Assembly: GCF_009733795.1 (NCBI RefSeq)
Contig: NZ_WNXX01000008.1
Location: 1-64,000, forward strand
Reading direction: 5' to 3'
Length of the DNA: 64,000 bases
From: Actinotalea caeni
GTDB lineage: Bacteria; Actinomycetota; Actinomycetes; Actinomycetales; Beutenbergiaceae
Part shown: piece by piece, positions 1-64,000 of the stretch
Layout of the letters: every line of letters starts with the position of its first letter
Position numbering within the stretch: position 1 is the stretch's first letter
The notes under the pieces: model-generated
Database searches by the model: none
What the model was told of the DNA's origin: nothing
Seen by the model: only the letters and a program-made list of their open reading frames with translations
Program-made: the position numbers and the translations under genes

Positions 1-115
1 CACCCGGGCGCGGCCACCCGGGCGCGGGCACCCGGGCGCGGGCACCCGGCACGGCCACCTGGGTGCGGCCACCTGGCGCGGGCCGCTGGGTGCGGCCACC
101 TGGGCGCGGGCGCCT
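1..115. repeat. GC-rich 13-14 bp tandem repeat
   Basis: About eight degenerate tandem copies of a 13-14 bp unit of the form CACCYGGGYGCGG fill the left edge of the window. It continues beyond the edge, so its full length is unknown. No coding potential is convincing here; the long open frames that run through it are a by-product of the base composition. It lies downstream of the minus-strand ROK gene. Confidence 0.6.
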
Positions 116-167
116 ACGTGCGGGGCGCCGGCACCAGGCGCGGCGACCACTCGGCGACCCCACCTGG

Positions 168-235
168 CGAGCTCGTACACCTGTGCCGAGCTCGTACGGT
201 GCACGCTACGAGATCGGCAGCGGGCTACGAGATCG
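168..235. repeat. Family A intergenic palindrome, copy 1
   Basis: Two direct decamers CGAGCTCGTA at 168 and 187 are followed by two inverted decamers TACGAGATCG at 207 and 226. The element is 68 bp and is centred on GTGCAC at 199-204. A second element at 47363-47430 has the same length, the same 19/20/19 spacing and the same centre. It sits in non-coding DNA downstream of the ROK gene. Its function is unknown; a protein-binding array or a REP-like element are both possible. Confidence 0.75.
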
Positions 236-299
236 CGGGCCGGGACGAGGGGGCGGGCCGGGACGAGGAGGCGGGGCTGCGCGCATGGCCTGCTGCGCG

Positions 300-1478
300 T
301 CAGGCCAGGCGCAGCGGGTCGGCGAGCAGGTCGGCGAAGGCGGCCTCGGCCGCCCCGATCATGAGGCGGTCCTCCCCCAGCGCCGCGACGCGGAGCTCGA
401 GGTCGTCGGCGACGCCGGTCATCGCCTGCTCGGCGACGGCGTCGCGCAGGCCGGCGAGGGCGGGCGCGGCCAGCGTCGCGAGGAACCCGCCGAGCACGAC
501 GACCGACGGGTCGAGCACGTTGACCGCGTTGGCGAGGGCGGTCGCGAGCACGCGCCGCTGCCGGTCCACCTCGGCGGGGACCGCCGGGTCGGTGGCGGTC
601 GCGATCGCCTCGGCGAGCGTGGGCTCGTCGGCGCTGCGCAGCCCGACGGCGTCGAGCAGCCGGGCCCTGCTGACCTCGTCCTCGAGCACCGCGGCGCCGG
701 TCTCCGGGCCGGCGCGGCGGTCGGCTGTGGCCGCGATGCCGGGCCGGTTCTGCCCGAACTCGCCCGCGTACCCGTGCGCGCCCGCGACCGGGTGCCCGGC
801 GACGACGAGACCGCCGCCGATGCCGCTCGCGCCGCCGTTGAGGTAGACGAGGTCGTCGACGCCCCGGCCGGCCCCGAACCGGTGCTCGGCGACCGCGCCC
901 AGGCTCGCGTCGTTGCCGACGGCGACCGGCAGCCCGGTGGCCTCCTCGACGAGCGCGCGCACCGGGGCGTCGCGCCACTCCAGGTGCGGCGCGTACCGGA
1001 CCAGACCGTCCGAGGCACGCACGAGGCCCGGCACCGCGAGCCCGACGCCGACCAGGTGGGTCTCGACGAGCGGGCCGGCCTGCCAGCGCTCGACGACCGC
1101 CCGGGTGAGCTCCGCCGTCTCGGCCGGGGTGACGAGGCTGCTCGTCTCGACGCGCTCGCGCACCACGACCTGGCCGCCGAGGCCGACCGCGGCGAGCGTG
1201 ACGGCGTCGACCTCGGGGTTGACCGCGACGGCCAGCACGCCGGGGTGCGCGGCGAGCACGGGCGAGGGCCGACCGACGCGGTTGGTCTCCTCGGGCGCGC
1301 GCTCCTCGACGAGCCCGAGGTCGACCAGCTCGGCCGCGAGCGCGGCGACGGTCGAGCGGTTGAGGCCGGTCAGCGCGGTCAGCCGCGCGCGCGAGGACGG
1401 TCCGTGCAGGTGCACCAGCCGGAGCACCGCCGCGAGGTTGCCCGAGCGCACGCCCTCGCTCCCACGACGCTCCGCCAC
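300..1478 (-). CDS. ROK-family transcriptional regulator (zinc motif absent)
   Basis: A 392-residue ROK (NagC/XylR type) protein. A winged helix-turn-helix at about residues 10-65 (SRARLTALTGLNRSTVAAL) is followed by the sugar-kinase-like ROK domain (NDASLGAVAEHRFGAG, AGEFG, near-C-terminal DPSVVVLGG). ROK repressors normally carry a CxCGxxGC zinc cluster and a histidine after AGE(I/F)G. Here the His is Gln (AGEFGQ) and no cysteines follow, so the protein looks zinc-free. I chose GTG at 1478 because TACAGT lies six bases upstream, which fits a leaderless mRNA; an in-frame GTG at 1508 is the alternative. It probably represses a sugar gene set, but no target is adjacent in the window. Confidence 0.85.
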   Translation of the reverse strand: MAERRGSEGVRSGNLAAVLRLVHLHGPSSRARLTALTGLNRSTVAALAAELVDLGLVEERAPEETNRVGRPSPVLAAHPGVLAVAVNPEVDAVTLAAVGLGGQVVVRERVETSSLVTPAETAELTRAVVERWQAGPLVETHLVGVGLAVPGLVRASDGLVRYAPHLEWRDAPVRALVEEATGLPVAVGNDASLGAVAEHRFGAGRGVDDLVYLNGGASGIGGGLVVAGHPVAGAHGYAGEFGQNRPGIAATADRRAGPETGAAVLEDEVSRARLLDAVGLRSADEPTLAEAIATATDPAVPAEVDRQRRVLATALANAVNVLDPSVVVLGGFLATLAAPALAGLRDAVAEQAMTGVADDLELRVAALGEDRLMIGAAEAAFADLLADPLRLA

Positions 1479-1602
1479 GCCAGCACTGTAGTTGCCCGGG
1501 TGGTCCACGCCCGCGCAGCGAGCCCCGGCGCCCGCCGGTGGCTACCCGTTCGTGCCGCACCTCGTGACCGGCAGGAACTAGGCGCGCGCGGCGTCGTCGA
1601 GG

Positions 1603-2508
1603 TCACCGCGAGGCGTCGGGCGCTCGGACGGCGAGGGCCTCGGCGGCTATCTCGACGAGCCGGTGGTCGTGGGTCTCCTCGTGCGCCGTGATGGTGACGA
1701 CGGCGTCGCGGGCGTCGTCGACGTAGACGTACTGCCCGTAGAGGCCGTCGAGGCGCCAGCCCTCGCCGGGTCCGGCCCAGGTGGCGAGGCCGTAGCGGGC
1801 GAAGCGGCCGGGGCGGCCGCTCGGGTCGGTCTGCACCCAGTCCGCGTGCATGGCATCGACCCACCCGCCGCTGACGAGGCGCCGGCCGTTCCAGACGCCG
1901 CGGTCGCGCAGCAGGCGTCCGATCCGCGCGAGCTCCGCGGTGCGCAGCTGCAGACCGGTGCCACCGATGATCCAGCCGAGCGGGCACCGGTGCCACTGCG
2001 GGTCGTGGATGCCGAGCGGGTCGAACAGGCGCGGCAGCAGCCAGTCCCGCACGTCGCCCACGAGCGCCCCGAGCATCCGCATCGCCACGTAGGTGCTGGC
2101 GTCGGAGTACTGGAACAGCTCGCCCGGGCCACGGCTGGGGCGGCGCAGCATCTCCTGGGCGAGGTCGGGCCACCGGACGCCGTGGTCGCCGAACCACGCG
2201 AAGTCGATCCCGCTCGTCATCGTCAGCAGGTGGCGCAGGGTCACGCGCTCGACGCCGTCGCCGAGGTCCATCGTCGTGAGGACGTCGCCGACGCGGGTGT
2301 CGAGCGACAGCAGCCCGTCGTCGACGGCGATTCCGGCCGCGAGCGCGCTCACGCCCTTCGACACCGAGTAGATGTCGACGCGGTCGTCGCTGCGCCAGCG
2401 GTGCTGGGCCTCGTCGTCGCCCACGAGCACGTGCACCCCGTACGCGCCCAGGCGCTCGGCGTCGATCGCGGTCACCATCCGGTCGAGGACGTCGGTCGCG
2501 GTGGTCAC
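1603..2508 (-). CDS. Serine hydrolase, beta-lactamase/class C fold
   Basis: A 301-residue cytoplasmic beta-lactamase-family (PF00144) hydrolase. The catalytic SxxK is SVSK at about residue 47, and a YSD tyrosine motif follows in FQYSDAS near residue 140. No signal peptide is seen, so an esterase, amidase or peptidase role inside the cell is more likely than drug resistance. The GTG start at 2508 overlaps the stop of the upstream dinB gene by four bases (GTGA), so the two are translationally coupled. The substrate cannot be deduced. Confidence 0.85.
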   Translation of the reverse strand: MTTATDVLDRMVTAIDAERLGAYGVHVLVGDDEAQHRWRSDDRVDIYSVSKGVSALAAGIAVDDGLLSLDTRVGDVLTTMDLGDGVERVTLRHLLTMTSGIDFAWFGDHGVRWPDLAQEMLRRPSRGPGELFQYSDASTYVAMRMLGALVGDVRDWLLPRLFDPLGIHDPQWHRCPLGWIIGGTGLQLRTAELARIGRLLRDRGVWNGRRLVSGGWVDAMHADWVQTDPSGRPGRFARYGLATWAGPGEGWRLDGLYGQYVYVDDARDAVVTITAHEETHDHRLVEIAAEALAVRAPDASR

Positions 2509-3578
2509 CCCGCGACGGTAGCCGCCCCCGGTGACGGCTCCGCGAGGTCGAGGCGGACCCCGAGCAGACGGACCGGCCGCTCGATCTCGAACCTGGCCAG
2601 CGCGACCTCGGCACGCTCGCGCAGCGCCGCGAGGTCGGTGGTGGGCTCGGGCAGCTTCGCGGCGCGGGTGCGGGTCCAGAACGACGCCGTCCGCACCGTC
2701 ACCGCGACATGGGTCGCCACCCGGCCCTCGGCGAGCAGCAGCGCGTGGACGTCGTCGAGGAGGGCGAGCACCGCCGTCGTGATCTCCTCGCGGCTGGTGA
2801 GGTCCGTCGGGTAGGTGACCTGCTTGCTGACGGACCTGCGTACCCACGGCTCGGTGGTGACGGTGCGGCTGGCGCCGCCGCGCGCGAGCCGGCGCAGACC
2901 CGGCCCGATCGTGGGGCCGAACCAGGCGGCGAGCGCGTCGGCGTCCGCGTGACCGAGGTCGGCGACGGTGACGATGCCGTGCTCGGCGAGCCGCGCCGCG
3001 GTCTTCGTGCCGATCCCCCACAGGTCCGCGACGGGGCGCTCGCCCATGACCTGCCACCAGGTGTCGCGGTCGAGCCGGAACACCCCGCCCGGCTTGCCGA
3101 ACGATGTCGCCATCTTGGCGCGCTCCTTGGTGTCGCCGATCCCGACGGCGCAGGTCAGGCCGGTCTCCTCGCGCACGCGGGCGCGGATCGCGTCGGCCAG
3201 CGTGTGCGGGTCGTCGGTCTCGGCGCCGACGAACGCCTCGTCCCAGCCCCACACCTCGACCGGGTGGCCGAAGGACCGGAGCACGGCCATCACCTCGGCC
3301 GAGGCGGCCTCGTAGGTGGGGTGGTCGCTCGGGAGGAAGACGGCGTCGGGCGCCTTGCGAAGCGCGGCACGCAGCGGCATCCCGCTGTGCACGCCGAGCG
3401 CGCGTGCCTCGTAGGTGGCGGTGGCCACAACCTGGCGCGGGCGCGTGGGGTCCCCGTCGCCGCCGACCACCACCGCCTTGCCGGCCAGTTCCGGGCGCCG
3501 CCGGATCTCGACCGCAGCGAGGAACTGGTCGAGGTCGACGTGGAACAGCCACCACGCCTTCGCGTCCTCGCCGGCCAT
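2505..3578 (-). CDS. dinB: Y-family DNA polymerase IV
   Basis: A 357-residue translesion polymerase. The N-terminal FHVDLDQFLAAVE carries the first metal-binding Asp, ARALGVHSGMPL is the family signature, and WGWDEAF holds the second catalytic Asp-Glu. In most Pol IV proteins this motif is S(I/V)DE, so the serine position is Trp here, which marks a divergent DinB branch. Helix-hairpin-helix (LWGIGTKTAARLAEHGI) and little-finger regions are present, and no obvious beta-clamp motif is seen at the C-terminus. It is coupled to the downstream serine hydrolase. It would copy past damaged bases with low fidelity. Confidence 0.9.
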   Translation of the reverse strand: MAGEDAKAWWLFHVDLDQFLAAVEIRRRPELAGKAVVVGGDGDPTRPRQVVATATYEARALGVHSGMPLRAALRKAPDAVFLPSDHPTYEAASAEVMAVLRSFGHPVEVWGWDEAFVGAETDDPHTLADAIRARVREETGLTCAVGIGDTKERAKMATSFGKPGGVFRLDRDTWWQVMGERPVADLWGIGTKTAARLAEHGIVTVADLGHADADALAAWFGPTIGPGLRRLARGGASRTVTTEPWVRRSVSKQVTYPTDLTSREEITTAVLALLDDVHALLLAEGRVATHVAVTVRTASFWTRTRAAKLPEPTTDLAALRERAEVALARFEIERPVRLLGVRLDLAEPSPGAATVAG

Positions 3579-3611
3579 GGTCGCCAGGCTAGTCCTGGCG
3601 GCGGTGCGGGG

Positions 3612-6101
3612 TCAGGGGCGTGCGCCGCCCGGACTGACCGGGAGGGCTGCGACCTGGCCCACCGCCGCACCGAGCAGCTGGTTGGCGGAGCGGAGCACGG
3701 TCGGCGCCAGCACGGCCTCCGGGTCGAGCGGACCGCCGGCCACCACGGCGAGCTGCAAGCTCTCACCGGGCAGGAGGCTGATCAGCGAGTCGTCGACGGT
3801 CGCGTCCGGGTGCGCGCGGTCGGCGAGCACGACGACGTCGCGCACGTACGAGGCCGCGGTCACCGTGATCACCGCGCCGTCCGCGCTCGTGACCGCCGTC
3901 GCCGTCATCGCGTCGGGATCGAGGCGCTGCTCGAGCACGTCGGCGTAGTCGTGCACCACTGGTGCGTAGCCGGGCAGCTCCGCGAGCAGGATCTCGGCGG
4001 CGGGATCGGCGGCCGTGGCGACGTCGGCCGGAACCCGGACGCGGGTGACGCCGCGTGCGGGCACCACGGCCTCGGCCACGGTCCGCGCGAGCGCGGTACC
4101 CGCGAAGTCGTGGCGGGTGATCACGGCCTCGCCGACCGTGGGCTCGTCGGTGTCGTTGAGGATCACGAGCTCCAGCCCGCCGTCGGCCGTCGGTTGCAGC
4201 GTGGCGAACCGGGCGGCGTAGACCTGGCGCAGCGCGTACCACAGCGGCTTGCGGCGCTCGGCGTGGTCGACCGCGGCCCACGAGACCGAGGGCCAGTTGT
4301 CGTTGAGCTGCCACACCACCGTGCCGGTGTTGAGCGGCGCGAGCGCACGGAAGTGCGAGACGCCGAACCGGATCGCGTGGGCCTGGTTGAGCTGGGTGGT
4401 CAGGTGCCAGTCGTCGAAGGTGCGCGGGGGCGGGAAGTGCCCGGTGTAGCCGCGCTCGAGCTTGAGGTTGCCCTCCTCGGCCTTCTGGTGCACCAGCAGC
4501 TGGTGGCCGTAGGGGTCGAGCGGTTCGTCGTGGACGGCGTCGAGCAGCGTGGTCCAGGCGGGCGGGGCCTGGAAGCCGAACTCGGCCACGAAACGCGGCC
4601 GCCAGTCGCGGTAGCGGGTGTAGTCCTCGCGGTTCCACACGTCCCAGATGTGCACGGTCCCGTTGGCCTCGTCGTTGGGCGCCATCAACGGCGACGGCGA
4701 GAAGGGGCTGCCGGGGATGTAGGGCCGGGTGGGGTCGAGCTCGGCGACCAGCCGCGGCAGCAGGTCGACGTAGTAGCCCTCGCCCCAGGTGCGGCCCGCC
4801 AGCTCGGCGCGCCAGCCCCACTCGACGTAACCCCACACGTTCTCGTTGTTGCCGCACCACAGCACGAGCGCGGCGTGCGCGCTGAGCCGCGCGACGTGCT
4901 CGCGGGCCTCGGCCTCGACCTCGCGGGCGAGCCACGGCTCCTCGGCGTACGCAGCGCACGCGAACAGGAAGTCCTGCCACACGAGCACGCCCTGCTCGGA
5001 GCAGATCTCGTAGAAGTCCTCCGACTCGTACAGGCCACCACCCCACACGCGCAGCAGGTTCATGTTGGCCTCGACGGCGTCGCGCACCCTCCGCTTCAGC
5101 CTCGCCTCATCGATCGCGGGGAAGAAGGCGTGGTCCGGGATCCAGTTGGCGCCGCGGACCTGGATCGGGCGGTCGTTGACCCGCAGCACGAAGGGCGTGC
5201 CGTGCTCGTCGGGCGTCGTGTCGATCTCGACGGTGCGGAACCCCACCTTGTGCGTCCAGGTCTGGTCGGCCACCCGGACCACGACGTCGTACCGGTGCGG
5301 CTCGCCGTGCCCGATCGGCCACCACCGCTCGACGTCGGGCACCCGCACGCGCACCGCGCCCGTGGTGCGGACGGTGCCACCGGCCGCCCAGCTCTCGCCG
5401 CCGCGCGAGACGGTGACCTCGACCTCACGGTCGCGGGCGAGCCCGTCCTGCTGCAGCTCGACGTGCGCGGTCAGCACGCCGTCGGCGCCGTCGACGTCGA
5501 CGAGCGGTCGCACCTGCGCGATCCGTACCCCGCTCCAGCCCTCGATCGCGATCGAGCGCCAGATCCCGGAGGTCGCGACGTCGGGTCCCCAGTCCCAGCC
5601 GAAGTTCGAGGCGGTCTTGCGCAGGGTGTTGTACGGGTGGTGGTTGACGTGCGGGAGCGGACCGCCGTGCTGCCGCTCGCGCCGCTCGGCCTCGGGGACC
5701 GGCGCTGCGAAGGTCACGGCGATCTCGTTGCGGCCCTCGCGGAGGAGGTGCCCCACGTCCCACCGGTAGCTGCGGTGCTGGTTCTCCGTGACCGCGACGA
5801 CGTGACCGTTGAGCTCGACGGTCGCGAGCGTGTCGAGGCCGTGCGCGACCAGGTCGTGGCGGTCGTCGCCACCCGGGTGCCAGTCGAAGCTGCGGTGGTA
5901 CCGCCACGTGGTCGCCCCGATCCACTGCTGTGAGGTCTCGTTGTCACCGTCGAGCGGCGGGGCGATCAGGCCCGCCGCGTGCAGGTCGAGGTGGACGCAA
6001 CCGGGTACCGCGGCGGCGATGTCGGCGCCCCGGAGCTGGTCAGGCACGTCTCCGTCGACGACCCGCAACGTCCACGGTCCATCAAGGCTGATGCTCGTCA
6101 C
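3612..6101 (-). CDS. Beta-mannosidase, GH2
   Basis: An 829-residue GH2 enzyme that should release terminal beta-mannosyl residues from manno-oligosaccharides. A jelly-roll sugar-binding domain (about 1-180) and an Ig-like domain precede the TIM barrel. Glu420 in WCGNNENVW is the predicted acid/base and Glu507 in VAEFGFQ the nucleophile, the pattern of bacterial beta-mannosidases rather than beta-galactosidases. There is no signal peptide, so it acts on imported sugars. I chose GTG at 6101 because AAGGA lies about seven bases upstream and MTSISLDGPW begins the domain. It follows a ROK regulator on the same strand, and the upstream DNA shares CTAAGTTA with the transporter promoter at 8.36 kb. 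Confidence 0.88.
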   Translation of the reverse strand: MTSISLDGPWTLRVVDGDVPDQLRGADIAAAVPGCVHLDLHAAGLIAPPLDGDNETSQQWIGATTWRYHRSFDWHPGGDDRHDLVAHGLDTLATVELNGHVVAVTENQHRSYRWDVGHLLREGRNEIAVTFAAPVPEAERRERQHGGPLPHVNHHPYNTLRKTASNFGWDWGPDVATSGIWRSIAIEGWSGVRIAQVRPLVDVDGADGVLTAHVELQQDGLARDREVEVTVSRGGESWAAGGTVRTTGAVRVRVPDVERWWPIGHGEPHRYDVVVRVADQTWTHKVGFRTVEIDTTPDEHGTPFVLRVNDRPIQVRGANWIPDHAFFPAIDEARLKRRVRDAVEANMNLLRVWGGGLYESEDFYEICSEQGVLVWQDFLFACAAYAEEPWLAREVEAEAREHVARLSAHAALVLWCGNNENVWGYVEWGWRAELAGRTWGEGYYVDLLPRLVAELDPTRPYIPGSPFSPSPLMAPNDEANGTVHIWDVWNREDYTRYRDWRPRFVAEFGFQAPPAWTTLLDAVHDEPLDPYGHQLLVHQKAEEGNLKLERGYTGHFPPPRTFDDWHLTTQLNQAHAIRFGVSHFRALAPLNTGTVVWQLNDNWPSVSWAAVDHAERRKPLWYALRQVYAARFATLQPTADGGLELVILNDTDEPTVGEAVITRHDFAGTALARTVAEAVVPARGVTRVRVPADVATAADPAAEILLAELPGYAPVVHDYADVLEQRLDPDAMTATAVTSADGAVITVTAASYVRDVVVLADRAHPDATVDDSLISLLPGESLQLAVVAGGPLDPEAVLAPTVLRSANQLLGAAVGQVAALPVSPGGARP

Positions 6102-6143
6102 GGTCGTCCTTCTGCACGGCGGTGTGGGGGTCAGGCGCCGCAC

Positions 6144-6174
6144 ACACTTTCATCGGCTGCCTAAGTTAGTCAAG
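6144..6174 (-). promoter_or_regulatory. Candidate promoter/operator of the GH2 gene
   Basis: On the minus strand TTGACT (6173-6168) stands about 17-18 bases before a weak -10 (AAAGTG or AAGTGT). The word CTAAGTTA at 6161-6168 overlaps the -35 and recurs at 8384-8391 in the transporter promoter. A shared operator for the ROK or LacI-like regulator between them is the simplest reading; the -10 is poor. Confidence 0.4.
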
Positions 6175-6185
6175 TCCCCGCCGGG

Positions 6186-7388
6186 TTAGGCCAGCTCGGA
6201 GACCACACCCAGATGCCGCGGCGCGAGCTCCAGCTGGAGCACGAGCGCAGCGCTGCCCACCGCGGCGGCGTCGGAGATCTGGGCCGAGAGCCGGACGTCG
6301 ACGCCGTGCCTGCCGCGCGCGTGGAACGAGGTCGCGAGGCGGTGCCGCACGGCGGCGAGATAGATCGAGCCCGCGACCGCGAACGACGGGCCTGCCAGCA
6401 CGACCGAGTCGAGGTCGAGGACGTTGGCGAGCATGAGCACCGCGTCGGCGATGTGCTCGGCGGACTCCTCGATCAGCGACGTGGCGAGCGGGTCCCCGAG
6501 CACGGCGGCCGTGGCGACGGCGGCGAAGTCGGTGAACGGGTCCGCGGGCTCGGGAAGCACGACCGAGGACGTGCGTCCCCGCGCCAGCGCCGCGCGGGCG
6601 TTGGCCGCCACGGCGGCGGGGCCGGCGAGGTCGTCGAGACCGGTCTGCGCCGCACGACCGACACCGAGGCCGACCGGGCCCAAGGCCCCCGCGTTGCCGC
6701 TCGCGCCGCGGTAGAGGCTCCCGGCCAGCACGATCCCCGCACCGATGCCTACCCCCATGTACAACGTGCAGTGCGCCTTGGAGTCCCCGTCACCGCTGGC
6801 CCAGAACTCCCCGATCGCCGCGGCTGCCGAGTTGGTCTCGACCTCGACGTCCAGACCCGCGGCATCCGCCAGCGCGTCACGCACCCCGAAGCCCTCCCAC
6901 CGCGGCAACGAGGTCGAGGACAGGATCGACCCGTGCTCGAGATCGACGACGCCCGGCAGGGCGAGGCCGAGCCCGACGACGACCTCCCGCGGCAGCCCGG
7001 CCACGGCGAGCAGGTGCTCGACGTCGCGCGCGATGCTCGCCACCACGACCTCCGGCGCCTCGTCCCGGGCGCCGCGGACGCGGGTCCGCGCGACGATCGC
7101 GCCGGCCGCGTCGACCACGGCGAGGATGATCCAGTCCGCGCCGAGCTGGACTCCCACGGCGCAGCGCGCACGCGGGTTGAGCACGAGCTTGACGCGAGGC
7201 TTGCCACCGGTGAACTCGCGCTCGCCGGACTCGACGAGCAGGCCGTCGTCGAGAAGCCCTCGGACGACCGTGGAGATCGTGGCCTGCGTGAGCCCGGTGA
7301 TCTCGGCCAGCTCGACCCGGGAGACGGCCCGGCGCTGTCGCACGACGTCGAGGACGAGACCCCTGCTCGTTGCCGCTGCTGTGCGCAC
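6186..7388 (-). CDS. ROK-family repressor of the mannoside locus
   Basis: A 400-residue ROK regulator with an N-terminal winged helix (SRVELAEITGLTQATISTVVRGL, about residues 20-45) and a C-terminal ROK domain (LGLALPGVVDL, GVGIGAGIVLAG, VLDLDSVVLAGPS). The zinc-binding Cys cluster and the AGE(I/F)GH motif are degenerate (GNAGALGPVG). GTG at 7388 is chosen because GAGGAG lies about six bases upstream; longer in-frame extensions would run through the divergent neighbour. It stands between the GH2 gene and the transporter, divergent from the LacI-like sensor by 46 bp, and probably controls both sides. Confidence 0.88.
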   Translation of the reverse strand: MRTAAATSRGLVLDVVRQRRAVSRVELAEITGLTQATISTVVRGLLDDGLLVESGEREFTGGKPRVKLVLNPRARCAVGVQLGADWIILAVVDAAGAIVARTRVRGARDEAPEVVVASIARDVEHLLAVAGLPREVVVGLGLALPGVVDLEHGSILSSTSLPRWEGFGVRDALADAAGLDVEVETNSAAAAIGEFWASGDGDSKAHCTLYMGVGIGAGIVLAGSLYRGASGNAGALGPVGLGVGRAAQTGLDDLAGPAAVAANARAALARGRTSSVVLPEPADPFTDFAAVATAAVLGDPLATSLIEESAEHIADAVLMLANVLDLDSVVLAGPSFAVAGSIYLAAVRHRLATSFHARGRHGVDVRLSAQISDAAAVGSAALVLQLELAPRHLGVVSELA

Positions 7389-7434
7389 GCGCTCTCCTCG
7401 CTCACCATCGGGCGCCGTGGGCCATACTGCCGAG

Positions 7435-8316
7435 GTGAGCAGTCGCGGCCAGGCGTCATCGGCGACCCTACCGGCGCCCACACCCCCCGTGCGGTTCGGC
7501 ATGGCGGTGCTCCGCGCGCCCGGCCATCGAGGGATGGATGTGTTCTTCTCGGGCCTGCTGGACGGCATGGACCCGGTGCTGCAGGCCGCTGGCGCTGCCA
7601 TCGAGCTGCTGATCGTCGGCTCCCCCGAGGAGGAGCGCGTCGCGCTGCGACGCTGGGCCGAGGCAGGCCTGGTCGGGGGCGTGGTCATCGCGGATCTGGT
7701 CGAGGACGACCCGCGCCCCACCCTGTGCCGGGAGCTCGGGATGCCCGCCGTCGCTCTGGGTGGGTGCGACGACGAGGCGACCTCCGCCGTCCTCGTCGAC
7801 AACGCGGCCGCCATGCGGCTCGGCGTCGCGCACCTGACCGGCCTCGGCCACCGGCGGCTGGGGCGCGTCTCCGGCCCGAGCCGGCTGCGGCACACGCGCC
7901 AGCGCGATCTGGCCTTCGCCGAGGAGCTGGCCGCGCGTGGCGCGTCGAGCGAGACCCTCGAGGGCGACTACACCGAGGAGCGCGGCTACCGCGCCACCGC
8001 CGGCATGCTCGCCCGGCCGGACCGCCCGACGGCGATCGTCTACGACAACGACGAGATGGCGATCGGTGGGCTGCGCGCCGCGCGTGACGCCGGACTCGCG
8101 GTGCCGGGCGACCTGTCGGTGCTCGCGTGGGACGACTCGTCGGTCTCGCGCCTGGCGGACCCGCCGCTGTCGGTGATCAGCCGCGACGTGCACGAACTCG
8201 GCGGGCTGACGGCCCGGGCGCTGCTCGCTGCAGCCGCGGGGGATCTGGTGCACCTGGTGCACGACGCCGACGCCCAGGTGATCACCCGCCGCAGCACCGG
8301 TCCCGCACCGCGCTGA
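7435..8316 (+). CDS. LacI-type sensor domain lacking helix-turn-helix
   Basis: A 293-residue protein that matches only the effector-binding (periplasmic-binding-like) half of LacI/GalR regulators: VRFGMAVLRAPGHRGMDVFFSGLLDGM, VDNAAAMRLGVAHLTGLGHRRLG, TAIVYDNDEMAIGGLRAARDAGLAVPGDLSVLAWDDS. The usual 50-60 residue DNA-binding N-terminus is absent, and the 46 bp to the divergent ROK gene leave no room for it. GTG at 7435 or ATG at 7501 may be the start. Either it is a 5'-truncated LacI gene or a stand-alone sugar sensor. It precedes the substrate-binding gene on the same strand. Confidence 0.8.
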   Translation: MSSRGQASSATLPAPTPPVRFGMAVLRAPGHRGMDVFFSGLLDGMDPVLQAAGAAIELLIVGSPEEERVALRRWAEAGLVGGVVIADLVEDDPRPTLCRELGMPAVALGGCDDEATSAVLVDNAAAMRLGVAHLTGLGHRRLGRVSGPSRLRHTRQRDLAFAEELAARGASSETLEGDYTEERGYRATAGMLARPDRPTAIVYDNDEMAIGGLRAARDAGLAVPGDLSVLAWDDSSVSRLADPPLSVISRDVHELGGLTARALLAAAAGDLVHLVHDADAQVITRRSTGPAPR

Positions 8317-8361
8317 CCAGGAAGCGCACCGGCGGCACCGCCCGCAGTTTCGCCGTGCCCG

Positions 8362-8391
8362 TTGACAGGCTTACTTAAGCGCTCTAAGTTA
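8362..8391 (+). promoter_or_regulatory. Promoter with embedded LacI/ROK-like operator
   Basis: TTGACA at 8362-8367, a 17-base spacer and TAAGTT at 8385-8390 form a good sigma-70-type promoter. Between and across them lies ACTTA-N7-TAAGT (8373-8389) with an AGCGCT core, typical of LacI-type operators. Binding there would block RNA polymerase, so sugar-inducible control of the ABC genes is likely. Confidence 0.6.
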
Positions 8392-8439
8392 CTCGCCAGC
8401 CGGTCAATGAACGCCCGGCCAAGACGTGAGGAGACAACG

Positions 8440-9789
8440 ATGCTCTTGACTCGGACCACGAGGACCGCCGTCGTGGTGGCCGCGACGGCCGCGATGCTGG
8501 GCCTGGCAGCGTGCGGGGGCGGCAGCGCCGGTGAGGGCGGCGAGTCCGGTGCGCAGGACATGGACCCGGAGACGTGCGGACCCGCCGGTGACCTGACCGT
8601 GCTGACGTGGCGCACCGACCTCGTCGAGGACGGCACCTTCGACGACTACGTCGCCACCTTCAAGGAGGCGTACCCGGAGATCGGCGACGTCGACATCCAG
8701 GGCATCACCGACTACGAGGGCGAGGTGAAGACCCGGATGAGCACCGACGACTACGGCGACGTGCTCGCGATCCCGGGATCGGTGGCCCCCGACCAGCTCT
8801 CGCAGTTCTTCGAACCGCTGGGCGAGCTGTCCGAGATGCAGACGCAGTACCGCTGGGTCGAGCCGGAGTCCTTCGAGGGCTTGTCCTACGGGATCCCCGT
8901 GGTGGGCAACGTGATGGGCGCCGTCTACAACGTCGAGGTCTTCGAGAGCGCCGGGGTGACCGACTTCGCGACGACGCCCGAGGAGTTCCTCAGCGACCTC
9001 GAGGCGGTCAAGGCCGCGCACCCGGACATCGCGCCGCTCTACACGAACTACAAGGACGGCTGGCCGCTGACGGCCTGGCAGTCCTACGCGGGCGGCGTCT
9101 CGGGCGACCCCGAGTACACCAACGGCATGACGACCGACGAGGCGCCCTGGTCGGGCGGCGGTGACATGGAGGTCATCGACGGCCTCCTTTACGACGTCGT
9201 CGCGCAGGGCCTGACCGAGGCCGACCCGACGACGACGAACTGGGAGCAGTCCAAGCAGATGCTCGCCACCGGTCAGATCGGCGTCATGATGCTCGGCTCG
9301 TGGGCCATCCCGCAGATGCAGGATGCCGCCGAGGCCGCGGGTGAGACCCGCGACATCATCGGCTACATGCCGTTCCCGGCGCAGGTCGACGGCACCTTCC
9401 ACGCCGTCGCGGGTGGCGACTACAACCTCGCCATCAACGTCCACTCGAGCAACAAGTGCGCCGCCCGCGCATGGATCGACTGGTTCAACCACGAGTCGGG
9501 CTTCTCCGAGTCCCAGATCGGGCTGTCACCGCTGGTCGACGGGCCGGTGCCCGAGTCGCTCCAGGCGTTCATCGACCAGGTCGAGCTGGTCGAGATGGCT
9601 CCAGCCCCCGAGGGCCAGGAGTCCCTGTTCAGCGACATCGACACCGAGTCGGGCATCCTGACGACCTCGCCGGACTACCGGATGAAGATCGTCGACGACG
9701 CCCGCTCGGGCGCCCGGACCAAGCAGCAGGTCTTCGACGACCTCAACGCCGCCTGGAGCGAGGCGATCCAGGCCGTCAGCGGGGGCTGA
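8440..9789 (+). CDS. Sugar ABC transporter substrate-binding lipoprotein
   Basis: A 449-residue family-1 extracellular solute-binding protein. The signal peptide ends in the lipobox LAAC (about residues 22-25), so it is anchored to the outer face of the membrane. ATG at 8440 is chosen because GTGAGGAG lies just upstream and it gives a normal signal peptide. It starts the transporter set under the operator at 8.36 kb; its stop overlaps the first permease by one base. With the GH2 enzyme nearby the ligand is probably a manno-oligosaccharide, but that is inferred from context only. Confidence 0.9.
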   Translation: MLLTRTTRTAVVVAATAAMLGLAACGGGSAGEGGESGAQDMDPETCGPAGDLTVLTWRTDLVEDGTFDDYVATFKEAYPEIGDVDIQGITDYEGEVKTRMSTDDYGDVLAIPGSVAPDQLSQFFEPLGELSEMQTQYRWVEPESFEGLSYGIPVVGNVMGAVYNVEVFESAGVTDFATTPEEFLSDLEAVKAAHPDIAPLYTNYKDGWPLTAWQSYAGGVSGDPEYTNGMTTDEAPWSGGGDMEVIDGLLYDVVAQGLTEADPTTTNWEQSKQMLATGQIGVMMLGSWAIPQMQDAAEAAGETRDIIGYMPFPAQVDGTFHAVAGGDYNLAINVHSSNKCAARAWIDWFNHESGFSESQIGLSPLVDGPVPESLQAFIDQVELVEMAPAPEGQESLFSDIDTESGILTTSPDYRMKIVDDARSGARTKQQVFDDLNAAWSEAIQAVSGG

Positions 9790-10742
9790 TGGCGCTGATG
9801 ACGCCGGCGCGGCGAGCGCCCGGCCGAGCCGTCGACCCGTCCGCCCGGCAACCGGGCAGGCGGGTCACGGCGCGGCGTGGTCGCGACCGGGTGGTCCCGT
9901 ACCTGTTCGTGCTGGCACCGATCGTGCTGCTCGTGACCTTCACCTACGTGCCGGTGGCGAACATGTTCTTCTACTCGGTCACCGACTGGGACGGCCTGGA
10001 CCGGGTGAAGAACTTCGTGGGGCTGGCCAACTACGTCGACGTCTTCACCGAGCCGGACAACCTGCGCGTCTTCGTCGTCTCGCTGTACTACCTGGGCGCC
10101 TCCTTCGTGCAGATGGCGCTGGCGCTGTACTTCGCGACGATCCTCAGCTTCCGGGTCCGGCTGAAGAACCTCTGGAAGGGCATCCTGTTCTTCCCGTACC
10201 TCATCAACGGGGTGGCGATCGGGCTGATCTTCCTCAACTTCATCAGACCGGGAGGCGGACTCGACAGCGCGCTGCTCGCGGTCGGCCTCGAGAGCGTGAT
10301 CCGGCAGTGGACCGGCGACCCGGAGGTCATCAACTACACGCTCGCGGCCGTGAGCGTGTGGCGCTACATGGGCCTGAACTTCGTCATGTTCCTCGGTGCG
10401 ATCGCCTCGGTCCCCGGCGAGATCTACGAGGCCGCCGAGCTCGACGGCGCGAACCGCTGGCACCAGTTCCGTCACCTGATCCTGCCCGCGATCAAGCCGA
10501 TCGTCGGGCTGAGCTTCATCCTCGCGATCTCGGGCTCGCTGTCGGTCTTCGAGGTGCCGTACATCATGACCAACGGCGGCAACGGCTCCGAGACCTTCGT
10601 GATCCGCACGATCAAGATGGCGTTCGAGAACAACAAGGTCGGGCTCGCCTCGGCGATGGCGGTGGTGCTGCTGGCGATCGTGCTCGTCGTCACGTGGATC
10701 CAACGGCGGCTGGTGCCCGAGGAGAGGGTGGACCTGACATGA
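9789..10742 (+). CDS. Sugar ABC permease, MalF type
   Basis: A 317-residue CUT1 membrane permease with six predicted segments. The ATPase-contact loop is EIYEAAELDGANRWHQFRHLILPAIKP (EAA motif with G then P). Its ATG overlaps the stop of the binding-protein gene (TGATG). No ATPase gene follows, as is common in actinobacteria where an MsiK-type ATPase is shared between importers. Confidence 0.9.
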   Translation: MALMTPARRAPGRAVDPSARQPGRRVTARRGRDRVVPYLFVLAPIVLLVTFTYVPVANMFFYSVTDWDGLDRVKNFVGLANYVDVFTEPDNLRVFVVSLYYLGASFVQMALALYFATILSFRVRLKNLWKGILFFPYLINGVAIGLIFLNFIRPGGGLDSALLAVGLESVIRQWTGDPEVINYTLAAVSVWRYMGLNFVMFLGAIASVPGEIYEAAELDGANRWHQFRHLILPAIKPIVGLSFILAISGSLSVFEVPYIMTNGGNGSETFVIRTIKMAFENNKVGLASAMAVVLLAIVLVVTWIQRRLVPEERVDLT

Positions 10743-11563
10743 GACGGGCAGCGGTCGCCGTCGTGAAGTACGCCTCGCTCGTGGTGGCGTCCGTGATGAT
10801 GCTGCTGCCGGTGGCGCTGATCATCACGGGATCCTTCAAGACCAACCAGGAGTTCCTCAGCACGGGGCCGTTCGACGCACCGGAGAACTGGCTGAACCTG
10901 TCGAACTACGCGACGGCGTTCACGCGCGGCGGGATGCTGCTGGGGTTCGCCAACACGGCGATCATCCTGGTGGCGGCGATCACCGGCACCATCCTCATCG
11001 GCGCGGCCGCGGCGTACGCGATCGACCGCTTCACGTTCGCCGGCCGCAGGGTGACGCTCGCGCTGTTCCTGCTCGCGACGCTCGTCCCCGGGGTGACGAC
11101 GCAGGTGGCCACGTTCCAGGTGGTGAAGGCGCTGGGTCTGTACAACAGTCAGGCTGCCTTGATCGTGCTCTTCATGGGGACCGACATCATCTCGATCTAC
11201 ATCTTCGTGCAGTTCATGCGCAGCATCCCGCGCTCGCTCGACGAGGCGGCCAAGATCGACGGCGCCGGTCACCTGCGGATCTTCCTGCAGGTGATCCTGC
11301 CGAACCTGAAGCCGGCGATCGCGACCGTGATCATCATCAAGGGCATCGCGATCTACAACGAGTTCTACATCCCGTTCCTGTACATCACGAACCCGGACCT
11401 GCGCCCGATCTCGACCTCGCTGTTCGCGTTCAAGGGCCCGTTCGGCGCGCAGTGGGAGGTGATCTCGGCGGGGGTCGTGATCACGATCATCCCGATCCTC
11501 GTGCTGTTCCTGGCGCTGCAGCGGTACGTCTACAACGGGTTCACGTCGGGGGCGACGAAGTAA
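10739..11563 (+). CDS. Sugar ABC permease, MalG type
   Basis: A 274-residue partner permease with the EAA loop SLDEAAKIDGAGHLRIFLQVILPNLKP. It overlaps the MalF-type gene by ATGA, so the two halves should be made in equal amounts. It ends the transporter operon; the next gene is on the other strand and begins only a few bases on. Confidence 0.9.
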   Translation: MRRAAVAVVKYASLVVASVMMLLPVALIITGSFKTNQEFLSTGPFDAPENWLNLSNYATAFTRGGMLLGFANTAIILVAAITGTILIGAAAAYAIDRFTFAGRRVTLALFLLATLVPGVTTQVATFQVVKALGLYNSQAALIVLFMGTDIISIYIFVQFMRSIPRSLDEAAKIDGAGHLRIFLQVILPNLKPAIATVIIIKGIAIYNEFYIPFLYITNPDLRPISTSLFAFKGPFGAQWEVISAGVVITIIPILVLFLALQRYVYNGFTSGATK

Positions 11564-11566
11564 CCG

Positions 11567-12049
11567 TCAGCCGGCGATGTCCGCGAGCGTGGCACCGAGG
11601 CCGCGTACGAGGTCGTCGACCTCGACCCACACGCTGTACCCGTGCGCGCCGCTGCCCATCGAGACCCGGCGGCCGGCCAGCGAGGCGTCCACGTAGGTGG
11701 GGTACTCGTGCAGGCTCCCCAGCGGGGTGATGGTGCCCCGCTCGTGCCCGACGGCGTCGAGCGCCTCCTGCGCCGACGGGAACTTCAGCTTGTTCACCCC
11801 GAGCAGCGCGCGGAGCTTGGCGAACGAGACCGAGGCATCGCCCGGCACGATCGCGAACACGTACCGATCGCTGCCCGCACGCATCACGATCGACTTCGCG
11901 ATGTCGGCCGGGCGGATCCCCAGGATCGCCGCGGCCTCCTCGAGGCTGTTCGCGTAGGGCCGCTCCTTGACCTCGATGGGGATGTCGCGCGCCTGCGCAT
12001 CGGCGCGGACACGGACCAGGCCATCGGGCTCACTCACCTGCACGAGCAT
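11567..12049 (-). CDS. YbaK/EbsC-family aminoacyl-tRNA deacylase
   Basis: A 160-residue YbaK-type protein (prolyl-tRNA editing domain fold). These enzymes clear mischarged tRNA such as Cys-tRNA(Pro). The signature region ADIAKSIVMRAGSDRYVFAIVPGDASVSFAKLRALLG contains the conserved Lys, and GTITPLG follows. ATG at 12049 is chosen as the upstream limit of similarity; no clear Shine-Dalgarno is visible. It is divergent from the acetyltransferase gene. Confidence 0.85.
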   Translation of the reverse strand: MLVQVSEPDGLVRVRADAQARDIPIEVKERPYANSLEEAAAILGIRPADIAKSIVMRAGSDRYVFAIVPGDASVSFAKLRALLGVNKLKFPSAQEALDAVGHERGTITPLGSLHEYPTYVDASLAGRRVSMGSGAHGYSVWVEVDDLVRGLGATLADIAG

Positions 12050-12112
12050 ACGAGCCGGCACATATTGATCGTGCTCACCTGCATCGTGACCGGAACACTG
12101 ACGCAGGTGAGC
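12034..12112. promoter_or_regulatory. Triple TCACCTGC motif between divergent genes
   Basis: TCACCTGC occurs at about 12035 and 12076 and its complement GCAGGTGA at about 12103, all across the start regions of the divergent YbaK and GNAT genes. Three copies in 80 bp could be a binding array, although two overlap coding starts. Confidence 0.25.
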
Positions 12113-12652
12113 ATCGCGATCCGCGCCGAGAACCCTTCCGACCCTGCTGAGGTGGCGGCGATCGCCGCCGTCAACGCCGCCGCGTTCGACCGCGAGGAGC
12201 ACGGCGAGCTCCCCGCCGCCCTGCGCGCCACGTCGCACCATCGGCCGGGCTGGTGTCTCGTGGCACTCGACGGCGGCGCGGTCGTCGGGCACGTCATGGT
12301 CGGCACGGCGTTCCTCGAGCGCCCGGACGGTTCCGTCCTCGAGGTCCCGAACCTCAGCCCGCTCGCCGTCGCCCCTGAGCGGCAACGTGAAGGCATCGGC
12401 GCTGCGCTGGTGCACGCCGCCGTCGCGGCCGTCGACGCCGACGGCGAGCCATTCGTCGTCCTCGAGGGGTCACCGGCGTACTACGGCCGGCTCGGTTTCG
12501 AGGACGCCCGCGCGCACGGCGTCAGCCTGCCGCTACCCGACTGGGCTCCACCGGCCGCAGGCCAGCTGCGGCCGCTCAGCGCGTACCGCCGGCTCCCCGG
12601 CACGATCGTCTACCCGGCCGCCGTGCAGGCCGCCTTCGACGCGCTCGAGTAG
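12107..12652 (+). CDS. GNAT N-acetyltransferase
   Basis: A 181-residue acetyltransferase with the acetyl-CoA loop LSPLAVAPERQREGIGAALVHAAV (Q/RxxGxG/A) at about residues 80-100 and AYYGRLGFEDA near the end. It resembles predicted N-acetyltransferases of the YhbS type. GTG at 12107 is preferred; GTG at 12086 is also in frame. The acceptor substrate is unknown. Confidence 0.82.
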   Translation: MSIAIRAENPSDPAEVAAIAAVNAAAFDREEHGELPAALRATSHHRPGWCLVALDGGAVVGHVMVGTAFLERPDGSVLEVPNLSPLAVAPERQREGIGAALVHAAVAAVDADGEPFVVLEGSPAYYGRLGFEDARAHGVSLPLPDWAPPAAGQLRPLSAYRRLPGTIVYPAAVQAAFDALE

Positions 12653-12736
12653 CCCCCCGGCTGTGCCACCGCCTCCGCCGGCGGCGATGAGCTTGCCCTG
12701 TCCGCGCTGTCCCCTCGCGTCGCTAGAGTCGCAGGC

Positions 12737-13483
12737 ATGACCGAGCGCAGACCCGTGATCGTCGCGCACCGCGGCAACTCCGCCATCGCCCCGCAGAACA
12801 CGATGGCCGCGTTCGAGGCGGCCTGGCGCGCCGGCGCCGACTACTTCGAGCTCGACATCCAGGTCACCTCCGACGGCGAGGCCGCCGTCATCCACAACAG
12901 CACCCTCGACGAGACCACCACCGGCACGGGCCGCGTCGCCGAGCACACCGCGGCCGAGGTCGCGGCCCTCGATGCCGGCTCCTGGTTCTCCCCCGTCTAC
13001 GCCGGCGAGCGGGTGCCGCTGCTGGCCGACGTGATCGAGTTCCTCCGCACGCATCCCGAGATCGGGCTCGTGCTCGAGATCAAGGGGGACTGGCCCACCG
13101 AGCCGCTCTCCCGAGTGCTCGACGGCGTCTCGCAGCCCTTCCTCGAGGGTCGCCTGATCGTGGAGAGCTTCTCGCTGACCACCATGGCCACCGCCCGCGA
13201 CGTCGCCCCGCAGCTGCGCCGCGAGCTGCTGATCGACGAGGTGCCCGCCGACCTGCTGGGGCTGCTCGCCGAGCTGGACGTGAGCGGATGCAACCCCAAC
13301 GGGCGGCGGCTGCTCGAGGACCCGGAGCTGCTCGGCACGCTGCAGCGCGCGGGTCACACCGTCATCCCCTGGACGCTCAACCACCCCGAGGAGTGGGCGC
13401 TGGCTCTCGATGCCGGTGTCGACGGCATCGTCACCGACCGACCCGACCGCCTCGCCGGTTGGCTCAGCGGCCGGGGCCGGTAG
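12737..13483 (+). CDS. Glycerophosphodiester phosphodiesterase
   Basis: A 248-residue GDPD-family TIM barrel that would split glycerophosphodiesters to glycerol-3-phosphate and an alcohol. The catalytic set is visible: HRGNSAIAPQNTMAAF, the metal pair ELD in YFELDIQVTSDG, and the second His in VIHNSTLDETTTG. The C-terminal GVDGIVTDRPDRL closes the barrel. There is no signal peptide, so it is cytoplasmic. Confidence 0.92.
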   Translation: MTERRPVIVAHRGNSAIAPQNTMAAFEAAWRAGADYFELDIQVTSDGEAAVIHNSTLDETTTGTGRVAEHTAAEVAALDAGSWFSPVYAGERVPLLADVIEFLRTHPEIGLVLEIKGDWPTEPLSRVLDGVSQPFLEGRLIVESFSLTTMATARDVAPQLRRELLIDEVPADLLGLLAELDVSGCNPNGRRLLEDPELLGTLQRAGHTVIPWTLNHPEEWALALDAGVDGIVTDRPDRLAGWLSGRGR

Positions 13484-13488
13484 GCACC

Positions 13489-13950
13489 TCAGTCGAGGCA
13501 GAACTCGTTCCCCTCGGGGTCGGCCATGACGATGAACCCGCCGCTCATGGGTGGCTCGGGCTCGTGGCGGCGCAGCCGGGTGGCGCCGAGTGCGACCAGC
13601 CGCTCGCACTCGGCCTCCAGGGCCGCCATCCGCTCGTCCCCCTCGAGACCGGGCGCGGCCCGGACGTCGAGGTGCACGCGGTTCTTCGCGACCTTGTCCT
13701 CGGGGACCTGCTGGAAGAACAGCCGGGGCCCGACGCCGTCGGGGTCCTCGAGCGCGGAGGCCGAGTTGCGCTGCTCCTCGGGCAGGCCGGAGCGCTCGAC
13801 GAACTCGTCCCATGCCGCCTGGCCGTCGACGCCGGGCTCGAGCTCGACGCCCGGCGGGGCGGGGTGCAGGTAGCCGAGCACCTGCTGCCAGAACGCGGAC
13901 AGGCCGCGCGGGTCGTGGGCGTCGAAGGTGATCTGGACGGTCCTGCTCAT
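13489..13950 (-). CDS. VOC-superfamily glyoxalase-like protein
   Basis: A 153-residue glyoxalase/bleomycin-resistance-fold protein, with two beta-alpha-beta-beta-beta modules (TVQITFDAHDPRGLSAFWQQVLGY and a second ending FIVMADPEGNEFCLD). ATG at 13950 overlaps the upstream gene by ATGA. The substrate is unknown. Confidence 0.85.
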   Translation of the reverse strand: MSRTVQITFDAHDPRGLSAFWQQVLGYLHPAPPGVELEPGVDGQAAWDEFVERSGLPEEQRNSASALEDPDGVGPRLFFQQVPEDKVAKNRVHLDVRAAPGLEGDERMAALEAECERLVALGATRLRRHEPEPPMSGGFIVMADPEGNEFCLD

Positions 13951-14540
13951 GCGGATGCTCCCGTGGTCGCGTGGGTGTGCTGGTAGAGGTCGCGCAGCAG
14001 GCAGACCTCGGACAGGTGGTGGATGAGCTCGCGGTGGATGTGCAGCACCAGGGCGGACATCGGGTACTCGGCGAACGGTCCTTCGGCCGGCCCGCAGGGT
14101 CGCTGCAGACCATCGTCGCCGAGCGCGGTCACCCCGGCGACCCACGTCGCGTACTCCGCCTCCAGCTGCGCGAGCGCCTCGGCAGCGGTGGCGGCGTAGG
14201 TGTGGGTCCGCTCGGTCACCGGGTCGCGCCCGAAGTGCGACGCGTTGCGCATGCCGAGCACCCCGACGATCACGTGGCCGAGCCGCCAGGCGATCGTCGT
14301 CACCGGGGCCGGCTCCGGCTCGGGGATCTCGACGTCCCAGGTCATCTCGCCCGCGCCGAGCTGCATCGGCGCCGCACCGGTGCCCCGCGGCCGCACCGAC
14401 CACGAGCCCGGTGCAGGCTCCCAGAGGTACTCCTCGTCGGTCAGCCCCGCGAACCGGGGGCGCACGTGGTGCTCCCAGTGCCACTCGATCTGGTCGCGGA
14501 GCAGGGCGTTCCACCCGGTCGGTTCCGTCATGGGTGGCAT
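13947..14540 (-). CDS. DinB-superfamily (DUF664-like) protein
   Basis: A 197-residue four-helix-bundle protein of the DinB/MDMPI group, often mycothiol- or bacillithiol-dependent transferases in actinobacteria. Candidate metal-binding histidines are in ASHFGRD and in HIHRELIHHLSEVCLLRD. An ATG at 14531 is an alternative start. It is coupled to the VOC gene and divergent from the WYL regulator, which probably controls the pair. Confidence 0.82.
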   Translation of the reverse strand: MPPMTEPTGWNALLRDQIEWHWEHHVRPRFAGLTDEEYLWEPAPGSWSVRPRGTGAAPMQLGAGEMTWDVEIPEPEPAPVTTIAWRLGHVIVGVLGMRNASHFGRDPVTERTHTYAATAAEALAQLEAEYATWVAGVTALGDDGLQRPCGPAEGPFAEYPMSALVLHIHRELIHHLSEVCLLRDLYQHTHATTGASA

Positions 14541-14593
14541 CGTGCTCGCTATTGCGGACAGTGACGTTCCGGGATCGGTGAGAGAGTGTCGGT

Positions 14594-15556
14594 ATGGGCG
14601 TGACGAGCACCGAGGCGACCGCCGAGCGGGTGCTGCGACTCCTCGCCCTCCTGCAGCGCCGCCCGTCCTGGACGGCGACCGACCTCGCGGCCGAGCTCGG
14701 CGTCACCGACCGCTCGGTGCGGCGCGACGTCGACCGCCTGCGGGCGCTGGGCTACCCGGTGCAGGCCACGCCCGGCGTCGGGGGCGGCTACCGCCTCGGG
14801 CCGGGCAGCCGGCTGCCACCGCTGCTCCTCGACGACGAGGAGGCGGTCGCCACCGTCGTCTCGCTGCAGCTGGCGGCGACCAGCGCGGTCACCGGAGCGG
14901 GAGACGCGGCGGTGCGCACGCTCGCCAAGCTCGACCAGGTGATGCCGCCGCGGCTGCGGGCCGAGGTGCGCGCGCTCTACCAGGCGACGGACTCGCTCGT
15001 GGCGGGCGCCGCCGTCGAGCCGGACGTGCTCGTGACGATCGCGCGCGCCGTCCGGGACCGCGTCCGTGTGCGGTTCCGCCACGCCCGGGCCGACGGCGCG
15101 GCGACCGAGCGCGTCGTCGAACCGGTGCGCATGGTGACGACCGGGCAGCGCTGGTACCTCATGGCCTTCGACGTCGACCGCGACGACTGGCGCACCTTCC
15201 GGCTCGACCGCGTGGAGGGGGTCGAGGCGACCACGTGGCGCTTCCACGCCCGTGAGCACCCCGACCCCGTGGCCTACGTCCAGGACGCGATCGCGACCGC
15301 GGCCTACCGCCACCACGCGCGGGTGCGGCTGCGCGCGCCGGCCGCCGAGGTGCGCCGTCGGGTGCCGCCCGACGCCGGCCGTGTGGAGGACGACGGCGAC
15401 GGCTGGTGCGTGCTGGTGGCGGGCGCGCAGGACCTCGACTGGCTCGCGATGCACGTCGCCGCGCTCGGGCTGGAGACCGAGGTCCTCGACCCGCCGGAGC
15501 TGCGCGACGCCGCGGCCCGGCTGGCCGGGCACCTCGGCAGGATCGCCGGCGGCTGA
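14594..15556 (+). CDS. HTH-WYL transcriptional regulator, YafY/DeoR type
   Basis: A 320-residue regulator with an N-terminal HTH (WTATDLAAELGVTDRSVRRDVDRLRALGYPV, about residues 25-60) followed by GGYRLGPG and a WYL ligand domain (GQRWYLMAFDVDRDDWRTFRLDRV). WYL domains sense small molecules or nucleic acids. It is divergent from the DinB-like/VOC pair across 53 bp. Confidence 0.9.
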   Translation: MGVTSTEATAERVLRLLALLQRRPSWTATDLAAELGVTDRSVRRDVDRLRALGYPVQATPGVGGGYRLGPGSRLPPLLLDDEEAVATVVSLQLAATSAVTGAGDAAVRTLAKLDQVMPPRLRAEVRALYQATDSLVAGAAVEPDVLVTIARAVRDRVRVRFRHARADGAATERVVEPVRMVTTGQRWYLMAFDVDRDDWRTFRLDRVEGVEATTWRFHAREHPDPVAYVQDAIATAAYRHHARVRLRAPAAEVRRRVPPDAGRVEDDGDGWCVLVAGAQDLDWLAMHVAALGLETEVLDPPELRDAAARLAGHLGRIAGG

Positions 15557-15582
15557 GCGAGCGGGAGCTCACGAAGCCGGGC

Positions 15583-15602
15583 GGCGGGACCGGCCTCCCG
15601 CC
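15583..15602. terminator. Hairpin between convergent genes
   Basis: GGCGGGA and TCCCGCC pair perfectly around a six-base loop. It lies between the 3' ends of the WYL gene and gnd and could stop transcription from both sides. No U-tract follows, as is usual in high-GC genomes. Confidence 0.45.
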
Positions 15603-15649
15603 GTCGGGCACCTACCCACGACCCGACGACGGAGGCCGGCGTCAGGAGG

Positions 15650-17098
15650 TCAGTGGGTGTCCTCGGCCTCGACCTCGGTGCGGTCGCCGGACCACAGCGT
15701 GTGGAAGGTGCCCTCGCGGTCGACGCGCTTGTAGGTGTGGGCGCCGAAGAAGTCGCGCTGGCCCTGCACGAGCGAGGCGGGCAGCCGCTCGGCGCGCAGC
15801 CCGTCGTAGTACGCGAGCGAGGCCGCGAACGCCGGCGCCGGGATCCCCGACATGGCGGCACCGGCGACGACGCGGCGCCAGGAGTCCTGCGCCTGCGCGA
15901 GCGCGTCGCGGAAGTACGGCGCGGTCGCGAGGCTGACCAGCCCGGGGTCGGTCTCGTAGGCCTCGGTGATCCGGTTGAGGAACCGCGCGCGGATGATGCA
16001 GCCGCCGCGCCAGATCTTGGCGATCTCGCCCTTCTTGATGTCCCAGCCGTACTCCTTGGCGCCGGCGATGATCTCGTCGAAGCCCTGGCTGTAGGCGATG
16101 ATCTTCGACGCGTACAGGGCGCGCCGCACGTCCTCGACGAACGCGGCCTCGTCCTCCACCTGCCACGTCTGGTCCGGCCCGGGCAGGTGTCGGGCGGCGG
16201 CGCGCGCCTCGCGGTCGGAGGACAGCGAGCGGGCGAACACGGCCTCGGCGATGCCCGAGACCGGGACGCCGAGGTCGAGCGCGGTCTGCACCGTCCAGGC
16301 GCCGGTGCCCTTGGCGCCGGCGGAGTCGAGGATGACGTCGACGAGCGGCGTGCCGGTGGCCGCGTCGACCTGGCGCAGCACCTCGGCGGTGATCTCGATG
16401 AGGTAGGAGTCCAGCTCGCCGGTGTTCCACTCGGCGAAGATGTCGGCGATCTCGGCCGGGGACCTGCCGGTGCCCTGTCGGATGAGGTCGTACGCCTCGG
16501 CGATCAGCTGCATGTCGGCGTACTCGATGCCGTTGTGGATCATCTTGACGAAGTGACCCGCGCCGTCGGTGCCGACGTGCGTGACGCACGGCTCGCCCTC
16601 GGCGACGGCCGCGATCGAGCGCAGGATCGGGCCGAGCGTCTCCCACGCCTCGGCGCTGCCGCCGGGCATGATCGACGGGCCGCGCAGCGCGCCCTCCTCG
16701 CCGCCGGAGATGCCGGCCCCGACGAAGTTGATGCCGGTCTCGCGGACGGCCTTCTCGCGGCGGATCGTGTCGGTGAACAGGGCGTTGCCGCCGTCGACGA
16801 TGATGTCGCCCGGCTCGAACACGCTCACCAGCTCGTCGATGACGGCGTCGGTGGCGCGGCCGGCCTTGACCATGATGATCGCCGTGCGCGGCCGCACGAG
16901 CACGTCGGCGAGCTCCTGCACCGTGGTCGCCTTGACGAACCCGGCCTCGGGGTGCGCCTCGAGCAGCGCGTCGGTCTTGGCCGTGGTCCGGTTGTAGACC
17001 GCGACGACGTTGCCCTCGCGGCTGGCGAGGTTGCGCGCCAGGTTCGAGCCCATGACGGCGAGGCCGACCACGGCGATGTTGGCGGTGGGGGTGGTCAT
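15650..17098 (-). CDS. gnd: 6-phosphogluconate dehydrogenase, decarboxylating
   Basis: A 482-residue oxidative pentose-phosphate enzyme making ribulose-5-phosphate, CO2 and NADPH. The Rossmann loop is VVGLAVMGSNLARNLASREG, NRTT follows for NADP, and the catalytic segment is GAGISGGEEGALRGPSIMPGG with HFVKMIHNGIEYADMQLIAEAYDL. Length matches the long family. It is monocistronic by spacing; repeat family B lies directly upstream. Confidence 0.97.
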   Translation of the reverse strand: MTTPTANIAVVGLAVMGSNLARNLASREGNVVAVYNRTTAKTDALLEAHPEAGFVKATTVQELADVLVRPRTAIIMVKAGRATDAVIDELVSVFEPGDIIVDGGNALFTDTIRREKAVRETGINFVGAGISGGEEGALRGPSIMPGGSAEAWETLGPILRSIAAVAEGEPCVTHVGTDGAGHFVKMIHNGIEYADMQLIAEAYDLIRQGTGRSPAEIADIFAEWNTGELDSYLIEITAEVLRQVDAATGTPLVDVILDSAGAKGTGAWTVQTALDLGVPVSGIAEAVFARSLSSDREARAAARHLPGPDQTWQVEDEAAFVEDVRRALYASKIIAYSQGFDEIIAGAKEYGWDIKKGEIAKIWRGGCIIRARFLNRITEAYETDPGLVSLATAPYFRDALAQAQDSWRRVVAGAAMSGIPAPAFAASLAYYDGLRAERLPASLVQGQRDFFGAHTYKRVDREGTFHTLWSGDRTEVEAEDTH

Positions 17099-17230
17099 CG
17101 TGTCTCCGTTCGTGCGCGTGCGTGCGGGCGGCGACCGGGCCGGCCGCGGTCAGCACAGACGATGCCAGCATCCCGCACCGGTGACGAACGCGTCTCACCC
17201 TCGCGACGCCGTCGCCCCCCCACAGCACGT

Positions 17231-17345
17231 CTCAACCCACTTCCGCCCCCACACCAGGTTTCAACCCACGTCCGCCCTGCCGCATCGGGCGGGTGGGGCA
17301 GAAGTGGGTTGAAACCTCGGCAGGGGGCAGACGTGGGTTGAAACC
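17231..17345. repeat. Family B repeat, inverted two-plus-two array
   Basis: Two direct copies (core CAACCCAC at 17233 and 17262) face two inverted copies (GTGGGTTG at 17304 and 17333), each pair 29 bp apart. The whole can fold into a long hairpin, and its right end abuts the stop codon of the symporter gene, so it may act as that gene's terminator. The same unit occurs at 35.2 and 48.5 kb. Confidence 0.75.
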
Positions 17346-18803
17346 TCAGGCGGAGGTGGAGGCGGGTTCGCGGTCCTCGGTGCGGACGGCGTCGCGCGCC
17401 TCCGCCTCCTCGGTGCGGTCCGCGGTGGCGGCACCGGGCTCGGTGTCGGAGTCGCGGAACAGGTCCTCGGCGGTGGCGGAGTCGTACTTCGCCTGGTCGA
17501 TGATGCCCTCGCGCTTGGCGACGATCGTCGGCACCAGGGCCTGCCCGGCGACGTTGACCGCGGTGCGGCCCATGTCGAGGATCGGGTCGATCGCCAGCAG
17601 CAGGCCGACGCCCTCCAGCGGCAGCCCGAGCGTCGACAGCGTCAGCGTGAGCATGACGACCGCGCCGGTGACGCCCGCCGTCGCGGCGGAGCCGACGACC
17701 GACACGAACGCGATGAGCACGTAGTGCCAGATGGTGAGGTCGATCCCGAAGAACTGCGCGACGAAGATCGCCGACAGCGCCGGGTAGATCGCAGCGCAGC
17801 CGTCCATCTTCGTGGTCGCGCCGAACGGCACGGCGAACGAGGCGTACTCGCGTGGCACGCCCAGGTTGCGCTCGACCACGCGCTGCGTCACGGGCAGCGT
17901 GCCGATCGAGGAGCGCGACACGAACGCCAGCTGGATGGCCGGCCACGCGCCGCGGAAGTAGCGGGCGATGCTGAGCCCGTTGGCGCGGAGCACGATCGGG
18001 TACACCGCGAACAGCACGAGCGCCAGCCCGATGTAGATCGCGATCGTGAAGGTGCCCAGCGGGGCGAGGGAGTCCCAGCCGTAGGTCGCGACGGCGCGCC
18101 CGATGAGGCCGATCGTGCCGAGCGGCGCGAGCCGGATGACCCACCACAGAACCTTCTGGATCACCTCGAGCGCCGAGCGGTTGAACGCGAGGAACGGCTC
18201 GGCCTTGTTGCCGGTGCGCAGCGCGGCGATGCCGACGACGATGCCGATGACCACGAGCTGCAGCACGTTGAAGCTCGCGCCGTTGCCCGAGACCTCGAGG
18301 CCGAGGAAGTTCGCCGGGATCAGACCGGTGAGGAAGTCGACCCACGTACCGGTGCGGCCCGGCTCGCCGGCCTGGGAGGCGTCGACCGACGTGTTCGCAC
18401 CCGGCTGCAGGATCAGCCCGAGCCCGATACCGATGAGGACCGAGATCAGCGCGGTGATCGCGAACCACAGCAGCGTCTGCCCCGCGAGGCGGGCGGCGTT
18501 GGTGACCTTCCGCAGGTTGGCGATCGAGGCGATGATCGCCGTCACGACCAGCGGCGGCACGATCGTGCGCAGCAGCGTGACGAAGCTCGACCCGATCGTG
18601 GCCAGGGTGTCGGTGAGCCAGTTCGGGATGTCGTTGCCGTCGGCGTCGACGCCGACGGGGCCCATGCGCAGGGCGACGGCGCCGAGCACGACGCCCAGGA
18701 CGAGCGAGATGAGGATCTGGACGGAGAACGAGGGCAGCCGCAGCCGTCGTCGTGGCTGCTCCGTCGGGGTGCCGCTCGAGGCGGCGGTGTCGGTCGAGGA
18801 CAT
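17346..18803 (-). CDS. Dicarboxylate/amino-acid:cation symporter, TcyP-like (cystine)
   Basis: A 485-residue DAACS/SDF-family secondary transporter with about eight membrane segments and two re-entrant loops. Motifs are SSIGTLPVTQRVV (first hairpin), KMDGCAAIYPALSAIF (where DctA/GltP proteins have NMDGT) and DPILDMGRTAVNVAGQAL. The GT(L/I)PVT and DGCAxxYPA forms resemble the TcyP cystine importers more than DctA. An acidic C-terminal tail of about 50 residues is unusual. ATG at 18803 has GGAG about eight bases upstream. The upstream leader peptide and hairpin support sulfur-source control, so I favour L-cystine uptake; dicarboxylate uptake is the alternative. Confidence 0.75.
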   Translation of the reverse strand: MSSTDTAASSGTPTEQPRRRLRLPSFSVQILISLVLGVVLGAVALRMGPVGVDADGNDIPNWLTDTLATIGSSFVTLLRTIVPPLVVTAIIASIANLRKVTNAARLAGQTLLWFAITALISVLIGIGLGLILQPGANTSVDASQAGEPGRTGTWVDFLTGLIPANFLGLEVSGNGASFNVLQLVVIGIVVGIAALRTGNKAEPFLAFNRSALEVIQKVLWWVIRLAPLGTIGLIGRAVATYGWDSLAPLGTFTIAIYIGLALVLFAVYPIVLRANGLSIARYFRGAWPAIQLAFVSRSSIGTLPVTQRVVERNLGVPREYASFAVPFGATTKMDGCAAIYPALSAIFVAQFFGIDLTIWHYVLIAFVSVVGSAATAGVTGAVVMLTLTLSTLGLPLEGVGLLLAIDPILDMGRTAVNVAGQALVPTIVAKREGIIDQAKYDSATAEDLFRDSDTEPGAATADRTEEAEARDAVRTEDREPASTSA

Positions 18804-18870
18804 GGAGATGCTCCAGGTAGGTGGTGGAGGAGGTCGCGGGGTCGCCGCGGGGGCCGGGTAGGGCGGCGAG

Positions 18871-18897
18871 CGCACGCCTGGTCGGTCAGGCGGTGCG
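18871..18897 (-). promoter_or_regulatory. Candidate attenuator hairpin after leader peptide
   Basis: CGCCTG (18875-18880) pairs with CAGGCG (18887-18892) around six bases, with a further CGCA/TGCG stem beyond a one-base bulge. It begins six bases after the leader stop and about 70 bases before the symporter start, the right place for ribosome-controlled termination. Confidence 0.45.
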
Positions 18898-18902
18898 TGC
18901 GG

Positions 18903-18983
18903 TCAGCGACACATGGCGCTGGCGACCCGGAGCAGGTCGACGGCGCGGCGGCTCGTGAAGGAGCCCGAGGTGAACGTGTGCAT
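18903..18983 (-). CDS. Short cysteine-type leader peptide
   Basis: A 26-residue ORF that starts MHTFTSG and ends RRAVDLLRVASAMCR followed by TGA. The R-R-x-V-D-L-x-R ... C-R pattern matches the actinobacterial putative leader peptides found before sulfur and cysteine genes, where ribosome stalling at the terminal Cys reports cysteinyl-tRNA supply. There is no Shine-Dalgarno; TACCGT lies about 15 bases upstream, so the mRNA may be nearly leaderless. It precedes the hairpin and the symporter on the same strand. Confidence 0.65.
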   Translation of the reverse strand: MHTFTSGSFTSRRAVDLLRVASAMCR

Positions 18984-19055
18984 GACGAGTGCACGGTACC
19001 CGCGTCGGGACGGGCAGGGCGCCGCCGTCGGCACGTCTCACCATCTGGGACGCGC

Positions 19056-19880
19056 TCAGGCGGGGACCGTGCGGTGGCCCTCCGCGACGTGGTGGCGCCC
19101 GAGCGGCAGCACCATCGGCTTGCCGCACGTCGGGTCCGGCACGACGACGCTGCTCAGCCCGAACACGTCGGCGACGCACTCGCGGGTGAGCACCTCGGCG
19201 GCCTCGCCGCAGGCGTAGAGGGCGCCGTCGCGGATCGCGACGAGGTGGTCGGCGTAGCGGGCGGCGAGGTTGAGGTCGTGCAGCACCATGACGATCGTGG
19301 TGCCGAGCTCGCGGTTGAGGTCGGTCAGCAGGTCGAGCACCTCGACCTGGTGCGCGACGTCGAGGAACGTGGTCGGCTCGTCGAGCAGCAGCACGTCGGT
19401 CTCCTGCGCGAGCACCATCGCGATCCACACGCGCTGCCGCTGCCCACCCGAGAGCTCGTCGACGGCGCGATCGGCCAGGTCGGCGGTGCCGGTCACCTCG
19501 AGCGCACGCGCGACGGCGGCGTCGTCCTCGGCGCTCCAGCGCGACAGCATGCCCTGGTGCGGGTGGCGGCCCCGGCCGACGAGGTCGGCGACGGCGATGC
19601 CCTCGGGCGCGACCGGCGACTGCGGCAGCAGCCCCAGCGTGCGCGCCACCTCCTTGGTGGGCGTCCGGTGGATCTCCTTGCCGTCCAGCAGCACCGCACC
19701 CGTGCGCGGGGCGAGCAGGCGCGACATCGCCTTGAGCACGGTCGACTTGCCGGAGGCGTTCGCCCCGACGATCGCGGTCACCTTGCCGGGCGGGATCACG
19801 AGGTCGAGGTCGTCGACGACGGTGCGGTCGCCGTAGCCGAGGCTGAGGCCCGCCGCGGCGAGCGTGTGGTCGGAGGTCAT
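19056..19880 (-). CDS. Iron-siderophore ABC transporter ATPase (FepC/FecE type)
   Basis: A 274-residue ATPase with Walker A GANASGKST (about residue 39), Q-loop LLPQSP, signature LSGGQRQRVWIA and Walker B DVLLLDEPTTFLD. It powers the two permeases upstream. Its ATG overlaps the stop of the small repeat ORF by ATGA. The last gene of the operon; transcription runs from the iron box at 23.24 kb. Confidence 0.93.
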   Translation of the reverse strand: MTSDHTLAAAGLSLGYGDRTVVDDLDLVIPPGKVTAIVGANASGKSTVLKAMSRLLAPRTGAVLLDGKEIHRTPTKEVARTLGLLPQSPVAPEGIAVADLVGRGRHPHQGMLSRWSAEDDAAVARALEVTGTADLADRAVDELSGGQRQRVWIAMVLAQETDVLLLDEPTTFLDVAHQVEVLDLLTDLNRELGTTIVMVLHDLNLAARYADHLVAIRDGALYACGEAAEVLTRECVADVFGLSSVVVPDPTCGKPMVLPLGRHHVAEGHRTVPA

Positions 19881-20023
19881 GCGGAGGCCTCGCAGAGCCG
19901 GTCGGTGGGTCGGGTCGGGAGGAGGGAGCTCGGCAGGGTCGGACGGATCGGCCGGATCGGACGGGTCGGCCGGGTCGGACGGGTCGGGCGGGTCGGGCGG
20001 GTCGGCTGACGAGGCACGGTCAC
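19877..20023 (-). CDS. Small Pro-Thr-Arg repeat ORF in the siderophore operon
   Basis: A 48-residue frame beginning VTVPRQ, then five PTR and two PIR triplets, then PSSLL and PTRPTDRLCEASA. Its GTG overlaps the stop of the permease gene (GTGA), and its stop overlaps the ATPase ATG (ATGA). Such perfect coupling at both ends suggests it is translated, if only to hand ribosomes on to the ATPase gene. No homologue is known to me. The codons form a 9-bp tandem DNA repeat, so length may vary in steps of three residues without breaking the frame. It may equally be a non-functional relay. Confidence 0.5.
   Translation of the reverse strand: MTVPRQPTRPTRPTRPTRPTRPIRPIRPTLPSSLLPTRPTDRLCEASA
19911..20008. 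repeat. 9-bp tandem repeat GGGTCGGNC
   Basis: About ten imperfect copies of a GGGTCGG(A/C/G)C-like 9-bp unit lie between permease and ATPase genes. On the minus strand they encode the Pro-Thr-Arg triplets of the small ORF. Being a multiple of three, slippage would keep the frame open. Confidence 0.7.
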
Positions 20024-21072
20024 ATCACCCCTCCGGTCCGCTGGGAGCGCACGAGCAGGTAGATGAGGAACGGGGCGCCGAGCGCGCCGGTGATGACGCC
20101 GACCGGGAACCGGGTGCCGAGCGCGTACTGCGCGACGAAGTCGGCCACGAGCACCAGCAGCGCGCCGAACAGCCCCGACGCGAGCACGGGCGAGCCCACC
20201 GGGCCGAGGATGCGCGCCGTGATCGGGCCGGAGAGGAAGGCGACGAACGCGATCGGGCCGGCGGCCGCCGTCCCGAAGGCCATGAGCGCGACGGCGCAGA
20301 CGATCAGCAGCACCCGGACGCGCTCGACGGGTACGCCCAGCGCGGCGGCGGTCTGGTCGCCGAGCCGGAGCGCCTCCAGGTCGCGGGTGAGGCGCAGCAG
20401 CACCGGGGTGAGCACGACGACCGCGAGCAGCAGCGGCAGCAGCCGCTCGTAGGTGGCGCCGTTGAGGTTGCCGGTCAGCCACCGCATCGCGACCTGCATG
20501 TCCCACGCGGCCGCGCCGGACAGCACGTAGGAGACCACGCTCGCGAGCATCGAGGAGATGCCGATGCCGACGAGGATCAGCCGGGTGTTGGCGACCCCCT
20601 GCCGGTAGGCGAGCAGGTAGATGACGAGCGCGGTCAGCAGCGCGACCACGGTCGCGAACGCCGACACCGCGCTCGGGCTCAGGTCGAGCACGAGGATGCC
20701 GATGACGGCGGCCGCGCTCGCGCCGGAGCTGATGCCGATGACGTCCGGGCTGGCGAGCGGGTTGCGGAGCATCGTCTGGAACGTCGACCCCGCGAGGCCG
20801 AACGCGAGCCCGACCATCAGCCCGGTGAGCGCGCGCGGCAGCCGCAGCGTGCCGACCGTGAAGGACGCGCCGTCGACGTCGGCGCCCATGATCACCGCGA
20901 CGACGTCGGAGAGCGGGTAGACGGTGCGGCCGAGCACGAGCGAGAGCACGAGCGCGACGACGACCGCGACCGCGAGCCCGACGTGCACGAGCAGGCGCCG
21001 TCGTGCGCGGCGACGGCGGCCGGCGGCGACGACGTCGGCGGTGGCGGGGCTCGCCTCCTGCACCGCCGTCAC
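20020..21072 (-). CDS. Iron-siderophore ABC permease (FepG/FecD type)
   Basis: A 350-residue FecCD-family permease with about ten membrane segments. Landmarks are LRLPRALTGLMVGLAFGLAG, NPLASPDVIGISSGA, and the cytoplasmic coupling loop in AAGPIAFVAFLSGPITARILG. The GTG start overlaps the upstream permease stop (GTGA). Confidence 0.92.
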   Translation of the reverse strand: MTAVQEASPATADVVAAGRRRRARRRLLVHVGLAVAVVVALVLSLVLGRTVYPLSDVVAVIMGADVDGASFTVGTLRLPRALTGLMVGLAFGLAGSTFQTMLRNPLASPDVIGISSGASAAAVIGILVLDLSPSAVSAFATVVALLTALVIYLLAYRQGVANTRLILVGIGISSMLASVVSYVLSGAAAWDMQVAMRWLTGNLNGATYERLLPLLLAVVVLTPVLLRLTRDLEALRLGDQTAAALGVPVERVRVLLIVCAVALMAFGTAAAGPIAFVAFLSGPITARILGPVGSPVLASGLFGALLVLVADFVAQYALGTRFPVGVITGALGAPFLIYLLVRSQRTGGVM

Positions 21073-22115
21073 AGCTCGCGCACCTTCTGCCGGCGCACGA
21101 TCCAGATGAAGAACGGGGCGCCGACGATCGCGGTGATGATGCCTGCCTGGATCTCCTCGGTGCCGCCCACGAGGCGGCCGACGACGTCGGCGCCGGTGAG
21201 CAGCGCGGCGCCGCCGAGCCCCGAGAGCGGGATCAGCCAGCGGTGGTCGACCCCGGTGAGCAGCCGCACGACGTGCGGCACGACCAGGCCGACGAACCCG
21301 ATGGGGCCGGCGACCGCCGTCGCGGCGCCGCAGAGCACGACACCACCGAGCGCGGCGACCAGCCGGGCGCGCACGACGTCCTGCCCGAGCCCCGCGGCGA
21401 GCTCGTCGCCGAGCGCGAGCGAGTTGAGCGCGCGCGCCGAGGCCCACGAGATCAGCAGCCCCGCCGCGAGGAACGGCAGCGCGAGCGCGATCGTGGCCCA
21501 GGTGCCGCCCCCGACGCCGCCGATCTGCCAGAACCGGAACTGCTGCATGTCCTGCGCGCGCGGCAGCAGGATCGCGCTCACCAGCGAGCCCAGCGCCACC
21601 GAGGTCGCGGCGCCCGCGAGCGCCAGCTTGAGCGGCGTCGCGCCGCCACGGCCCAGCGAGCCGACGACGTAGACGAACACCGCGGCGACCGCGGCCCCGA
21701 CCATCGCGACCCAGATGTAGCCGACCGCCGTCGACAGCCCCAGGAACACGATGCCCACGACGACGGCGAGCGAGGCGCCGGCGTTGACGCCGAGGATCTC
21801 GGGGTCGGCCAGCGGGTTGCGGGTGACGCCCTGCATGACGGCGCCCGAGATGCCGAGCGCGGCCCCGATGACCATCGCGAACACCGTCCGCGGCATGCGC
21901 TTGACGACTGCGGCCTGCGCCGTCGTGTCCTGGTGCCCGGTGATGCCCGCGACCAGGTCGTCCCAGCCGACGTCGAGCACGCCGAACGTCACCGACGCGA
22001 CGCCGAGGAGCGCGACGACCACGACGAGCAGCAGCGCCACGAGGGTGCGCACGGAGGCCGGGCGCCGCCTCGCGGCGGCGACCGGCCTGACGGCGACGAC
22101 CGCTGGGGCCGTCAC
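21069..22115 (-). CDS. Iron-siderophore ABC permease (FepD/FecC type)
   Basis: A 348-residue FecCD-family permease, partner of the next gene. It shows KRMPRTVFAMVIGAALGISGAVMQGVTRNPLADPEILGVNAGA and GPIGFVGLVVPHVVRLLTG. It lies 37 bp downstream of the binding-protein gene and is coupled to the second permease. Confidence 0.92.
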   Translation of the reverse strand: MTAPAVVAVRPVAAARRRPASVRTLVALLLVVVVALLGVASVTFGVLDVGWDDLVAGITGHQDTTAQAAVVKRMPRTVFAMVIGAALGISGAVMQGVTRNPLADPEILGVNAGASLAVVVGIVFLGLSTAVGYIWVAMVGAAVAAVFVYVVGSLGRGGATPLKLALAGAATSVALGSLVSAILLPRAQDMQQFRFWQIGGVGGGTWATIALALPFLAAGLLISWASARALNSLALGDELAAGLGQDVVRARLVAALGGVVLCGAATAVAGPIGFVGLVVPHVVRLLTGVDHRWLIPLSGLGGAALLTGADVVGRLVGGTEEIQAGIITAIVGAPFFIWIVRRQKVREL

Positions 22116-22152
22116 CTCGCGCTGCGTCGTGGTCGTGGTTCGCTCCTCGGGC

Positions 22153-23202
22153 TCAGGAGGCCTTGCCGGCGGCCTCGTCGAGCAGCGGCAGGTAGTTCTC
22201 GATGAGGTGCGCGATGCCGAGCGGGCTCGGGTTCGCCGACGACGCCGTCGTGGGGTCGGTCGTCTCGTCGAGGAAGACGATCGCGCCGTCGGCGACCGCC
22301 GGGATCCGGGAGAGCAGCGGGTCGGACTGCAGCACCTCGAGCTCCTCGCCGGTGCCGTAGGTGACGATGACCTCGACGTCGGCGAGCTCGTCGACCGCCT
22401 CGGCGCTGATCGTGGTGAAGAACTCGTCGGTGCTCGCCGCCGCGACGGCCTGCGGCACCGTGAACCCGGCCTCCTCGACGAGGAACCGCTCGCGGGGGTC
22501 GGCGAGGCTGTAGAAGCCGACGCTCGACAGGTCGGTGACGTCCACCCAGGCGAACATCGCGGGCTGGCCGTCGATGTTGTCGTAGCCGGCGACGGCGTCG
22601 GCCAGCTGGGTCTGCAGCTCCTCGACGAGCGCCTCGGCCTCGGCCGCCAGGCCGAGCGCGGTGCCGTTCATCGTGATCGTCTGCTGCCAGGTGGTGCCCC
22701 ACGGCACGTCCGGGTAGGCGACGACCGGGGCGATCTGGCTGAGCGTGCTGTAGTCGTCGTCCGTCAGGCCCGAGTAGGCGGAGAGGATGACGTCGGGGTC
22801 GGCGTCGGCGACGGCCTCGAAGTCGATGCCGTCGGTGCCGTCGTAGAGCGCCGGGGTCTCGGCGCCGAGCTCGGCGAGCGCGTCCTCGACCCACGGCAGC
22901 ACGCCGTCGCCGTCGTCGTCGCCCCAGGTGGCCTCCTCCATGACGACCGGGACGACGCCGAGCGCGAGCGCGGCCTCCTGGTTGCTCCACCCGACGGTCG
23001 CGACCCGCTCGGGCTGCGACTCGATCACGGTCTCGCCGAACGCGTGGGTGATCGTGACCGGGAACGCGGACGACGCCTCGGGGGTGTCGACGGCGCCATC
23101 GCCGTCACCGGCGTCGCTGCCGGCGTCGCCGCCGGCGCAGGAGGCGAGGACCAGGGAGGCGGCAACCGCGACGGCGGCCGCGAACGGGCGCGTGACGCGC
23201 AT
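22153..23202 (-). CDS. Iron-siderophore binding lipoprotein (FepB/FecB type)
   Basis: A 349-residue class III binding protein. The signal peptide ends in lipobox LASC (residues 18-21) with an acidic Gly/Asp linker after it. The core starts PVTITHAFGETVIESQPERVATVGWSNQEAALALGVVPV, the usual opening of ferric-siderophore binders. It is the first gene of the operon and has the iron box about 31 bp upstream, so it is made under iron starvation. No biosynthetic genes are near, so the siderophore may be imported from others. Confidence 0.92.
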   Translation of the reverse strand: MRVTRPFAAAVAVAASLVLASCAGGDAGSDAGDGDGAVDTPEASSAFPVTITHAFGETVIESQPERVATVGWSNQEAALALGVVPVVMEEATWGDDDGDGVLPWVEDALAELGAETPALYDGTDGIDFEAVADADPDVILSAYSGLTDDDYSTLSQIAPVVAYPDVPWGTTWQQTITMNGTALGLAAEAEALVEELQTQLADAVAGYDNIDGQPAMFAWVDVTDLSSVGFYSLADPRERFLVEEAGFTVPQAVAAASTDEFFTTISAEAVDELADVEVIVTYGTGEELEVLQSDPLLSRIPAVADGAIVFLDETTDPTTASSANPSPLGIAHLIENYLPLLDEAAGKAS

Positions 23203-23232
23203 GTGAGCTCCGTTTCAGGGGCTGGCAGGAAC

Positions 23233-23255
23233 TAGGCAAGGCTAGCCTTTCCTAA
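23233..23255 (-). promoter_or_regulatory. IdeR/DtxR iron box
   Basis: On the minus strand TTAGGAAAGGCTAGCCTTGC followed by CTA closely matches the TTAGGTTAGSCTAACCTAA-type operator of IdeR/DtxR and is near-palindromic around CTAG. It ends about 31 bp before the binding-protein start, so Fe(II)-IdeR should repress the uptake operon. Confidence 0.8.
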
Positions 23256-23284
23256 TTCGTGCTGGAAACCACAGACCCGTGTGA

Positions 23285-23300
23285 CGTAGATCGCTCTACG
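23285..23300. promoter_or_regulatory. Perfect inverted repeat upstream of the TPP enzyme
   Basis: CGTAGA and TCTACG flank a four-base spacer (TCGC). It lies between the iron box and the TPP-enzyme start, 145 bp before the latter, and may be an operator of either divergent unit. Confidence 0.3.
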
Positions 23301-23444
23301 AGACCGGGCCGGCCGCGGCCTGTCCGGTGCCCCTCCTATGCTCGGGTCACCGGCACCGGCCACCACCCCTGGCACGGTCACTGCGACCGGGCGACGTCGC
23401 CCGGGAGCCGCCGGCGAGACCGACCTCACGAAGGACATGCGCGC

Positions 23445-25136
23445 GTGACCACCCTCTCCGCCCACGTCGCCCACACGCTCGCCCGGCACGTCGACCACGT
23501 GTTCGGCGTGATGGGCAACGGCAACGCCCACCTCATCGACGCGCTCGAGCGCGGCACCGGCGTCGGCTACACGCCGATGCGCCACGAGGCCGGCTGCGTC
23601 GTCGCCGCCGACGCCTACTTCCGCGCGTCGGGTCGCCTCGCGGCGGCGACCGCCACCTACGGCGCCGGGTTCACGAACACGATCACGGCGCTGGCGGAGG
23701 CGGCGCAGGCGCGTGTGCCGCTGCTGCTGATCGCGGGCGAGGCGCCGACGTCGGGCCACCGACCCTGGGACGTGGACCAGATCGCTCTCGCCGCAGCGGT
23801 CGGGGCACGCACGTACACGGTCGGCCGGGCCGACGCGGGCGGCACCGTGGTGCTCGCCGTCGAGCACGCGCTCAGCTATCGCACGCCCGCGGTGCTCGCG
23901 CTGCCGTACGACGTCGTCACCACCGAGGTCGCGACGACGACGACGCAGGGCGGCGGCGACGTCGGCTCGCCGCCGGAGCCGCGCCTGCTGCCCCCGCTCG
24001 CACCGACCGGCCCGTTCGCGCAGGCGCAGCTGGCGCGGTTCGCCGAGCGGCTCGCGAGCGCACGCCGGCCGCTGCTGCTCGCGGGGCGCGGCGCCTGGCT
24101 GGCCGGGGCCGGCCCGGCGCTCGGGCAGCTGGCCGAGCGCGTGGGCGCGCTCACCGCGACGACGGCGCTGGGCCGCGGGGTCTTCCCCGACGACGCGCAC
24201 GACCTCGGTGTCACCGGCGGATTCGGCGCCGAGGGGGCGATGGAGCTCGTGGGGCAGGCCGACGTCGTGCTGGTCGTCGGCGCCGGGCTCAACCAGTTCA
24301 CGATGCGCTTCGGGCAGCTGTTCGCGCCGGGCACCGAGGTGCTGCAGGTCGATGTCGCCGCGACCGCGACGCACCCCTTCGTCAGCGGGTACGTGCGCGG
24401 CGACGCCCGGCTGGTCGCCGAGGCGCTGCTGGTCGAGCTGGACCGGCTGGGTTCGGCACCCAGCGGCTGGCGGGAGTCGGTCGACGTCGCCGCGGCGCGC
24501 GCCTACGACGCCGGCGAGGAGCTGGCCGCCGACGGCCGCCTCGACCCCCGCAGCGCCGCCCGGCGCATCGCCGAGCTGCTGCCGGAGGACCGCGTCGTCG
24601 TCTCCGACGGCGGGCACTTCATCGGCTGGGCGAACATGTACTGGCCGGTCGCCTCGCCGGACCGGATGATCATGGTCGGGACGGCGTTCCAGTCGATCGG
24701 GCTCGGGTTCCCGAGCGTCCCGGGCGCAGCCCGCGCCAAGCCCGACGCGACCGTGGTGCTGAGCACCGGCGACGGCGGCGGCCTGATGGCGGCCGCGGAC
24801 CTCGAGTCCGCGGTGCGCGTCGCGGGCGGCCGCGGGCTGTGCGTCGTCTGGAACGACGGCGCCTACGGCGCCGAGGTCCACGTCTACGGCCGGCAGGGCC
24901 TGGCCAGCGGCCCGATGACGATCGACGAGGTCGACTTCGCCGCTCTCGCCCGCGCGGTCGGGGCCGAGGGTGTCGTGGTGCGCACGCTCGCCGACCTCGA
25001 CGCGCTCGCCTCCTGGCGCGACCGCTCCCCCGACGAGCGCCCCTTCCTGCTCCTCGACCTGCGCGTCTCGCCCACCGTCGTCGCCCCGTACCAGGAGGAG
25101 ATCCTGCGGGCCAACACCTCCCGCCCCACCTCCTGA
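23445..25136 (+). CDS. Thiamine-diphosphate-dependent enzyme (acetolactate synthase-like)
   Basis: A 563-residue enzyme of the decarboxylase/acetohydroxyacid-synthase family. The N-terminal catalytic Glu is in YTPMRHEAGCVVAADAY, and the Mg-TPP motif runs from GDGGGLMAAADLESAV to CVVWNDGAYGAEV. GTG at 23445 has AAGGAC about nine bases upstream. It is not a normal IlvB: no regulatory subunit gene follows and the central domain is divergent. As the first plus-strand gene beside the aromatic cluster it may decarboxylate an aryl-2-oxoacid, but that is a guess from position. Confidence 0.75.
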   Translation: MTTLSAHVAHTLARHVDHVFGVMGNGNAHLIDALERGTGVGYTPMRHEAGCVVAADAYFRASGRLAAATATYGAGFTNTITALAEAAQARVPLLLIAGEAPTSGHRPWDVDQIALAAAVGARTYTVGRADAGGTVVLAVEHALSYRTPAVLALPYDVVTTEVATTTTQGGGDVGSPPEPRLLPPLAPTGPFAQAQLARFAERLASARRPLLLAGRGAWLAGAGPALGQLAERVGALTATTALGRGVFPDDAHDLGVTGGFGAEGAMELVGQADVVLVVGAGLNQFTMRFGQLFAPGTEVLQVDVAATATHPFVSGYVRGDARLVAEALLVELDRLGSAPSGWRESVDVAAARAYDAGEELAADGRLDPRSAARRIAELLPEDRVVVSDGGHFIGWANMYWPVASPDRMIMVGTAFQSIGLGFPSVPGAARAKPDATVVLSTGDGGGLMAAADLESAVRVAGGRGLCVVWNDGAYGAEVHVYGRQGLASGPMTIDEVDFAALARAVGAEGVVVRTLADLDALASWRDRSPDERPFLLLDLRVSPTVVAPYQEEILRANTSRPTS

Positions 25137-25142
25137 CCGGCG

Positions 25143-27038
25143 TCAGCGGGCGGGGAGGAGGCTGCGGGCGAAGAAGTCGGCGAGGTCGGCGCGGGCGGTG
25201 AGCGGGAGGATCGCGGCCACGTACTGGTCGGGGCGGACCACGACGACGGCGCCGTCGCGCGAGATCCCGCGCTCGTCGAAGATGTCGGTCGGGCTCCAGA
25301 CGGTCGGGCCGGCGGCGAAGACCTTCTCCCAGTCGACCAGGCCGAGGGGGCCGGAGACCGGCCGGAACACGGACGGCACGCGGGTCACGTCGACGTCGGC
25401 GAAGCACTGCTGGTAGATCGCCTTGACGTCGAGGACGGCGTCCGGGTCGCCGTCGGGCGGGGTGTGGCGCAGCAGCGGCGAGTCCTCGGCCGTCGCCAGC
25501 CACTCGGCCCAGTCCGCGAGCGCCGACGGCTCGCCCGGGCCGGGCCGGTCGGCGAAGGCGTACACGCGCCACCGACCGTCGGCGCGCGCGTGGTGGCCGA
25601 GGTGGACGACGTTGCCGTCGCACGCGAGCGTGACCGTCGCCGACTTGAACCGCATCCCGATCGGGAAGCCGGTCGCGAGGTGCTGGTGCTCGTCGGTGCC
25701 GGTGATCGCCGATGGCTCGTACCTGGTCATGAAGCCCGACGGGAACTCGGCCGTGGCGAGGTAGTAGCGCGCGAGGTCGTCGGGCGAGGTGATCTCGTGC
25801 GGCTTGCGCGCCATCAGCGAGGACCACTCGCGGTCGAAGTCGATCAGCTGCTGGGCGACCGGCTGCCGCTCGGCCGAGTAGGTCGACAGCAGCGACTCGG
25901 GGCTGCGGCCGCTCACCACCAGCCCGAGCTTCCAGCCGAGGTTGAAGCCGTCCTGCATCGACACGTTCATGCCCTGGCCGGCCTTGGCGCTGTGGGTGTG
26001 GCAGGCGTCGCCGGTGAGGAACACCCGCGGCGTGCGGTCCTCCCCTTCGGGGACGTCGTCGAACTTGTCGGTCACCCGGTGCCCGACCTCGTAGACGCTG
26101 TGCCACGCGACCTCGCGCACCTCGATCGAGTACGGGTGCAGGATCGCGTTGGCGCGCCGCACGATCTCCTCGATCGGGGTCTCGCGCACCTTGTGGTTGT
26201 CGTCGGGCGGCACCTCGCCGAGGTCGATGTACATGCGGCTGAGGTAGCCGCCCTCGCGCGGGATGTGCAGGATGTTCCCGGCGCTGGAGCTGATCGCGCA
26301 CTTGATGCGCCAGTCGGGGAAGTCGGTGTTGACGAGCACGTCCATGACGCCCCACGCGTGCTTGGCGAAGTCGCCGACGTGCTTGCGGCCGATCGCGTCG
26401 CGCACGCGGCTGCGGGCGCCGTCGCACCCGGCGACGTACCGGGCCCGCACGGTCCGGGTCTCGCCGGCGCGCGGCCCGGTCGTGTGCCGCACCGTCACCT
26501 CGACGGGGTGGCTGCCGTCGTCGTGCACGCGCAGCCCGAGGAACTCGATGCCGTAGTCGGGCACGATCCGCCCCGGGCCGGTCGCGGCGGCCTCGGCGAA
26601 GTAGTCGAGCACGCGCGCCTGGTTGACGATGAGGTGCGGGAACTCGCTGATCTTGTAGCCGTAGTCCTCGGTGCGGGAGGTCCGCACGATCCGGCTCGGG
26701 TCGTCGAGGTCGGGACCCCAGAAGTTCATCCAGCCGATGTTGTAGGCCTCGGCGATGATTCGCTCGGCGAAGCCGAACGCCTGGAACGTCTCGACGCTGC
26801 GGGGCTGGATGCCGTCCGCCTGGCCGAGGCGCAGCCGACCCTCGCGGCGCTCGATGACGCGTGTGACGACGTCGGGGAACTGCGACATCTGGGCGGCGAG
26901 CAGCATGCCGGCCGGGCCGGAGCCGACGACGAGCACGTCGACCTCGTCGGGCAGCTCGGCGGGGCGGTCGACGCCGGTGCCCGCCGCGGGCAGCACGCGG
27001 GGGTCGCCGGAGACGTAGCCGTGGTGGTGGAACTGCAT
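25143..27038 (-). CDS. FAD aromatic hydroxylase, 3-hydroxybenzoate 4-monooxygenase (MobA) type
   Basis: A 631-residue flavoprotein monooxygenase. The dinucleotide fold VLVVGSGPAGMLLAAQ (about residue 35), FLTGDACHTHSAKAGQGMNVSMQD (FAD ribityl contact, about 340-365) and a C-terminal thioredoxin-like phenol-hydroxylase domain ending VVVVRPDQYVAAILPL are all present. It resembles 3-hydroxybenzoate 4-hydroxylase closely along its length. In this cluster the ring-cleavage enzyme takes homoprotocatechuate, so the natural substrate may be 3- or 4-hydroxyphenylacetate. It would replace the HpaBC hydroxylase usual in this pathway. It follows the MHS transporter on the minus strand. Confidence 0.85.
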   Translation of the reverse strand: MQFHHHGYVSGDPRVLPAAGTGVDRPAELPDEVDVLVVGSGPAGMLLAAQMSQFPDVVTRVIERREGRLRLGQADGIQPRSVETFQAFGFAERIIAEAYNIGWMNFWGPDLDDPSRIVRTSRTEDYGYKISEFPHLIVNQARVLDYFAEAAATGPGRIVPDYGIEFLGLRVHDDGSHPVEVTVRHTTGPRAGETRTVRARYVAGCDGARSRVRDAIGRKHVGDFAKHAWGVMDVLVNTDFPDWRIKCAISSSAGNILHIPREGGYLSRMYIDLGEVPPDDNHKVRETPIEEIVRRANAILHPYSIEVREVAWHSVYEVGHRVTDKFDDVPEGEDRTPRVFLTGDACHTHSAKAGQGMNVSMQDGFNLGWKLGLVVSGRSPESLLSTYSAERQPVAQQLIDFDREWSSLMARKPHEITSPDDLARYYLATAEFPSGFMTRYEPSAITGTDEHQHLATGFPIGMRFKSATVTLACDGNVVHLGHHARADGRWRVYAFADRPGPGEPSALADWAEWLATAEDSPLLRHTPPDGDPDAVLDVKAIYQQCFADVDVTRVPSVFRPVSGPLGLVDWEKVFAAGPTVWSPTDIFDERGISRDGAVVVVRPDQYVAAILPLTARADLADFFARSLLPAR

Positions 27039-27093
27039 CAGCGCTCCTTCGCCTCGGGCACGGCGCCTGCCGTGCGGTGATGGGCTCGCGCGC

Positions 27094-28464
27094 TCATGCG
27101 CGGCTCGCCCCCACGACGGGGCTCGCGGCCTGCTCGGCCTCGTGGTCCGGACCCAGCGGGATGCCGGTGCGGTCGCGGATCAGCAGCGTCGCCGCGAGCC
27201 CGACGGCGGTCATCGCCATGAGGTAGACGGTCACCGCGTTCGTCGAGCCGGTCGCCTCCAGCAGCGCCTGCGCGATCGTGCTCGCGAACGCACCGCCCGC
27301 GATCGAGCCGATCGCGTAGGCGATCGAGACGCCGGAGAAGCGGATCGACGCCGGGAACAGCTCGGCGTAAAAGGCCGACACCGGCCCGTAGGTGAACCCG
27401 AGCCCGACGCTGAGCAGCGCGAACGCGGCGAACACCGCGGTGACCGAGCCGAGGTGGATGAGCGGGAACAGCGCGAGCACGCCGGCGGCCTGCAGCACCC
27501 ACCCGAGCACGAAGGTGTTCCGGCGGCCGAGGTGGTCGCTGGCCCAGCCGGCGACCAGCGTCGAGACCAGCCACACGAGCGCGCCGCCCACGACGGCCCA
27601 CAGCACGTCGCTGCGCGGCAGCCCGAGCGGGCCGTCCGGGTTGATCGTGTAGCTCTGCAGGAACGGCCCGGTCGTCATGTAGCCGACCGCGTTGTTGCCG
27701 GCGAACACGAGCGCCGCGAGCAGCACCAGCGGGGTGTGGGCGCGGAACAGTCGGGCGATCGGCGTCCGCGTCTGCACCGCGCGCTGCGCGATCTCGGTGA
27801 ACACCGGACTCTCCTCGACCTTGCGGCGCACGTAGTAGCCGACACCGATGAGGACGACGGAGAGCAGGAACGGCACCCGCCACCCCCAGGCGAGGAAGGC
27901 GTCCCCCGGGGCGACCTGACTCATGATCGCCATCGCGCCCGCCGCGCCGATGAGGCCGAGCGGGACGCCGATCTGCGGCCCGGCGCCGTACAGGCCGCGC
28001 TTGCGCACGGGCGCGTGCTCGCAGGCCATCAGGGCGGCGCCGCCCCACTCGCCGCCGGCCGAGATGCCCTGCAGCACCCGCAGGAGCAGCAGCAGCGCGG
28101 GCGCGAGCGCCCCGACCGCCTGGTAGGTCGGCAGCACGCCGACGAGCGCGGTCGCCACGCCCATGAGGACGAGCGTGCCGACCAGCACGACGCGGCGGCC
28201 GTAGCGGTCGCCGAGATGCCCGGCGATGAACGCACCGAACGGTCGGAACAGGAAGCTGATGCCGACGGTGAGGAACGCGGCGATCGTGGCGCCGGCGCCG
28301 CTGAGGCCCTCGAAGAACAGGGTCGGCAGCACGAGCGCGGCCGCCGAGGAGTAGATGAAGAAGTCGTACCACTCGACCGTGGTGCCGACGATCGTGGCGG
28401 CGACGACGCGGCGCCGCTCCCGCAGGGTGATGCCACCGCTCGGGGTGGCCGCCGAGGTCTCCAT
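27094..28464 (-). CDS. MFS aromatic-acid transporter, MHS family
   Basis: A 456-residue major-facilitator protein with 12 predicted segments. The MHS features are GTTVEWYDFFIYSSAAALVLP near the start, the loop 2-3 GHLGDRYGRR and the RRKVEESPVFTEI segment after helix 6. MHS proteins import organic acids with protons. Divergent from the FAH-RraA gene and followed by the hydroxylase, it most likely imports the aromatic substrate. Confidence 0.88.
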   Translation of the reverse strand: METSAATPSGGITLRERRRVVAATIVGTTVEWYDFFIYSSAAALVLPTLFFEGLSGAGATIAAFLTVGISFLFRPFGAFIAGHLGDRYGRRVVLVGTLVLMGVATALVGVLPTYQAVGALAPALLLLLRVLQGISAGGEWGGAALMACEHAPVRKRGLYGAGPQIGVPLGLIGAAGAMAIMSQVAPGDAFLAWGWRVPFLLSVVLIGVGYYVRRKVEESPVFTEIAQRAVQTRTPIARLFRAHTPLVLLAALVFAGNNAVGYMTTGPFLQSYTINPDGPLGLPRSDVLWAVVGGALVWLVSTLVAGWASDHLGRRNTFVLGWVLQAAGVLALFPLIHLGSVTAVFAAFALLSVGLGFTYGPVSAFYAELFPASIRFSGVSIAYAIGSIAGGAFASTIAQALLEATGSTNAVTVYLMAMTAVGLAATLLIRDRTGIPLGPDHEAEQAASPVVGASRA

Positions 28465-28548
28465 GAGAGCTCCCGCTGGGTGTCGTGACGTCGGTGTCTG
28501 GCGACGGGGGTGACGTCTCTGTCGTGGTAGCGGGCACCGGCAGCACCG

Positions 28549-28577
28549 TTGCCCCTCGGATCGTCATCGTATACGAT
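28549..28577 (+). promoter_or_regulatory. Promoter with perfect GTATAC palindrome
   Basis: TTGCCC (28549-28554), 17 bases, and TACGAT (28572-28577) make a plausible promoter. The perfect 12-bp palindrome ATCGTATACGAT (28566-28577) covers the -10; GTATAC-core sites are typical of GntR-family (FCD) regulators. The gntR gene two places downstream is the obvious candidate, and the site could control the divergent MHS gene as well. Confidence 0.6.
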
Positions 28578-28607
28578 TTCGGATACATGACAAGGGCGAG
28601 GGAGCTC

Positions 28608-30092
28608 ATGACGACACCACCGGTGCCCCCGGCGCACGTGACCGACGACCGCTTCGCCGCGCTCCCGTGCCGCCCGGGCAAGATCGTCGCCGTCCACCTC
28701 TCGTACGCCTCCCGCGCCGAGCAGCGCGGCCGCCGACCGGCCCACCCGTCGTACTTCCTCAAGCCGTCGAGCTCCGTCGCCGCCTCGGGCGGCACGGTCG
28801 AACGTCCGGCGGGCACCGAGCTGCTCGCCTTCGAGGGCGAGATCGCGCTCGTCATCGGCACCGAGGCGCGGCGCGTGCCGCTCGCCGAGGCCTGGCGCCA
28901 CGTCGGCTGGGTCACGGCCGCCAACGACCTCGGCGTGTACGACCTGCGCGCGAACGACAAGGGCTCGAACGTCCGCTCCAAGGGCGGCGACGGCTTCACC
29001 CCGATCGGGCCGTCGCTGCTGGACGCGGCCGCCCTCGACCCGGCGGCGCTGCGGGTTCGCACCTGGGTGAACGGCCGGCTCGTGCAGGACGACACGACCG
29101 CCGGTCTGCTGTTCCCGCTCGCGCAGGTCGTCGCCGACCTCTCGCAGCACATGACGCTCGAGGTGGGCGACGTCGTGCTGACCGGGACCCCCGCCGGGTC
29201 GAGCGTCGTCGGCCCGGGCGACGTCGTCGAGGTCGAGGTCGACTCCCCCGCCGCCGGCGTCGCGACCGGCCGGCTGGTCACGACCGTCACCGCGGGCAGC
29301 ACGCCCTTCGACCCCGCCCTCGGGTCGACGCCCGCGGTCGACGACCGGCAGCGCGAGGAGGCCTGGGGCTCGCGCGAGGCGGCCGGGCTGCCCGCGCCTG
29401 GCCTGGACCCGGCGCTGCGCGCCAAGCTCGAGGCCGCTCCCACCGCAGGCCTCTCGGCGCAGCTGCGCAAGCGCGGCCTCGACAACGTCGTGCTCGACGG
29501 CGTGGCACCCCTGCGCCCCGGCGCCCGCCTCGTCGGCACGGCCCGCACGCTGCGGTTCGTCCCGAACCGCGAGGACCTGTTCGCCTCCCACGGCGGCGGC
29601 TACAACGCCCAGAAGCGCTGCTTCGACGCCGTCGGCGAGGGCGAGGTGATCGTCATCGAGGCGCGCGGCGAGACCGGGTCGGGCACGCTCGGCGACGTCC
29701 TCGCGCTGCGCGCCCGCGCCCGCGGCGCGGCCGGCGTCGTCACCGACGGCGGCGTGCGCGACTCCGAGGCGGTCGCCGGCATCCTGCCGGTGTTCGCGGC
29801 CGGCCGGCACCCCGCCGTCCTCGGCCGCCGCCACGTGCCGTGGGACACCGACGTCACGATCTCCTGCGGCGGCGCGACCGTGCAGCCGGGCGACATCCTC
29901 GTCGGCGACGACGACGGCGTCGTCGTCGTCCCGCCGTCGCTCGCCGAGGAGGTGGCCGACGCTGCGCTCGCGCAGGAGGAGGAGGACGCCTGGATCGCCG
30001 AGCAGGTGGCCGCCGGGGCCCCGGTCGACGGGCTGTTCCCGATGAACGCGCAGTGGCGGGCCCGCTTCGAGCAGCAGCGGGGACGGCCGTGA
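28608..30092 (+). CDS. FAH-RraA fusion enzyme of homoprotocatechuate catabolism
   Basis: A 494-residue two-domain protein. Residues about 10-230 form a fumarylacetoacetate-hydrolase domain (ELLAFEGEIALVIG, TAANDLGVYDLR, DVVLTGTPAGSS) as in HpaG. Residues about 265-470 form an RraA-like domain (GARLVGTARTLRFVPN, GDVLALRARARGAAGVVTDGGVRDSEAV). E. coli HpaG carries two FAH domains for decarboxylation and isomerisation of the ring-cleavage product; here the second is replaced by RraA, a fold that includes oxaloacetate decarboxylases and pyruvate aldolases. ATG at 28608 has a GAGGGAG stretch just upstream; ATG at 28587 is possible. Coupled to gntR by GTGA. Confidence 0.82.
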   Translation: MTTPPVPPAHVTDDRFAALPCRPGKIVAVHLSYASRAEQRGRRPAHPSYFLKPSSSVAASGGTVERPAGTELLAFEGEIALVIGTEARRVPLAEAWRHVGWVTAANDLGVYDLRANDKGSNVRSKGGDGFTPIGPSLLDAAALDPAALRVRTWVNGRLVQDDTTAGLLFPLAQVVADLSQHMTLEVGDVVLTGTPAGSSVVGPGDVVEVEVDSPAAGVATGRLVTTVTAGSTPFDPALGSTPAVDDRQREEAWGSREAAGLPAPGLDPALRAKLEAAPTAGLSAQLRKRGLDNVVLDGVAPLRPGARLVGTARTLRFVPNREDLFASHGGGYNAQKRCFDAVGEGEVIVIEARGETGSGTLGDVLALRARARGAAGVVTDGGVRDSEAVAGILPVFAAGRHPAVLGRRHVPWDTDVTISCGGATVQPGDILVGDDDGVVVVPPSLAEEVADAALAQEEEDAWIAEQVAAGAPVDGLFPMNAQWRARFEQQRGRP

Positions 30093-30790
30093 CAGAGACC
30101 GACAGCCGGCTGGCGCTCAGCAAGTCGCAGCGGGCCTACCGGTGGATCAAGGAGCGCATCGCGTCGCAGCAGTTCACGCCCGGCTACCGGCTCGTGCTCG
30201 GCACGATCGCGGCCGAGCTGCAGATGAGCGTGGTGCCGGTGCGCGAGGCGATCCGCCAGCTCGAGGCCGAGGGCCTGGTGACGTTCGAGCGCAACGTGGG
30301 CGCCCACGTGTCGATGGTCGACGAGCGCCGCTACAGCGCGAGCATGCAGGCGCTCAGCCTTGTCGAGGCCGCCGCGGTCGCGCTCGCCGCACCCGAGCTG
30401 AGCGCGGCCGACCTGCGCCGCGCGCGCGAGATCAACCAGCACATGCGCGACGGCCTCGACCACCCGCGCGGCTTCGACCCGCACGCGTTCACGGTGCTCA
30501 ACCAGGAGTTCCACGCCACGCTCTACCGGGCCTGCCCCAACCCGCGGCTCGTCGAGCTCGTCGACGCCGAGTGGGCACGGCTGGGCAACATGCGCGACTC
30601 GATCTTCGCGTTCGTGCCGGACCGTGCCCGGGAGTCGGTGACCGAGCACGACGCGATCGTCGACCTGATCGAGCGCGGTGCGCCGGTCACCGAGATCGAG
30701 CAGCAGATGCGCCGCCACCGCGCCGGCACCCTGCAGGCGTTCCTCAGCACCACCCACCCCGACCAGACCGTCACGCTGCCCGAGCTGTGA
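30089..30790 (+). CDS. GntR-family (FCD) regulator of the aromatic cluster
   Basis: A 233-residue regulator with an N-terminal winged helix (QRAYRWIKERIASQQFTPGYRLVLGTIAAELQMSVVPVREAIRQLEAEGLV, residues 13-62) and a C-terminal FCD effector domain with candidate metal His residues (NQEFHATLYRACPN, TEHDAIVDLIERG, MRRHRAGT). The GTG overlaps the FAH-RraA stop. It probably binds the GTATAC palindrome and responds to an aromatic pathway acid. Confidence 0.9.
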   Translation: MTETDSRLALSKSQRAYRWIKERIASQQFTPGYRLVLGTIAAELQMSVVPVREAIRQLEAEGLVTFERNVGAHVSMVDERRYSASMQALSLVEAAAVALAAPELSAADLRRAREINQHMRDGLDHPRGFDPHAFTVLNQEFHATLYRACPNPRLVELVDAEWARLGNMRDSIFAFVPDRARESVTEHDAIVDLIERGAPVTEIEQQMRRHRAGTLQAFLSTTHPDQTVTLPEL

Positions 30791-30813
30791 GCGCAGCCGA
30801 AGGAGGCACCCGC

Positions 30814-32373
30814 ATGAGCACCGCCAGCGAGTACCCGGCCCGGCACGTCCCCGCGGACCTGCCGACCCGGATCCAGCACTACGTCGACGGCGAGACCGTC
30901 GACTCCCTCGACGGCGCCACCTTCGACGTGCTCGACCCGGTCAGCAACACGACCTACGTGCAGTGCGCGGCTGGCGGTGCGGCCGACGTCGACAGGGCGG
31001 TGCAGGCCGCGCGGCGCGCCTTCCACGAGGGCCCGTGGCCCCGGATGCTGCCGCGTGAGCGGTCGCGGATCCTGCACCGGGTCGCCGACATCGTCGAGTC
31101 CCGCGACGCGCGGCTGGCGGAGCTGGAGTCGTTCGACTCGGGGCTGCCGATCACGCAGGCGCTGGGGCAGGCGCGGCGGGCGGCCGAGAACTTCCGGTTC
31201 TTCGCCGACCTGATCGTGGCGCAGGCGGACGACGCCTTCAAGGTGCCGGGCCGGCAGATCAACTACGTCAACCGCAAGCCGATCGGCGTCGCCGGGCTGA
31301 TCACACCCTGGAACACGCCGTTCATGCTGGAGTCCTGGAAGCTGGCGCCCGCGCTGACCACCGGCAACACCGTGGTGCTCAAGCCGGCCGAGTTCACGCC
31401 GCTGTCGGCCTCGCTGTGGGCGGGCATCTTTGAGGAGGCCGGGCTGCCGCAGGGCGTGTTCAACCTCGTGCACGGCCTCGGCGAGGACGCCGGCGACGCC
31501 CTGGTCAAGCACCCGGACGTGCCGCTGATCTCGTTCACGGGCGAGAGCCGCACCGGGCAGATCATCTTCGCCAACGCCGCGCCCCACCTGAAGGGCCTGT
31601 CGATGGAGCTCGGCGGCAAGAGCCCGGCGGTCGTGTTCGCCGACGCCGACCTGGACGCCGCGATCGACGCGACGATCTTCGGGGTGTTCTCGCTCAACGG
31701 CGAGCGCTGCACCGCGGGGTCGCGGATCCTCGTGCAGCGCGAGATCTACGACACCTTCGTCGAGCGCTACGCCGCGCAGGCCGCGCGCGTGCGCGTGGGG
31801 CTGCCGCACGAGAAGGAGACCGAGGTCGGCGCGCTCGTGCACCCCGAGCACTTTCAGAAGGTGATGAGCTACATCGAGATCGGGCGGTCCGAGGGCCGGC
31901 TGGTCGCCGGCGGCGGCCGCCCGGAGGCGTTCCCGACCGGCAACTTCGTCGCGCCGACGGTGTTCGCGGACGTGCCGCCGACGGCGCGGATCTTCCAGGA
32001 GGAGATCTTCGGCCCGGTCGTGGCGATCACGCCGTTCGCCGACGACGCGGAGGCGCTCGCGCTCGCCAACGACACCAGGTACGGGCTCGCGGCGTACGTG
32101 TGGACGAACGACCTCAAGCGCGCCCACAACTTCTCGCAGGCGATCGACGCCGGCATGGTCTGGCTCAACAGCAACAACGTGCGCGACCTGCGCACCCCGT
32201 TCGGCGGCGTCAAGGCCTCCGGGCTCGGTCACGAGGGCGGCTACCGCTCGATCGACTTCTACACCCACCAGCAGGCGGTGCACGTCACGCTGGGCAAGGT
32301 CCACAACCCCACCTTCGGCAGGTCGGAGCAGGGCTCCGACGCCGTCGCACCGGCGGGGCCCGTCACCCGCTGA
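30814..32373 (+). CDS. hpaE: 5-carboxymethyl-2-hydroxymuconate semialdehyde dehydrogenase
   Basis: A 519-residue aldehyde dehydrogenase that oxidises the homoprotocatechuate ring-cleavage product with NAD. Motifs: PWNTPFMLESWKLAPAL, ELGGKSPAVVF (general-base Glu) and NGERCTAGSR (catalytic Cys). AAGGAGG sits seven bases before the ATG, one of the strongest ribosome sites here. Its place directly before the extradiol dioxygenase gene supports the specific assignment. Confidence 0.88.
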   Translation: MSTASEYPARHVPADLPTRIQHYVDGETVDSLDGATFDVLDPVSNTTYVQCAAGGAADVDRAVQAARRAFHEGPWPRMLPRERSRILHRVADIVESRDARLAELESFDSGLPITQALGQARRAAENFRFFADLIVAQADDAFKVPGRQINYVNRKPIGVAGLITPWNTPFMLESWKLAPALTTGNTVVLKPAEFTPLSASLWAGIFEEAGLPQGVFNLVHGLGEDAGDALVKHPDVPLISFTGESRTGQIIFANAAPHLKGLSMELGGKSPAVVFADADLDAAIDATIFGVFSLNGERCTAGSRILVQREIYDTFVERYAAQAARVRVGLPHEKETEVGALVHPEHFQKVMSYIEIGRSEGRLVAGGGRPEAFPTGNFVAPTVFADVPPTARIFQEEIFGPVVAITPFADDAEALALANDTRYGLAAYVWTNDLKRAHNFSQAIDAGMVWLNSNNVRDLRTPFGGVKASGLGHEGGYRSIDFYTHQQAVHVTLGKVHNPTFGRSEQGSDAVAPAGPVTR

Positions 32374-32408
32374 GCCGCCGTCGTCGTCGACACGCAAGGA
32401 CGCCTGAC

Positions 32409-33569
32409 ATGACCACGCACGACAAGACCATGACCTCCTCGGGCTTCTCCGTCTCGCAGGAGGCGCCGATCGTCTGCGCGAACCCGGTGCCGCGACCCTC
32501 GGCGCCGCCGCCCGACATCGTGCGGTGCGCCTCGATGGAGCTCGTGGTGACCGACCTCGCCGCCTCCCGGGCGTTCTACGTCGACGTGCTGGGCCTGGTC
32601 GTCACCGAGGAGGACGAGAGCACCGTCTACCTGCGCTCGCTCGAGGAGTTCATCCACCACAACCTCGTGCTGCGGCAGGGACCGGTCGCGGCGGCGGCCG
32701 CGTTCTCCTACCGGGTGCGCACCCCGGAGGACCTCGACCGGGCGGTCGCCTACTACACCGAGCTCGGCTGCCGGGTCGAGCGGCGGCCGGAGGGCTGGGC
32801 GAAGGGCCTCGGCGACTCGGTGCGGGTCGAGGACCCTCTCGGGTTCCCCTACGAGTTCTTCCACGACGTCGAGCACGTCGAGCGGCTCGCGTGGCGCTAC
32901 GACCTCTACACCCCCGGCGCGCTGGTGCGGCTGGACCACTTCAACCAGGTCACGCCGGACGTGCCGCGCGCGGTGTCGTACATGCAGCACCTGGGGTTCC
33001 GGGTGACCGAGGACATCCAGGACGAGGAGGGCACCGTCTACGCGGCGTGGATGCGCCGCAAGCCGACCGTGCACGACACCGCGATGACCGGCGGCGACGG
33101 GCCGCGCATGCACCACGTCGCGTTCTCGACCCACGAGAAGCACAACATCCTCGCGATCTGCGACAAGCTCGGCGCGCTGCGGCGCTCCGACTGCATCGAG
33201 CGGGGCCCGGGCCGGCACGGCGTCTCCAACGCCTTCTACCTCTACCTGCGCGACCCGGACGGGCACCGCGTGGAGATCTACACGCAGGACTACTACACCG
33301 GCGACCCCGACAACCCGGTGATCACGTGGGACGTCCACGACAACCAGCGCCGCGACTGGTGGGGCAACCCCGTGGTGCCGAGCTGGTACACCGAGGCCTC
33401 GCTCGTGCTCGACCTCGACGGCAACCCGCAGCCGGTGGTCGCGCGCACCGACTCCTCGGAGATGGCGGTGACGATCGGCGCCGACGGGTTCTCCTACACC
33501 CGCCGCGACGACGAGGAGCCGCTGCCCGAGTGGAAGCAGGGCGAGTACAAGCTCGGCCACCAGCTGTGA
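32409..33569 (+). CDS. hpaD: 3,4-dihydroxyphenylacetate (homoprotocatechuate) 2,3-dioxygenase
   Basis: A 386-residue extradiol dioxygenase of the VOC type that opens the ring of homoprotocatechuate. The metal ligands are in their family positions: His177 (RLDHFNQVTPD), His236 (HHVAFSTHEKHN) and Glu289 (RVEIYTQDYYTGDPDNP). The sequence follows the Brevibacterium/Arthrobacter enzymes closely, including IERGPGRHGVSNAFYLY. An extra N-terminus of about 30 residues is present if ATG at 32409 is used; ATG at 32430 is an alternative. Fe(II) or Mn(II) cannot be told from sequence. A small hairpin (33582-33598) follows. Confidence 0.95.
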   Translation: MTTHDKTMTSSGFSVSQEAPIVCANPVPRPSAPPPDIVRCASMELVVTDLAASRAFYVDVLGLVVTEEDESTVYLRSLEEFIHHNLVLRQGPVAAAAAFSYRVRTPEDLDRAVAYYTELGCRVERRPEGWAKGLGDSVRVEDPLGFPYEFFHDVEHVERLAWRYDLYTPGALVRLDHFNQVTPDVPRAVSYMQHLGFRVTEDIQDEEGTVYAAWMRRKPTVHDTAMTGGDGPRMHHVAFSTHEKHNILAICDKLGALRRSDCIERGPGRHGVSNAFYLYLRDPDGHRVEIYTQDYYTGDPDNPVITWDVHDNQRRDWWGNPVVPSWYTEASLVLDLDGNPQPVVARTDSSEMAVTIGADGFSYTRRDDEEPLPEWKQGEYKLGHQL

Positions 33570-33629
33570 CCGGCCCGGCCCCCGCGCCGTTCGCGCGGCC
33601 GTAGGTTGGACATCTCGAGAGGAGGACGG

Positions 33630-34415
33630 ATGCTCCCTGCCGAGACGATCGCGGCGATCGCCGACGAGCTCGCCGAGGCCGACCGCAGCCGGACCGTGGT
33701 GCCCCGCATCACCGCCCGCTACCCGGACGCCGACGTCGAGGACGCCTACCGGATCCAGCGGGTCTGGCGCGACCGGGCGACGGCGGCCGGCCGGCGCCTC
33801 GTCGGCCGCAAGATCGGGCTGACGTCGAAGGCGATGCAGGCGGCGACCGGGATCGACGAGCCGGACTACGGCGTCGTGCTCGACGACACGGTCTGGCCCA
33901 ACGGCGCGACGCTGCCGTTCGACGCGTTCTCCAACGTCCGCATCGAGGTCGAGCTGGCGTTCCTGCTCCGCGAGCCGCTCGAGGGCCCGGGGCGCACGGT
34001 CGCCGACGTGCTGCGCGCGACCGAGTACGTGGTGCCGGCGCTGGAGGTGCTCAACTCCCACATCGAGCTCGAGGGCCGCACGATCGTCGACACGATCGCC
34101 GACAACGCCGCTTACGGCGCGATGGTCACCGGCGGCAACCCAACCCGGCCCGACGCCGTCGACCTGCGCTGGGTGTCAGCGCTGCTGTACCGCAACGAGA
34201 CGATCGAGGAGACCGGGGTGGCCGCGGGCGTGCTCAACCACCCCGCGACCGGGGTGGCGTGGCTCGCCGACAAGCTCGCGCAGCACGGCGACCGGCTGGA
34301 GGCCGGCGAGATCGTGCTCGCGGGCTCGTTCACGCGCCCGGTGTGGGTCTCCCGCGGCGACAGCGTGCTGTGCGACTACGGACCGATGGGGACGATCACG
34401 TGCCGGTTCCAGTGA
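33630..34415 (+). CDS. hpaH: 2-oxo-hept-4-ene-1,7-dioate hydratase
   Basis: A 261-residue hydratase/decarboxylase-family enzyme that adds water to the pathway dienoate before aldol cleavage. Characteristic are [33 protein letters not shown] (metal-binding Glu pair) and [32 protein letters not shown] lies upstream of ATG 33630. Its stop overlaps the aldolase start (GTGA). Confidence 0.92.
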
Positions 34416-35167
34416 CCTTCCGCGACGCGCTCGCCGCCGCCGACCGAGCGCTGGTGGGGATGTGGTGCTGCTCCGGCAGCCCGCTCGTCGCCGAGATCTG
34501 CGCCGGCGCCGGTCTCGACTGGCTGCTGATCGACGGCGAGCACGGGCCCAACGACCTCGGCACGATCCTCGCCCAGCTGCAGGCCGCGGCCGCCTACCCG
34601 GTGACGACGGTGGTCCGGGTGCCGAGCAACGACACCGTCGTCATCAAGCAGGTGCTCGACCTCGGGGCGCAGACGCTGATCGTGCCGATGGTCGGCTCGG
34701 CCGAGGAGGCCCGTGCGGCGGTGGCCGCGGTGCGGTACCCGCCCGGTGGCGTGCGTGGCGTCGGGTCGGCGCTCGCACGGTCCTCGCGCTGGAACCGGAC
34801 GGAGGGCTACCTCGCCGACGGCGACGCGCACGTCAGCCTGCTCGTCCAGGTCGAGAGCGCGGCGGCCGTCGAGGCGGCCGGGGAGATCGCGGCGGTCGAC
34901 GGCGTGGACGGCGTGTTCGTGGGCCCGGCGGACCTGGCCGCCTCGATGGGCCTGCTCGGGCAGCAGACACACCCCGACGTCGTCGAGGCGGTGCTGCGCA
35001 CGTTCGCGGCGGTTCGCGCGCAGGGCAAGGCGGTGGGCGTCAACGCGTTCGACCCCGACGCGGCGCAGCGCTATCTCGACGCGGGCGCGAGCTTCGTCGT
35101 CGTCGGCGCCGACGTCACCCTGCTCGCGCGCGGCAGCGAGGCACTCGCCGCGCGCTTCATCCCCTGA
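34412..35167 (+). CDS. hpaI: 4-hydroxy-2-oxo-heptane-1,7-dioate aldolase
   Basis: A 251-residue class II HpcH/HpaI aldolase giving pyruvate and succinic semialdehyde. DWLLIDGEHGPND, the metal-binding Glu in LVQVESAAAVEA and Asp in FVGPADLAASMG are present. GTG 34412 is chosen for the GTGA overlap; GTG 34400 is also in frame. Confidence 0.92.
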   Translation: MTFRDALAAADRALVGMWCCSGSPLVAEICAGAGLDWLLIDGEHGPNDLGTILAQLQAAAAYPVTTVVRVPSNDTVVIKQVLDLGAQTLIVPMVGSAEEARAAVAAVRYPPGGVRGVGSALARSSRWNRTEGYLADGDAHVSLLVQVESAAAVEAAGEIAAVDGVDGVFVGPADLAASMGLLGQQTHPDVVEAVLRTFAAVRAQGKAVGVNAFDPDAAQRYLDAGASFVVVGADVTLLARGSEALAARFIP

Positions 35168-35172
35168 GCTCT

Positions 35173-35248
35173 CGCCCCACGTCCGCCCCCACACAAGGTT
35201 TCAACCCACTTCTGCCCCCACACCAGGTTTCAACCCACGTCTGCCCCC
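35173..35248. repeat. Family B repeat, three direct copies
   Basis: Three tandem units with a 29-bp period (cores at 35173, degenerate, then CAACCCAC at 35202 and 35231) fill the gap between hpaI and the next dehydrogenase gene. The last unit runs into the ribosome-binding region of that gene. Same unit as at 17.2 and 48.5 kb. Confidence 0.75.
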
Positions 35249-35263
35249 GAGAGGACGGGAACG

Positions 35264-36736
35264 ATGACCGACGAGCGAGAGGCACGGCTGCTGGCGAGCG
35301 TCCCGGACGGGCTGTTCATCGGCGGCGAGTGGCGGCCGGCCGAGGGCGGCCGCACGCTGGCGGTGCAGGACCCGGCCACCGGCGAGGTCGTCAAGGAGGT
35401 CGCCGACGCCTCGGTCGCCGACGGCACCGCGGCGCTCGACGCCGCGTGCGCGGCCGCCGACGACTGGGCCGCGACGCCGGCCCGCGAGCGCGCCGAGCTG
35501 CTGCGCCGCACCTTCGAGCTGGTCCGCGAGCGCACCGAGGACCTCGCGCTGCTCATGACGATCGAGATGGGCAAGCCGCTCGCCGAGGCGCGCGGCGAGG
35601 TCGCCTACGGCAACGAGTTCGTGCGGTGGTTCAGCGAGCAGGCCGCGCACGTGCAGGGTCGCTACGGCGCCAACCCCGAGGGCACCGGCCGGATGGTCGT
35701 CACCCAGCACCCGGTGGGGCCGTGCTTCCTCATCACGCCGTGGAACTTCCCGCTGGCGATGGCGACCCGCAAGATCGCGCCGGCGCTGGCCGCGGGCTGC
35801 ACCGTCGTCGTCAAGCCGGCGGCGCTGACCCCGCTGACGACGACGTTCTTCGTGCAGCTCCTCGTCGAGGCGGGGCTGCCGGCCGGTGTCGTCAACGTCG
35901 TCAACACCTCCGACTCCGGGGCGCTGTCGGAGCCGATCATCACCGACCCGCGGCTGCGCAAGCTGTCGTTCACGGGCTCGACGCCGGTCGGGCAGACGCT
36001 GCTGCGGCAGGCGGCCGACCGCGTGCTGCGCACCTCGATGGAGCTGGGCGGCAACGCCCCGTTCGTCGTGTTCGACGACGCCGACCTCGACAAGGCGGTC
36101 GACGGCGCGATCGCGGCGAAGTTCCGCAACATCGGGCAGGCGTGCACGGCGGCCAACCGCTTCATCGTGCACGCCGACGTCGCCGAGGAGTTCACCCGGC
36201 GGGTCACCGAGCGCGTCGAGTCCTTCCGGACCGGTCGCGGCACCGAGGAGGGCGTGACGATCGGCCCGCTCATCGACGACCGTGCGGTCGCGAAGGCGGA
36301 GGCGCTGGTGACCGACGCCGTCGAGCGGGGCGCGACCCTGCGCACCGGCGGGCACCGGCTCGACCGGCCGGGGTCGTTCTACGCGGCGACCGTGCTCAGC
36401 GACGTGCAGGCGGGCAGCGACATCCTGCGCGAGGAGATCTTCGGCCCGGTGCTGGCGATCGTGCCGTTCCGCGACGAGGACGAGGCGGTGCGGCTGGCGA
36501 ACGACACCGACTTCGGGCTGGTCTCCTACGTCTACACCGAGAACCTGGCGCGCGGGCAGCGCATGATCGAGCGGCTGCAGACCGGGATGATGGGACTCAA
36601 CGTGGGCGTGGTCTCGAACGCGGCCGCGCCGTTCGGTGGCTGGAAGCTCTCCGGGCTGGGCCGCGAGGGCGGCGCCGAGGGCATCCACGAGTACCTGCAG
36701 ACCAAGTACACGCTGACGCCGAACCCGTTCGGCTGA
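35264..36736 (+). CDS. gabD: Succinic semialdehyde dehydrogenase
   Basis: A 490-residue aldehyde dehydrogenase. ITPWNFPLAMATRKIAPALAAG, KLSFTGSTPVGQ, ELGGNAPFVVFDDAD and the catalytic Cys in GQACTAANRF match the GabD branch. It finishes the aromatic pathway by turning succinic semialdehyde from the aldolase into succinate. Unlike the tightly coupled upstream genes it is separated by the repeat block. Confidence 0.88.
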   Translation: MTDEREARLLASVPDGLFIGGEWRPAEGGRTLAVQDPATGEVVKEVADASVADGTAALDAACAAADDWAATPARERAELLRRTFELVRERTEDLALLMTIEMGKPLAEARGEVAYGNEFVRWFSEQAAHVQGRYGANPEGTGRMVVTQHPVGPCFLITPWNFPLAMATRKIAPALAAGCTVVVKPAALTPLTTTFFVQLLVEAGLPAGVVNVVNTSDSGALSEPIITDPRLRKLSFTGSTPVGQTLLRQAADRVLRTSMELGGNAPFVVFDDADLDKAVDGAIAAKFRNIGQACTAANRFIVHADVAEEFTRRVTERVESFRTGRGTEEGVTIGPLIDDRAVAKAEALVTDAVERGATLRTGGHRLDRPGSFYAATVLSDVQAGSDILREEIFGPVLAIVPFRDEDEAVRLANDTDFGLVSYVYTENLARGQRMIERLQTGMMGLNVGVVSNAAAPFGGWKLSGLGREGGAEGIHEYLQTKYTLTPNPFG

Positions 36737-36767
36737 GGAGCCCGAGCGCTGCGCGCGCCCGGCACCC

Positions 36768-36929
36768 TCAGCCCGCGGCCGGCTGCGCGAGCGTGCGCAG
36801 CGACGCGAGCGTGGCTGAGGCGATCTCGTCGAAGGGTCGCTGCTCGTCCTCGCGCAGCCACTGCGCGACCGCGGTCCGGAACACCACGACCGCCGACTCC
36901 GCCGCCAGCATGGCCTCCGGTTCGAAACC
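36768..36929 (-). pseudogene. TetR-family regulator, 3' remnant
   Basis: The minus strand encodes about 53 residues, GFEPEAMLAAESAVVVFRTA continuing to FDEIASATLASLRTLAQPAAG and a stop at 36768. This looks like the C-terminal helices of a TetR repressor; the DNA-binding half is missing. It meets a plus-strand remnant head to head near 36925 (TTCGAA). Assignment rests on C-terminal style only. Confidence 0.5.
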
Positions 36930-37196
36930 ACCCGCTGGAAGATCGCCGTCCTCACCTGGGTGGGCATCTACCCGGTGGTGACGGCGCTGCTGTGGCTGCT
37001 GGGGCCGCTGCTCGACGGGCTGCCGCTGCCGGTCGTCACGCTGGTGCTGACGCTCGTGCTGGTGTCCCTGATGAGCTACGTCGTGATGCCGCGGCTCACG
37101 CGCGCGTTCGGCGGCTGGCTGAGCCGGTGTCGTGCGCTCGCCGGTGACACGGCGCAGCCGAGCGCGGCCGAGCGGGACCCCGCACCCAGCCGCTGA
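36921..37196 (+). pseudogene. Membrane-anchored monooxygenase, 3' remnant
   Basis: The frame FETTRWKIAVLTWVGIYPVV, two membrane segments and VVMPRLTRAFGGWL match the C-terminal anchor of the antibiotic-biosynthesis-monooxygenase family membrane proteins. The globular N-terminal domain is gone. GTG 36960 could start a 78-residue product, but it would be only the anchor. It begins where the TetR remnant ends, so both lost their 5' parts together. Confidence 0.6.
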
Positions 37197-37556
37197 TCAG
37201 CGACGCGCGGCGCACCCGACGCAGGTGCGGGCCGTCGGCCGCGCCCGCAGCCGCTCGACGGCGATCGGGCCGCCGCACACCTCGCACGTCCCGTAGCGGC
37301 CCTCGTCGAGCCGCGCGAGCGCGGCGTCGACCTCGGCGAGATCCCGCCGGGTGTCGCGTGCGAGCGCGTCCACCTGGGAGCGCTCGAACGCGATGGTCGC
37401 ACCCTCGGGGTCGTGCTCGTCGTCGGCGTTGGAGCTCACGCTGGCGTCGACGATGTCCTGGAAGTGTCCCGTGAGCGAGGCGAGCCGCCGCTGCGACTCG
37501 CCTCGCCGCGCGAGCAGCGCCTCGCGCAGCTCGGCGGTCAGCCGCTCGTCGAGCAC
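37197..37556 (-). CDS. TraR/DksA-family zinc-finger protein
   Basis: A 119-residue protein with a coiled-coil N-terminus and a four-Cys zinc finger (CEVCGG ... CVGCAARR) at residues about 90-116. DksA-type proteins enter the RNA polymerase secondary channel; short actinobacterial versions are poorly studied. The conserved DxxDxA tip residues are not clear. Confidence 0.88.
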   Translation of the reverse strand: MLDERLTAELREALLARRGESQRRLASLTGHFQDIVDASVSSNADDEHDPEGATIAFERSQVDALARDTRRDLAEVDAALARLDEGRYGTCEVCGGPIAVERLRARPTARTCVGCAARR

Positions 37557-37569
37557 ACCGGCCCCCTGC

Positions 37570-38370
37570 TCAGTTGAGCGCGCGGGTCGAGGCGGGGATC
37601 ACGCCGTCGGCGTACAGGCTCGCGGCGACGTCCTGGAGCGCGGTGAGCGCGACGTTCTGGGTGGTCGGGCCGTAGGAGATGCGGGCGACGCCGAGCGCCT
37701 CGTACTCGGCGGCGCTCAGCGCGCCGGGCAGGCCGATGACCGAGACCTTGCGCTCGCCGATGCCCTCGACCAGCTGCCGGGTGACGTCGGCGTCGAGGAT
37801 GCCTGGCACGAACACGATGTCGGCGCCGGCGTCGAGGTAGGCCCGGCCGCGCTCGACGGCGTCGGCGACCGACTCCTCGACCGCCCGCCCGGGCGCGCGC
37901 AGGAACGCGTCGGTGCGGGCGTTGAGCGCGAACGGCACGCCCTCGGCGTCGGCGGCGCGGACGAGCGCCTCGACGCGCGCGGCGGCCTCCGGCAGCGGTG
38001 CCAGCCGGTCCTCCATGTTGGCGCCGGCGATGCCGACCCCGATCGCGCGCCGCACGGTGTCGGCCGGGTCGTCGTAGCCGTCGTCGAGGTCGGCGGAGAC
38101 CGGCACGTCGCCGGCGACCGCGACGATCCGGCCGACCATGTCGAGCGTGGTCTCGAGCGGGATCGTGCCGTCGGCGTAGCCGAACGACGCGGCGATCGAG
38201 TGCCCGGCGGTGGCGAGCGCGGTCGTCTGGGGCAGCGCGAGCACCGTCCGCGCGGACACGACGTCCCACACGTTGACGACGCGGAGGATCTCGGGCGCGG
38301 CGTGCAGCTCGGAGAGGCGGCGAGCGCGCGCGGCGGTCGCGGCGGCGTCGGGCGCGGGGGTCGCGGTCAT
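37570..38370 (-). CDS. PEP mutase/isocitrate lyase-superfamily protein
   Basis: A 266-residue TIM-barrel protein with VNVWDVVSARTVL, SADLDDGYDDPADTVRRAIGVGIAGANMEDR (Mg-binding DxD) and INARTDAF-like FALNARTDAFL. It belongs to the PEP-mutase/2-methylisocitrate-lyase group, where C-C or C-P bond cleavage is usual. The exact substrate is not predictable. Divergent from the LLM gene across about 100 bp. Confidence 0.85.
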   Translation of the reverse strand: MTATPAPDAAATAARARRLSELHAAPEILRVVNVWDVVSARTVLALPQTTALATAGHSIAASFGYADGTIPLETTLDMVGRIVAVAGDVPVSADLDDGYDDPADTVRRAIGVGIAGANMEDRLAPLPEAAARVEALVRAADAEGVPFALNARTDAFLRAPGRAVEESVADAVERGRAYLDAGADIVFVPGILDADVTRQLVEGIGERKVSVIGLPGALSAAEYEALGVARISYGPTTQNVALTALQDVAASLYADGVIPASTRALN

Positions 38371-38474
38371 CGGGTCAGGCTAGCCGGGGCCGCCGACGCC
38401 GGGGCGGCGGTTGCGCGCCCGCTCACCCGGTGGGCGCCGGGAATGCTCACAGCGGCGGCGGGGTTCGGCCACCC

Positions 38475-39281
38475 ATGGATCTCGACGTGGTGCTCCCGAA
38501 CGAGTCGCCGTCCATGCCGGTCGGGGCGCTGCGCGACCTGGCCCGCGAGGCCGAGGACCTCGGGTTCGCGACGGCGTGGCTCCCCGACCACGTGCTGCCG
38601 CCCGGGCCGTACGGGCCGGAGTTCGGTGGCGTGCTCGAGCCGCTGGTGACGATCGGCCACCTCGCGGCGGTCACCGAGCGGCTCCGGTTCGGCACCTCGG
38701 TGCTGGTGGCGCCGCTGCGCAACCCGTTCGTGCTGGCGAAGCAGGCCGCGACGCTGCAGGAGCTCTCCGGCGGGCGGCTCCTGCTCGGGCTCGGTGCCGG
38801 CTGGAGCCGGGAGGAGTTCGACGCTGTCGGCGCCGACCACGCGCACCGCGGCGCCGTCACCGAGGACGTGCTCGCGCTGCTGCGGCACCTGTTCTCCGGC
38901 GGTGGTGCGCCCTACACCGGCCGCCGGTTCTCCTACGAGCAGGGGGTGTTCGCGCCGCTCCCTGCGGTGCCGGTGCCGCTCGTGGTCGGCGGCCAGAGCG
39001 ACGCGGCGCTGCGCCGGGCGGCGCGGTACGGCGACGCCTGGCAGGGCATGGCGACCACGCCGGCGCAGTACACGCGGCTCGCCGGGCGGCTCGCCGACCT
39101 CGCCGGTGACCGCGAGGTGGCCGCGACCGTGCGGCTGGAGTGGGGCGGCGGCGTCGACGAGCTCGCCGAGCGCGTCGCGGTCTACCGGGAGGCCGGGGCC
39201 ACGCGCGTCGCCGTGCACCTGGGCGAGCACGAGCGCGTGAGCGAGCGGATGGCGGCGCTGGTGCGAGCGCTCGGCCGCTGA
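38475..39281 (+). CDS. LLM-class flavin/F420-dependent oxidoreductase
   Basis: A 268-residue luciferase-like TIM-barrel oxidoreductase: REAEDLGFATAWLPDHVLPP, RLRFGTSVLVAPLRNPFVLAKQAATLQELSGGRLLLGLGAGW and VGGQSDAALRRAARYGDAW. In actinobacteria many of these use F420, others FMN. The substrate is unknown. Confidence 0.88.
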   Translation: MDLDVVLPNESPSMPVGALRDLAREAEDLGFATAWLPDHVLPPGPYGPEFGGVLEPLVTIGHLAAVTERLRFGTSVLVAPLRNPFVLAKQAATLQELSGGRLLLGLGAGWSREEFDAVGADHAHRGAVTEDVLALLRHLFSGGGAPYTGRRFSYEQGVFAPLPAVPVPLVVGGQSDAALRRAARYGDAWQGMATTPAQYTRLAGRLADLAGDREVAATVRLEWGGGVDELAERVAVYREAGATRVAVHLGEHERVSERMAALVRALGR

Positions 39282-39286
39282 GCGCA

Positions 39287-39341
39287 GAGACAGGAACGGC
39301 GCCACCCGCTCTCGCGGAGTGACGCCGTTCCGTACTGTCTC
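39287..39341. terminator. Long bidirectional hairpin
   Basis: GAGACAG-GAACGGCG pairs with CGCCGTTC...CTGTCTC, leaving about a 21-base loop and a small internal bulge. It stands between the 3' ends of the LLM gene and the minus-strand tRNA and can terminate both. Confidence 0.65.
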
Positions 39342-39350
39342 AACCAGTGC

Positions 39351-39422
39351 GCGCCCGGAGGGACTCGAACCCCCAACCTTCTGATCCGTAGTCAGATGCT
39401 CTATCCATTAAGCTACGGGCGC
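39351..39422 (-). tRNA. tRNA-Arg (anticodon ACG)
   Basis: The minus strand folds as a cloverleaf: GCGCCCG pairs with CGGGCGC as the acceptor stem, D-arm GCTTAATGGATAGAGC, anticodon arm TCTGA-CTACGGA-TCAGA giving anticodon ACG, and T-loop TTCGAGT. CCA is not encoded. It reads CGN arginine codons through inosine. No integrase or duplicated 3' end is seen nearby. Confidence 0.95.
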
Positions 39423-39544
39423 TTGTCCGCCGATCTGGCTGGCGGGCCGCAGAGCATGTTACCGCCTCGCGGTGAGCGACGCGAACCGAGGGTTGTCGGC
39501 TGCGCCACACCGGGCCCCGCGACCGAGCCGGACCGGCGCCCGCG

Positions 39545-39877
39545 TCAGCAGGTCTCGGACATCTCCTCGTCCGGCTCGTCCATGGCGTCGGCGGTGCCGT
39601 CGTCCATGTCCTCGGCGTCGTCGGTCATGTCCTCGGTCATCTCCTCGTCCATGTCCTCGGCGTCGTCCATGTCCTCGGCGTCCTCCGACATCCCCTCGGC
39701 GTCCTCGGACATCTCCTCCGTCGCGCAGTCGGTGGCCATGTCCTCGGTGGTCATCTCCTCCGAGGGCTCCGGCGTCATGTCGTCGCCGTCGCCGGACCCG
39801 GCGCCGCAGCCGGCGAGCGCCAGCGCGGCCGCCAGGCCCAGCGCTGCCCAGGTCCTCCGGGCGGTGGTCGTGCTCAT
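39545..39877 (-). CDS. Met/Asp/Glu-rich low-complexity lipoprotein
   Basis: A 110-residue secreted lipoprotein. A signal peptide ends at lipobox LAGC (residues 21-24). The mature part is almost entirely Asp, Glu, Met and Ala in repeated EDMDD, EEM and SEDAE units with one internal and one C-terminal Cys. AAGGAGG lies seven bases before the ATG. Such Met-acidic sequence could bind metals (Cu, Ca) or simply be an extended acidic wall filler; no known family. It lies next to the molybdenum-oxidoreductase remnant. Confidence 0.8.
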   Translation of the reverse strand: MSTTTARRTWAALGLAAALALAGCGAGSGDGDDMTPEPSEEMTTEDMATDCATEEMSEDAEGMSEDAEDMDDAEDMDEEMTEDMTDDAEDMDDGTADAMDEPDEEMSETC

Positions 39878-39930
39878 CCCATCTCCTCCTTCTCGTGCCG
39901 GGACGTTCCCGTCCTGGGCCGACGGCGGAG

Positions 39931-40542
39931 CTAGCCGACGACCTCGAACTCCTGCTCGTGCAGCCCGGTCGCCCCGTCGGGGGCGGGCGGGCGCACCTCC
40001 TCGCTCTGGGGGCGACCCTCGGCGTCGATCGCGCGCACCCGCGCGCGGTGCCGCCCGGCGGGCAGGCCGGGCAGCGGCAGCCGCCACTGCACCCAGGTGT
40101 CGGTGCTCGCGACCGGGGCCAGCTCGCACTCCTGCCAGGGGCCCTCGTCGACGCTCACCTCGACCGCGCCCACGCCGGTCGCCGGCAGCCACGCGACACC
40201 GCCGAGCACCAGCGCGTCGGCCGGCACCTGGGCGCCGCGGCGCGGCACGTCGATCCGCGAGGCGAGCTTGATCGGCCCCTCCTTGGCCCAGCCGCGCGGC
40301 ACCCAGTAGCCGTCGCGACCCTCCCAGGTCGTCAGCTCGATCGTCTCCAGCCACTTCGTGGCCGACACGTAGCCGTACAGGCCGGACACCACGAGCCGCA
40401 CCGGGAACCCGTGCTCGGCGGGCAGCGGCTCGCCGTTCATGCCGTAGGCGACGAGCGCCGTCCGCTCGCCGTCGAGCACCTCGACCGGGAAGCCGGACGT
40501 CCAGCCGTCCACCGAGGTGCTGAGCACCTGCTCCGCGCCGGG
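39931..40542 (-). pseudogene. Sulfite-oxidase-like molybdenum oxidoreductase, 3' remnant
   Basis: The last 200 or so residues of an oxidoreductase: EQVLSTSVDGWTSGFP, VAYGMNGEPLPAEHGFPVRL, LYGYVSATKWLETIEL, then the Mo-co dimerisation domain (RIDVPRRG ... VEVSVDEGPWQECEL). The pterin-binding Cys half and any membrane part are missing. The frame stays open upstream only through DNA that matches a kinase on the other strand. The break lies at 40525-40545. Confidence 0.75.
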
Positions 40543-40875
40543 CTGCGCAACCTGCTCGACAACGCGGTGCGGCACGCGCCTGCCGGCACCGAGGTCACGG
40601 TGCGCGTCGACCGCGAGGGCCGACCACGCGTCCAGGTGCTCGACGACGGCCCCGGGTTCGCTCCCGACTTCGTCGACCGGGCGCTGCAGCCCTGGGCGCG
40701 TGCCGACGAGTCCCGCACCCGCGGCACCGGCGGCAGCGGGCTGGGGCTGGCGATCGCGGCGGGGCTCGTCGACGCGCACGGCGGCCGGCTGTGGGTCGAG
40801 CCCGGGCCGGGCGGCCGCGCGTGCTTCACGCTGCCCGACCCGTACGACCGTGGGGGGACCCCGGTACCCACCTGA
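40525..40875 (+). pseudogene. Sensor histidine kinase, 3' remnant
   Basis: The plus strand encodes the ATP-binding end of a kinase: LLRAGLRNLLDNAVRHAPAG (N box), VLDDGPGFAPDFVDRAL (G1), GTGGSGLGLAIAAGLVDAHGG (G2) and a stop at 40875. The dimerisation helix with the phospho-His and all sensor parts are missing. It starts where the molybdenum-enzyme remnant ends. It is followed by an ABC exporter, the usual order of response regulator, kinase and exporter modules, so its own regulator was probably lost too. Confidence 0.75.
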
Positions 40876-40950
40876 GGGCGGGCGCCGTCGTCGCAGGTCC
40901 CGCCCGGCGGCCGACGCGGACGCGGCCGGCCCAGCGCGAACCTGGGTGGC

Positions 40951-41853
40951 ATGACGACACGTTCCCCTCTCACGGCCCGCGCCCTCACCAAGGTCTACGG
41001 CGCCGCCGCCCGCGACGTCAGCGGCCCCGTCCCCCGCGTCGCGACACCACCCGGCGGCGCGCAGCCCGGTCTGCCCGCGCAGCCCGGCGCCGGCACGGTG
41101 GCGCTCGCCGGTGTCGACCTGGAGATCGCCCCCGGTGAGTCCGTCGCGATCATGGGCCCGTCGGGCTCGGGCAAGACGACGCTGCTGCACTGCCTCGCGG
41201 GCATCCTGCCGCCGACGAGCGGGCAGGTGATCTGGGCGGGCCGCGACCTCGCGACGATGTCCGACGGCGAGCGCACCGCGCTGCGGCGCCACGACTTCGG
41301 GTTCGTGTTCCAGTCCGGCCAACTGCTGCCCGAGCTGCCGGCCGAGGAGAACGCCGCGCTGCCGCTCATGCTCGGCGGGGTACCGCGCGCGCAGGCCGTC
41401 GAGGCCGCGCGGCAGTGGCTCGGCTACCTCGGGCTGGCCGGCATGGAGGACCGTCGGCCGGGCGAGCTCTCCGGCGGCCAGGCCCAGCGGGTCGCGATCG
41501 CACGCGCCCTCACCTGCTCCCCCGGCGTGATCTTCGCCGACGAGCCGACCGGCGCGCTCGACCAGCAGACCGGCCAGGAGGTGCTTCGCGTGCTGCGCGA
41601 GGCGACCCAGGCCACCGGCGCGAGCCTCGTCGTCGTCACCCACGACCCGCAGGTCGCCGCCTGGTGCGCGCGAACCGTGCGGATGCGCGACGGCCGCGTC
41701 GAGTCGCCGGACGCCGGCGAGCCGCCGGCGGTCCCGACGGCGCCGCCCGCCCCGGTCGCCCAGCAGGCGCCGGTCGCCGCGCCCGCCCCGACGACGCCGC
41801 TGGCGGCCGCCGTCCCCACCTGGACCCCGACCGGCCAGGCGGGTGCCCGATGA
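40951..41853 (+). CDS. ABC exporter ATPase, MacB/LolD-BceA type
   Basis: A 300-residue ATPase: Walker A GPSGSGKTT (about residue 67), Q-loop FGFVFQSGQLLPELPAEENAALPLML, signature LSGGQAQRVAIA, Walker B VIFADEPTGALD. An insert of about 30 residues rich in Pro/Gly precedes the first strand and the last 50 residues are a Pro-Ala tail, both unusual. Coupled to the FtsX-like permease by ATGA. With the kinase remnant upstream, a Bce-type peptide-resistance role is plausible. Confidence 0.9.
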   Translation: MTTRSPLTARALTKVYGAAARDVSGPVPRVATPPGGAQPGLPAQPGAGTVALAGVDLEIAPGESVAIMGPSGSGKTTLLHCLAGILPPTSGQVIWAGRDLATMSDGERTALRRHDFGFVFQSGQLLPELPAEENAALPLMLGGVPRAQAVEAARQWLGYLGLAGMEDRRPGELSGGQAQRVAIARALTCSPGVIFADEPTGALDQQTGQEVLRVLREATQATGASLVVVTHDPQVAAWCARTVRMRDGRVESPDAGEPPAVPTAPPAPVAQQAPVAAPAPTTPLAAAVPTWTPTGQAGAR

Positions 41854-43163
41854 GGACGACCCTGCAGATGTGGCTGCTGCTGCGCCGTCGCGACGCCGGC
41901 CGCAGCGACCCGCAGCGCCTCACCGGCGTGCTCGCGGTCGTCGCGTTCGCGGTGACGACGGCGGTCGCGCTGCTCGTGCTCGGCGGCTTCCAGGCGTTCG
42001 CCGAGCGCGCCGCGTCGGCCCCGGCGGACGACTACGACGCCGGCTTCTACGTCCTGCTCGCCGGCACCGCGTCCGGGCTGCTGCTCATCCCGCTCGCGAC
42101 GCTGGGCGGCGCGGCCTCCCGGCTCGCCGTCGCGCGTCGCGACGAGCGCCTGGCGGCGCTGCGGCTGGCGGGCGGCACCACGAGCCAGGTGTCGACGCTC
42201 GCGCTCCTGGACTCGACCGCGCAGGCCGCGCTCGGTGCGGTCATCGGCGCGGTGGCCTACTTCGGGCTGATCCCGCTCGTGCTGCCGGTCACCTTCCAGC
42301 GTCAGCCGTTCAGCTACGCCGAGCTCGTGCTGCCCTGGTGGGCGCTGCCCGCCGCGGTGCTGGCGGTCGTGCTGGTCGCGCTGGTCTCGGCCGCCGCGAG
42401 CCTGCGCCGGGTGGCGATCACCCCGCTCGGCGTCGCCGCCCGTACGACGCCGCCCGGTCTGCACTGGACCCGGGTGCTGCCGGCGCTGCTGGTCGGCGGC
42501 GCGTTCGTCGTCCTCTGGAACACCGGCCAGGCGCCGGTGATCGTGCTGATCCTGCTCCTGCTCGGCGGTCTCGCCGTCGTCAACATGGTGGGGCCGTGGC
42601 TCATGGGTGTCGTCGGTCGGGTCGCGGTCAAGCGCGCCAAGGACGCCACCCAGCTGATCGCCGCACGTCGGCTGCTCGACGCCCCGAAGACGGCGTGGCG
42701 CAGCGTCGGCGGCGTCGCGCTCGCGACCTTCGTCGCGAGCATGACCGCCGCGGCGGCGATGTTCGCCGGCATGGAGGGGGCCGACACGATGATGGCCGAC
42801 ATCGGCACCGGCGGTCAGCTGACCCTGGTGATCGCGGCGGTCGTCGCCGCGACCTCGACCGGCGTCATGCAGGCGGGCCGGATCATCGACCAGCGCGCCG
42901 AGTACCGGGCGCTGCACCTGGCAGGCACCGACGTCGCGCTCATGGACCGGGCGCGACTGCGCGAGGTCGCGGTGCCGCTGGTCGCCGCCGTGCTGCTGGC
43001 CACGGCCGCCGCCTCGGTGTTCCTCGTGCCCGCGCTCGGGTTCGCGCTGTTCACGAACCCGGCGGCGGTCGGCTCCTACCTCGTCAGCGTGGTGGGCGCG
43101 TGCCTGCTCGTCCTCGCCGGCTCGTGGGCCAGCAAGGGCGTGGTGCGGACCGTGCTCGCCTGA
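41850..43163 (+). CDS. FtsX-like ABC permease
   Basis: A 437-residue membrane protein with about eight segments. It has two FtsX repeats (first with RDERLAALRLAGGTTSQVSTLALLDS, second with RAEYRALHLAGTDVALMDRARLRE), the coupling segments of MacB/BceB-type exporters. The large extracellular domain of MacB is missing, leaving a compact exporter. Confidence 0.88.
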   Translation: MRTTLQMWLLLRRRDAGRSDPQRLTGVLAVVAFAVTTAVALLVLGGFQAFAERAASAPADDYDAGFYVLLAGTASGLLLIPLATLGGAASRLAVARRDERLAALRLAGGTTSQVSTLALLDSTAQAALGAVIGAVAYFGLIPLVLPVTFQRQPFSYAELVLPWWALPAAVLAVVLVALVSAAASLRRVAITPLGVAARTTPPGLHWTRVLPALLVGGAFVVLWNTGQAPVIVLILLLLGGLAVVNMVGPWLMGVVGRVAVKRAKDATQLIAARRLLDAPKTAWRSVGGVALATFVASMTAAAAMFAGMEGADTMMADIGTGGQLTLVIAAVVAATSTGVMQAGRIIDQRAEYRALHLAGTDVALMDRARLREVAVPLVAAVLLATAAASVFLVPALGFALFTNPAAVGSYLVSVVGACLLVLAGSWASKGVVRTVLA

Positions 43164-43173
43164 GAACCCCGCC

Positions 43174-43206
43174 GACCGGCCCGGGATGGAGGGTCCCGGG
43201 CCGGTC
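43174..43206. terminator. Strong bidirectional hairpin
   Basis: GACCGGCCCGGGA pairs perfectly over 13 bp with TCCCGGGCCGGTC around a seven-base loop. It lies between the convergent permease and WYL genes and includes the last bases of the WYL stop codon. Confidence 0.8.
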
Positions 43207-44200
43207 AGTGCGGCTTCGCCGGCGGCGGCGCGTCGAGCGCCGCCAGCATCCGCACGAGGATCTCCCGCAGCTGCGAGCGGCTGGGCTCCGGCAGGTCGGT
43301 GGTGTACGGCACGCCCTCGGGGATCCAGGACATCGCGACCATCGTGTCGCGGACCTCGACGCTGCCGACCGGCCACCGCGTGCGACCGCCGCCATCGTCG
43401 GTCGCACCCTGGCTCCACGGCCCGAAGTACTCGCGCACCGCTGGCAGGTCGAGGTCCATGACGACGTCGACGGCCGGCGCGCGGGGGGTCCACGAGCTCG
43501 CCGAGCTCGCCGCGAGCACCCGCTCCTCGATCTCCTCCTGACTGATCTGGCGCGGCTCGAACCGCAGGTAGGTGTGCGCCAGCTCGCTCAGCCGGTCCAC
43601 CCGGAAGGTGCGCCAGTCCTCGCGGTCGAGGTCCCAGCAGAGCAGGTACCAGTGCCTGTCCGCAGGCGCCAGGGTGAGCGGCTCGACCCGCCGCTCGGTC
43701 ACCTCGCCGGAGGCGGCGGTGTACCGGAACCGCAGCCGCTCGTGGTCGCGGCAGGCGAGCGCGAGCTCGCCGAGCACGGCGCCCGAGACGACCGAGCCGC
43801 GCGCGACCCCGCTGGGCCGCACCGCGTCCGCGAGCGCGTTGATGCGGGTGCGCAGCGCCGGCGCCAGCACCTGCTCCAGCTTGGCGAGCGCCGTCAACGT
43901 CGTCTGCGGGCCGTCCGCCAGCCGCTGGGTGGCCGCGAGCCGCAGCCCGATCGCGATCGCCACCGCCTCCTCGTCGGTGAGCAGCAGCGGCGGGAGCGTC
44001 GAGCCCGCCGCGAGCCGGTAACCGCCGTCGACACCGGGCGTGGACTCGACCCGGTAGCCGAGGCCTCGCAGGCGCCCCACGTCGCGGCGCACCGTCCGCT
44101 CGGTGACACCCAGCCGGCGCGCGAGCTCGCGCCCCGGCCAGTGCCGGTGCGTCTGCAACAGGTCGAGCAGCGCGAGCGCGCGCTCGGTGGTGTCGGCCAT
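43205..44200 (-). CDS. HTH-WYL regulator of the adjacent ABC exporter
   Basis: A 331-residue regulator: HTH (PGRELARRLGVTERTVRRDVGRLRGLGYRV, residues 20-50), GGYRLAAGSTLPPLLLTDEEAVAIAIGLR, WYL core (DRHWYLLCWDLDREDWRTFRVDRL) and WCX tail. ATG 44200 begins MADTTERAL. It is divergent from the DrrA-like gene across 61 bp holding a perfect palindrome, so it probably regulates that exporter and itself. Confidence 0.9.
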   Translation of the reverse strand: MADTTERALALLDLLQTHRHWPGRELARRLGVTERTVRRDVGRLRGLGYRVESTPGVDGGYRLAAGSTLPPLLLTDEEAVAIAIGLRLAATQRLADGPQTTLTALAKLEQVLAPALRTRINALADAVRPSGVARGSVVSGAVLGELALACRDHERLRFRYTAASGEVTERRVEPLTLAPADRHWYLLCWDLDREDWRTFRVDRLSELAHTYLRFEPRQISQEEIEERVLAASSASSWTPRAPAVDVVMDLDLPAVREYFGPWSQGATDDGGGRTRWPVGSVEVRDTMVAMSWIPEGVPYTTDLPEPSRSQLREILVRMLAALDAPPPAKPH

Positions 44201-44212
44201 GCCGCGATCCTG

Positions 44213-44225
44213 CCTCGAATCGAGG
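44213..44225. promoter_or_regulatory. Palindromic operator CCTCGA-A-TCGAGG
   Basis: A perfect 6+1+6 palindrome lies between the divergent WYL and ABC genes, 13 bp before the WYL start and 37 bp before the ATPase start. It is the natural candidate binding site of the WYL regulator. Confidence 0.55.
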
Positions 44226-44261
44226 ACAAGATCTGGCCGCATCGCTTCCTAGCGTGCCGGT

Positions 44262-45317
44262 ATGCACCACGACACCGTGATCTCCAGCCACGGCCTGACG
44301 CGTCGCTTCACCGTCAAGAAGCAGGTCGTCGAGGCCGTCACCGACCTCAGCATCGACGTTCGGCGCGGCGAGCTCGTCGCGTTCCTCGGCCCCAACGGCG
44401 CCGGCAAGTCCACGAGCCTGCGGATGCTCACCACGCTGATCCCGCCGACGTCGGGCACCGCGACCGTCGCCGGGCACGACATCCTCACCGATCCGGCGGG
44501 CGTGCGGTCCCGCATCGGCTACGTCGGCCAGGGCAGCTCCGGCAGCTTCGCCCAGCGGGTCCGCGACGAGCTGCTCAGCCAGGGCGCCTTCTACGGGCTG
44601 GGCCGCCGCGAACGCACCGAGCGCACCGACGAGCTGATCGCCTCGCTCGACCTCACCGACGTCGCCTCCCGCTCGGTGCAGCAGCTCTCGGGCGGCCAGA
44701 AGCGACGCCTCGACGTCGCGCTCGGGCTCGTGCACGCACCCGAGGTGCTGTTCCTCGACGAGCCCTCCACCGGTCTCGACCCGCAGAGCCGCGCCAACCT
44801 CTGGGAGCACGTCTTGACGCTGCGCGCCCAGCACGGCACCACCGTCTTCCTCACCACGCACTACCTCGAGGAGGCCGACCGCTACGCCGAGCGGGTGATG
44901 GTGATGGACAGCGGCCGGGTCATCGCCGACGACACCGCAGCCGCCCTCAAGGCCGACCTGGCGGGCGACGCCATCACGCTCGTGCTCGACGACGAGACGC
45001 AGCTGCCGGTCGCGCGCTCCGTCGTCGAGCGGGTCGCGGCGGTGAGCGCGGAGCAGCCGGAGCCGCGCACCCTCGCGTTCGCCGCGCCGTCGGGCTCGGC
45101 GCTGCTGCCGACGCTGCTGCGCGAGCTCGACCACCACGACGTCCGGGTGGCGACCGCGACCGCGGTGCCGCCGACGCTCGACGACGTCTTCCTCGCCCTG
45201 ACCGGGCGCACCCTGCGCGAGGCCGACGCACCCGGCGGCACCGGCGAGGACGCACCGGCCGGGACCGCCGGCCCCGCGACCACCGACACCCGCGCGCTCG
45301 AGGGGAGCACCCGATGA
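44262..45317 (+). CDS. ABC-2 exporter ATPase, daunorubicin-resistance (DrrA) type
   Basis: A 351-residue ATPase: Walker A GPNGAGKST (about residue 46), LSGGQKRRLDVA, EVLFLDEPSTGLDP, and the DrrA-type C-terminus with VPPTLDDVFLALTGRTL. An extra 30-residue Ala/Gly/Thr tail follows. Its pair may export a drug or lipid; the ligand is unknown. Coupled to the permease by ATGA. Confidence 0.92.
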   Translation: MHHDTVISSHGLTRRFTVKKQVVEAVTDLSIDVRRGELVAFLGPNGAGKSTSLRMLTTLIPPTSGTATVAGHDILTDPAGVRSRIGYVGQGSSGSFAQRVRDELLSQGAFYGLGRRERTERTDELIASLDLTDVASRSVQQLSGGQKRRLDVALGLVHAPEVLFLDEPSTGLDPQSRANLWEHVLTLRAQHGTTVFLTTHYLEEADRYAERVMVMDSGRVIADDTAAALKADLAGDAITLVLDDETQLPVARSVVERVAAVSAEQPEPRTLAFAAPSGSALLPTLLRELDHHDVRVATATAVPPTLDDVFLALTGRTLREADAPGGTGEDAPAGTAGPATTDTRALEGSTR

Positions 45318-46099
45318 CCACCGCCGTCCGGACCCGCGTCGTCCGCCCGCACCTGGCTCGCGACACCTGGCACGTGCTCGTCCGCGAGCTCAAGCCGGTG
45401 CTGCGCGACCCGTTCTCGCTGATCTTCAGCCTGCTGCAGCCGCTGGTGTTCCTCGGCCTGTTCGGCCCGCTGCTGGTGGCGCAGTCCGGCGGCGACCTCG
45501 CCGGCACGCTGCAGTGGTTCGTGCCGGGCGTGCTCGTGATGATCGTGCTGTTCGGTACCGGCGCCACCGGGTCGAACCTGCAGTACGAGATGATGACCGG
45601 CTCCCACGAGCGCACGCTGGTGGCGCCGCTGTCACGGTCCTCGCTGCTCGTGGGGCGGGCGCTCAAGGAGATCGCCCCGATCGTCGTGCAGGGGCTCGCG
45701 ATCGTCGCGATCGCGCTGCCGTTCGGGTACCGGGCCGACGCGTTCGGGCTGCTGCTCGGGCTCGCGCTGCTCGCGGTGTTCGGCGTCGGCCTCGGTGCGC
45801 TCAGCTACGCGCTGGCGCTGGCGACCAAGGAGCACGAGTGGCTGTTCTGGGGCGTGCAGCAGAGCCTGATCTTCCCGCTGCTCATCCTCTCGGGGGTGAT
45901 GCTCCCGCTCGACGGCGGCCCGGCCTGGATGCGCGCCGTCGCGTCCGTCAACCCCGTCAGGCACGTGGTCGAGGCGATGCGTGCGCAGCTCACGGGCGAC
46001 CTCGGTGCCACCGCCGTGCTCTGGGGCTGGCTCGCCGCGACCGCCCTCGCCGTCGTCGGGCTCGCGGTCGGGGTGCGGGCGATCCGGCGCAGCAGCTGA
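45314..46099 (+). CDS. ABC-2 exporter permease (DrrB type)
   Basis: A 261-residue ABC-2 membrane subunit with six segments: RELKPVLRDPFSLIFSLLQPLVFLGLFGPLL at the start, then EMMTGSHERTLVAPLSRSSLLVGRALKE and ILSGVMLPLDGGPAWMRAVASVNPVRHVVEAMRA, the signature of antibiotic-type exporters. Confidence 0.92.
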   Translation: MTTAVRTRVVRPHLARDTWHVLVRELKPVLRDPFSLIFSLLQPLVFLGLFGPLLVAQSGGDLAGTLQWFVPGVLVMIVLFGTGATGSNLQYEMMTGSHERTLVAPLSRSSLLVGRALKEIAPIVVQGLAIVAIALPFGYRADAFGLLLGLALLAVFGVGLGALSYALALATKEHEWLFWGVQQSLIFPLLILSGVMLPLDGGPAWMRAVASVNPVRHVVEAMRAQLTGDLGATAVLWGWLAATALAVVGLAVGVRAIRRSS

Positions 46100-46131
46100 G
46101 CGCCGCGCGGCCGAGGTCGCCGCGCACGAAC

Positions 46132-46167
46132 GAGGCGGTCCGGGGCGGAGGGTTCCCGGACCGCCTC
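46132..46167. terminator. Strong bidirectional hairpin
   Basis: GAGGCGGTCCGGG pairs perfectly over 13 bp with CCCGGACCGCCTC around a ten-base loop, between the convergent DrrB-type permease and alcohol dehydrogenase genes. Confidence 0.8.
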
Positions 46168-46198
46168 GCGGCTCGTGCTGGGCCTGCGGCCCGGCGCC

Positions 46199-47251
46199 TC
46201 AGTGGATGAGCACCTTGAGCGCGTCGTGCTCGGCGGCGTTCGCGAACACGTCGTAGGCCTCGAGCATCTGGTCGAACGAGAACTCGTGGGTGACGAACGC
46301 CTCGGCGGGCAGCTTCTTCTGCGCCACCAGCTTGAGCAGCATCCCCAAGGTGCTCGTGTTGACCAGACCGGTCGTGATCGCGATGTTCTCGATCCACAGC
46401 CGGTCCAGCGGCAGCTCGACGCCGGTGCCGTGCACCCCGACGTTGGCGACCCGGCCACCGGGCCGGATCATGTCGAGGCACATCGTGAAGGTCGCCGGGA
46501 TGCCGACCGCCTCGATCGCGACGTCGACGCCGAGGCCGTCGGTCATCGCCATCACCTGCTCGCGCCAGTCCGCAGCACCCGAGTTCACGGTGTCGGTCGC
46601 GCCGAAGCTGCGGGCGCGGGCGAGCCGGGCGTCGTCGAGGTCGATCGCGATGACGCGCGACGGGCCGTACAGCTGCGCGGTCATGACGACCGACAGCCCG
46701 ACCGGTCCGGCGCCGACCACGGCGACGACGTCACCGGGCTTGACCTGGCCGTACTGCACGCCGATCTCGAAGCCGGTGGGGAGGATGTCGGAGAGGAGAA
46801 TGCCCTCGGCGTCCGTGACGCCGTCGGGCACCAGGTGCACCGAGGTCTCGGCGAACGGCACCCGCACGTACTCGGCCTGGGTGCCGTCGATGAGGTGCCC
46901 GAAGATCCAGCCGATGCCCTCGGCACCCTCGGGGCTGCGGCAGTGGGAGTACATGCCCTGCACGCAGTACGAGCACGACCCGCAGGCCGACACGCACGCG
47001 AGGATGACGCGGTCGCCGACCGTGAGCCGGGTGACCCCGCTGCCCACCTCGGTGATGACGCCGATGCCCTCGTGGCCGAGGACGCGGCCGGGCTGCACGG
47101 CCGGGACGTCGCCCTTGAGGATGTGCAGGTCGGTGCCGCAGATGGTCGTGGCGACCATCTTGACGATCACGTCCGTGGGGTGCTGGATGGTGGGTTCGGG
47201 GACGTCGGTCCAGCTCTTGCGGCCGGGTCCCTCGTAGACGAGTGCCTTCAT
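46199..47251 (-). CDS. Zinc-dependent alcohol dehydrogenase, MDR family
   Basis: A 350-residue medium-chain dehydrogenase. Catalytic zinc ligands are in TTICGTDLHIL and GHEGIGVITEVG, the structural zinc Cys set is CVSACGSCSYCVQGMYSHC, and VVGAGPVGLSVVMTAQLYG is the NAD fold. It resembles the threonine/2,3-butanediol/formaldehyde-type branch; the substrate is not fixed. Single gene with a terminator at its 3' end. Confidence 0.92.
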   Translation of the reverse strand: MKALVYEGPGRKSWTDVPEPTIQHPTDVIVKMVATTICGTDLHILKGDVPAVQPGRVLGHEGIGVITEVGSGVTRLTVGDRVILACVSACGSCSYCVQGMYSHCRSPEGAEGIGWIFGHLIDGTQAEYVRVPFAETSVHLVPDGVTDAEGILLSDILPTGFEIGVQYGQVKPGDVVAVVGAGPVGLSVVMTAQLYGPSRVIAIDLDDARLARARSFGATDTVNSGAADWREQVMAMTDGLGVDVAIEAVGIPATFTMCLDMIRPGGRVANVGVHGTGVELPLDRLWIENIAITTGLVNTSTLGMLLKLVAQKKLPAEAFVTHEFSFDQMLEAYDVFANAAEHDALKVLIH

Positions 47252-47362
47252 CGTGATCTCCTTCGGTCACGATCGAGGCTAGGGCCGAGAAGCCGCAGGA
47301 TTCCGGGACCAAGGGCCCGTCCGCCCGCGGTCGGTGCCACGCACCCGCCGGTGTCCGCCGCA

Positions 47363-47430
47363 CGAGCTCGTAGCGCCGTACCGAGCTCGTAGCGTGCACG
47401 GTACGAGCTCGGCACGGGGCTACGAGCTCG
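47363..47430. repeat. Family A intergenic palindrome, copy 2
   Basis: Decamers CGAGCTCGTA at 47363 and 47382 face TACGAGCTCG at 47402 and 47421, with centre GTGCAC at 47394-47399. Length (68 bp) and spacing (19/20/19) equal copy 1 at 168-235. It lies between two minus-strand genes, upstream of the alcohol dehydrogenase and downstream of the SBF transporter. Confidence 0.8.
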
Positions 47431-47486
47431 GGCACCGTCGGCGTCATGGCCGCTGCTGCCTGGAGGTCAGGAGGGCGTGGGCCCCG

Positions 47487-48437
47487 TCAGGCGGGGCGGC
47501 GCGCGAGGCGGCGGGCGAGGACGCTGCTGACGATCAGCTGGAGCTGGTGGAACACGATCACCGGGACCGCGATCGGGCCGGCGAGCGCGGCGGGGAACAG
47601 CGCGCCGAGCATCGGCAGACCGGTGGCGAGCGACTTCTGCGACCCGCACATGAGCAGCGCGATGCGATCCTCGGTCGTGAGGCCGAGGGCACGGCCGCCC
47701 CACCAGGACACCGCGAGCGCGATCGCGAGCATGACGGCGCTGATGACGAGCACCCACGCGAGCGTCGCGGGCGAGACGGCGGACCAGATGCCTGTGGCGG
47801 TCGCCGTCGAGACCGCGACGAGCACGACCAGCAGCACGGTGCTGCGGTCCCAGATGGTGGTGAGCCGCTTGCGGGCGCGCACGTACCGCCCGATCACGGG
47901 CTGCAGCAGCTGGCCGACGACGAACGGGGCGAGCAGGAGCAGCAGCACCGAGCGGATGCCGCCGGTGCCGACGTCGCCGCGCGCGTGCATCAGCCACAGC
48001 ACCAGCAGCGGTGTGAGCACCATGCCGAGGACGTTGGAGACCGTCGCCGAGGTGATCGTCGCCGCGACGTTGCCGCGCGCGACCCCGACCAGCGCCACCG
48101 ACGACTGCACGGTCGAGGGCAGCAGGCTGAGGTAGAGGACGCCGTCGGCCAGCGGGTCGCCGAGCAGCGGCCGGGCGAGCGTGGCAGCGGCCAGCCCCAG
48201 CACGGGGAACAGCACGAACGTCACCGCGAGCGCGGTCCCCTGCATCCGGACGTTGCGCAGACCGGCGACGATCTCGCTCGTGGCCAGCCGGGCGCCGTAG
48301 AGGAAGAACAGCACGACGATCGCGATGTCGCTGCAGATGTCGAGCGCCGCACGCATCTCGTCGGGGATCGGGACGAGCAGCCCGACCAGCAGCATCGCGA
48401 GCAGCGCGACGACGAAGGGGTCCACGAAGCGTCGCAC
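47487..48437 (-). CDS. SBF/bile-acid:sodium-symporter-like transporter (YfeH type)
   Basis: A 316-residue membrane protein with nine to ten segments: MRRFVDPFVVALLAMLLVGLLVPIP, FFLYGARLATSEI, LSLLPSTVQSSVALVGVARGNVAATITSATVSNVLGMVLTPLL and AVMLAIALAVSWWGGRALGLTTEDRIALLMCGSQKSLATGLPM. It belongs to the bacterial SBF-like branch, whose substrates are mostly unknown. The adjoining non-coding DNA carries repeats of family A on one side and B on the other. Confidence 0.85.
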   Translation of the reverse strand: MRRFVDPFVVALLAMLLVGLLVPIPDEMRAALDICSDIAIVVLFFLYGARLATSEIVAGLRNVRMQGTALAVTFVLFPVLGLAAATLARPLLGDPLADGVLYLSLLPSTVQSSVALVGVARGNVAATITSATVSNVLGMVLTPLLVLWLMHARGDVGTGGIRSVLLLLLAPFVVGQLLQPVIGRYVRARKRLTTIWDRSTVLLVVLVAVSTATATGIWSAVSPATLAWVLVISAVMLAIALAVSWWGGRALGLTTEDRIALLMCGSQKSLATGLPMLGALFPAALAGPIAVPVIVFHQLQLIVSSVLARRLARRPA

Positions 48438-48470
48438 CAGGCGACGCTACCCCCTCTCCCCCCGCCCACC

Positions 48471-48553
48471 TTTCCACCCACTTCTGCCCCCACCCGAGGT
48501 TTCAACCCACTTCCGCCCCCACTCGAGATCTCAACCCACTTCCGCCCCCACCA
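48471..48553. repeat. Family B repeat, three direct copies
   Basis: Three tandem copies with exact 29-bp period (cores at 48474, 48503 and 48532; the first reads CCACCCAC). They start 34 bp before the SBF-gene start and run to the edge of the LPXTG remnant. Same unit as at 17.2 and 35.2 kb. Confidence 0.75.
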
Positions 48554-48556
48554 GGG

Positions 48557-48724
48557 GCTCGACCGTCCGACCGGAGACGCGGCGCCGGTACCGGCGGCGC
48601 GCTCCCGAGCACCGGCACCGACGCACCCCTGGCGGCCGTCGGCCTCGCCGTGGTGACCCTCCTGGCCGGCGTGCTCGCGCTCGCCCTCCGACGACGCCTG
48701 CGCTCCCGTACCCCCACCGCCTGA
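48557..48724 (+). pseudogene. Orphan LPXTG cell-wall anchor tail
   Basis: Plus-strand codons read GAGTGGALPSTGTDAPLAAV, then GLAVVTLLAGVLALALRRRLRSRTPTA and a stop at 48722-48724. This is a complete sortase sorting signal: LPSTG (from 48602), a hydrophobic segment and a basic end. There is no start codon or protein body in frame; upstream the frame runs into repeat family B. It must be the tail of a deleted surface protein, perhaps a glycosidase like the xylanase that follows. Confidence 0.75.
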
Positions 48725-48827
48725 CCACACCCGGACCGGTGCGCCTCGCGCGGCCACCCGATCACGGTGCAGCGCTCGTCGTCGCGCCGCGGGCCCCGCT
48801 CGCCCTGCGCTGCGCGCCATTGGCACA

Positions 48828-48881
48828 ACTTTCGAAACTCGACCGAAAGTATTGCTCTCGCCCGCTGCGTCTCACTATGGT
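48828..48881 (+). promoter_or_regulatory. Xylanase promoter with ACTTTCG inverted repeat
   Basis: ACTTTCG (48828-48834) and CGAAAGT (48844-48850) form a perfect inverted repeat with a nine-base spacer, like the CGAAA/TTTCG elements seen before actinobacterial xylanase genes. TTGCTC (48852) and TATGGT (48876) just downstream may be -35 and -10. The region 48725-48957 is otherwise empty. Confidence 0.5.
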
Positions 48882-48957
48882 CGGGGACAACCGCCGTGCG
48901 GTGGTCCGCAGCGCAGCGGAGGCGTTGCGGAGGACACGCAAGACGAACGGATCAGCC

Positions 48958-51837
48958 GTGCAACGACGCACTTCCAGGCACACAGCCCTCGCAAGTTTCG
49001 GCATCGCTGCCCTCATCGGCAGCGGCGCGCTGCTCGCGGCGCCACCCGCGCAGGCCGACGACGCCGTCATCAGCTCGGTGACGTTCGACGACGGCACGAC
49101 CGGCGGCTGGGTGCCCACCGGTGACCCGACGCTCGACTACGTCCCCGACGACGAGGGCGGTCTCGCGCTCGCCGTCGTCGACCGGGAGGCCGACTACGTC
49201 GGCATCGAGACCCCGGTCGGGCTGCTCGACGGGTTCAGCGAGGGCGACCTGCTGACCTTCAGCATGCAGGTCCGTCTCGCCGACGGTGCGCCCGACTCCT
49301 CCGCGCGCTTCGTCATGAAGCCCGACTACACGTGGATCGGCAACACCGCCGTGACCGCGGACGCCTGGACCACCGTGACCGGCACCTTCACGGTGCCGGC
49401 GGGCGCGACCGAGCTCGTCGCCTACCTCGGCACCGAGGACACCGGCGCCCCGTACACCTACTACGTCGACGACATCGTCGTCACCGCGCCCGCCGACGAC
49501 GGCAACGCCGCCGACGAGCCGCCGCTGCACGAGACGATGCCGTTCCCGCTGGGCGTCGCGATCGACGAGCGCGAGACGATCGGCGCGGCCTCGGACGTGC
49601 TGCGGCAGCACTTCACGCAGATCACGGCCGAGAACCACATGAAGCCCGACGCCTGGTACGCCGAGGACCACTCGTTCTCGCCGAACCCGCAGGTCGACGC
49701 GCTCATGGACTACGCGCAGGCGAACGGTCTGCGCGTCTACGGGCACGTGCTCGTGTGGCACAGCCAGGTCCCGGACTGGTTCTTCACGCACGACGACGGC
49801 ACCCCGCTCACCGACGACCCCGCCGACCAGGAGATCCTGCGGGAGCGGCTGCGCACCCACGTGTTCTCGGTCGCCGAGTACCTCGCCGACGGCTGGGGTG
49901 CGTTCGGCGGCGGCAACCCGCTGGTGGCGTGGGACGTCGTCAACGAGGTCGTCGACGACGGCACCGCCTACGAGGACGGCATGCGTCGCAGCCGGTGGTA
50001 CCAGGTGCTGGGCGAGGAGTTCGTCGACCTCGCGTTCACGTACGCGGAGCAGGCGTTCAACGAGCAGTACGCCGACCCGGCCGCCGACCGGCCGGTCGCC
50101 CTGTTCATCAACGACTACAACACCGAGACCGCCGGTAAGCAGGACCGCTACCACGCGCTCGTCGAGCGGCTGCTCGGTCGAGGGGTCCCGCTCGACGGCG
50201 TCGGGCACCAGTTCCACCTCAACCTCGCGGTGCCGGTCTCCTCGCTCGAGGCGACGTTCGAGCGGTTCGCCGACCTGCCGGTGACGCAGGCGGTCACCGA
50301 GCTCGACGTGCCCACCGGCTCCCCGGTCACCCAGCCCGGTCTCGTCGAGCAGGGCTACTACTACCGCGACGTGTTCCGCACCTTCCGCGAGCACGCCGAC
50401 GACCTGTACTCGGTCACGGTGTGGGGCCTCAACGACGGCCGCTCGTGGCGCAGCGACCAGGGTGCGCCGCTGCTGTTCAACGACCGCTTCCAGGCCAAGC
50501 TCGCCTTCCACGGCGCGGCCGACGGCGAGCTGCCCGCCACCCCGCGGTCGGCGCTGTCGTTCGCGGGCGACGTCGCGCTCGACGACGCTGCCACCGGCGC
50601 GCTCGCCTGGCAGCAGCTGCCGCCGATCGCGATCGGTGAGATCGCGACGTTCCAGACCCGCTGGGCGCCCGACCACCTCACCGTGCACGTCGACGTCGAC
50701 GACGCGACCACCGAGGCGAGCGACGCCGTCGAGATCGCGCTCGGCACCGACACGGTGACGATCGCGCGCGACGGCACCGCCGACGTCCCGACCGTCGTCG
50801 CCGAGCGCGACGGCGGGTACGCACTGGTGGCGCACGTGCCGCTGACCGGTGCGGCCGAGGGCGACGTGCTCGACCTCGACCTCCGCGTCACCGACGGCGG
50901 CACCACGACCGGCTGGAACGAGGAGGGCACCCTCGGCGCGCTGTCGCTCGTGGAGGAGCTCTCCTACCTCGAGGTCGCCGAGGCCGCGCAGGCCCCGGAG
51001 ATCGACGGCGCGGTCGACGACGTGTGGGCCGGGGCCGGCACCGTCACCACCGACGTGCTGACCGAGGGCGAGATCGGCGCGGTCGCGCAGGTCCGCACGC
51101 TGTGGCGCGACGACGAGCTGTTCGTGCTCGCCGAGGTGACCGACCCCGTGGTCGACTCCACCGGGTCGAACCCGTGGACGCAGGACTCGGTCGAGATCTA
51201 CCTCGACGCGGGCAACGCGAAGAACGGCGCCTACCGCCCGCTCGACACCCAGATCCGCATCGGTGCCGACGGCGCCGTCACCTTCGGCACCGGCGACCCC
51301 GACGAGCAGGCCGAGCGGCTCCGCTACGCGGTCACCACGACCGACGTCGGGTACACGGTCGAGGCCGCGATCACGCTCGAGGGCACCGGCGGCGCCGGCA
51401 CCTTCCACGGGTTCGACGTCCAGGTCAACGACGCGAGCGAGGGCGAGCGCACCGGCGTCGTCAACTGGGCCGACCCGACCGGGCTCGGCTACCAGTCGAC
51501 CGCCCGCTGGGGCGTCGCGCAGCTGGTCGAGGCCCCCGTGGTCGCGGACCCGAGCGTCGTCGTCGACCCCGCCCGGGTGCGGATCCTCGGCTCGGTGCAG
51601 GTGCAGCTCACCGGTTTCGAGCCGGGTGAGCGGGTGACCGTGCGCAGCGTCTGGCTGCCCGGGACGATCCTGGCGCTGCCGACGTCGACCGTGCGGCTCA
51701 CCGCCGACGACAACGGCGAGGCGAGCACGCGCATCGGCGGGCTGAGCCTGCTGCTGCCCGGCCCGTACCAGATCACCGCGGCCGTCGACGGCGACGTGGT
51801 CGCCCGCACCGGGCTGACGGTGACGCTGCTGCGCTGA
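48958..51837 (+). CDS. Secreted modular endo-beta-1,4-xylanase, GH10
   Basis: A 959-residue enzyme. Signal peptide (cleavage after AQA, about residue 36), CBM4_9-type module (about 40-185), GH10 catalytic domain (about 190-525), a family-9-like carbohydrate-binding region (about 530-860, clearest in its second half, IDGAVDDVWAGAGTV ... DSVEIYLDAGN) and an Ig-like C-terminal module of about 80 residues. Glu330 in WDVVNEVVDDG is the acid/base and Glu448 in VTELDVPT the nucleophile. No cell-wall anchor is present, so it is released. GTG 48958 gives a normal signal peptide; ATG 48877 would add 27 residues. It cuts xylan outside the cell. Confidence 0.93.
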   Translation: MQRRTSRHTALASFGIAALIGSGALLAAPPAQADDAVISSVTFDDGTTGGWVPTGDPTLDYVPDDEGGLALAVVDREADYVGIETPVGLLDGFSEGDLLTFSMQVRLADGAPDSSARFVMKPDYTWIGNTAVTADAWTTVTGTFTVPAGATELVAYLGTEDTGAPYTYYVDDIVVTAPADDGNAADEPPLHETMPFPLGVAIDERETIGAASDVLRQHFTQITAENHMKPDAWYAEDHSFSPNPQVDALMDYAQANGLRVYGHVLVWHSQVPDWFFTHDDGTPLTDDPADQEILRERLRTHVFSVAEYLADGWGAFGGGNPLVAWDVVNEVVDDGTAYEDGMRRSRWYQVLGEEFVDLAFTYAEQAFNEQYADPAADRPVALFINDYNTETAGKQDRYHALVERLLGRGVPLDGVGHQFHLNLAVPVSSLEATFERFADLPVTQAVTELDVPTGSPVTQPGLVEQGYYYRDVFRTFREHADDLYSVTVWGLNDGRSWRSDQGAPLLFNDRFQAKLAFHGAADGELPATPRSALSFAGDVALDDAATGALAWQQLPPIAIGEIATFQTRWAPDHLTVHVDVDDATTEASDAVEIALGTDTVTIARDGTADVPTVVAERDGGYALVAHVPLTGAAEGDVLDLDLRVTDGGTTTGWNEEGTLGALSLVEELSYLEVAEAAQAPEIDGAVDDVWAGAGTVTTDVLTEGEIGAVAQVRTLWRDDELFVLAEVTDPVVDSTGSNPWTQDSVEIYLDAGNAKNGAYRPLDTQIRIGADGAVTFGTGDPDEQAERLRYAVTTTDVGYTVEAAITLEGTGGAGTFHGFDVQVNDASEGERTGVVNWADPTGLGYQSTARWGVAQLVEAPVVADPSVVVDPARVRILGSVQVQLTGFEPGERVTVRSVWLPGTILALPTSTVRLTADDNGEASTRIGGLSLLLPGPYQITAAVDGDVVARTGLTVTLLR

Positions 51838-51913
51838 CGTGTCGCTTTCGTCCACGACGGCGCCCCCGCGGCGTCCTACGGTGAGCGCATCCGCACACCC
51901 TGAGGAGGACTGC

Positions 51914-52489
51914 ATGACCCGCAAGCTGGTCTGGACCGGCTTCATCACCGTGGACGGCGCGATGGACTCGCCCGGCGGCACCCGCGAGGGCCACCCGAGC
52001 GGCGGCTGGGTGTTCGACACCGAGTTCGTCGAGGAGGCGTACTCGCTCAAGGGCGAGGAGCTCGCCGACACCTCGGCGCTGGTCTTCGGGCGGCGCAGCT
52101 ACGAGGCGTTCGGCGCGGTGTGGCCGCGCTCGCAGGACCACGCCGCGTACAAGGAGCTGCCGAAGTACGTCGTGTCGAGCACCATCGGCGAGGACGCCCT
52201 CGTCGGCGACTGGGGCCCGACGACGATCCTGCGCTCGACCGAGGACGTCGCCGCGCTCAAGCAGACCGACGGCGGCAACCTCTACATCCACGGCAGCGGC
52301 GAGCTCGCGCAGCGGCTCGCGGCCGCCGGGCTGATCGACCAGTACAACCTGCTGCTGTTCCCCTACCTGCTGGGGTCCGGCAAGCGGCCGTTCGACCTCT
52401 CCGACCGGCCCCGGCAGACGCTGCGGCTCCGGGAGTCCGACACCTACACCAACGGCGTCGTCAAGCTCGTGTACGACGTCGTGTCCTGA
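51914..52489 (+). CDS. Dihydrofolate-reductase-fold (RibD C-terminal-like) protein
   Basis: A 191-residue DHFR-like protein: RKLVWTGFITVDGAMDSPGG, ALVFGRRSYEAFGAVWP, YIHGSGELAQRLAAAGLIDQYNLLLFPYLLGSGKRPF. Such proteins bind NADPH; the substrate is unknown. GAGGAGG precedes the ATG. Its 3' end overlaps the convergent AraC gene by 46 bp. Confidence 0.88.
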   Translation: MTRKLVWTGFITVDGAMDSPGGTREGHPSGGWVFDTEFVEEAYSLKGEELADTSALVFGRRSYEAFGAVWPRSQDHAAYKELPKYVVSSTIGEDALVGDWGPTTILRSTEDVAALKQTDGGNLYIHGSGELAQRLAAAGLIDQYNLLLFPYLLGSGKRPFDLSDRPRQTLRLRESDTYTNGVVKLVYDVVS

Positions 52490-53178
52490 GGGTCGAGCGC
52501 GATCGCTCCGCCCTCGCCCGCGCGCAGCGCCCCGGCCGTCCGGCCGACGAAGCGGCGCAGCGCGCGGGCGAGGTGCGGCTCGTCGTAGTAGCCGAGCCGC
52601 CACGCGACGTCGGCGGTCTCCTCGCCCCGCATGAGCGCCACCGCGGCCGCGCGCGCCCGGGCGATCTGCTGCACGCGACCCGGGGAGAAGCCGGTCGCCG
52701 CGCGGAAGCGGCGCTCCACGCTCCGTGAGGACAGCGCGGGGCGGCCGCCGCGCAGCACGTCGTCGACCACGGGGTCGCGGACCACGACGCCGGCGCCCAC
52801 CAGCCGCTCGACCAGTGCCTCGACGTCGTCGACGCCCGGCGTCTCCCAGCGCCAGCCGTCGAGCACGAAACCCCGCCGCGTCACCTCCGGCAGCGAGATC
52901 CCGCCGTCGAGCAGCCGACCGGTAGGGACCATCCGCAGCGCGGTGCCCACCGCCATCTGCACGCCGACGAACGTCGCGCCCGCGGGGACCGGCGCGGTGG
53001 CGGTGCCGGTCTCGGGCCCGGTCACCTCGACGTGCGGCACGCCGTCCTGCTCCCAGAAGATCAGGCCCCACGTCTCGGACGCGACCGAGGTCATCCACCG
53101 CACCTGCTCGGTCGAGCAGGTCCACACCGAGGCGATCCACGGCGAGTCGGACTCGCGCATGCCGAGCACCAGGTCCAC
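52444..53178 (-). CDS. AraC-family transcriptional regulator
   Basis: A 244-residue regulator with an N-terminal sensing part (WTCSTEQVRWMTSVASETW, AGATFVGVQMAVGTALRMVP) and a C-terminal double HTH (SSRSVERRFRAATGFSPGRV, TADVAWRLGYYDEPHLARALRRFVGRTAGAL). GTG 53178 has TAGGCT six bases upstream and no Shine-Dalgarno, consistent with a leaderless mRNA; ATG 53160 is possible. It is 47 bp downstream of the galactoside operon and may be its regulator or an independent one. Confidence 0.85.
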   Translation of the reverse strand: MDLVLGMRESDSPWIASVWTCSTEQVRWMTSVASETWGLIFWEQDGVPHVEVTGPETGTATAPVPAGATFVGVQMAVGTALRMVPTGRLLDGGISLPEVTRRGFVLDGWRWETPGVDDVEALVERLVGAGVVVRDPVVDDVLRGGRPALSSRSVERRFRAATGFSPGRVQQIARARAAAVALMRGEETADVAWRLGYYDEPHLARALRRFVGRTAGALRAGEGGAIALDPQDTTSYTSLTTPLV

Positions 53179-53225
53179 GCGCGTCAGCCTAGGGCCGGCC
53201 ACCGACGTGCGCGCCGGGCGCGGGA

Positions 53226-54026
53226 TCAGGCCCCGCGGACCTCCAGCCACCAGTCGAGCCGTCCGGACGGGCCGAGCACCGCCGCCTCGCCCGGCGCGGC
53301 GTCGGCGAGCGCGGTGGCGGCGCCGAGCATCGGCTCGACCCCGAACGACCGGTACGGCGCCCCCGCCGGCCAGCCGCCGAGGTTGCGCCACACCAGGAAC
53401 GACGTCGGCGCGCCCGGCTCGCTGCCCCAGCGCAGCGCGAGCACGTCCTCGCCGTCGTGGACCTCGACGGCGTCGCTCACCACGACCGCGCAGACCGCGG
53501 TGCCGTCGTCGGGCCCGAGACGGTCGAGCGGCAAGCCACCGGCGTCCGGCCACCTGGTGCGGGTGACGGCGCCGACCTCAGGGTGGTCGGGGACCACGAC
53601 GTCGGGCGTGCCGGGCACGTGCAGCCGGGCGTCGGTCGAGAGGTCGAGCAGGAGGTGCACCGCGTGCAGGAACGGCGTGCCCGGGGCGCCGGTCACGGCG
53701 TAGTCCACCCGCAGGTGCTCGTCGTCGTGCCGCACCCGGCGGCGCAGCGTCAGCCCGTCCCAGGTCTGCGCGGCCGCGTCGTCGGGCACACCCACCCACG
53801 GCCGGTGCCACACGTCGCCGTGGTCGAGCCCGGCCGCGGGGTCGCCGCCGACCGAGGGGAAGCACTCCTCGCCGCCGCCGGCGTCGACGAACGGCGTGCC
53901 CGGTCGCGCGGCCGCGCGCTCGGCGAGCGTCACTGCCGGGTTCTGCCACAGCCACTCCCGCGAGCCGGTCCGCAGCGAGGTCCAGCGGCCGCCGCGCGCG
54001 AGGTCGGTGGACATCCGCACGGTCAC
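53226..54026 (-). CDS. Aldose-1-epimerase-like (galactose mutarotase fold) protein
   Basis: A 266-residue beta-sandwich protein: VDAGGGEECFPSVGGDP, VWHRPWVGVP, DYAVTGAPGTPFLHAVHLLLDL (His) and SFGVEPMLGAATAL (Glu). It resembles mutarotase-like hydrolase-locus proteins and may turn the sugar released by the alpha-galactosidase into the anomer used next. GTG overlaps the GH36 stop. Confidence 0.78.
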   Translation of the reverse strand: MTVRMSTDLARGGRWTSLRTGSREWLWQNPAVTLAERAAARPGTPFVDAGGGEECFPSVGGDPAAGLDHGDVWHRPWVGVPDDAAAQTWDGLTLRRRVRHDDEHLRVDYAVTGAPGTPFLHAVHLLLDLSTDARLHVPGTPDVVVPDHPEVGAVTRTRWPDAGGLPLDRLGPDDGTAVCAVVVSDAVEVHDGEDVLALRWGSEPGAPTSFLVWRNLGGWPAGAPYRSFGVEPMLGAATALADAAPGEAAVLGPSGRLDWWLEVRGA

Positions 54027-56086
54027 CGGCGCACCACCTCGGCGACGTCGCAGTCGCCCCAGCCCCACGGGACGGCCAGCCCGGCAGCGAGCTCGGCACC
54101 GCGGTGCTCCGCCTCCGCCCCGGAGCCCCACGCGACCCGGTAGGTCGCGTCCGCGTCGAGGTCGGCGAGCGGCACGGCCAGGGCGCCGTCGCCGCGTCGC
54201 CACGCGAGCACGACCGCCCGGTCGCCGAGCACGTGCTGCACGGCGTAGGCGGCGCCGTCGGGCGAGCCGTGCCGGCGCAGCCGGCCGTGGTGGACGACGT
54301 CACGGAACCGCAGGTACCGCGCGACGTGCTCGCGTGCGCGGGCGCGGGTCGCGTCGTCCCACGCGAGCAGGTCGGAGCCGATCCCGAGCACACCGGCGCT
54401 CGCGACGACGAACCGGAAGTCGAGGCTCACGGGCTCGGTGTCGAGCAGGTCCGGCTCGTCGGTGACCCAGGAGCTCATCGTCCACGCGGGGTAGACACCG
54501 CTGAAGCCGTGCTGGATCGCCAGCCGGTCCCGGGGCCCGGTCTCGTCGCTGGGCCATACGACGTCGGAGCGCTCGAGGACGGCGAGGTCGATGCGGCCGC
54601 CACCGCCCGAGCACGCCTCGACGGTGACGTGCGGGAACTCCGCCCGCAGCATTTCCATCACCCGGTAGTAGGCGTGCGTGTGCCGCCACGACCAGTCGTC
54701 GCCGCCGGGCCGCGTCTGCCCGCCGTCGGCGATCGTCCGGTTCATGTCCCACTTGAGGTAGGTGATGTCGGCGCTGGTCAGCAGCGTGCGCAGGGTGTCG
54801 ACGACCCACGCCTCCACCTCCGGCAGGCCGAGGTCGAGCACGAGCTGGTTGCGTAGCGTGCGCAGCGGCCTGCCCGCGACGTGGTGCACCCAGTCGGGGT
54901 GGGCCCGGTACAGGTCGCTGTCCGGGTTGACCGCCTCGGGCTCGACCCACACGCCGAACCGCATGCCTCGCTCGCGCACACCGTCGGCGAGCTCGGCGAG
55001 CCCGCGCGGGAACTTCGCGGGGTCGGGCTGCCAGTCGCCCAGCCCGGCGTGGTCGCTGGTGCGGCCGCGGAACCAGCCGTCGTCGAGCACGAACACCTCG
55101 ACGCCGAGGTCGGCGGCGACGTCGGCGAGCGCGAGCTGGTGCTCGACCCGCACGTCGAAGGTCGTGGCGTACCAGGAGTTGTAGACGACCGGGCGGTGCT
55201 CCGGCCCGGTGCCGCGCGCGAGCGCGCGCTGGTAGGTGTGCCAGGCGTGCGCGACGGCGTCGCCGTCGCCGTGCGCCCACAGGCCCGCCAGCACGGGGGT
55301 CGTGAGCGTGCCGCCCGGCGGCAGCGTGAGCACGCCGGACTCGTCGTCGGGCCCGCCCGACACCCGGACGTGCCGGGTGAACGGCACGACGTCGACCGCG
55401 AGCCGCCACGACCCCGACCAGGCGAGCGCGACCGACCAGGCGTCGCCGTCGGGCACGCCGCGCGGGCGCACGGTGACGACCGGGGCGGCGGTGTGGGAGG
55501 TGATCCCCTGCCGGCTGCCGGTGCTGAAGGTGCCGGCCGGCAGGTCGACGAGCGCCGGGGTCGTCTCGCGCGACCACGCGCCGTGCCTGGTCTCGACGCT
55601 CGCCCCGGCGCCGGTCGGCGCCTCGAACGCGCCGCCCCAGGCCCGCAGCAGCTCGACGGCGTGGGGCGAGCGGTTGCGGACCACGGCCCACTTGGTGACG
55701 ACGTCGTGCGCCGGGTGGCTGCGCAGGTGCAGCTCGACGTCGACCTGCGCCACCTCGTCGGCGAGCGGGCACACGAGGTGGCTGCCGCCGTCGTCGTCGG
55801 AGCTCAGCGCGACCTCGCCGGCGATCTCCAGCCGCAGCCCGCGCAGGCCGTCGGCCCGGCGCGCGACGATCTCGGCGGCGTGCACGTCCCGCGTGCCCAG
55901 CGCCGTCGCCTCGAGAGGCAGCAGGTCCTCCTCGCGCACGAACGAGGCGGCCCGGCGGGGCGGCGTCGGCGGCGCCGGGTCGTCCTCGAGCGGGCCGCCC
56001 CAGTGGTGCAGCACCAGCCCGAGCCCGCCCGGCGCCGGCCCGACGACATAGCAGCCCGACGCGGTCGGGAGCGTCCACGTGGTCAC
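54023..56086 (-). CDS. Alpha-galactosidase, GH36
   Basis: A 687-residue enzyme with the N-terminal beta-supersandwich, central TIM barrel and C-terminal beta-sheet of GH36. Asp447 in YLKWDMNR is the nucleophile and Asp514 in WPSDETGPRDR the acid/base; EACSGGGGR is the conserved Cys-Gly motif. There is no signal peptide, so it cleaves imported alpha-galactosides (raffinose, galactomannan fragments). GTG 56086 overlaps the permease stop (GTGA), so the enzyme is made with the importer. Confidence 0.93.
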   Translation of the reverse strand: MTTWTLPTASGCYVVGPAPGGLGLVLHHWGGPLEDDPAPPTPPRRAASFVREEDLLPLEATALGTRDVHAAEIVARRADGLRGLRLEIAGEVALSSDDDGGSHLVCPLADEVAQVDVELHLRSHPAHDVVTKWAVVRNRSPHAVELLRAWGGAFEAPTGAGASVETRHGAWSRETTPALVDLPAGTFSTGSRQGITSHTAAPVVTVRPRGVPDGDAWSVALAWSGSWRLAVDVVPFTRHVRVSGGPDDESGVLTLPPGGTLTTPVLAGLWAHGDGDAVAHAWHTYQRALARGTGPEHRPVVYNSWYATTFDVRVEHQLALADVAADLGVEVFVLDDGWFRGRTSDHAGLGDWQPDPAKFPRGLAELADGVRERGMRFGVWVEPEAVNPDSDLYRAHPDWVHHVAGRPLRTLRNQLVLDLGLPEVEAWVVDTLRTLLTSADITYLKWDMNRTIADGGQTRPGGDDWSWRHTHAYYRVMEMLRAEFPHVTVEACSGGGGRIDLAVLERSDVVWPSDETGPRDRLAIQHGFSGVYPAWTMSSWVTDEPDLLDTEPVSLDFRFVVASAGVLGIGSDLLAWDDATRARAREHVARYLRFRDVVHHGRLRRHGSPDGAAYAVQHVLGDRAVVLAWRRGDGALAVPLADLDADATYRVAWGSGAEAEHRGAELAAGLAVPWGWGDCDVAEVVRR

Positions 56087-56946
56087 TTGTTCGACCCCAC
56101 CAGCAGCCCGGAGACGAACTGCTTCTGGAAGGCGAAGAACACGATCGCGGTCGGGATCGCCGCCACCAGCGAGCCCGCCGCGATGACGTTGTACGCGCTG
56201 GAGTAGCCGCCCTGCAGGTTGAGCAGCGCGGCCGTGATCGGGAACCGAGCCTCGGTCCGCAGCACCGTCATCGCCCAGATCAGGTCGTTGAAGATCCAGG
56301 TCGTGGCGAGCGCGGCGAGCGCCGCGAGCGACGGCCGCGACAGCGGCAGCACGATCCGCCAGAAGATCAGCCCGGCACCGGCACCGTCGATCCGGGCGGC
56401 CTCGAACACCTCGGCCGGGAGCCCGCGCATGAACCCGTGCAGCACGAACGTGTAGAACCCGATGCCGAACCCGACCTGCACGACGACCAGCGCCGTGAGC
56501 GTGTCGTAGATCCCCACCGCCTCGGTGATGGCCGAGACCGGCACCAGCAGGATCTGCGGCGGCAGCAGGTTGCCCGCGAGCATCGTGAGCAGGATCGTGC
56601 GCCGGCCCGGGATCGCGAACCGCGACAACGCGTACGCCGCGCACGCGCTGAGCGCGAGCGAGAGCACGACGCCGGCCGCCGTGACGACGAGGCTGTTGCC
56701 GAGCGCCCGCACCAGGCCGCCGCCCTCGAAGGCGGTGCGGAACCCCTCCCAGGAGATCGAGACCGGGAACGCCCCCAGACCGCGCGCGGCGAGGTCGTCG
56801 AACGGCCGGATCGCGACGAAGACGACGAACACGATCGGGCTGAGCCACAGCAGCGTCAGCGGGATCATGCCGACGTGCAGCCACGGCGAGCGGGCCGGCC
56901 GGGGCTTGCGCACCGGCGGCCGCGCCGGCAGGGCGGTGTCGGTCAT
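56083..56946 (-). CDS. Sugar ABC permease, MalG type
   Basis: A 287-residue CUT1 permease with six segments; EAA loop VFEAARIDGAGAGLIFWRIVLPLSRP. It follows the MalF-type gene with a one-base gap. No ATPase gene in the operon. Confidence 0.9.
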   Translation of the reverse strand: MTDTALPARPPVRKPRPARSPWLHVGMIPLTLLWLSPIVFVVFVAIRPFDDLAARGLGAFPVSISWEGFRTAFEGGGLVRALGNSLVVTAAGVVLSLALSACAAYALSRFAIPGRRTILLTMLAGNLLPPQILLVPVSAITEAVGIYDTLTALVVVQVGFGIGFYTFVLHGFMRGLPAEVFEAARIDGAGAGLIFWRIVLPLSRPSLAALAALATTWIFNDLIWAMTVLRTEARFPITAALLNLQGGYSSAYNVIAAGSLVAAIPTAIVFFAFQKQFVSGLLVGSNK

Positions 56947-56947
56947 G

Positions 56948-57880
56948 TCAGTCCTCCTCCGCACGCGCCTGGCGGGCCAGGTACGTGATGATGAAGCCGA
57001 TCGCGAGCACGAAGATCACGACGGCGATCGCGGACGCGTAGCCGAGGTTCCCGAGCGTGAACGCCTGCTGGAACATGTACGTGCTCAGCAGCTGCGTCAT
57101 GTTGTACGGCCCGCCCCGCGTCATCGCCCACACGATGTCGAAGGTGCGCAGCGAGTCGATGACCGTCACCGCGAACACGACCATGCTCACGCCCTTGAGC
57201 TGCGGCATCACGATCGTCCAGAACCGTTGCCAGGCGCTGGCGCCGTCGACGGCGGCCGCCTCCTCCAGCGAGGCGTCGCAGCTCTTCAGGCCCGCCAGGT
57301 ACAGCACCATGATGTAGCCGACCTGGCGCCAGACGGCGGCGACCAGCACCGCGTACAGCGCGAGGTCCGGGTCGGCGAGCCACTGGTTGCGCAGCGACTC
57401 CAGCCCGATCGCCCCGAGCGCGGCGTTGATCGGCCCCTCGGGCGCGTACATGACGCGCCAGAACAGACCGGTCACCGCGAGCGAGACGACCATCGGCAGG
57501 TAGATCGCGCTGCGGTACAGGCCGACCAGCGGGCCCGGCTTGTTGAGCGCGACCGCGAGCGCGAGCCCGCCCGCGACCGACAGGCCGCCGAACCCGATGG
57601 CCCACACGACGTTGTTCCGCAGCGCCCGCGTGAAGATCGGGTCGTCCCACAGGTCGACGAAGTTCTGCCCGCCGACCGGCACGGCCGGCGAGATGCCGTC
57701 CCACCGGGTCAGCGACAGCGAGAACGAGTTCGCCGCCGGCCAGAACACCCAGAACAGCTCGACCGCCAGCGGGATCGCGAGGAACAGCCACACCAGCGGC
57801 GGCACCCGCCGCAGCGCACGGCCGAGCCGCCCGGTCCGGCCGGGCGCAGCCGCCGCTGCGGCGGGAGCCTGCGCGGTCAC
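56948..57880 (-). CDS. Sugar ABC permease, MalF type
   Basis: A 310-residue CUT1 permease with six segments; EAA loop SLEEAAAVDGASAWQRFWTIVMPQLKG. A short Ala-rich cytoplasmic N-terminus precedes helix 1. ATG overlaps the binding-protein stop by ATGA. Confidence 0.9.
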   Translation of the reverse strand: MTAQAPAAAAAAPGRTGRLGRALRRVPPLVWLFLAIPLAVELFWVFWPAANSFSLSLTRWDGISPAVPVGGQNFVDLWDDPIFTRALRNNVVWAIGFGGLSVAGGLALAVALNKPGPLVGLYRSAIYLPMVVSLAVTGLFWRVMYAPEGPINAALGAIGLESLRNQWLADPDLALYAVLVAAVWRQVGYIMVLYLAGLKSCDASLEEAAAVDGASAWQRFWTIVMPQLKGVSMVVFAVTVIDSLRTFDIVWAMTRGGPYNMTQLLSTYMFQQAFTLGNLGYASAIAVVIFVLAIGFIITYLARQARAEED

Positions 57881-59196
57881 GAGCCCCAGACGCCCTCAGC
57901 CGCCCGCTGCCACTCCTCGAGGATGGTCGTCATCGAGTCGGGGTCGGCGAGGAACTGGGTGAGCGCCGTGTCGGCGGTGGCCTGCAGCGCGTCGGAGGAG
58001 TCCCGGTTGAAGAACTGGGTGATCTCCTCGGTGCTGTTGAGCAGCTCGATGCCCTTCTGCACGAGCGGGCTGAACTGCGAGGTGTCGACGTCGGGCGAGG
58101 TCGGCAGGTTCGCCGACTTCGACATCTCGATGTAGCGCTCCTGCTGCTCGGGCGAGGCGAGGTAGTCCAGGAGCGCGAGCGCACCCTCGGGGTTGTCGGA
58201 GTTCGCGGCCGCGAAGAACCCGTCGGTGGGCGCCTCCTCGGCGGTCGGGATCGCGTCGTCGATGACCGGGACCGAGAAGAAGTCCAGGTCGTCGCGCTGG
58301 TCCTCCGGCATGTACTGCGACACGAACGCACCGATGAGGTACATGCCCGCCTGGTTCTGCGCGAACGGCGTCGCGCCCTCCTGCGCGGAGTAGGAGGCCA
58401 TGTTCGGGTCGAAGTACGGGATCAGCCGCTTGTACTCCTCCATCACCGCGACCACCTCGGGGTCGGTGAAGGCGTGCTCGCCCGCGAGCAGCTCGCGGTG
58501 GTACTGCGCGCCGTTGATCCGCAGGTTCAGGTAGTCGAACCAGCCCGAGGCCATCCATGGCGTCGAGCCGATGCCGTTCGCCAGCGGCGCGACACCCTTG
58601 GAGAGCAGGGTCTCGCACAGCGCGTGGAACTCGTCCCACGTCGTCGGCGGTTCCACGCCCCACTCCTCGAAGGCCGACTTCTTGTAGAAGACCGACCACC
58701 AGTAGTAGCTCGTGGGCACGAAGATCTGCTTGCCGTCGGGGTCGCTCGACAGGCTGCGCAGCGCGTCGGAGAAGCCGGCGCAGGCGCCGTCGCCCTCCCA
58801 CAGGCTGGAGACGTCGAGCAGCAGGCCCTCGCTCGCGTAGGCGCGCGCGACCGAGCCGGCGTACCAGGTGAGCACCTCCGGCGGGTCGTTGGAGCGCAGG
58901 TAGTTGGTGAGCTGGGCACGGAACTGCTCGGTCGCGACCGAGTTCAGCGTGACGTCGGCGTCGGTGTAGTCGCCGACGAGCGCCTCCAGCGCCGCCTTGG
59001 GGTCGGTGTCCTGGATCGAGGACTGCAGCACGACCGCGCCGTTGCCGCCGCCCCCGCCGCCGCCACCGGTGGCGCCGCCGCCACCCCCGCCGCCTCCGGA
59101 ACCACCGGAGCCGACACAGCTGCTGAGCAGCCCGGCCAGGCCGAGCGAGGCACCGCCGAGGAGGACCCCGCGGCGGGTGATCGAGGTGCTGGACAT
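57877..59196 (-). CDS. Sugar-binding lipoprotein with Tat signal
   Basis: A 439-residue family-1 solute-binding protein. The N-terminus SITRRGVLLGGASLGLAGLLSSC combines a twin-arginine motif with a lipobox (LSSC), so it is exported folded and lipidated. A 25-residue poly-Gly spacer follows, unusually long. GGAAGGAA precedes the ATG. Together with GH36 the ligand is likely an alpha-galactoside oligosaccharide. Confidence 0.92.
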   Translation of the reverse strand: MSSTSITRRGVLLGGASLGLAGLLSSCVGSGGSGGGGGGGGATGGGGGGGGNGAVVLQSSIQDTDPKAALEALVGDYTDADVTLNSVATEQFRAQLTNYLRSNDPPEVLTWYAGSVARAYASEGLLLDVSSLWEGDGACAGFSDALRSLSSDPDGKQIFVPTSYYWWSVFYKKSAFEEWGVEPPTTWDEFHALCETLLSKGVAPLANGIGSTPWMASGWFDYLNLRINGAQYHRELLAGEHAFTDPEVVAVMEEYKRLIPYFDPNMASYSAQEGATPFAQNQAGMYLIGAFVSQYMPEDQRDDLDFFSVPVIDDAIPTAEEAPTDGFFAAANSDNPEGALALLDYLASPEQQERYIEMSKSANLPTSPDVDTSQFSPLVQKGIELLNSTEEITQFFNRDSSDALQATADTALTQFLADPDSMTTILEEWQRAAEGVWGS

Positions 59197-59249
59197 GTCG
59201 TTCCTTCCTTGCGCCGTCGTTGGCGCGGGTGGGGTGTTCCCCGGCCGGC

Positions 59250-60554
59250 TCAGACGAGCTGCCGGTCGGTGAGGAGCGCAGCGCACTCGCGCTGCAGTGC
59301 GACATCCGCCCACATCGGGTGGTGCGGTGCCGCGTTGGAGCAGACGACGGCCCCCCAGACGTCGTGCCGGACCGCCTCGCGGAGGGCGAACCGGCACACC
59401 TCGGCGCCGACGGGACCCTCCTCGAAGCCCGCGCGCAGCGGTGTGTAGCCCACGTAGCCCTCGCCGAGCACGACCGGGATGCCCCGCGCGGCCGCCGCGT
59501 CGGCAGCCACCGCGACCCAGGTCGCCAGCCGGTCGAGGGTCATGTGCCGGAAGGCGCCCCAGCGGTCGTAGAGACGGCGGTCCCAGACGTCGGGGTCGCA
59601 CCAGTCGTGGACGTACATCTCCGGCTCGGCGACGATCGTCGCCCGCAGCTTCCACGCCTTCTCGGCGGGCAGCCGCCAGTCGGCGAGGTCCGGCGCGCCG
59701 GGCCGCAGCAGCTCGCGCGCACGGTCGTTGTCGAACTCCTCGACCGGGCCGCGCAGGCCGTAGGTCTCGACGAGGTCGCCGAGCGGGCCCTGCACGTACG
59801 GGTGCACCACCAGCGCGTCGAGGTCGCGCGGCAGCGCCGACATCGCGTCGTAGGGCACCCGCGAGTAGTTGACGGTCACCGGCCGGTCGGGGTGCCGCTC
59901 GCGGAAGCGGGCGATCCCGGCCTCCAGCCGCGGCGTGAGCGCGGCGACCGAGTCGGCACCGGGCGCCGTCCCGAGACCGGCGACCAGGTGACCCGCCTGC
60001 ACCTCGTTGTGCAGCTCGGTGAGCAGCAGCCGGTCGCCCAGGCCCTCGGCGTCGAGCAGGTCGAGGAGGTCGGCGTGGGCGTCGGCGAGCACGACGGCGC
60101 GCTCGTCGGGCGGCACCGCCTGCAGCGCCTCGTGCCAGGCGGGCTCGGCGGCGAACGCCGGGGTCTGCTGGTACTCCCACGAGGAGGCGATCACCCACAG
60201 GTCGTGCCGCTGCGCCGCGCGGAACAGGGCGAGCAGGCGTGCCCGGACGTCGACGACGGTCGGGCCCGCGACGTCGTACCAGCGCACGTGCTGCCAGTAC
60301 CGGTCGGCCATCGGGGTGCCGGCACCGAGCGGCTCGAGCCGCAGCGCGGTGGTGTCGAGCCCGGAGCGGAACAGCAGGAACGGCACCGCGCAGATGCGGA
60401 TCGTGTTGTACCCGCGCTCACGCGCCTGGGCGCACGCCGCGTCGAGGTCCTCGAACGGCTCGCCTGCACCGCTGCGGGTGAGCCAGGAGAAGTCCCACAG
60501 CGTGATGACGAGGCGGTCGGGGGCGCCCGGGCGGCGTCGTGGGTCTGCGGTCAT
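59250..60554 (-). CDS. Cellulase-like TIM-barrel glycosidase
   Basis: A 434-residue protein of the sugar-binding/cellulase-like family. LVITLWDFSWLTR at the start, LLTELHNEVQAG (likely acid/base Glu) and IPVVLGEGYVGYTP (likely nucleophile Glu) fit a clan GH-A glycosidase. It has no signal peptide and its exact activity is not established. Its ATG overlaps the DUF5107 stop (ATGA). Confidence 0.75.
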   Translation of the reverse strand: MTADPRRRPGAPDRLVITLWDFSWLTRSGAGEPFEDLDAACAQARERGYNTIRICAVPFLLFRSGLDTTALRLEPLGAGTPMADRYWQHVRWYDVAGPTVVDVRARLLALFRAAQRHDLWVIASSWEYQQTPAFAAEPAWHEALQAVPPDERAVVLADAHADLLDLLDAEGLGDRLLLTELHNEVQAGHLVAGLGTAPGADSVAALTPRLEAGIARFRERHPDRPVTVNYSRVPYDAMSALPRDLDALVVHPYVQGPLGDLVETYGLRGPVEEFDNDRARELLRPGAPDLADWRLPAEKAWKLRATIVAEPEMYVHDWCDPDVWDRRLYDRWGAFRHMTLDRLATWVAVAADAAAARGIPVVLGEGYVGYTPLRAGFEEGPVGAEVCRFALREAVRHDVWGAVVCSNAAPHHPMWADVALQRECAALLTDRQLV

Positions 60555-63500
60555 CGCATCCCCTCCGCTCCCACGAGGAGGCGCTCGCCGAGCCGGCCGA
60601 GGGCGTGCCGCAGGTCGGCGGCGTGCCGCTCGGCGAGCATCTCGGGACGGTCGAGCAGCCGCTCGGCCGCGTCGCGGTCGCCGGCGAGCAGCGCGAGCTG
60701 GGCGTCGAACACCGCCACCCGCCGGTCGCGTGCCGCCACCGGGTCGCCGCTGAAGAGCAGCAGGTCCGGCAGCGAGGTGGCGAAGTAGTCGACCGTCGGC
60801 GCGGTGGCGGCGTAGCGGTCCCGGAACGCGCGCAGCTCCTCGGCGAGCGCGTCGGCCTCGGCGTGCCGCCCGACCCTGCGCAGGGCGAGCACCGACCAGT
60901 ACGTGGTCTCGCTGTGCTCGGCGGTGCTCATGCCGAGGAAGTCACCCCGCTGGCCGGCGGCGTCCTCCCACGCCTGCCGGGCCTCCTCGGTGCGGCCGGC
61001 GGCGGCGAGCGCGTCGCCGAGCTGCTGCCGCAGCGCCGCGGTGCTCGCGAGCGGGTGCCGCGCCTCGCCGAGGTTCGCGGGCGGCTCGAGCGCGGCCTGC
61101 AGGTGCGCGACCGCGGCCTCGGCGTCGCCGTCGGCGAGCGCGTCGAGCGCGAGCTGGGTGCGCGTGCGCTCCCACGCGGCGAGCACCTGACCCTCGCCGC
61201 CCTCCCAGGCCTGGAACCGGCCGTCGGTGAGCAGCGGCAGCGCGTCGGCGGCGCGGCCGGCGCTGATCAGCAGGTGCAGGTACTCGACCGTGAGGTCGAC
61301 CCGCTCGGCGAGCAGGTCGGCATGCGCCTCGAGCCGCGCGAGCCGCTGCGCCGGCGACTCCCCCAGCAGCGCCGCGAGCTGGTCGCGCTCGTAGAGCAGC
61401 CGGGCGTCGTCGGGCCGGCTCGCGATCGCGGCCTCGTAGTGCTCGACGGCGGCCGCGGGGTCGCCCTGGTCGTTCGCCGTCCACAGCCCGAGGTTGCGCC
61501 GCACGACGGCGTCGCCCGGCTCGGTCGCGGCGCTCTCCCGCCACAGGCGTGCCGCCTCGTCGTGGCGCCCGACGGCGTAGCTCCAGTGCCCGAGCAGGGC
61601 GCGGGCGCGGTGGTCGGCCGGGTCGGCCGCGGCGGCCTCGGCGAGCACGGCGGCGTCCGCGAGCCGCGACGGGTAGCAGTCGGCGGGGTCGAGGGTCGCG
61701 GCCCGCGCGCGCTCGGCGGCGGCCTCGGCGTGCCGCCCGGCCAGCGCGAGCACGTGCGCGCGGTGGTAGGCGATCAGCGGCCCGGCCGCCGTCTGGCCGA
61801 GCGGGCGGTGCCGCTCGCGCTCGTCGGCGGCGTCGAGGCAGGCGAGCGCGCGGTCGTGCTCGCCCAGGTCCGCGAGCTCGATCGCGGTGTCGAGGCAGGT
61901 CTGGGCGTCCTCGCTCGGCTGCTCGCCGGCGAGCGCGAGCAGCACGGGGTCGAGCGGGTCGAGCGCGCGCGCCTCCGCCAGCGCCGCGGCGGCGGCGTCG
62001 CGGTGGCCGAGCCGGTCGTGCGCGACGACGGCGACCGCACGGGCCTGCAGGTGGTCGGGCTCGCTGCGCAGCACGTCCTCGACACGGTGCAGCGCGTCGG
62101 CGTCGCGGCCGTGCCGGGCGTCGATACGGGCCATGCGGTACCCGGCGGGCGCGCGCCACAGCCGCATCCACAGCGCCCGGCCGTACCGGTCGTAGGCGCC
62201 GCTGTCGTCGCCCATCGCCTCGCGGACGAGCCCGTGCAGGTAGAGGGCGCGGGTGTCGCGGGGGTTGGCGTGGCGGCGCGTCAGCCGCGCGGTCGCGCGC
62301 GCGAGCAGCTCGTCGGCGGTCTCCAGGTCGCGCGCGGCGTAGGCGCGCTGCGCGAGCCCGAGCAGGCTCTCGACGTGCTCGGGGTCGCGCCGCAGCGCCT
62401 CGCGCCAGTACGGCACCGGCGAGCGGGTGGCGTGGCGGTAGAGCTCGAGGTGGGTCGCCACCATCGCGAGCTCCTCGACCGCCTCGATCTCGTGCGGCAG
62501 CGGCGGCTCGGTGGCCGGGTCGGGCTCCGGCCCCGGGTCGGTGGGCTGCGGCTCGGTCCAGGTGACCAGCGTGCGCCCCTCGTGCCGCACGGTCACGGTG
62601 ACCGGCCCGGCACCGCTGGGCAGCGCGTGCTCGGCCCGGTAGGGGGTCGCCGGGTCGAGGTCGACGACGTGCTCGGCGACCTGCTCGCCGTCGGCCGACA
62701 CCTCGACGCGGACGCCCGCGAGCGACCGGGTGACGACGACGCCCACGTGGGCGGAGCCGTCGGCGCGGCGCAACGAGACGGCCGCATCGGCCGTGGCGCG
62801 GTCGATCGGCCCGAGCTCGCGGATCGGGTACCAGCGCTGCGTGAAGACCTTGGTCTCGCCCGGCGCGAGGTAGGCGAAGTCGGGCTGGTTGTCGGTGAAC
62901 ACGCCGGCCATCAGCTCGATGTAGTGGGCGCCGTCGTCGGAGAGGTTGGCGTCCCACGCGTGCCCGAACGGTGCGTTGCCCCAGGTCCACTGCTTCTTGC
63001 CGACCGCGATGTGGTGGTCGGCCACGTGCACGAACCCGACCCGGGTGGCGTGGTCGTAGCCGCCGAAGAAGTCCTCCGCGGAGCCGAGCACCATGTAGGA
63101 GGTCGGCACCGGGATGTTCGAGTACCAGTCGAGCCGGTCGCCGGTGACCTCGGTGCCGTCGGACGCGTGCCGCACCTCCCCGGCCCGAGCGGCGTAGTCG
63201 ATGCCGTAGTAGGGGTTGTCGGCGTGCGGGAACGCCGTGACCGCACGCCGGGCGTGGTCGGCCACGTGCCGGACGTCGTGCGGGAAGAACGACTGGTAGT
63301 CGTCGTCGACGCGGGCGGCGACGTTGGCCCACCACAGGAACGTCTGGGTGAGCTCGGTGCGGTTGTAGAGCCGCACGTCGAGCTCGATCGCGCTGGAGTC
63401 CGGGCGCAGCCGGAACCCGTGCATGCCCTTCATGCGGGCGAACGGGTCGTGGTCGGAGCACCACACGACCGCCGAGCCGTCGTCCTCGGTCGCCAGGTGG

Positions 63501-63961
63501 TAGTCGGTCGGCAGGTAGGTGGCGGGCCGGTGGTGCTGCGGCCAGTTGAGCTCGATGCCGCCGGCGATCCAGGGGCCGGCGAGACCGACGAGGGCGGGCT
63601 TGATGACGGGGTTGCAGTAGAACAGGTCGACGCCGGAGGCCAGGTCGCGCGCGACGTGCAGCCGGCCGCCGAGCTCCGGGAGCACCACGACCCGGACCCA
63701 GGCGTTCTCGAGGTGGACCGCACGCCACGTGCGCGGGGTCGGCTCGGTCGCGATCCGGTGGTGGAACGGCAGCGGGTAGACCCGGCCGGAGGAGCCCTGG
63801 TAGACGCGACGGTCGAGGTAGGAGGGGTAGCGCTCGGGCGGCATCGGCTCGTAGGTCGGCAGCGTCAGCGGCTCCTCCCAGACCGCGACCGGTGCGTCGG
63901 AGAGGTGGGCGGGCCGGGGCGGCAGCGCAAGCTGTGCCGTCGAGGTCTCCACATCGAGCAT
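60551..63961 (-). CDS. DUF5107 domain protein with TPR array
   Basis: A 1136-residue cytoplasmic protein. Residues about 40-370 are DUF5107 (VVVLPELGGRLHVARDLASG, GGIELNWPQHHRPATYLPTDYHL, PVPTSYMVLGSAEDFFGGYDH, KKQWTWGNAPFGHAWDANL), a mutarotase-like beta-sandwich found in sugar loci. Residues about 480-1110 are a chain of tetratricopeptide repeats (ALRRDPEHVESLLGLAQRAY and many more). It is the first gene of the galactoside operon. A glycosidase or sugar-sensing scaffold role is likely but unproven. Confidence 0.8.
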   Translation of the reverse strand: MLDVETSTAQLALPPRPAHLSDAPVAVWEEPLTLPTYEPMPPERYPSYLDRRVYQGSSGRVYPLPFHHRIATEPTPRTWRAVHLENAWVRVVVLPELGGRLHVARDLASGVDLFYCNPVIKPALVGLAGPWIAGGIELNWPQHHRPATYLPTDYHLATEDDGSAVVWCSDHDPFARMKGMHGFRLRPDSSAIELDVRLYNRTELTQTFLWWANVAARVDDDYQSFFPHDVRHVADHARRAVTAFPHADNPYYGIDYAARAGEVRHASDGTEVTGDRLDWYSNIPVPTSYMVLGSAEDFFGGYDHATRVGFVHVADHHIAVGKKQWTWGNAPFGHAWDANLSDDGAHYIELMAGVFTDNQPDFAYLAPGETKVFTQRWYPIRELGPIDRATADAAVSLRRADGSAHVGVVVTRSLAGVRVEVSADGEQVAEHVVDLDPATPYRAEHALPSGAGPVTVTVRHEGRTLVTWTEPQPTDPGPEPDPATEPPLPHEIEAVEELAMVATHLELYRHATRSPVPYWREALRRDPEHVESLLGLAQRAYAARDLETADELLARATARLTRRHANPRDTRALYLHGLVREAMGDDSGAYDRYGRALWMRLWRAPAGYRMARIDARHGRDADALHRVEDVLRSEPDHLQARAVAVVAHDRLGHRDAAAAALAEARALDPLDPVLLALAGEQPSEDAQTCLDTAIELADLGEHDRALACLDAADERERHRPLGQTAAGPLIAYHRAHVLALAGRHAEAAAERARAATLDPADCYPSRLADAAVLAEAAAADPADHRARALLGHWSYAVGRHDEAARLWRESAATEPGDAVVRRNLGLWTANDQGDPAAAVEHYEAAIASRPDDARLLYERDQLAALLGESPAQRLARLEAHADLLAERVDLTVEYLHLLISAGRAADALPLLTDGRFQAWEGGEGQVLAAWERTRTQLALDALADGDAEAAVAHLQAALEPPANLGEARHPLASTAALRQQLGDALAAAGRTEEARQAWEDAAGQRGDFLGMSTAEHSETTYWSVLALRRVGRHAEADALAEELRAFRDRYAATAPTVDYFATSLPDLLLFSGDPVAARDRRVAVFDAQLALLAGDRDAAERLLDRPEMLAERHAADLRHALGRLGERLLVGAEGMR

Positions 63962-64000
63962 GGCACCACCGTAGGAAGCCGCCCCGCCGCCGGAGAATGC

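Follow-up and report, generated by a model that had tools for sequence, protein, structure and literature searches.

What is the function of a reading frame of 26 codons that lies directly upstream of a DAACS symporter gene, on the same strand, in Actinotalea caeni? The frame was found in a 64,000-nt stretch of the genome (the window), and the first-pass annotation had described it as a leader peptide of a type that belongs to sulfur genes. The open reading frame (minus strand, 18903–18983) begins with an ATG at 18983, ends with a TGA stop at 18905–18903 and encodes the peptide MHTFTSGSFTSRRAVDLLRVASAMCR, with a single Cys codon and no Cys run before the stop. The NCBIfam model NF042934 "putative leader peptide" matched the 26-aa form with 36.7 bits (E = 2.2e-9, cut-off 27) and a 43-aa form with 35.3 bits, against the same cut-off of 27. 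Among the five NF042934 matches at E ≤ 10 in the 4.0-Mb genome, the leader is the only one above the cut-off, and the 26-codon ORF is confirmed as a real, conserved leader. A −10-like hexamer, TACCGT (18993–18998, minus strand), lies 9 nt before the leader ATG, with no Shine-Dalgarno sequence seen between the two, and is possibly the promoter of a leaderless or nearly leaderless transcript. In the two congeneric genomes G012 and G013, TACCGT likewise stands 9 nt ahead of an ATG (three congeneric genomes in all), and the random-site rate of TAnnnT at such gaps is 0.0008. Elements of this kind precede only 6 of the 25 symporter leaders examined.

The leader is conserved before symporter orthologues in several families, and the reading of the first-pass annotation passes this check. 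We collected 103 orthologous symporter loci, 23 from a family search and 80 from named genomes; four of these are the same locus taken twice, leaving 99 distinct loci. A leader with its cysteine was present at 32 of the 103 (27 identified by a motif regular expression and 5 more by an HMM built on 151 leaders), and 71 have no verified cysteine-bearing leader. All 27 motif matches lay on the sense strand upstream of symporter orthologues (70,922 bases searched); the other 976,764 strand-bases of those loci contained none. The HMM was meant to leave out known symporter leaders, and 3 of its 151 sequences proved to precede a symporter; it had no match in reverse-strand controls, missed two of the leaders found by the regular expression and added seven loci, comprising the five with cysteine, one weak match (L089, E = 0.1) and one locus in Kineococcus sp. 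TRM81007 (L130). The Kineococcus leader reads ...RTASAV-TAG, with a stop codon in place of the expected motif Cys codon, and is a natural leader without its cysteine upstream of a symporter. Within the family of Actinotalea, an NF042934 match (E ≤ 0.01) precedes the symporter in 4 of 24 genomes, three of them above the cut-off; 23 of the 24 genomes have a symporter orthologue, so that only 4 of 23 orthologues have the leader and 19 lack it. One more weak match, in G012, is inside a long frame. Genera in which the leader occurs are, among others, Cellulosimicrobium, Paraoerskovia, Sediminihabitans, Oerskovia, Cellulomonas, Georgenia, Actinotalea, Jiangella, Nocardiopsis and Desertihabitans.

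When the class was searched with E. coli TcyP, 40 of 118 genomes gave 52 matches in all, 30 with loci. The leader was found at 15 of the 21 tree-placed members of the window's symporter clade, as compared to none of 14 other DAACS paralogues (Fisher p = 1.8e-5); among the DAACS paralogues examined, the leader is conserved before this clade and not before the others. Eight of the 14 came from the class-wide search and six from the family; the tree places 12 of them outside the clade, and L064 and L066 are unplaced. An additional locus outside the tree, L295, also has a leader. Alphaproteobacterial orthologues from Devosia, Rhizobium and Agrobacterium (L093, L099, L113, L119 and others) are ∼63–69% identical to the window's symporter, and the four that were put in the tree nest within the actinobacterial clade, which points to transfer. 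Neither the regular expression nor the HMM found a leader before these Devosia, Rhizobium and Agrobacterium orthologues.

Which genes do leaders of this type precede? For 175 of 181 distinct leaders a script chose the downstream ORF by length and codon bias, yielding 27 groups, and one representative was scanned in each of 20 (group sizes in brackets). The groups are DUF4395 (24), sulfite/nitrite reductase (20), rhodanese (20), SBP_bac_5 (15), the CysM-like PALP (8), NAD_binding_9 (6), cysteine dioxygenase (6), luciferase-like monooxygenase (6), ThiS (6), PAPS reductase (6 and 1), sulfatase (5), FMN reductase (3), TauE (2), NMT1-like (2), flavin reductase (2), and TauD, NlpA lipoprotein, 2OG oxygenase and CbiX (1 each). 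SBP_bac_5, NAD_binding_9 and DUF4395 are not sulfur-specific by name, and of six unscanned single-member groups one, downstream of the leader L022, seems to have no relation to sulfur. The symporter forms a group of 33, a figure that is inflated because symporter loci were fetched on purpose. Most other NF042934 leaders thus appear, from the domains of their downstream genes, to precede genes of a sulfur type, in agreement with the sulfur association that the first-pass annotation had assigned to the leader.

The window's leader resembles NF042934 (cis_reg_atten) in its score above the curated cut-off, in its RR.VDL.R.ASA.C core and in the sulfur-type genes that members precede; it differs in that its target is a DAACS symporter, and the family name is an annotation, not a test. 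The mycobacterial Cys-rich leader peptides Ms5788A and Ms4527A, which we take to be the cysteine attenuators of Canestrari et al. 2020, share with it a short ORF, a related core and Cys near the stop. Against these two models the leader scores 26.5 and 16.3 bits, respectively, both below the cut-off of 45, and they carry a Cys run, as against one Cys codon in the window's leader. In a reference cited by PMC13236596, the title calls the tested mycobacterial attenuators polycysteine.

The motif Cys codon (18909–18911, minus strand; NF042934 position 19), which is the presumed sensing codon, is UGU, ordinarily a rare codon. In distinct leaders sampled from the best-scoring matches it is TGT in 151 of 154 and TGC in 3, and addition of the named symporter leaders brings the count of TGT to 178 of 181. 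Twenty further cysteine-bearing leaders all have TGT, some of them being the same loci as earlier ones, and among leaders with a single Cys the codon is TGT in 78 of 80. Other Cys codons within the sampled leaders are mostly TGC (45 TGT versus 167 TGC), as are those at position −7 (3 versus 64) and those of the downstream genes of the sampled loci (39 versus 216). The searches were run on protein, so the third base was unselected by the search. GAT accounts for 31 of 154 Asp codons and CAT for 9 of 95 His codons in the sampled leaders, and there is therefore no general preference for T of the size of the UGU rule. Synonymous codon use at Arg(−13) is mixed, like background (p = 0.17), which indicates selection on the peptide at this position. 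Ser(−3) is AGC in 86 of 101, a bias that may be inertia because TCN is two steps away. Phylogenetic inertia was rejected as the source of UGU, since TGT to TGC is one transition and the Arg(−13) codons are mixed as in background.

UGU is, as a rule, read only by wobble. The simplest account of the rule would be that the ribosome has to pause at this one position and that a slow codon, read by wobble, stands there. A search of the open-licence literature found no statement of the UGU rule, and it is the part of the results that a specialist might not expect. In the uORFC-8-2 attenuator of cysS in Rhodobacterales, as described in PMC8632094, uORF Cys codons are likewise present and ribosome-mediated attenuation is proposed, but the Cys codons are in tandem with UGC dominant, the reverse of the codon rule here, and an intrinsic terminator with a U-run follows.

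RNA pairing was assayed by counting exact complements of leader 5- to 7-mers in the 60 or 120 nt after the stop of 179 leaders. At leader offsets −36 to −2 there was no excess of downstream complements in these 179 leaders (z at most 2.4). From offset −1 on, some excess appeared in the 120-nt window, with z of 4.8 at −1 (6-mers), 4.2 at +3 (7-mers) and 3.3–3.7 at +8 and +9. Of the 179 leaders, 23 have a downstream complement to the 6-mer at −1, which includes the UGU codon (9.5 expected), and 156 have no exact complement. The window is among the 23: an exact complement of its 6-mer GTGTCG (18907–18912, minus strand) occurs in the 120 nt that follow the stop, and inspection by eye places it in the opening codons of the symporter. 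To judge from this excess, RNA pairing may be some part of the cause of the UGU rule. As the cause of the conserved codons before the cysteine it was rejected, there being no excess complementarity to the spacer, and an AGCGC–GCGCU pairing seen by eye in three congeneric genomes was unsupported by the complement count.

Between the leader stop and the symporter lies a rut-like spacer of 99 nt (18804–18902, minus strand), with 54% C and 23% G. Its first 85 nt rank in the top 0.11% of the window's minus strand for C minus G. Spacers of symporter leaders are 45–254 nt long, average 53% C and 27% G, and have C minus G above 0.1 in 26 of the 26 measured, as compared to 16 of 76 upstream stretches of orthologues without a leader found by the regular expression, an imperfect control because these stretches are of another kind (promoters may lie in them, and a few have HMM-found leaders). 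Across the wider set, the first 60 nt after the stop are C-rich and G-poor in 142 of 179 usable leaders, the corresponding stretch 300 nt further on in 61, and the sequence before the leader in 9 of 181. The conserved feature downstream of the leader is this C-rich, G-poor spacer and not a hairpin. C-rich, G-poor stretches have the look of Rho loading sites, and base composition suggests that the spacer is possibly such a site. An Rfam search gave three matches, all of unrelated kinds and below the gathering score. For mycobacterial cys-operon leaders, PMC1262725 describes an absence of terminators and a suggestion of Rho that its authors call weak.

Taken with the motifs of the symporter described below, we consider it probable that the ORF is a cysteine-responsive attenuator leader of the actinobacterial NF042934 type that governs one gene, a TcyP-like symporter most likely importing cystine or a closely related sulfur amino acid. 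Where the supply of Cys-tRNA suffices, the ribosome would pass UGU, stop one codon later and leave, and symporter expression would then be cut off, most likely by Rho that loads onto the C-rich spacer. Under a shortage of Cys-tRNA it would instead pause with UGU in the A site, where the conserved nascent segment RRxVDLxRxASAx may contribute to holding it; its leading edge would then lie over the stop codon and the first part of the spacer, so that the symporter would be expressed. A stalled ribosome would cover only the start of a spacer of this length, a point against the Rho step. The single Cys codon, the majority of orthologous loci without a verified cysteine-bearing leader, the excess of complements for the 6-mer that includes UGU, and the tree results on TcyP and on a constraint to DctA/GltP (below) are points against the reading as a whole.

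The strongest competing mechanism is translational attenuation as in mycobacteria, in which the stalled ribosome would break a structure that hides the symporter RBS and Rho would have no role; we regard this as a serious alternative at less than an even chance. Translation attenuation of cysteine genes in M. smegmatis is among the work cited in a 2026 paper (PMC13236596), and the complement of the UGU-spanning 6-mer, which the window shares, would fit such a structure. When the leader region was covered in a folding model, the RBS was predicted to become more accessible for 15 of the 27 symporter leaders, the mean moving from 0.42 to 0.48 (Wilcoxon p = 0.011; a script chose the start codons), yet covering up to the stop codon gave a nearly equal mean of 0.47, so the model cannot separate stalled from finished ribosomes. 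In the window itself, where UGGAG (18811–18815, minus strand) is the probable Shine-Dalgarno sequence of the symporter, the RBS is predicted to be unpaired at 0.46 when free and 0.44 when stalled, with no relief, and the lack of excess complementarity between the spacer and the codons preceding the cysteine also speaks against this mechanism. RBS sequestration is thus weakly supported by the model over the 27 leaders and not in the window. The symporter RBS is strikingly uniform, being CGAAAGG or CGGAAGG in 16 of 27 loci as counted by eye.

Returning to the cysteine-responsive attenuator, a more specific version of it would make the NF042934 family one uniform class of sulfur sensor. The leader would act as an arrest peptide whose tuning lies in its choice of codon: one UGU, read only by wobble, lies nine residues after the Asp of VDL and behind a conserved nascent segment that would hold the ribosome. 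We offer this tentatively and think it rather unlikely as a whole. If it is true, one cysteine codon would be enough in these leaders, in contrast to the runs of other attenuators. Sulfur-dependent modification of tRNA at A37 affects the reading of codons that start with U, and, as a further step, loss of this modification might feed sulfur status into the UGU codon.

What does the symporter carry? The gene (17346–18803, minus strand) encodes a 485-aa DAACS protein (SDF, PF00375, 346 bits) that is 33% identical to E. coli TcyP, 31% to GltP, 28% to DctA and 24% to SstT. The first-pass annotation had read the leader as an argument for cystine import and had found the motifs GTLPVT and DGCAAIYPA in agreement. 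Both motifs are present. Of the four E. coli yardsticks, TcyP alone has the same additional residue and YPA in DGCAAIYPA, the SRSS of HP1, a further inserted residue ahead of LGVP, and both the P and the G within DPILDMGRT; SstT has RSS alone in common, and the aspartate transporter of PDB 9bgz has neither of the one-residue insertions. Written as patterns, the likeness to TcyP consists of SRSS in HP1, [DN]GCA..YPA with the same extra residue and [DE]P..DMGRT in TM8; the differences are the identity of only 33%, K-M-D-G in the symporter versus G-Q-N-G, and a clade of its own. YdjN is an older name of TcyP. PMC4383340 describes E. coli YdjN as a cystine importer by uptake and growth tests.

In a tree of 66 rows the window's clade (50 rows) has support of 100/100, and DctA, GltP and their actinobacterial kin (ten rows) form a separate clade at 100/99. 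The symporter therefore lies outside the DctA/GltP clade, and the comparison with DctA that the first-pass annotation had proposed comes out on the side of its reading. Over TcyP the trees differ: it is on a branch of 4.9 with a backbone position without resolution in the 66-row tree, and joins the window's clade at 98/93 in a tree of 26 rows that omits SstT together with three further rows, long or distant, and many near-copies, where TcyP remains a long branch and carries a long-branch warning. A sister relation to TcyP is only conditionally supported by these trees. In the 26-row set, a tree holding the window's clade with DctA/GltP against TcyP was disfavoured and not rejected (p-AU 0.07).

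The symporter might instead carry glutamate/aspartate or a C4-dicarboxylate, with the leader coupling it to cysteine in another way. Its identity to GltP is close to that to TcyP, its TM8 keeps the DMxRT..N pattern common to GltP, and the tree constrained to DctA/GltP survives testing. Its best NCBIfam scores are to the DctA and GltP models, though far below cut-off (202.3 bits against 513 for DctA), and no TcyP model was matched in NCBIfam, even from E. coli TcyP. We nevertheless judge this substrate class improbable, given the separation of the clades in the full tree, the TcyP-like motifs with their two insertions and the 14 other paralogues examined that have no leader. From the leader and the motifs shared with TcyP we infer that the symporter is probably an importer of cystine or another sulfur amino acid, so that the cystine assignment of the first-pass annotation stands as a probable one.

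The hairpin that the same annotation had noted right after the leader stop (about 18871–18897, minus strand) is real in the window's sequence but is not a conserved part. A 46-nt piece folds at −17.9 kcal/mol, with 4 of 200 shuffles as stable, the 50 nt after the window's leader stop have a z of −2.9, and the hairpin sits 12–38 nt 3′ of the Cys codon, a position and stability that would suit attenuation by an intrinsic terminator. No terminator-like U-tract is present at the hairpin, and the 50 nt after the stop of 27 symporter leaders have no added structure (mean z of −0.50 versus −0.42 in the coding control), nor is the structure after the stop of 152 other leaders above the coding control; we consider termination of this kind very unlikely. 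That the short ORF is a chance reading frame, of which high-GC sequence has many (47 of at least 20 aa overlap 16000–23000), is as good as contradicted by the HMM E-value, by conservation of the peptide before orthologues with no background match in the 976,764 strand-bases, and by the UGU rule.

Genes of a siderophore-type ABC transporter (19056–23202), on the same strand, end just upstream of the leader. These encode the binding protein (22153–23202, minus strand), an FecCD permease (21069–22115, minus strand) and the ATPase (19056–19880, minus strand), together with an ORF (20020–21447, minus strand) whose end resembles a second permease by eye and whose scanned slice had no match. At the congeneric locus L007 the same ATPase end, by eye, also precedes the leader. 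On the other side, between the symporter and gnd, an inverted repeat (17217–17352) has 49-nt arms that are 82% complementary and is made of tandem 29-nt units around TGGGTTGAAAC.

The interpretation of the first-pass annotation is supported, with the hairpin demoted and cystine a probable substrate. The leader type was already known; here its target is a DAACS symporter, and the UGU rule was not met in the literature searched. The leader links a clade of DAACS symporters to the supply of cysteine. Since the window's symporter scores far below the curated DctA and GltP models, this link supplies genes that lack a firm assignment with a substrate that can be tested. With the UGU rule comes a sharp and inexpensive handle on how these leaders sense cysteine, because one base can be changed without altering the peptide.
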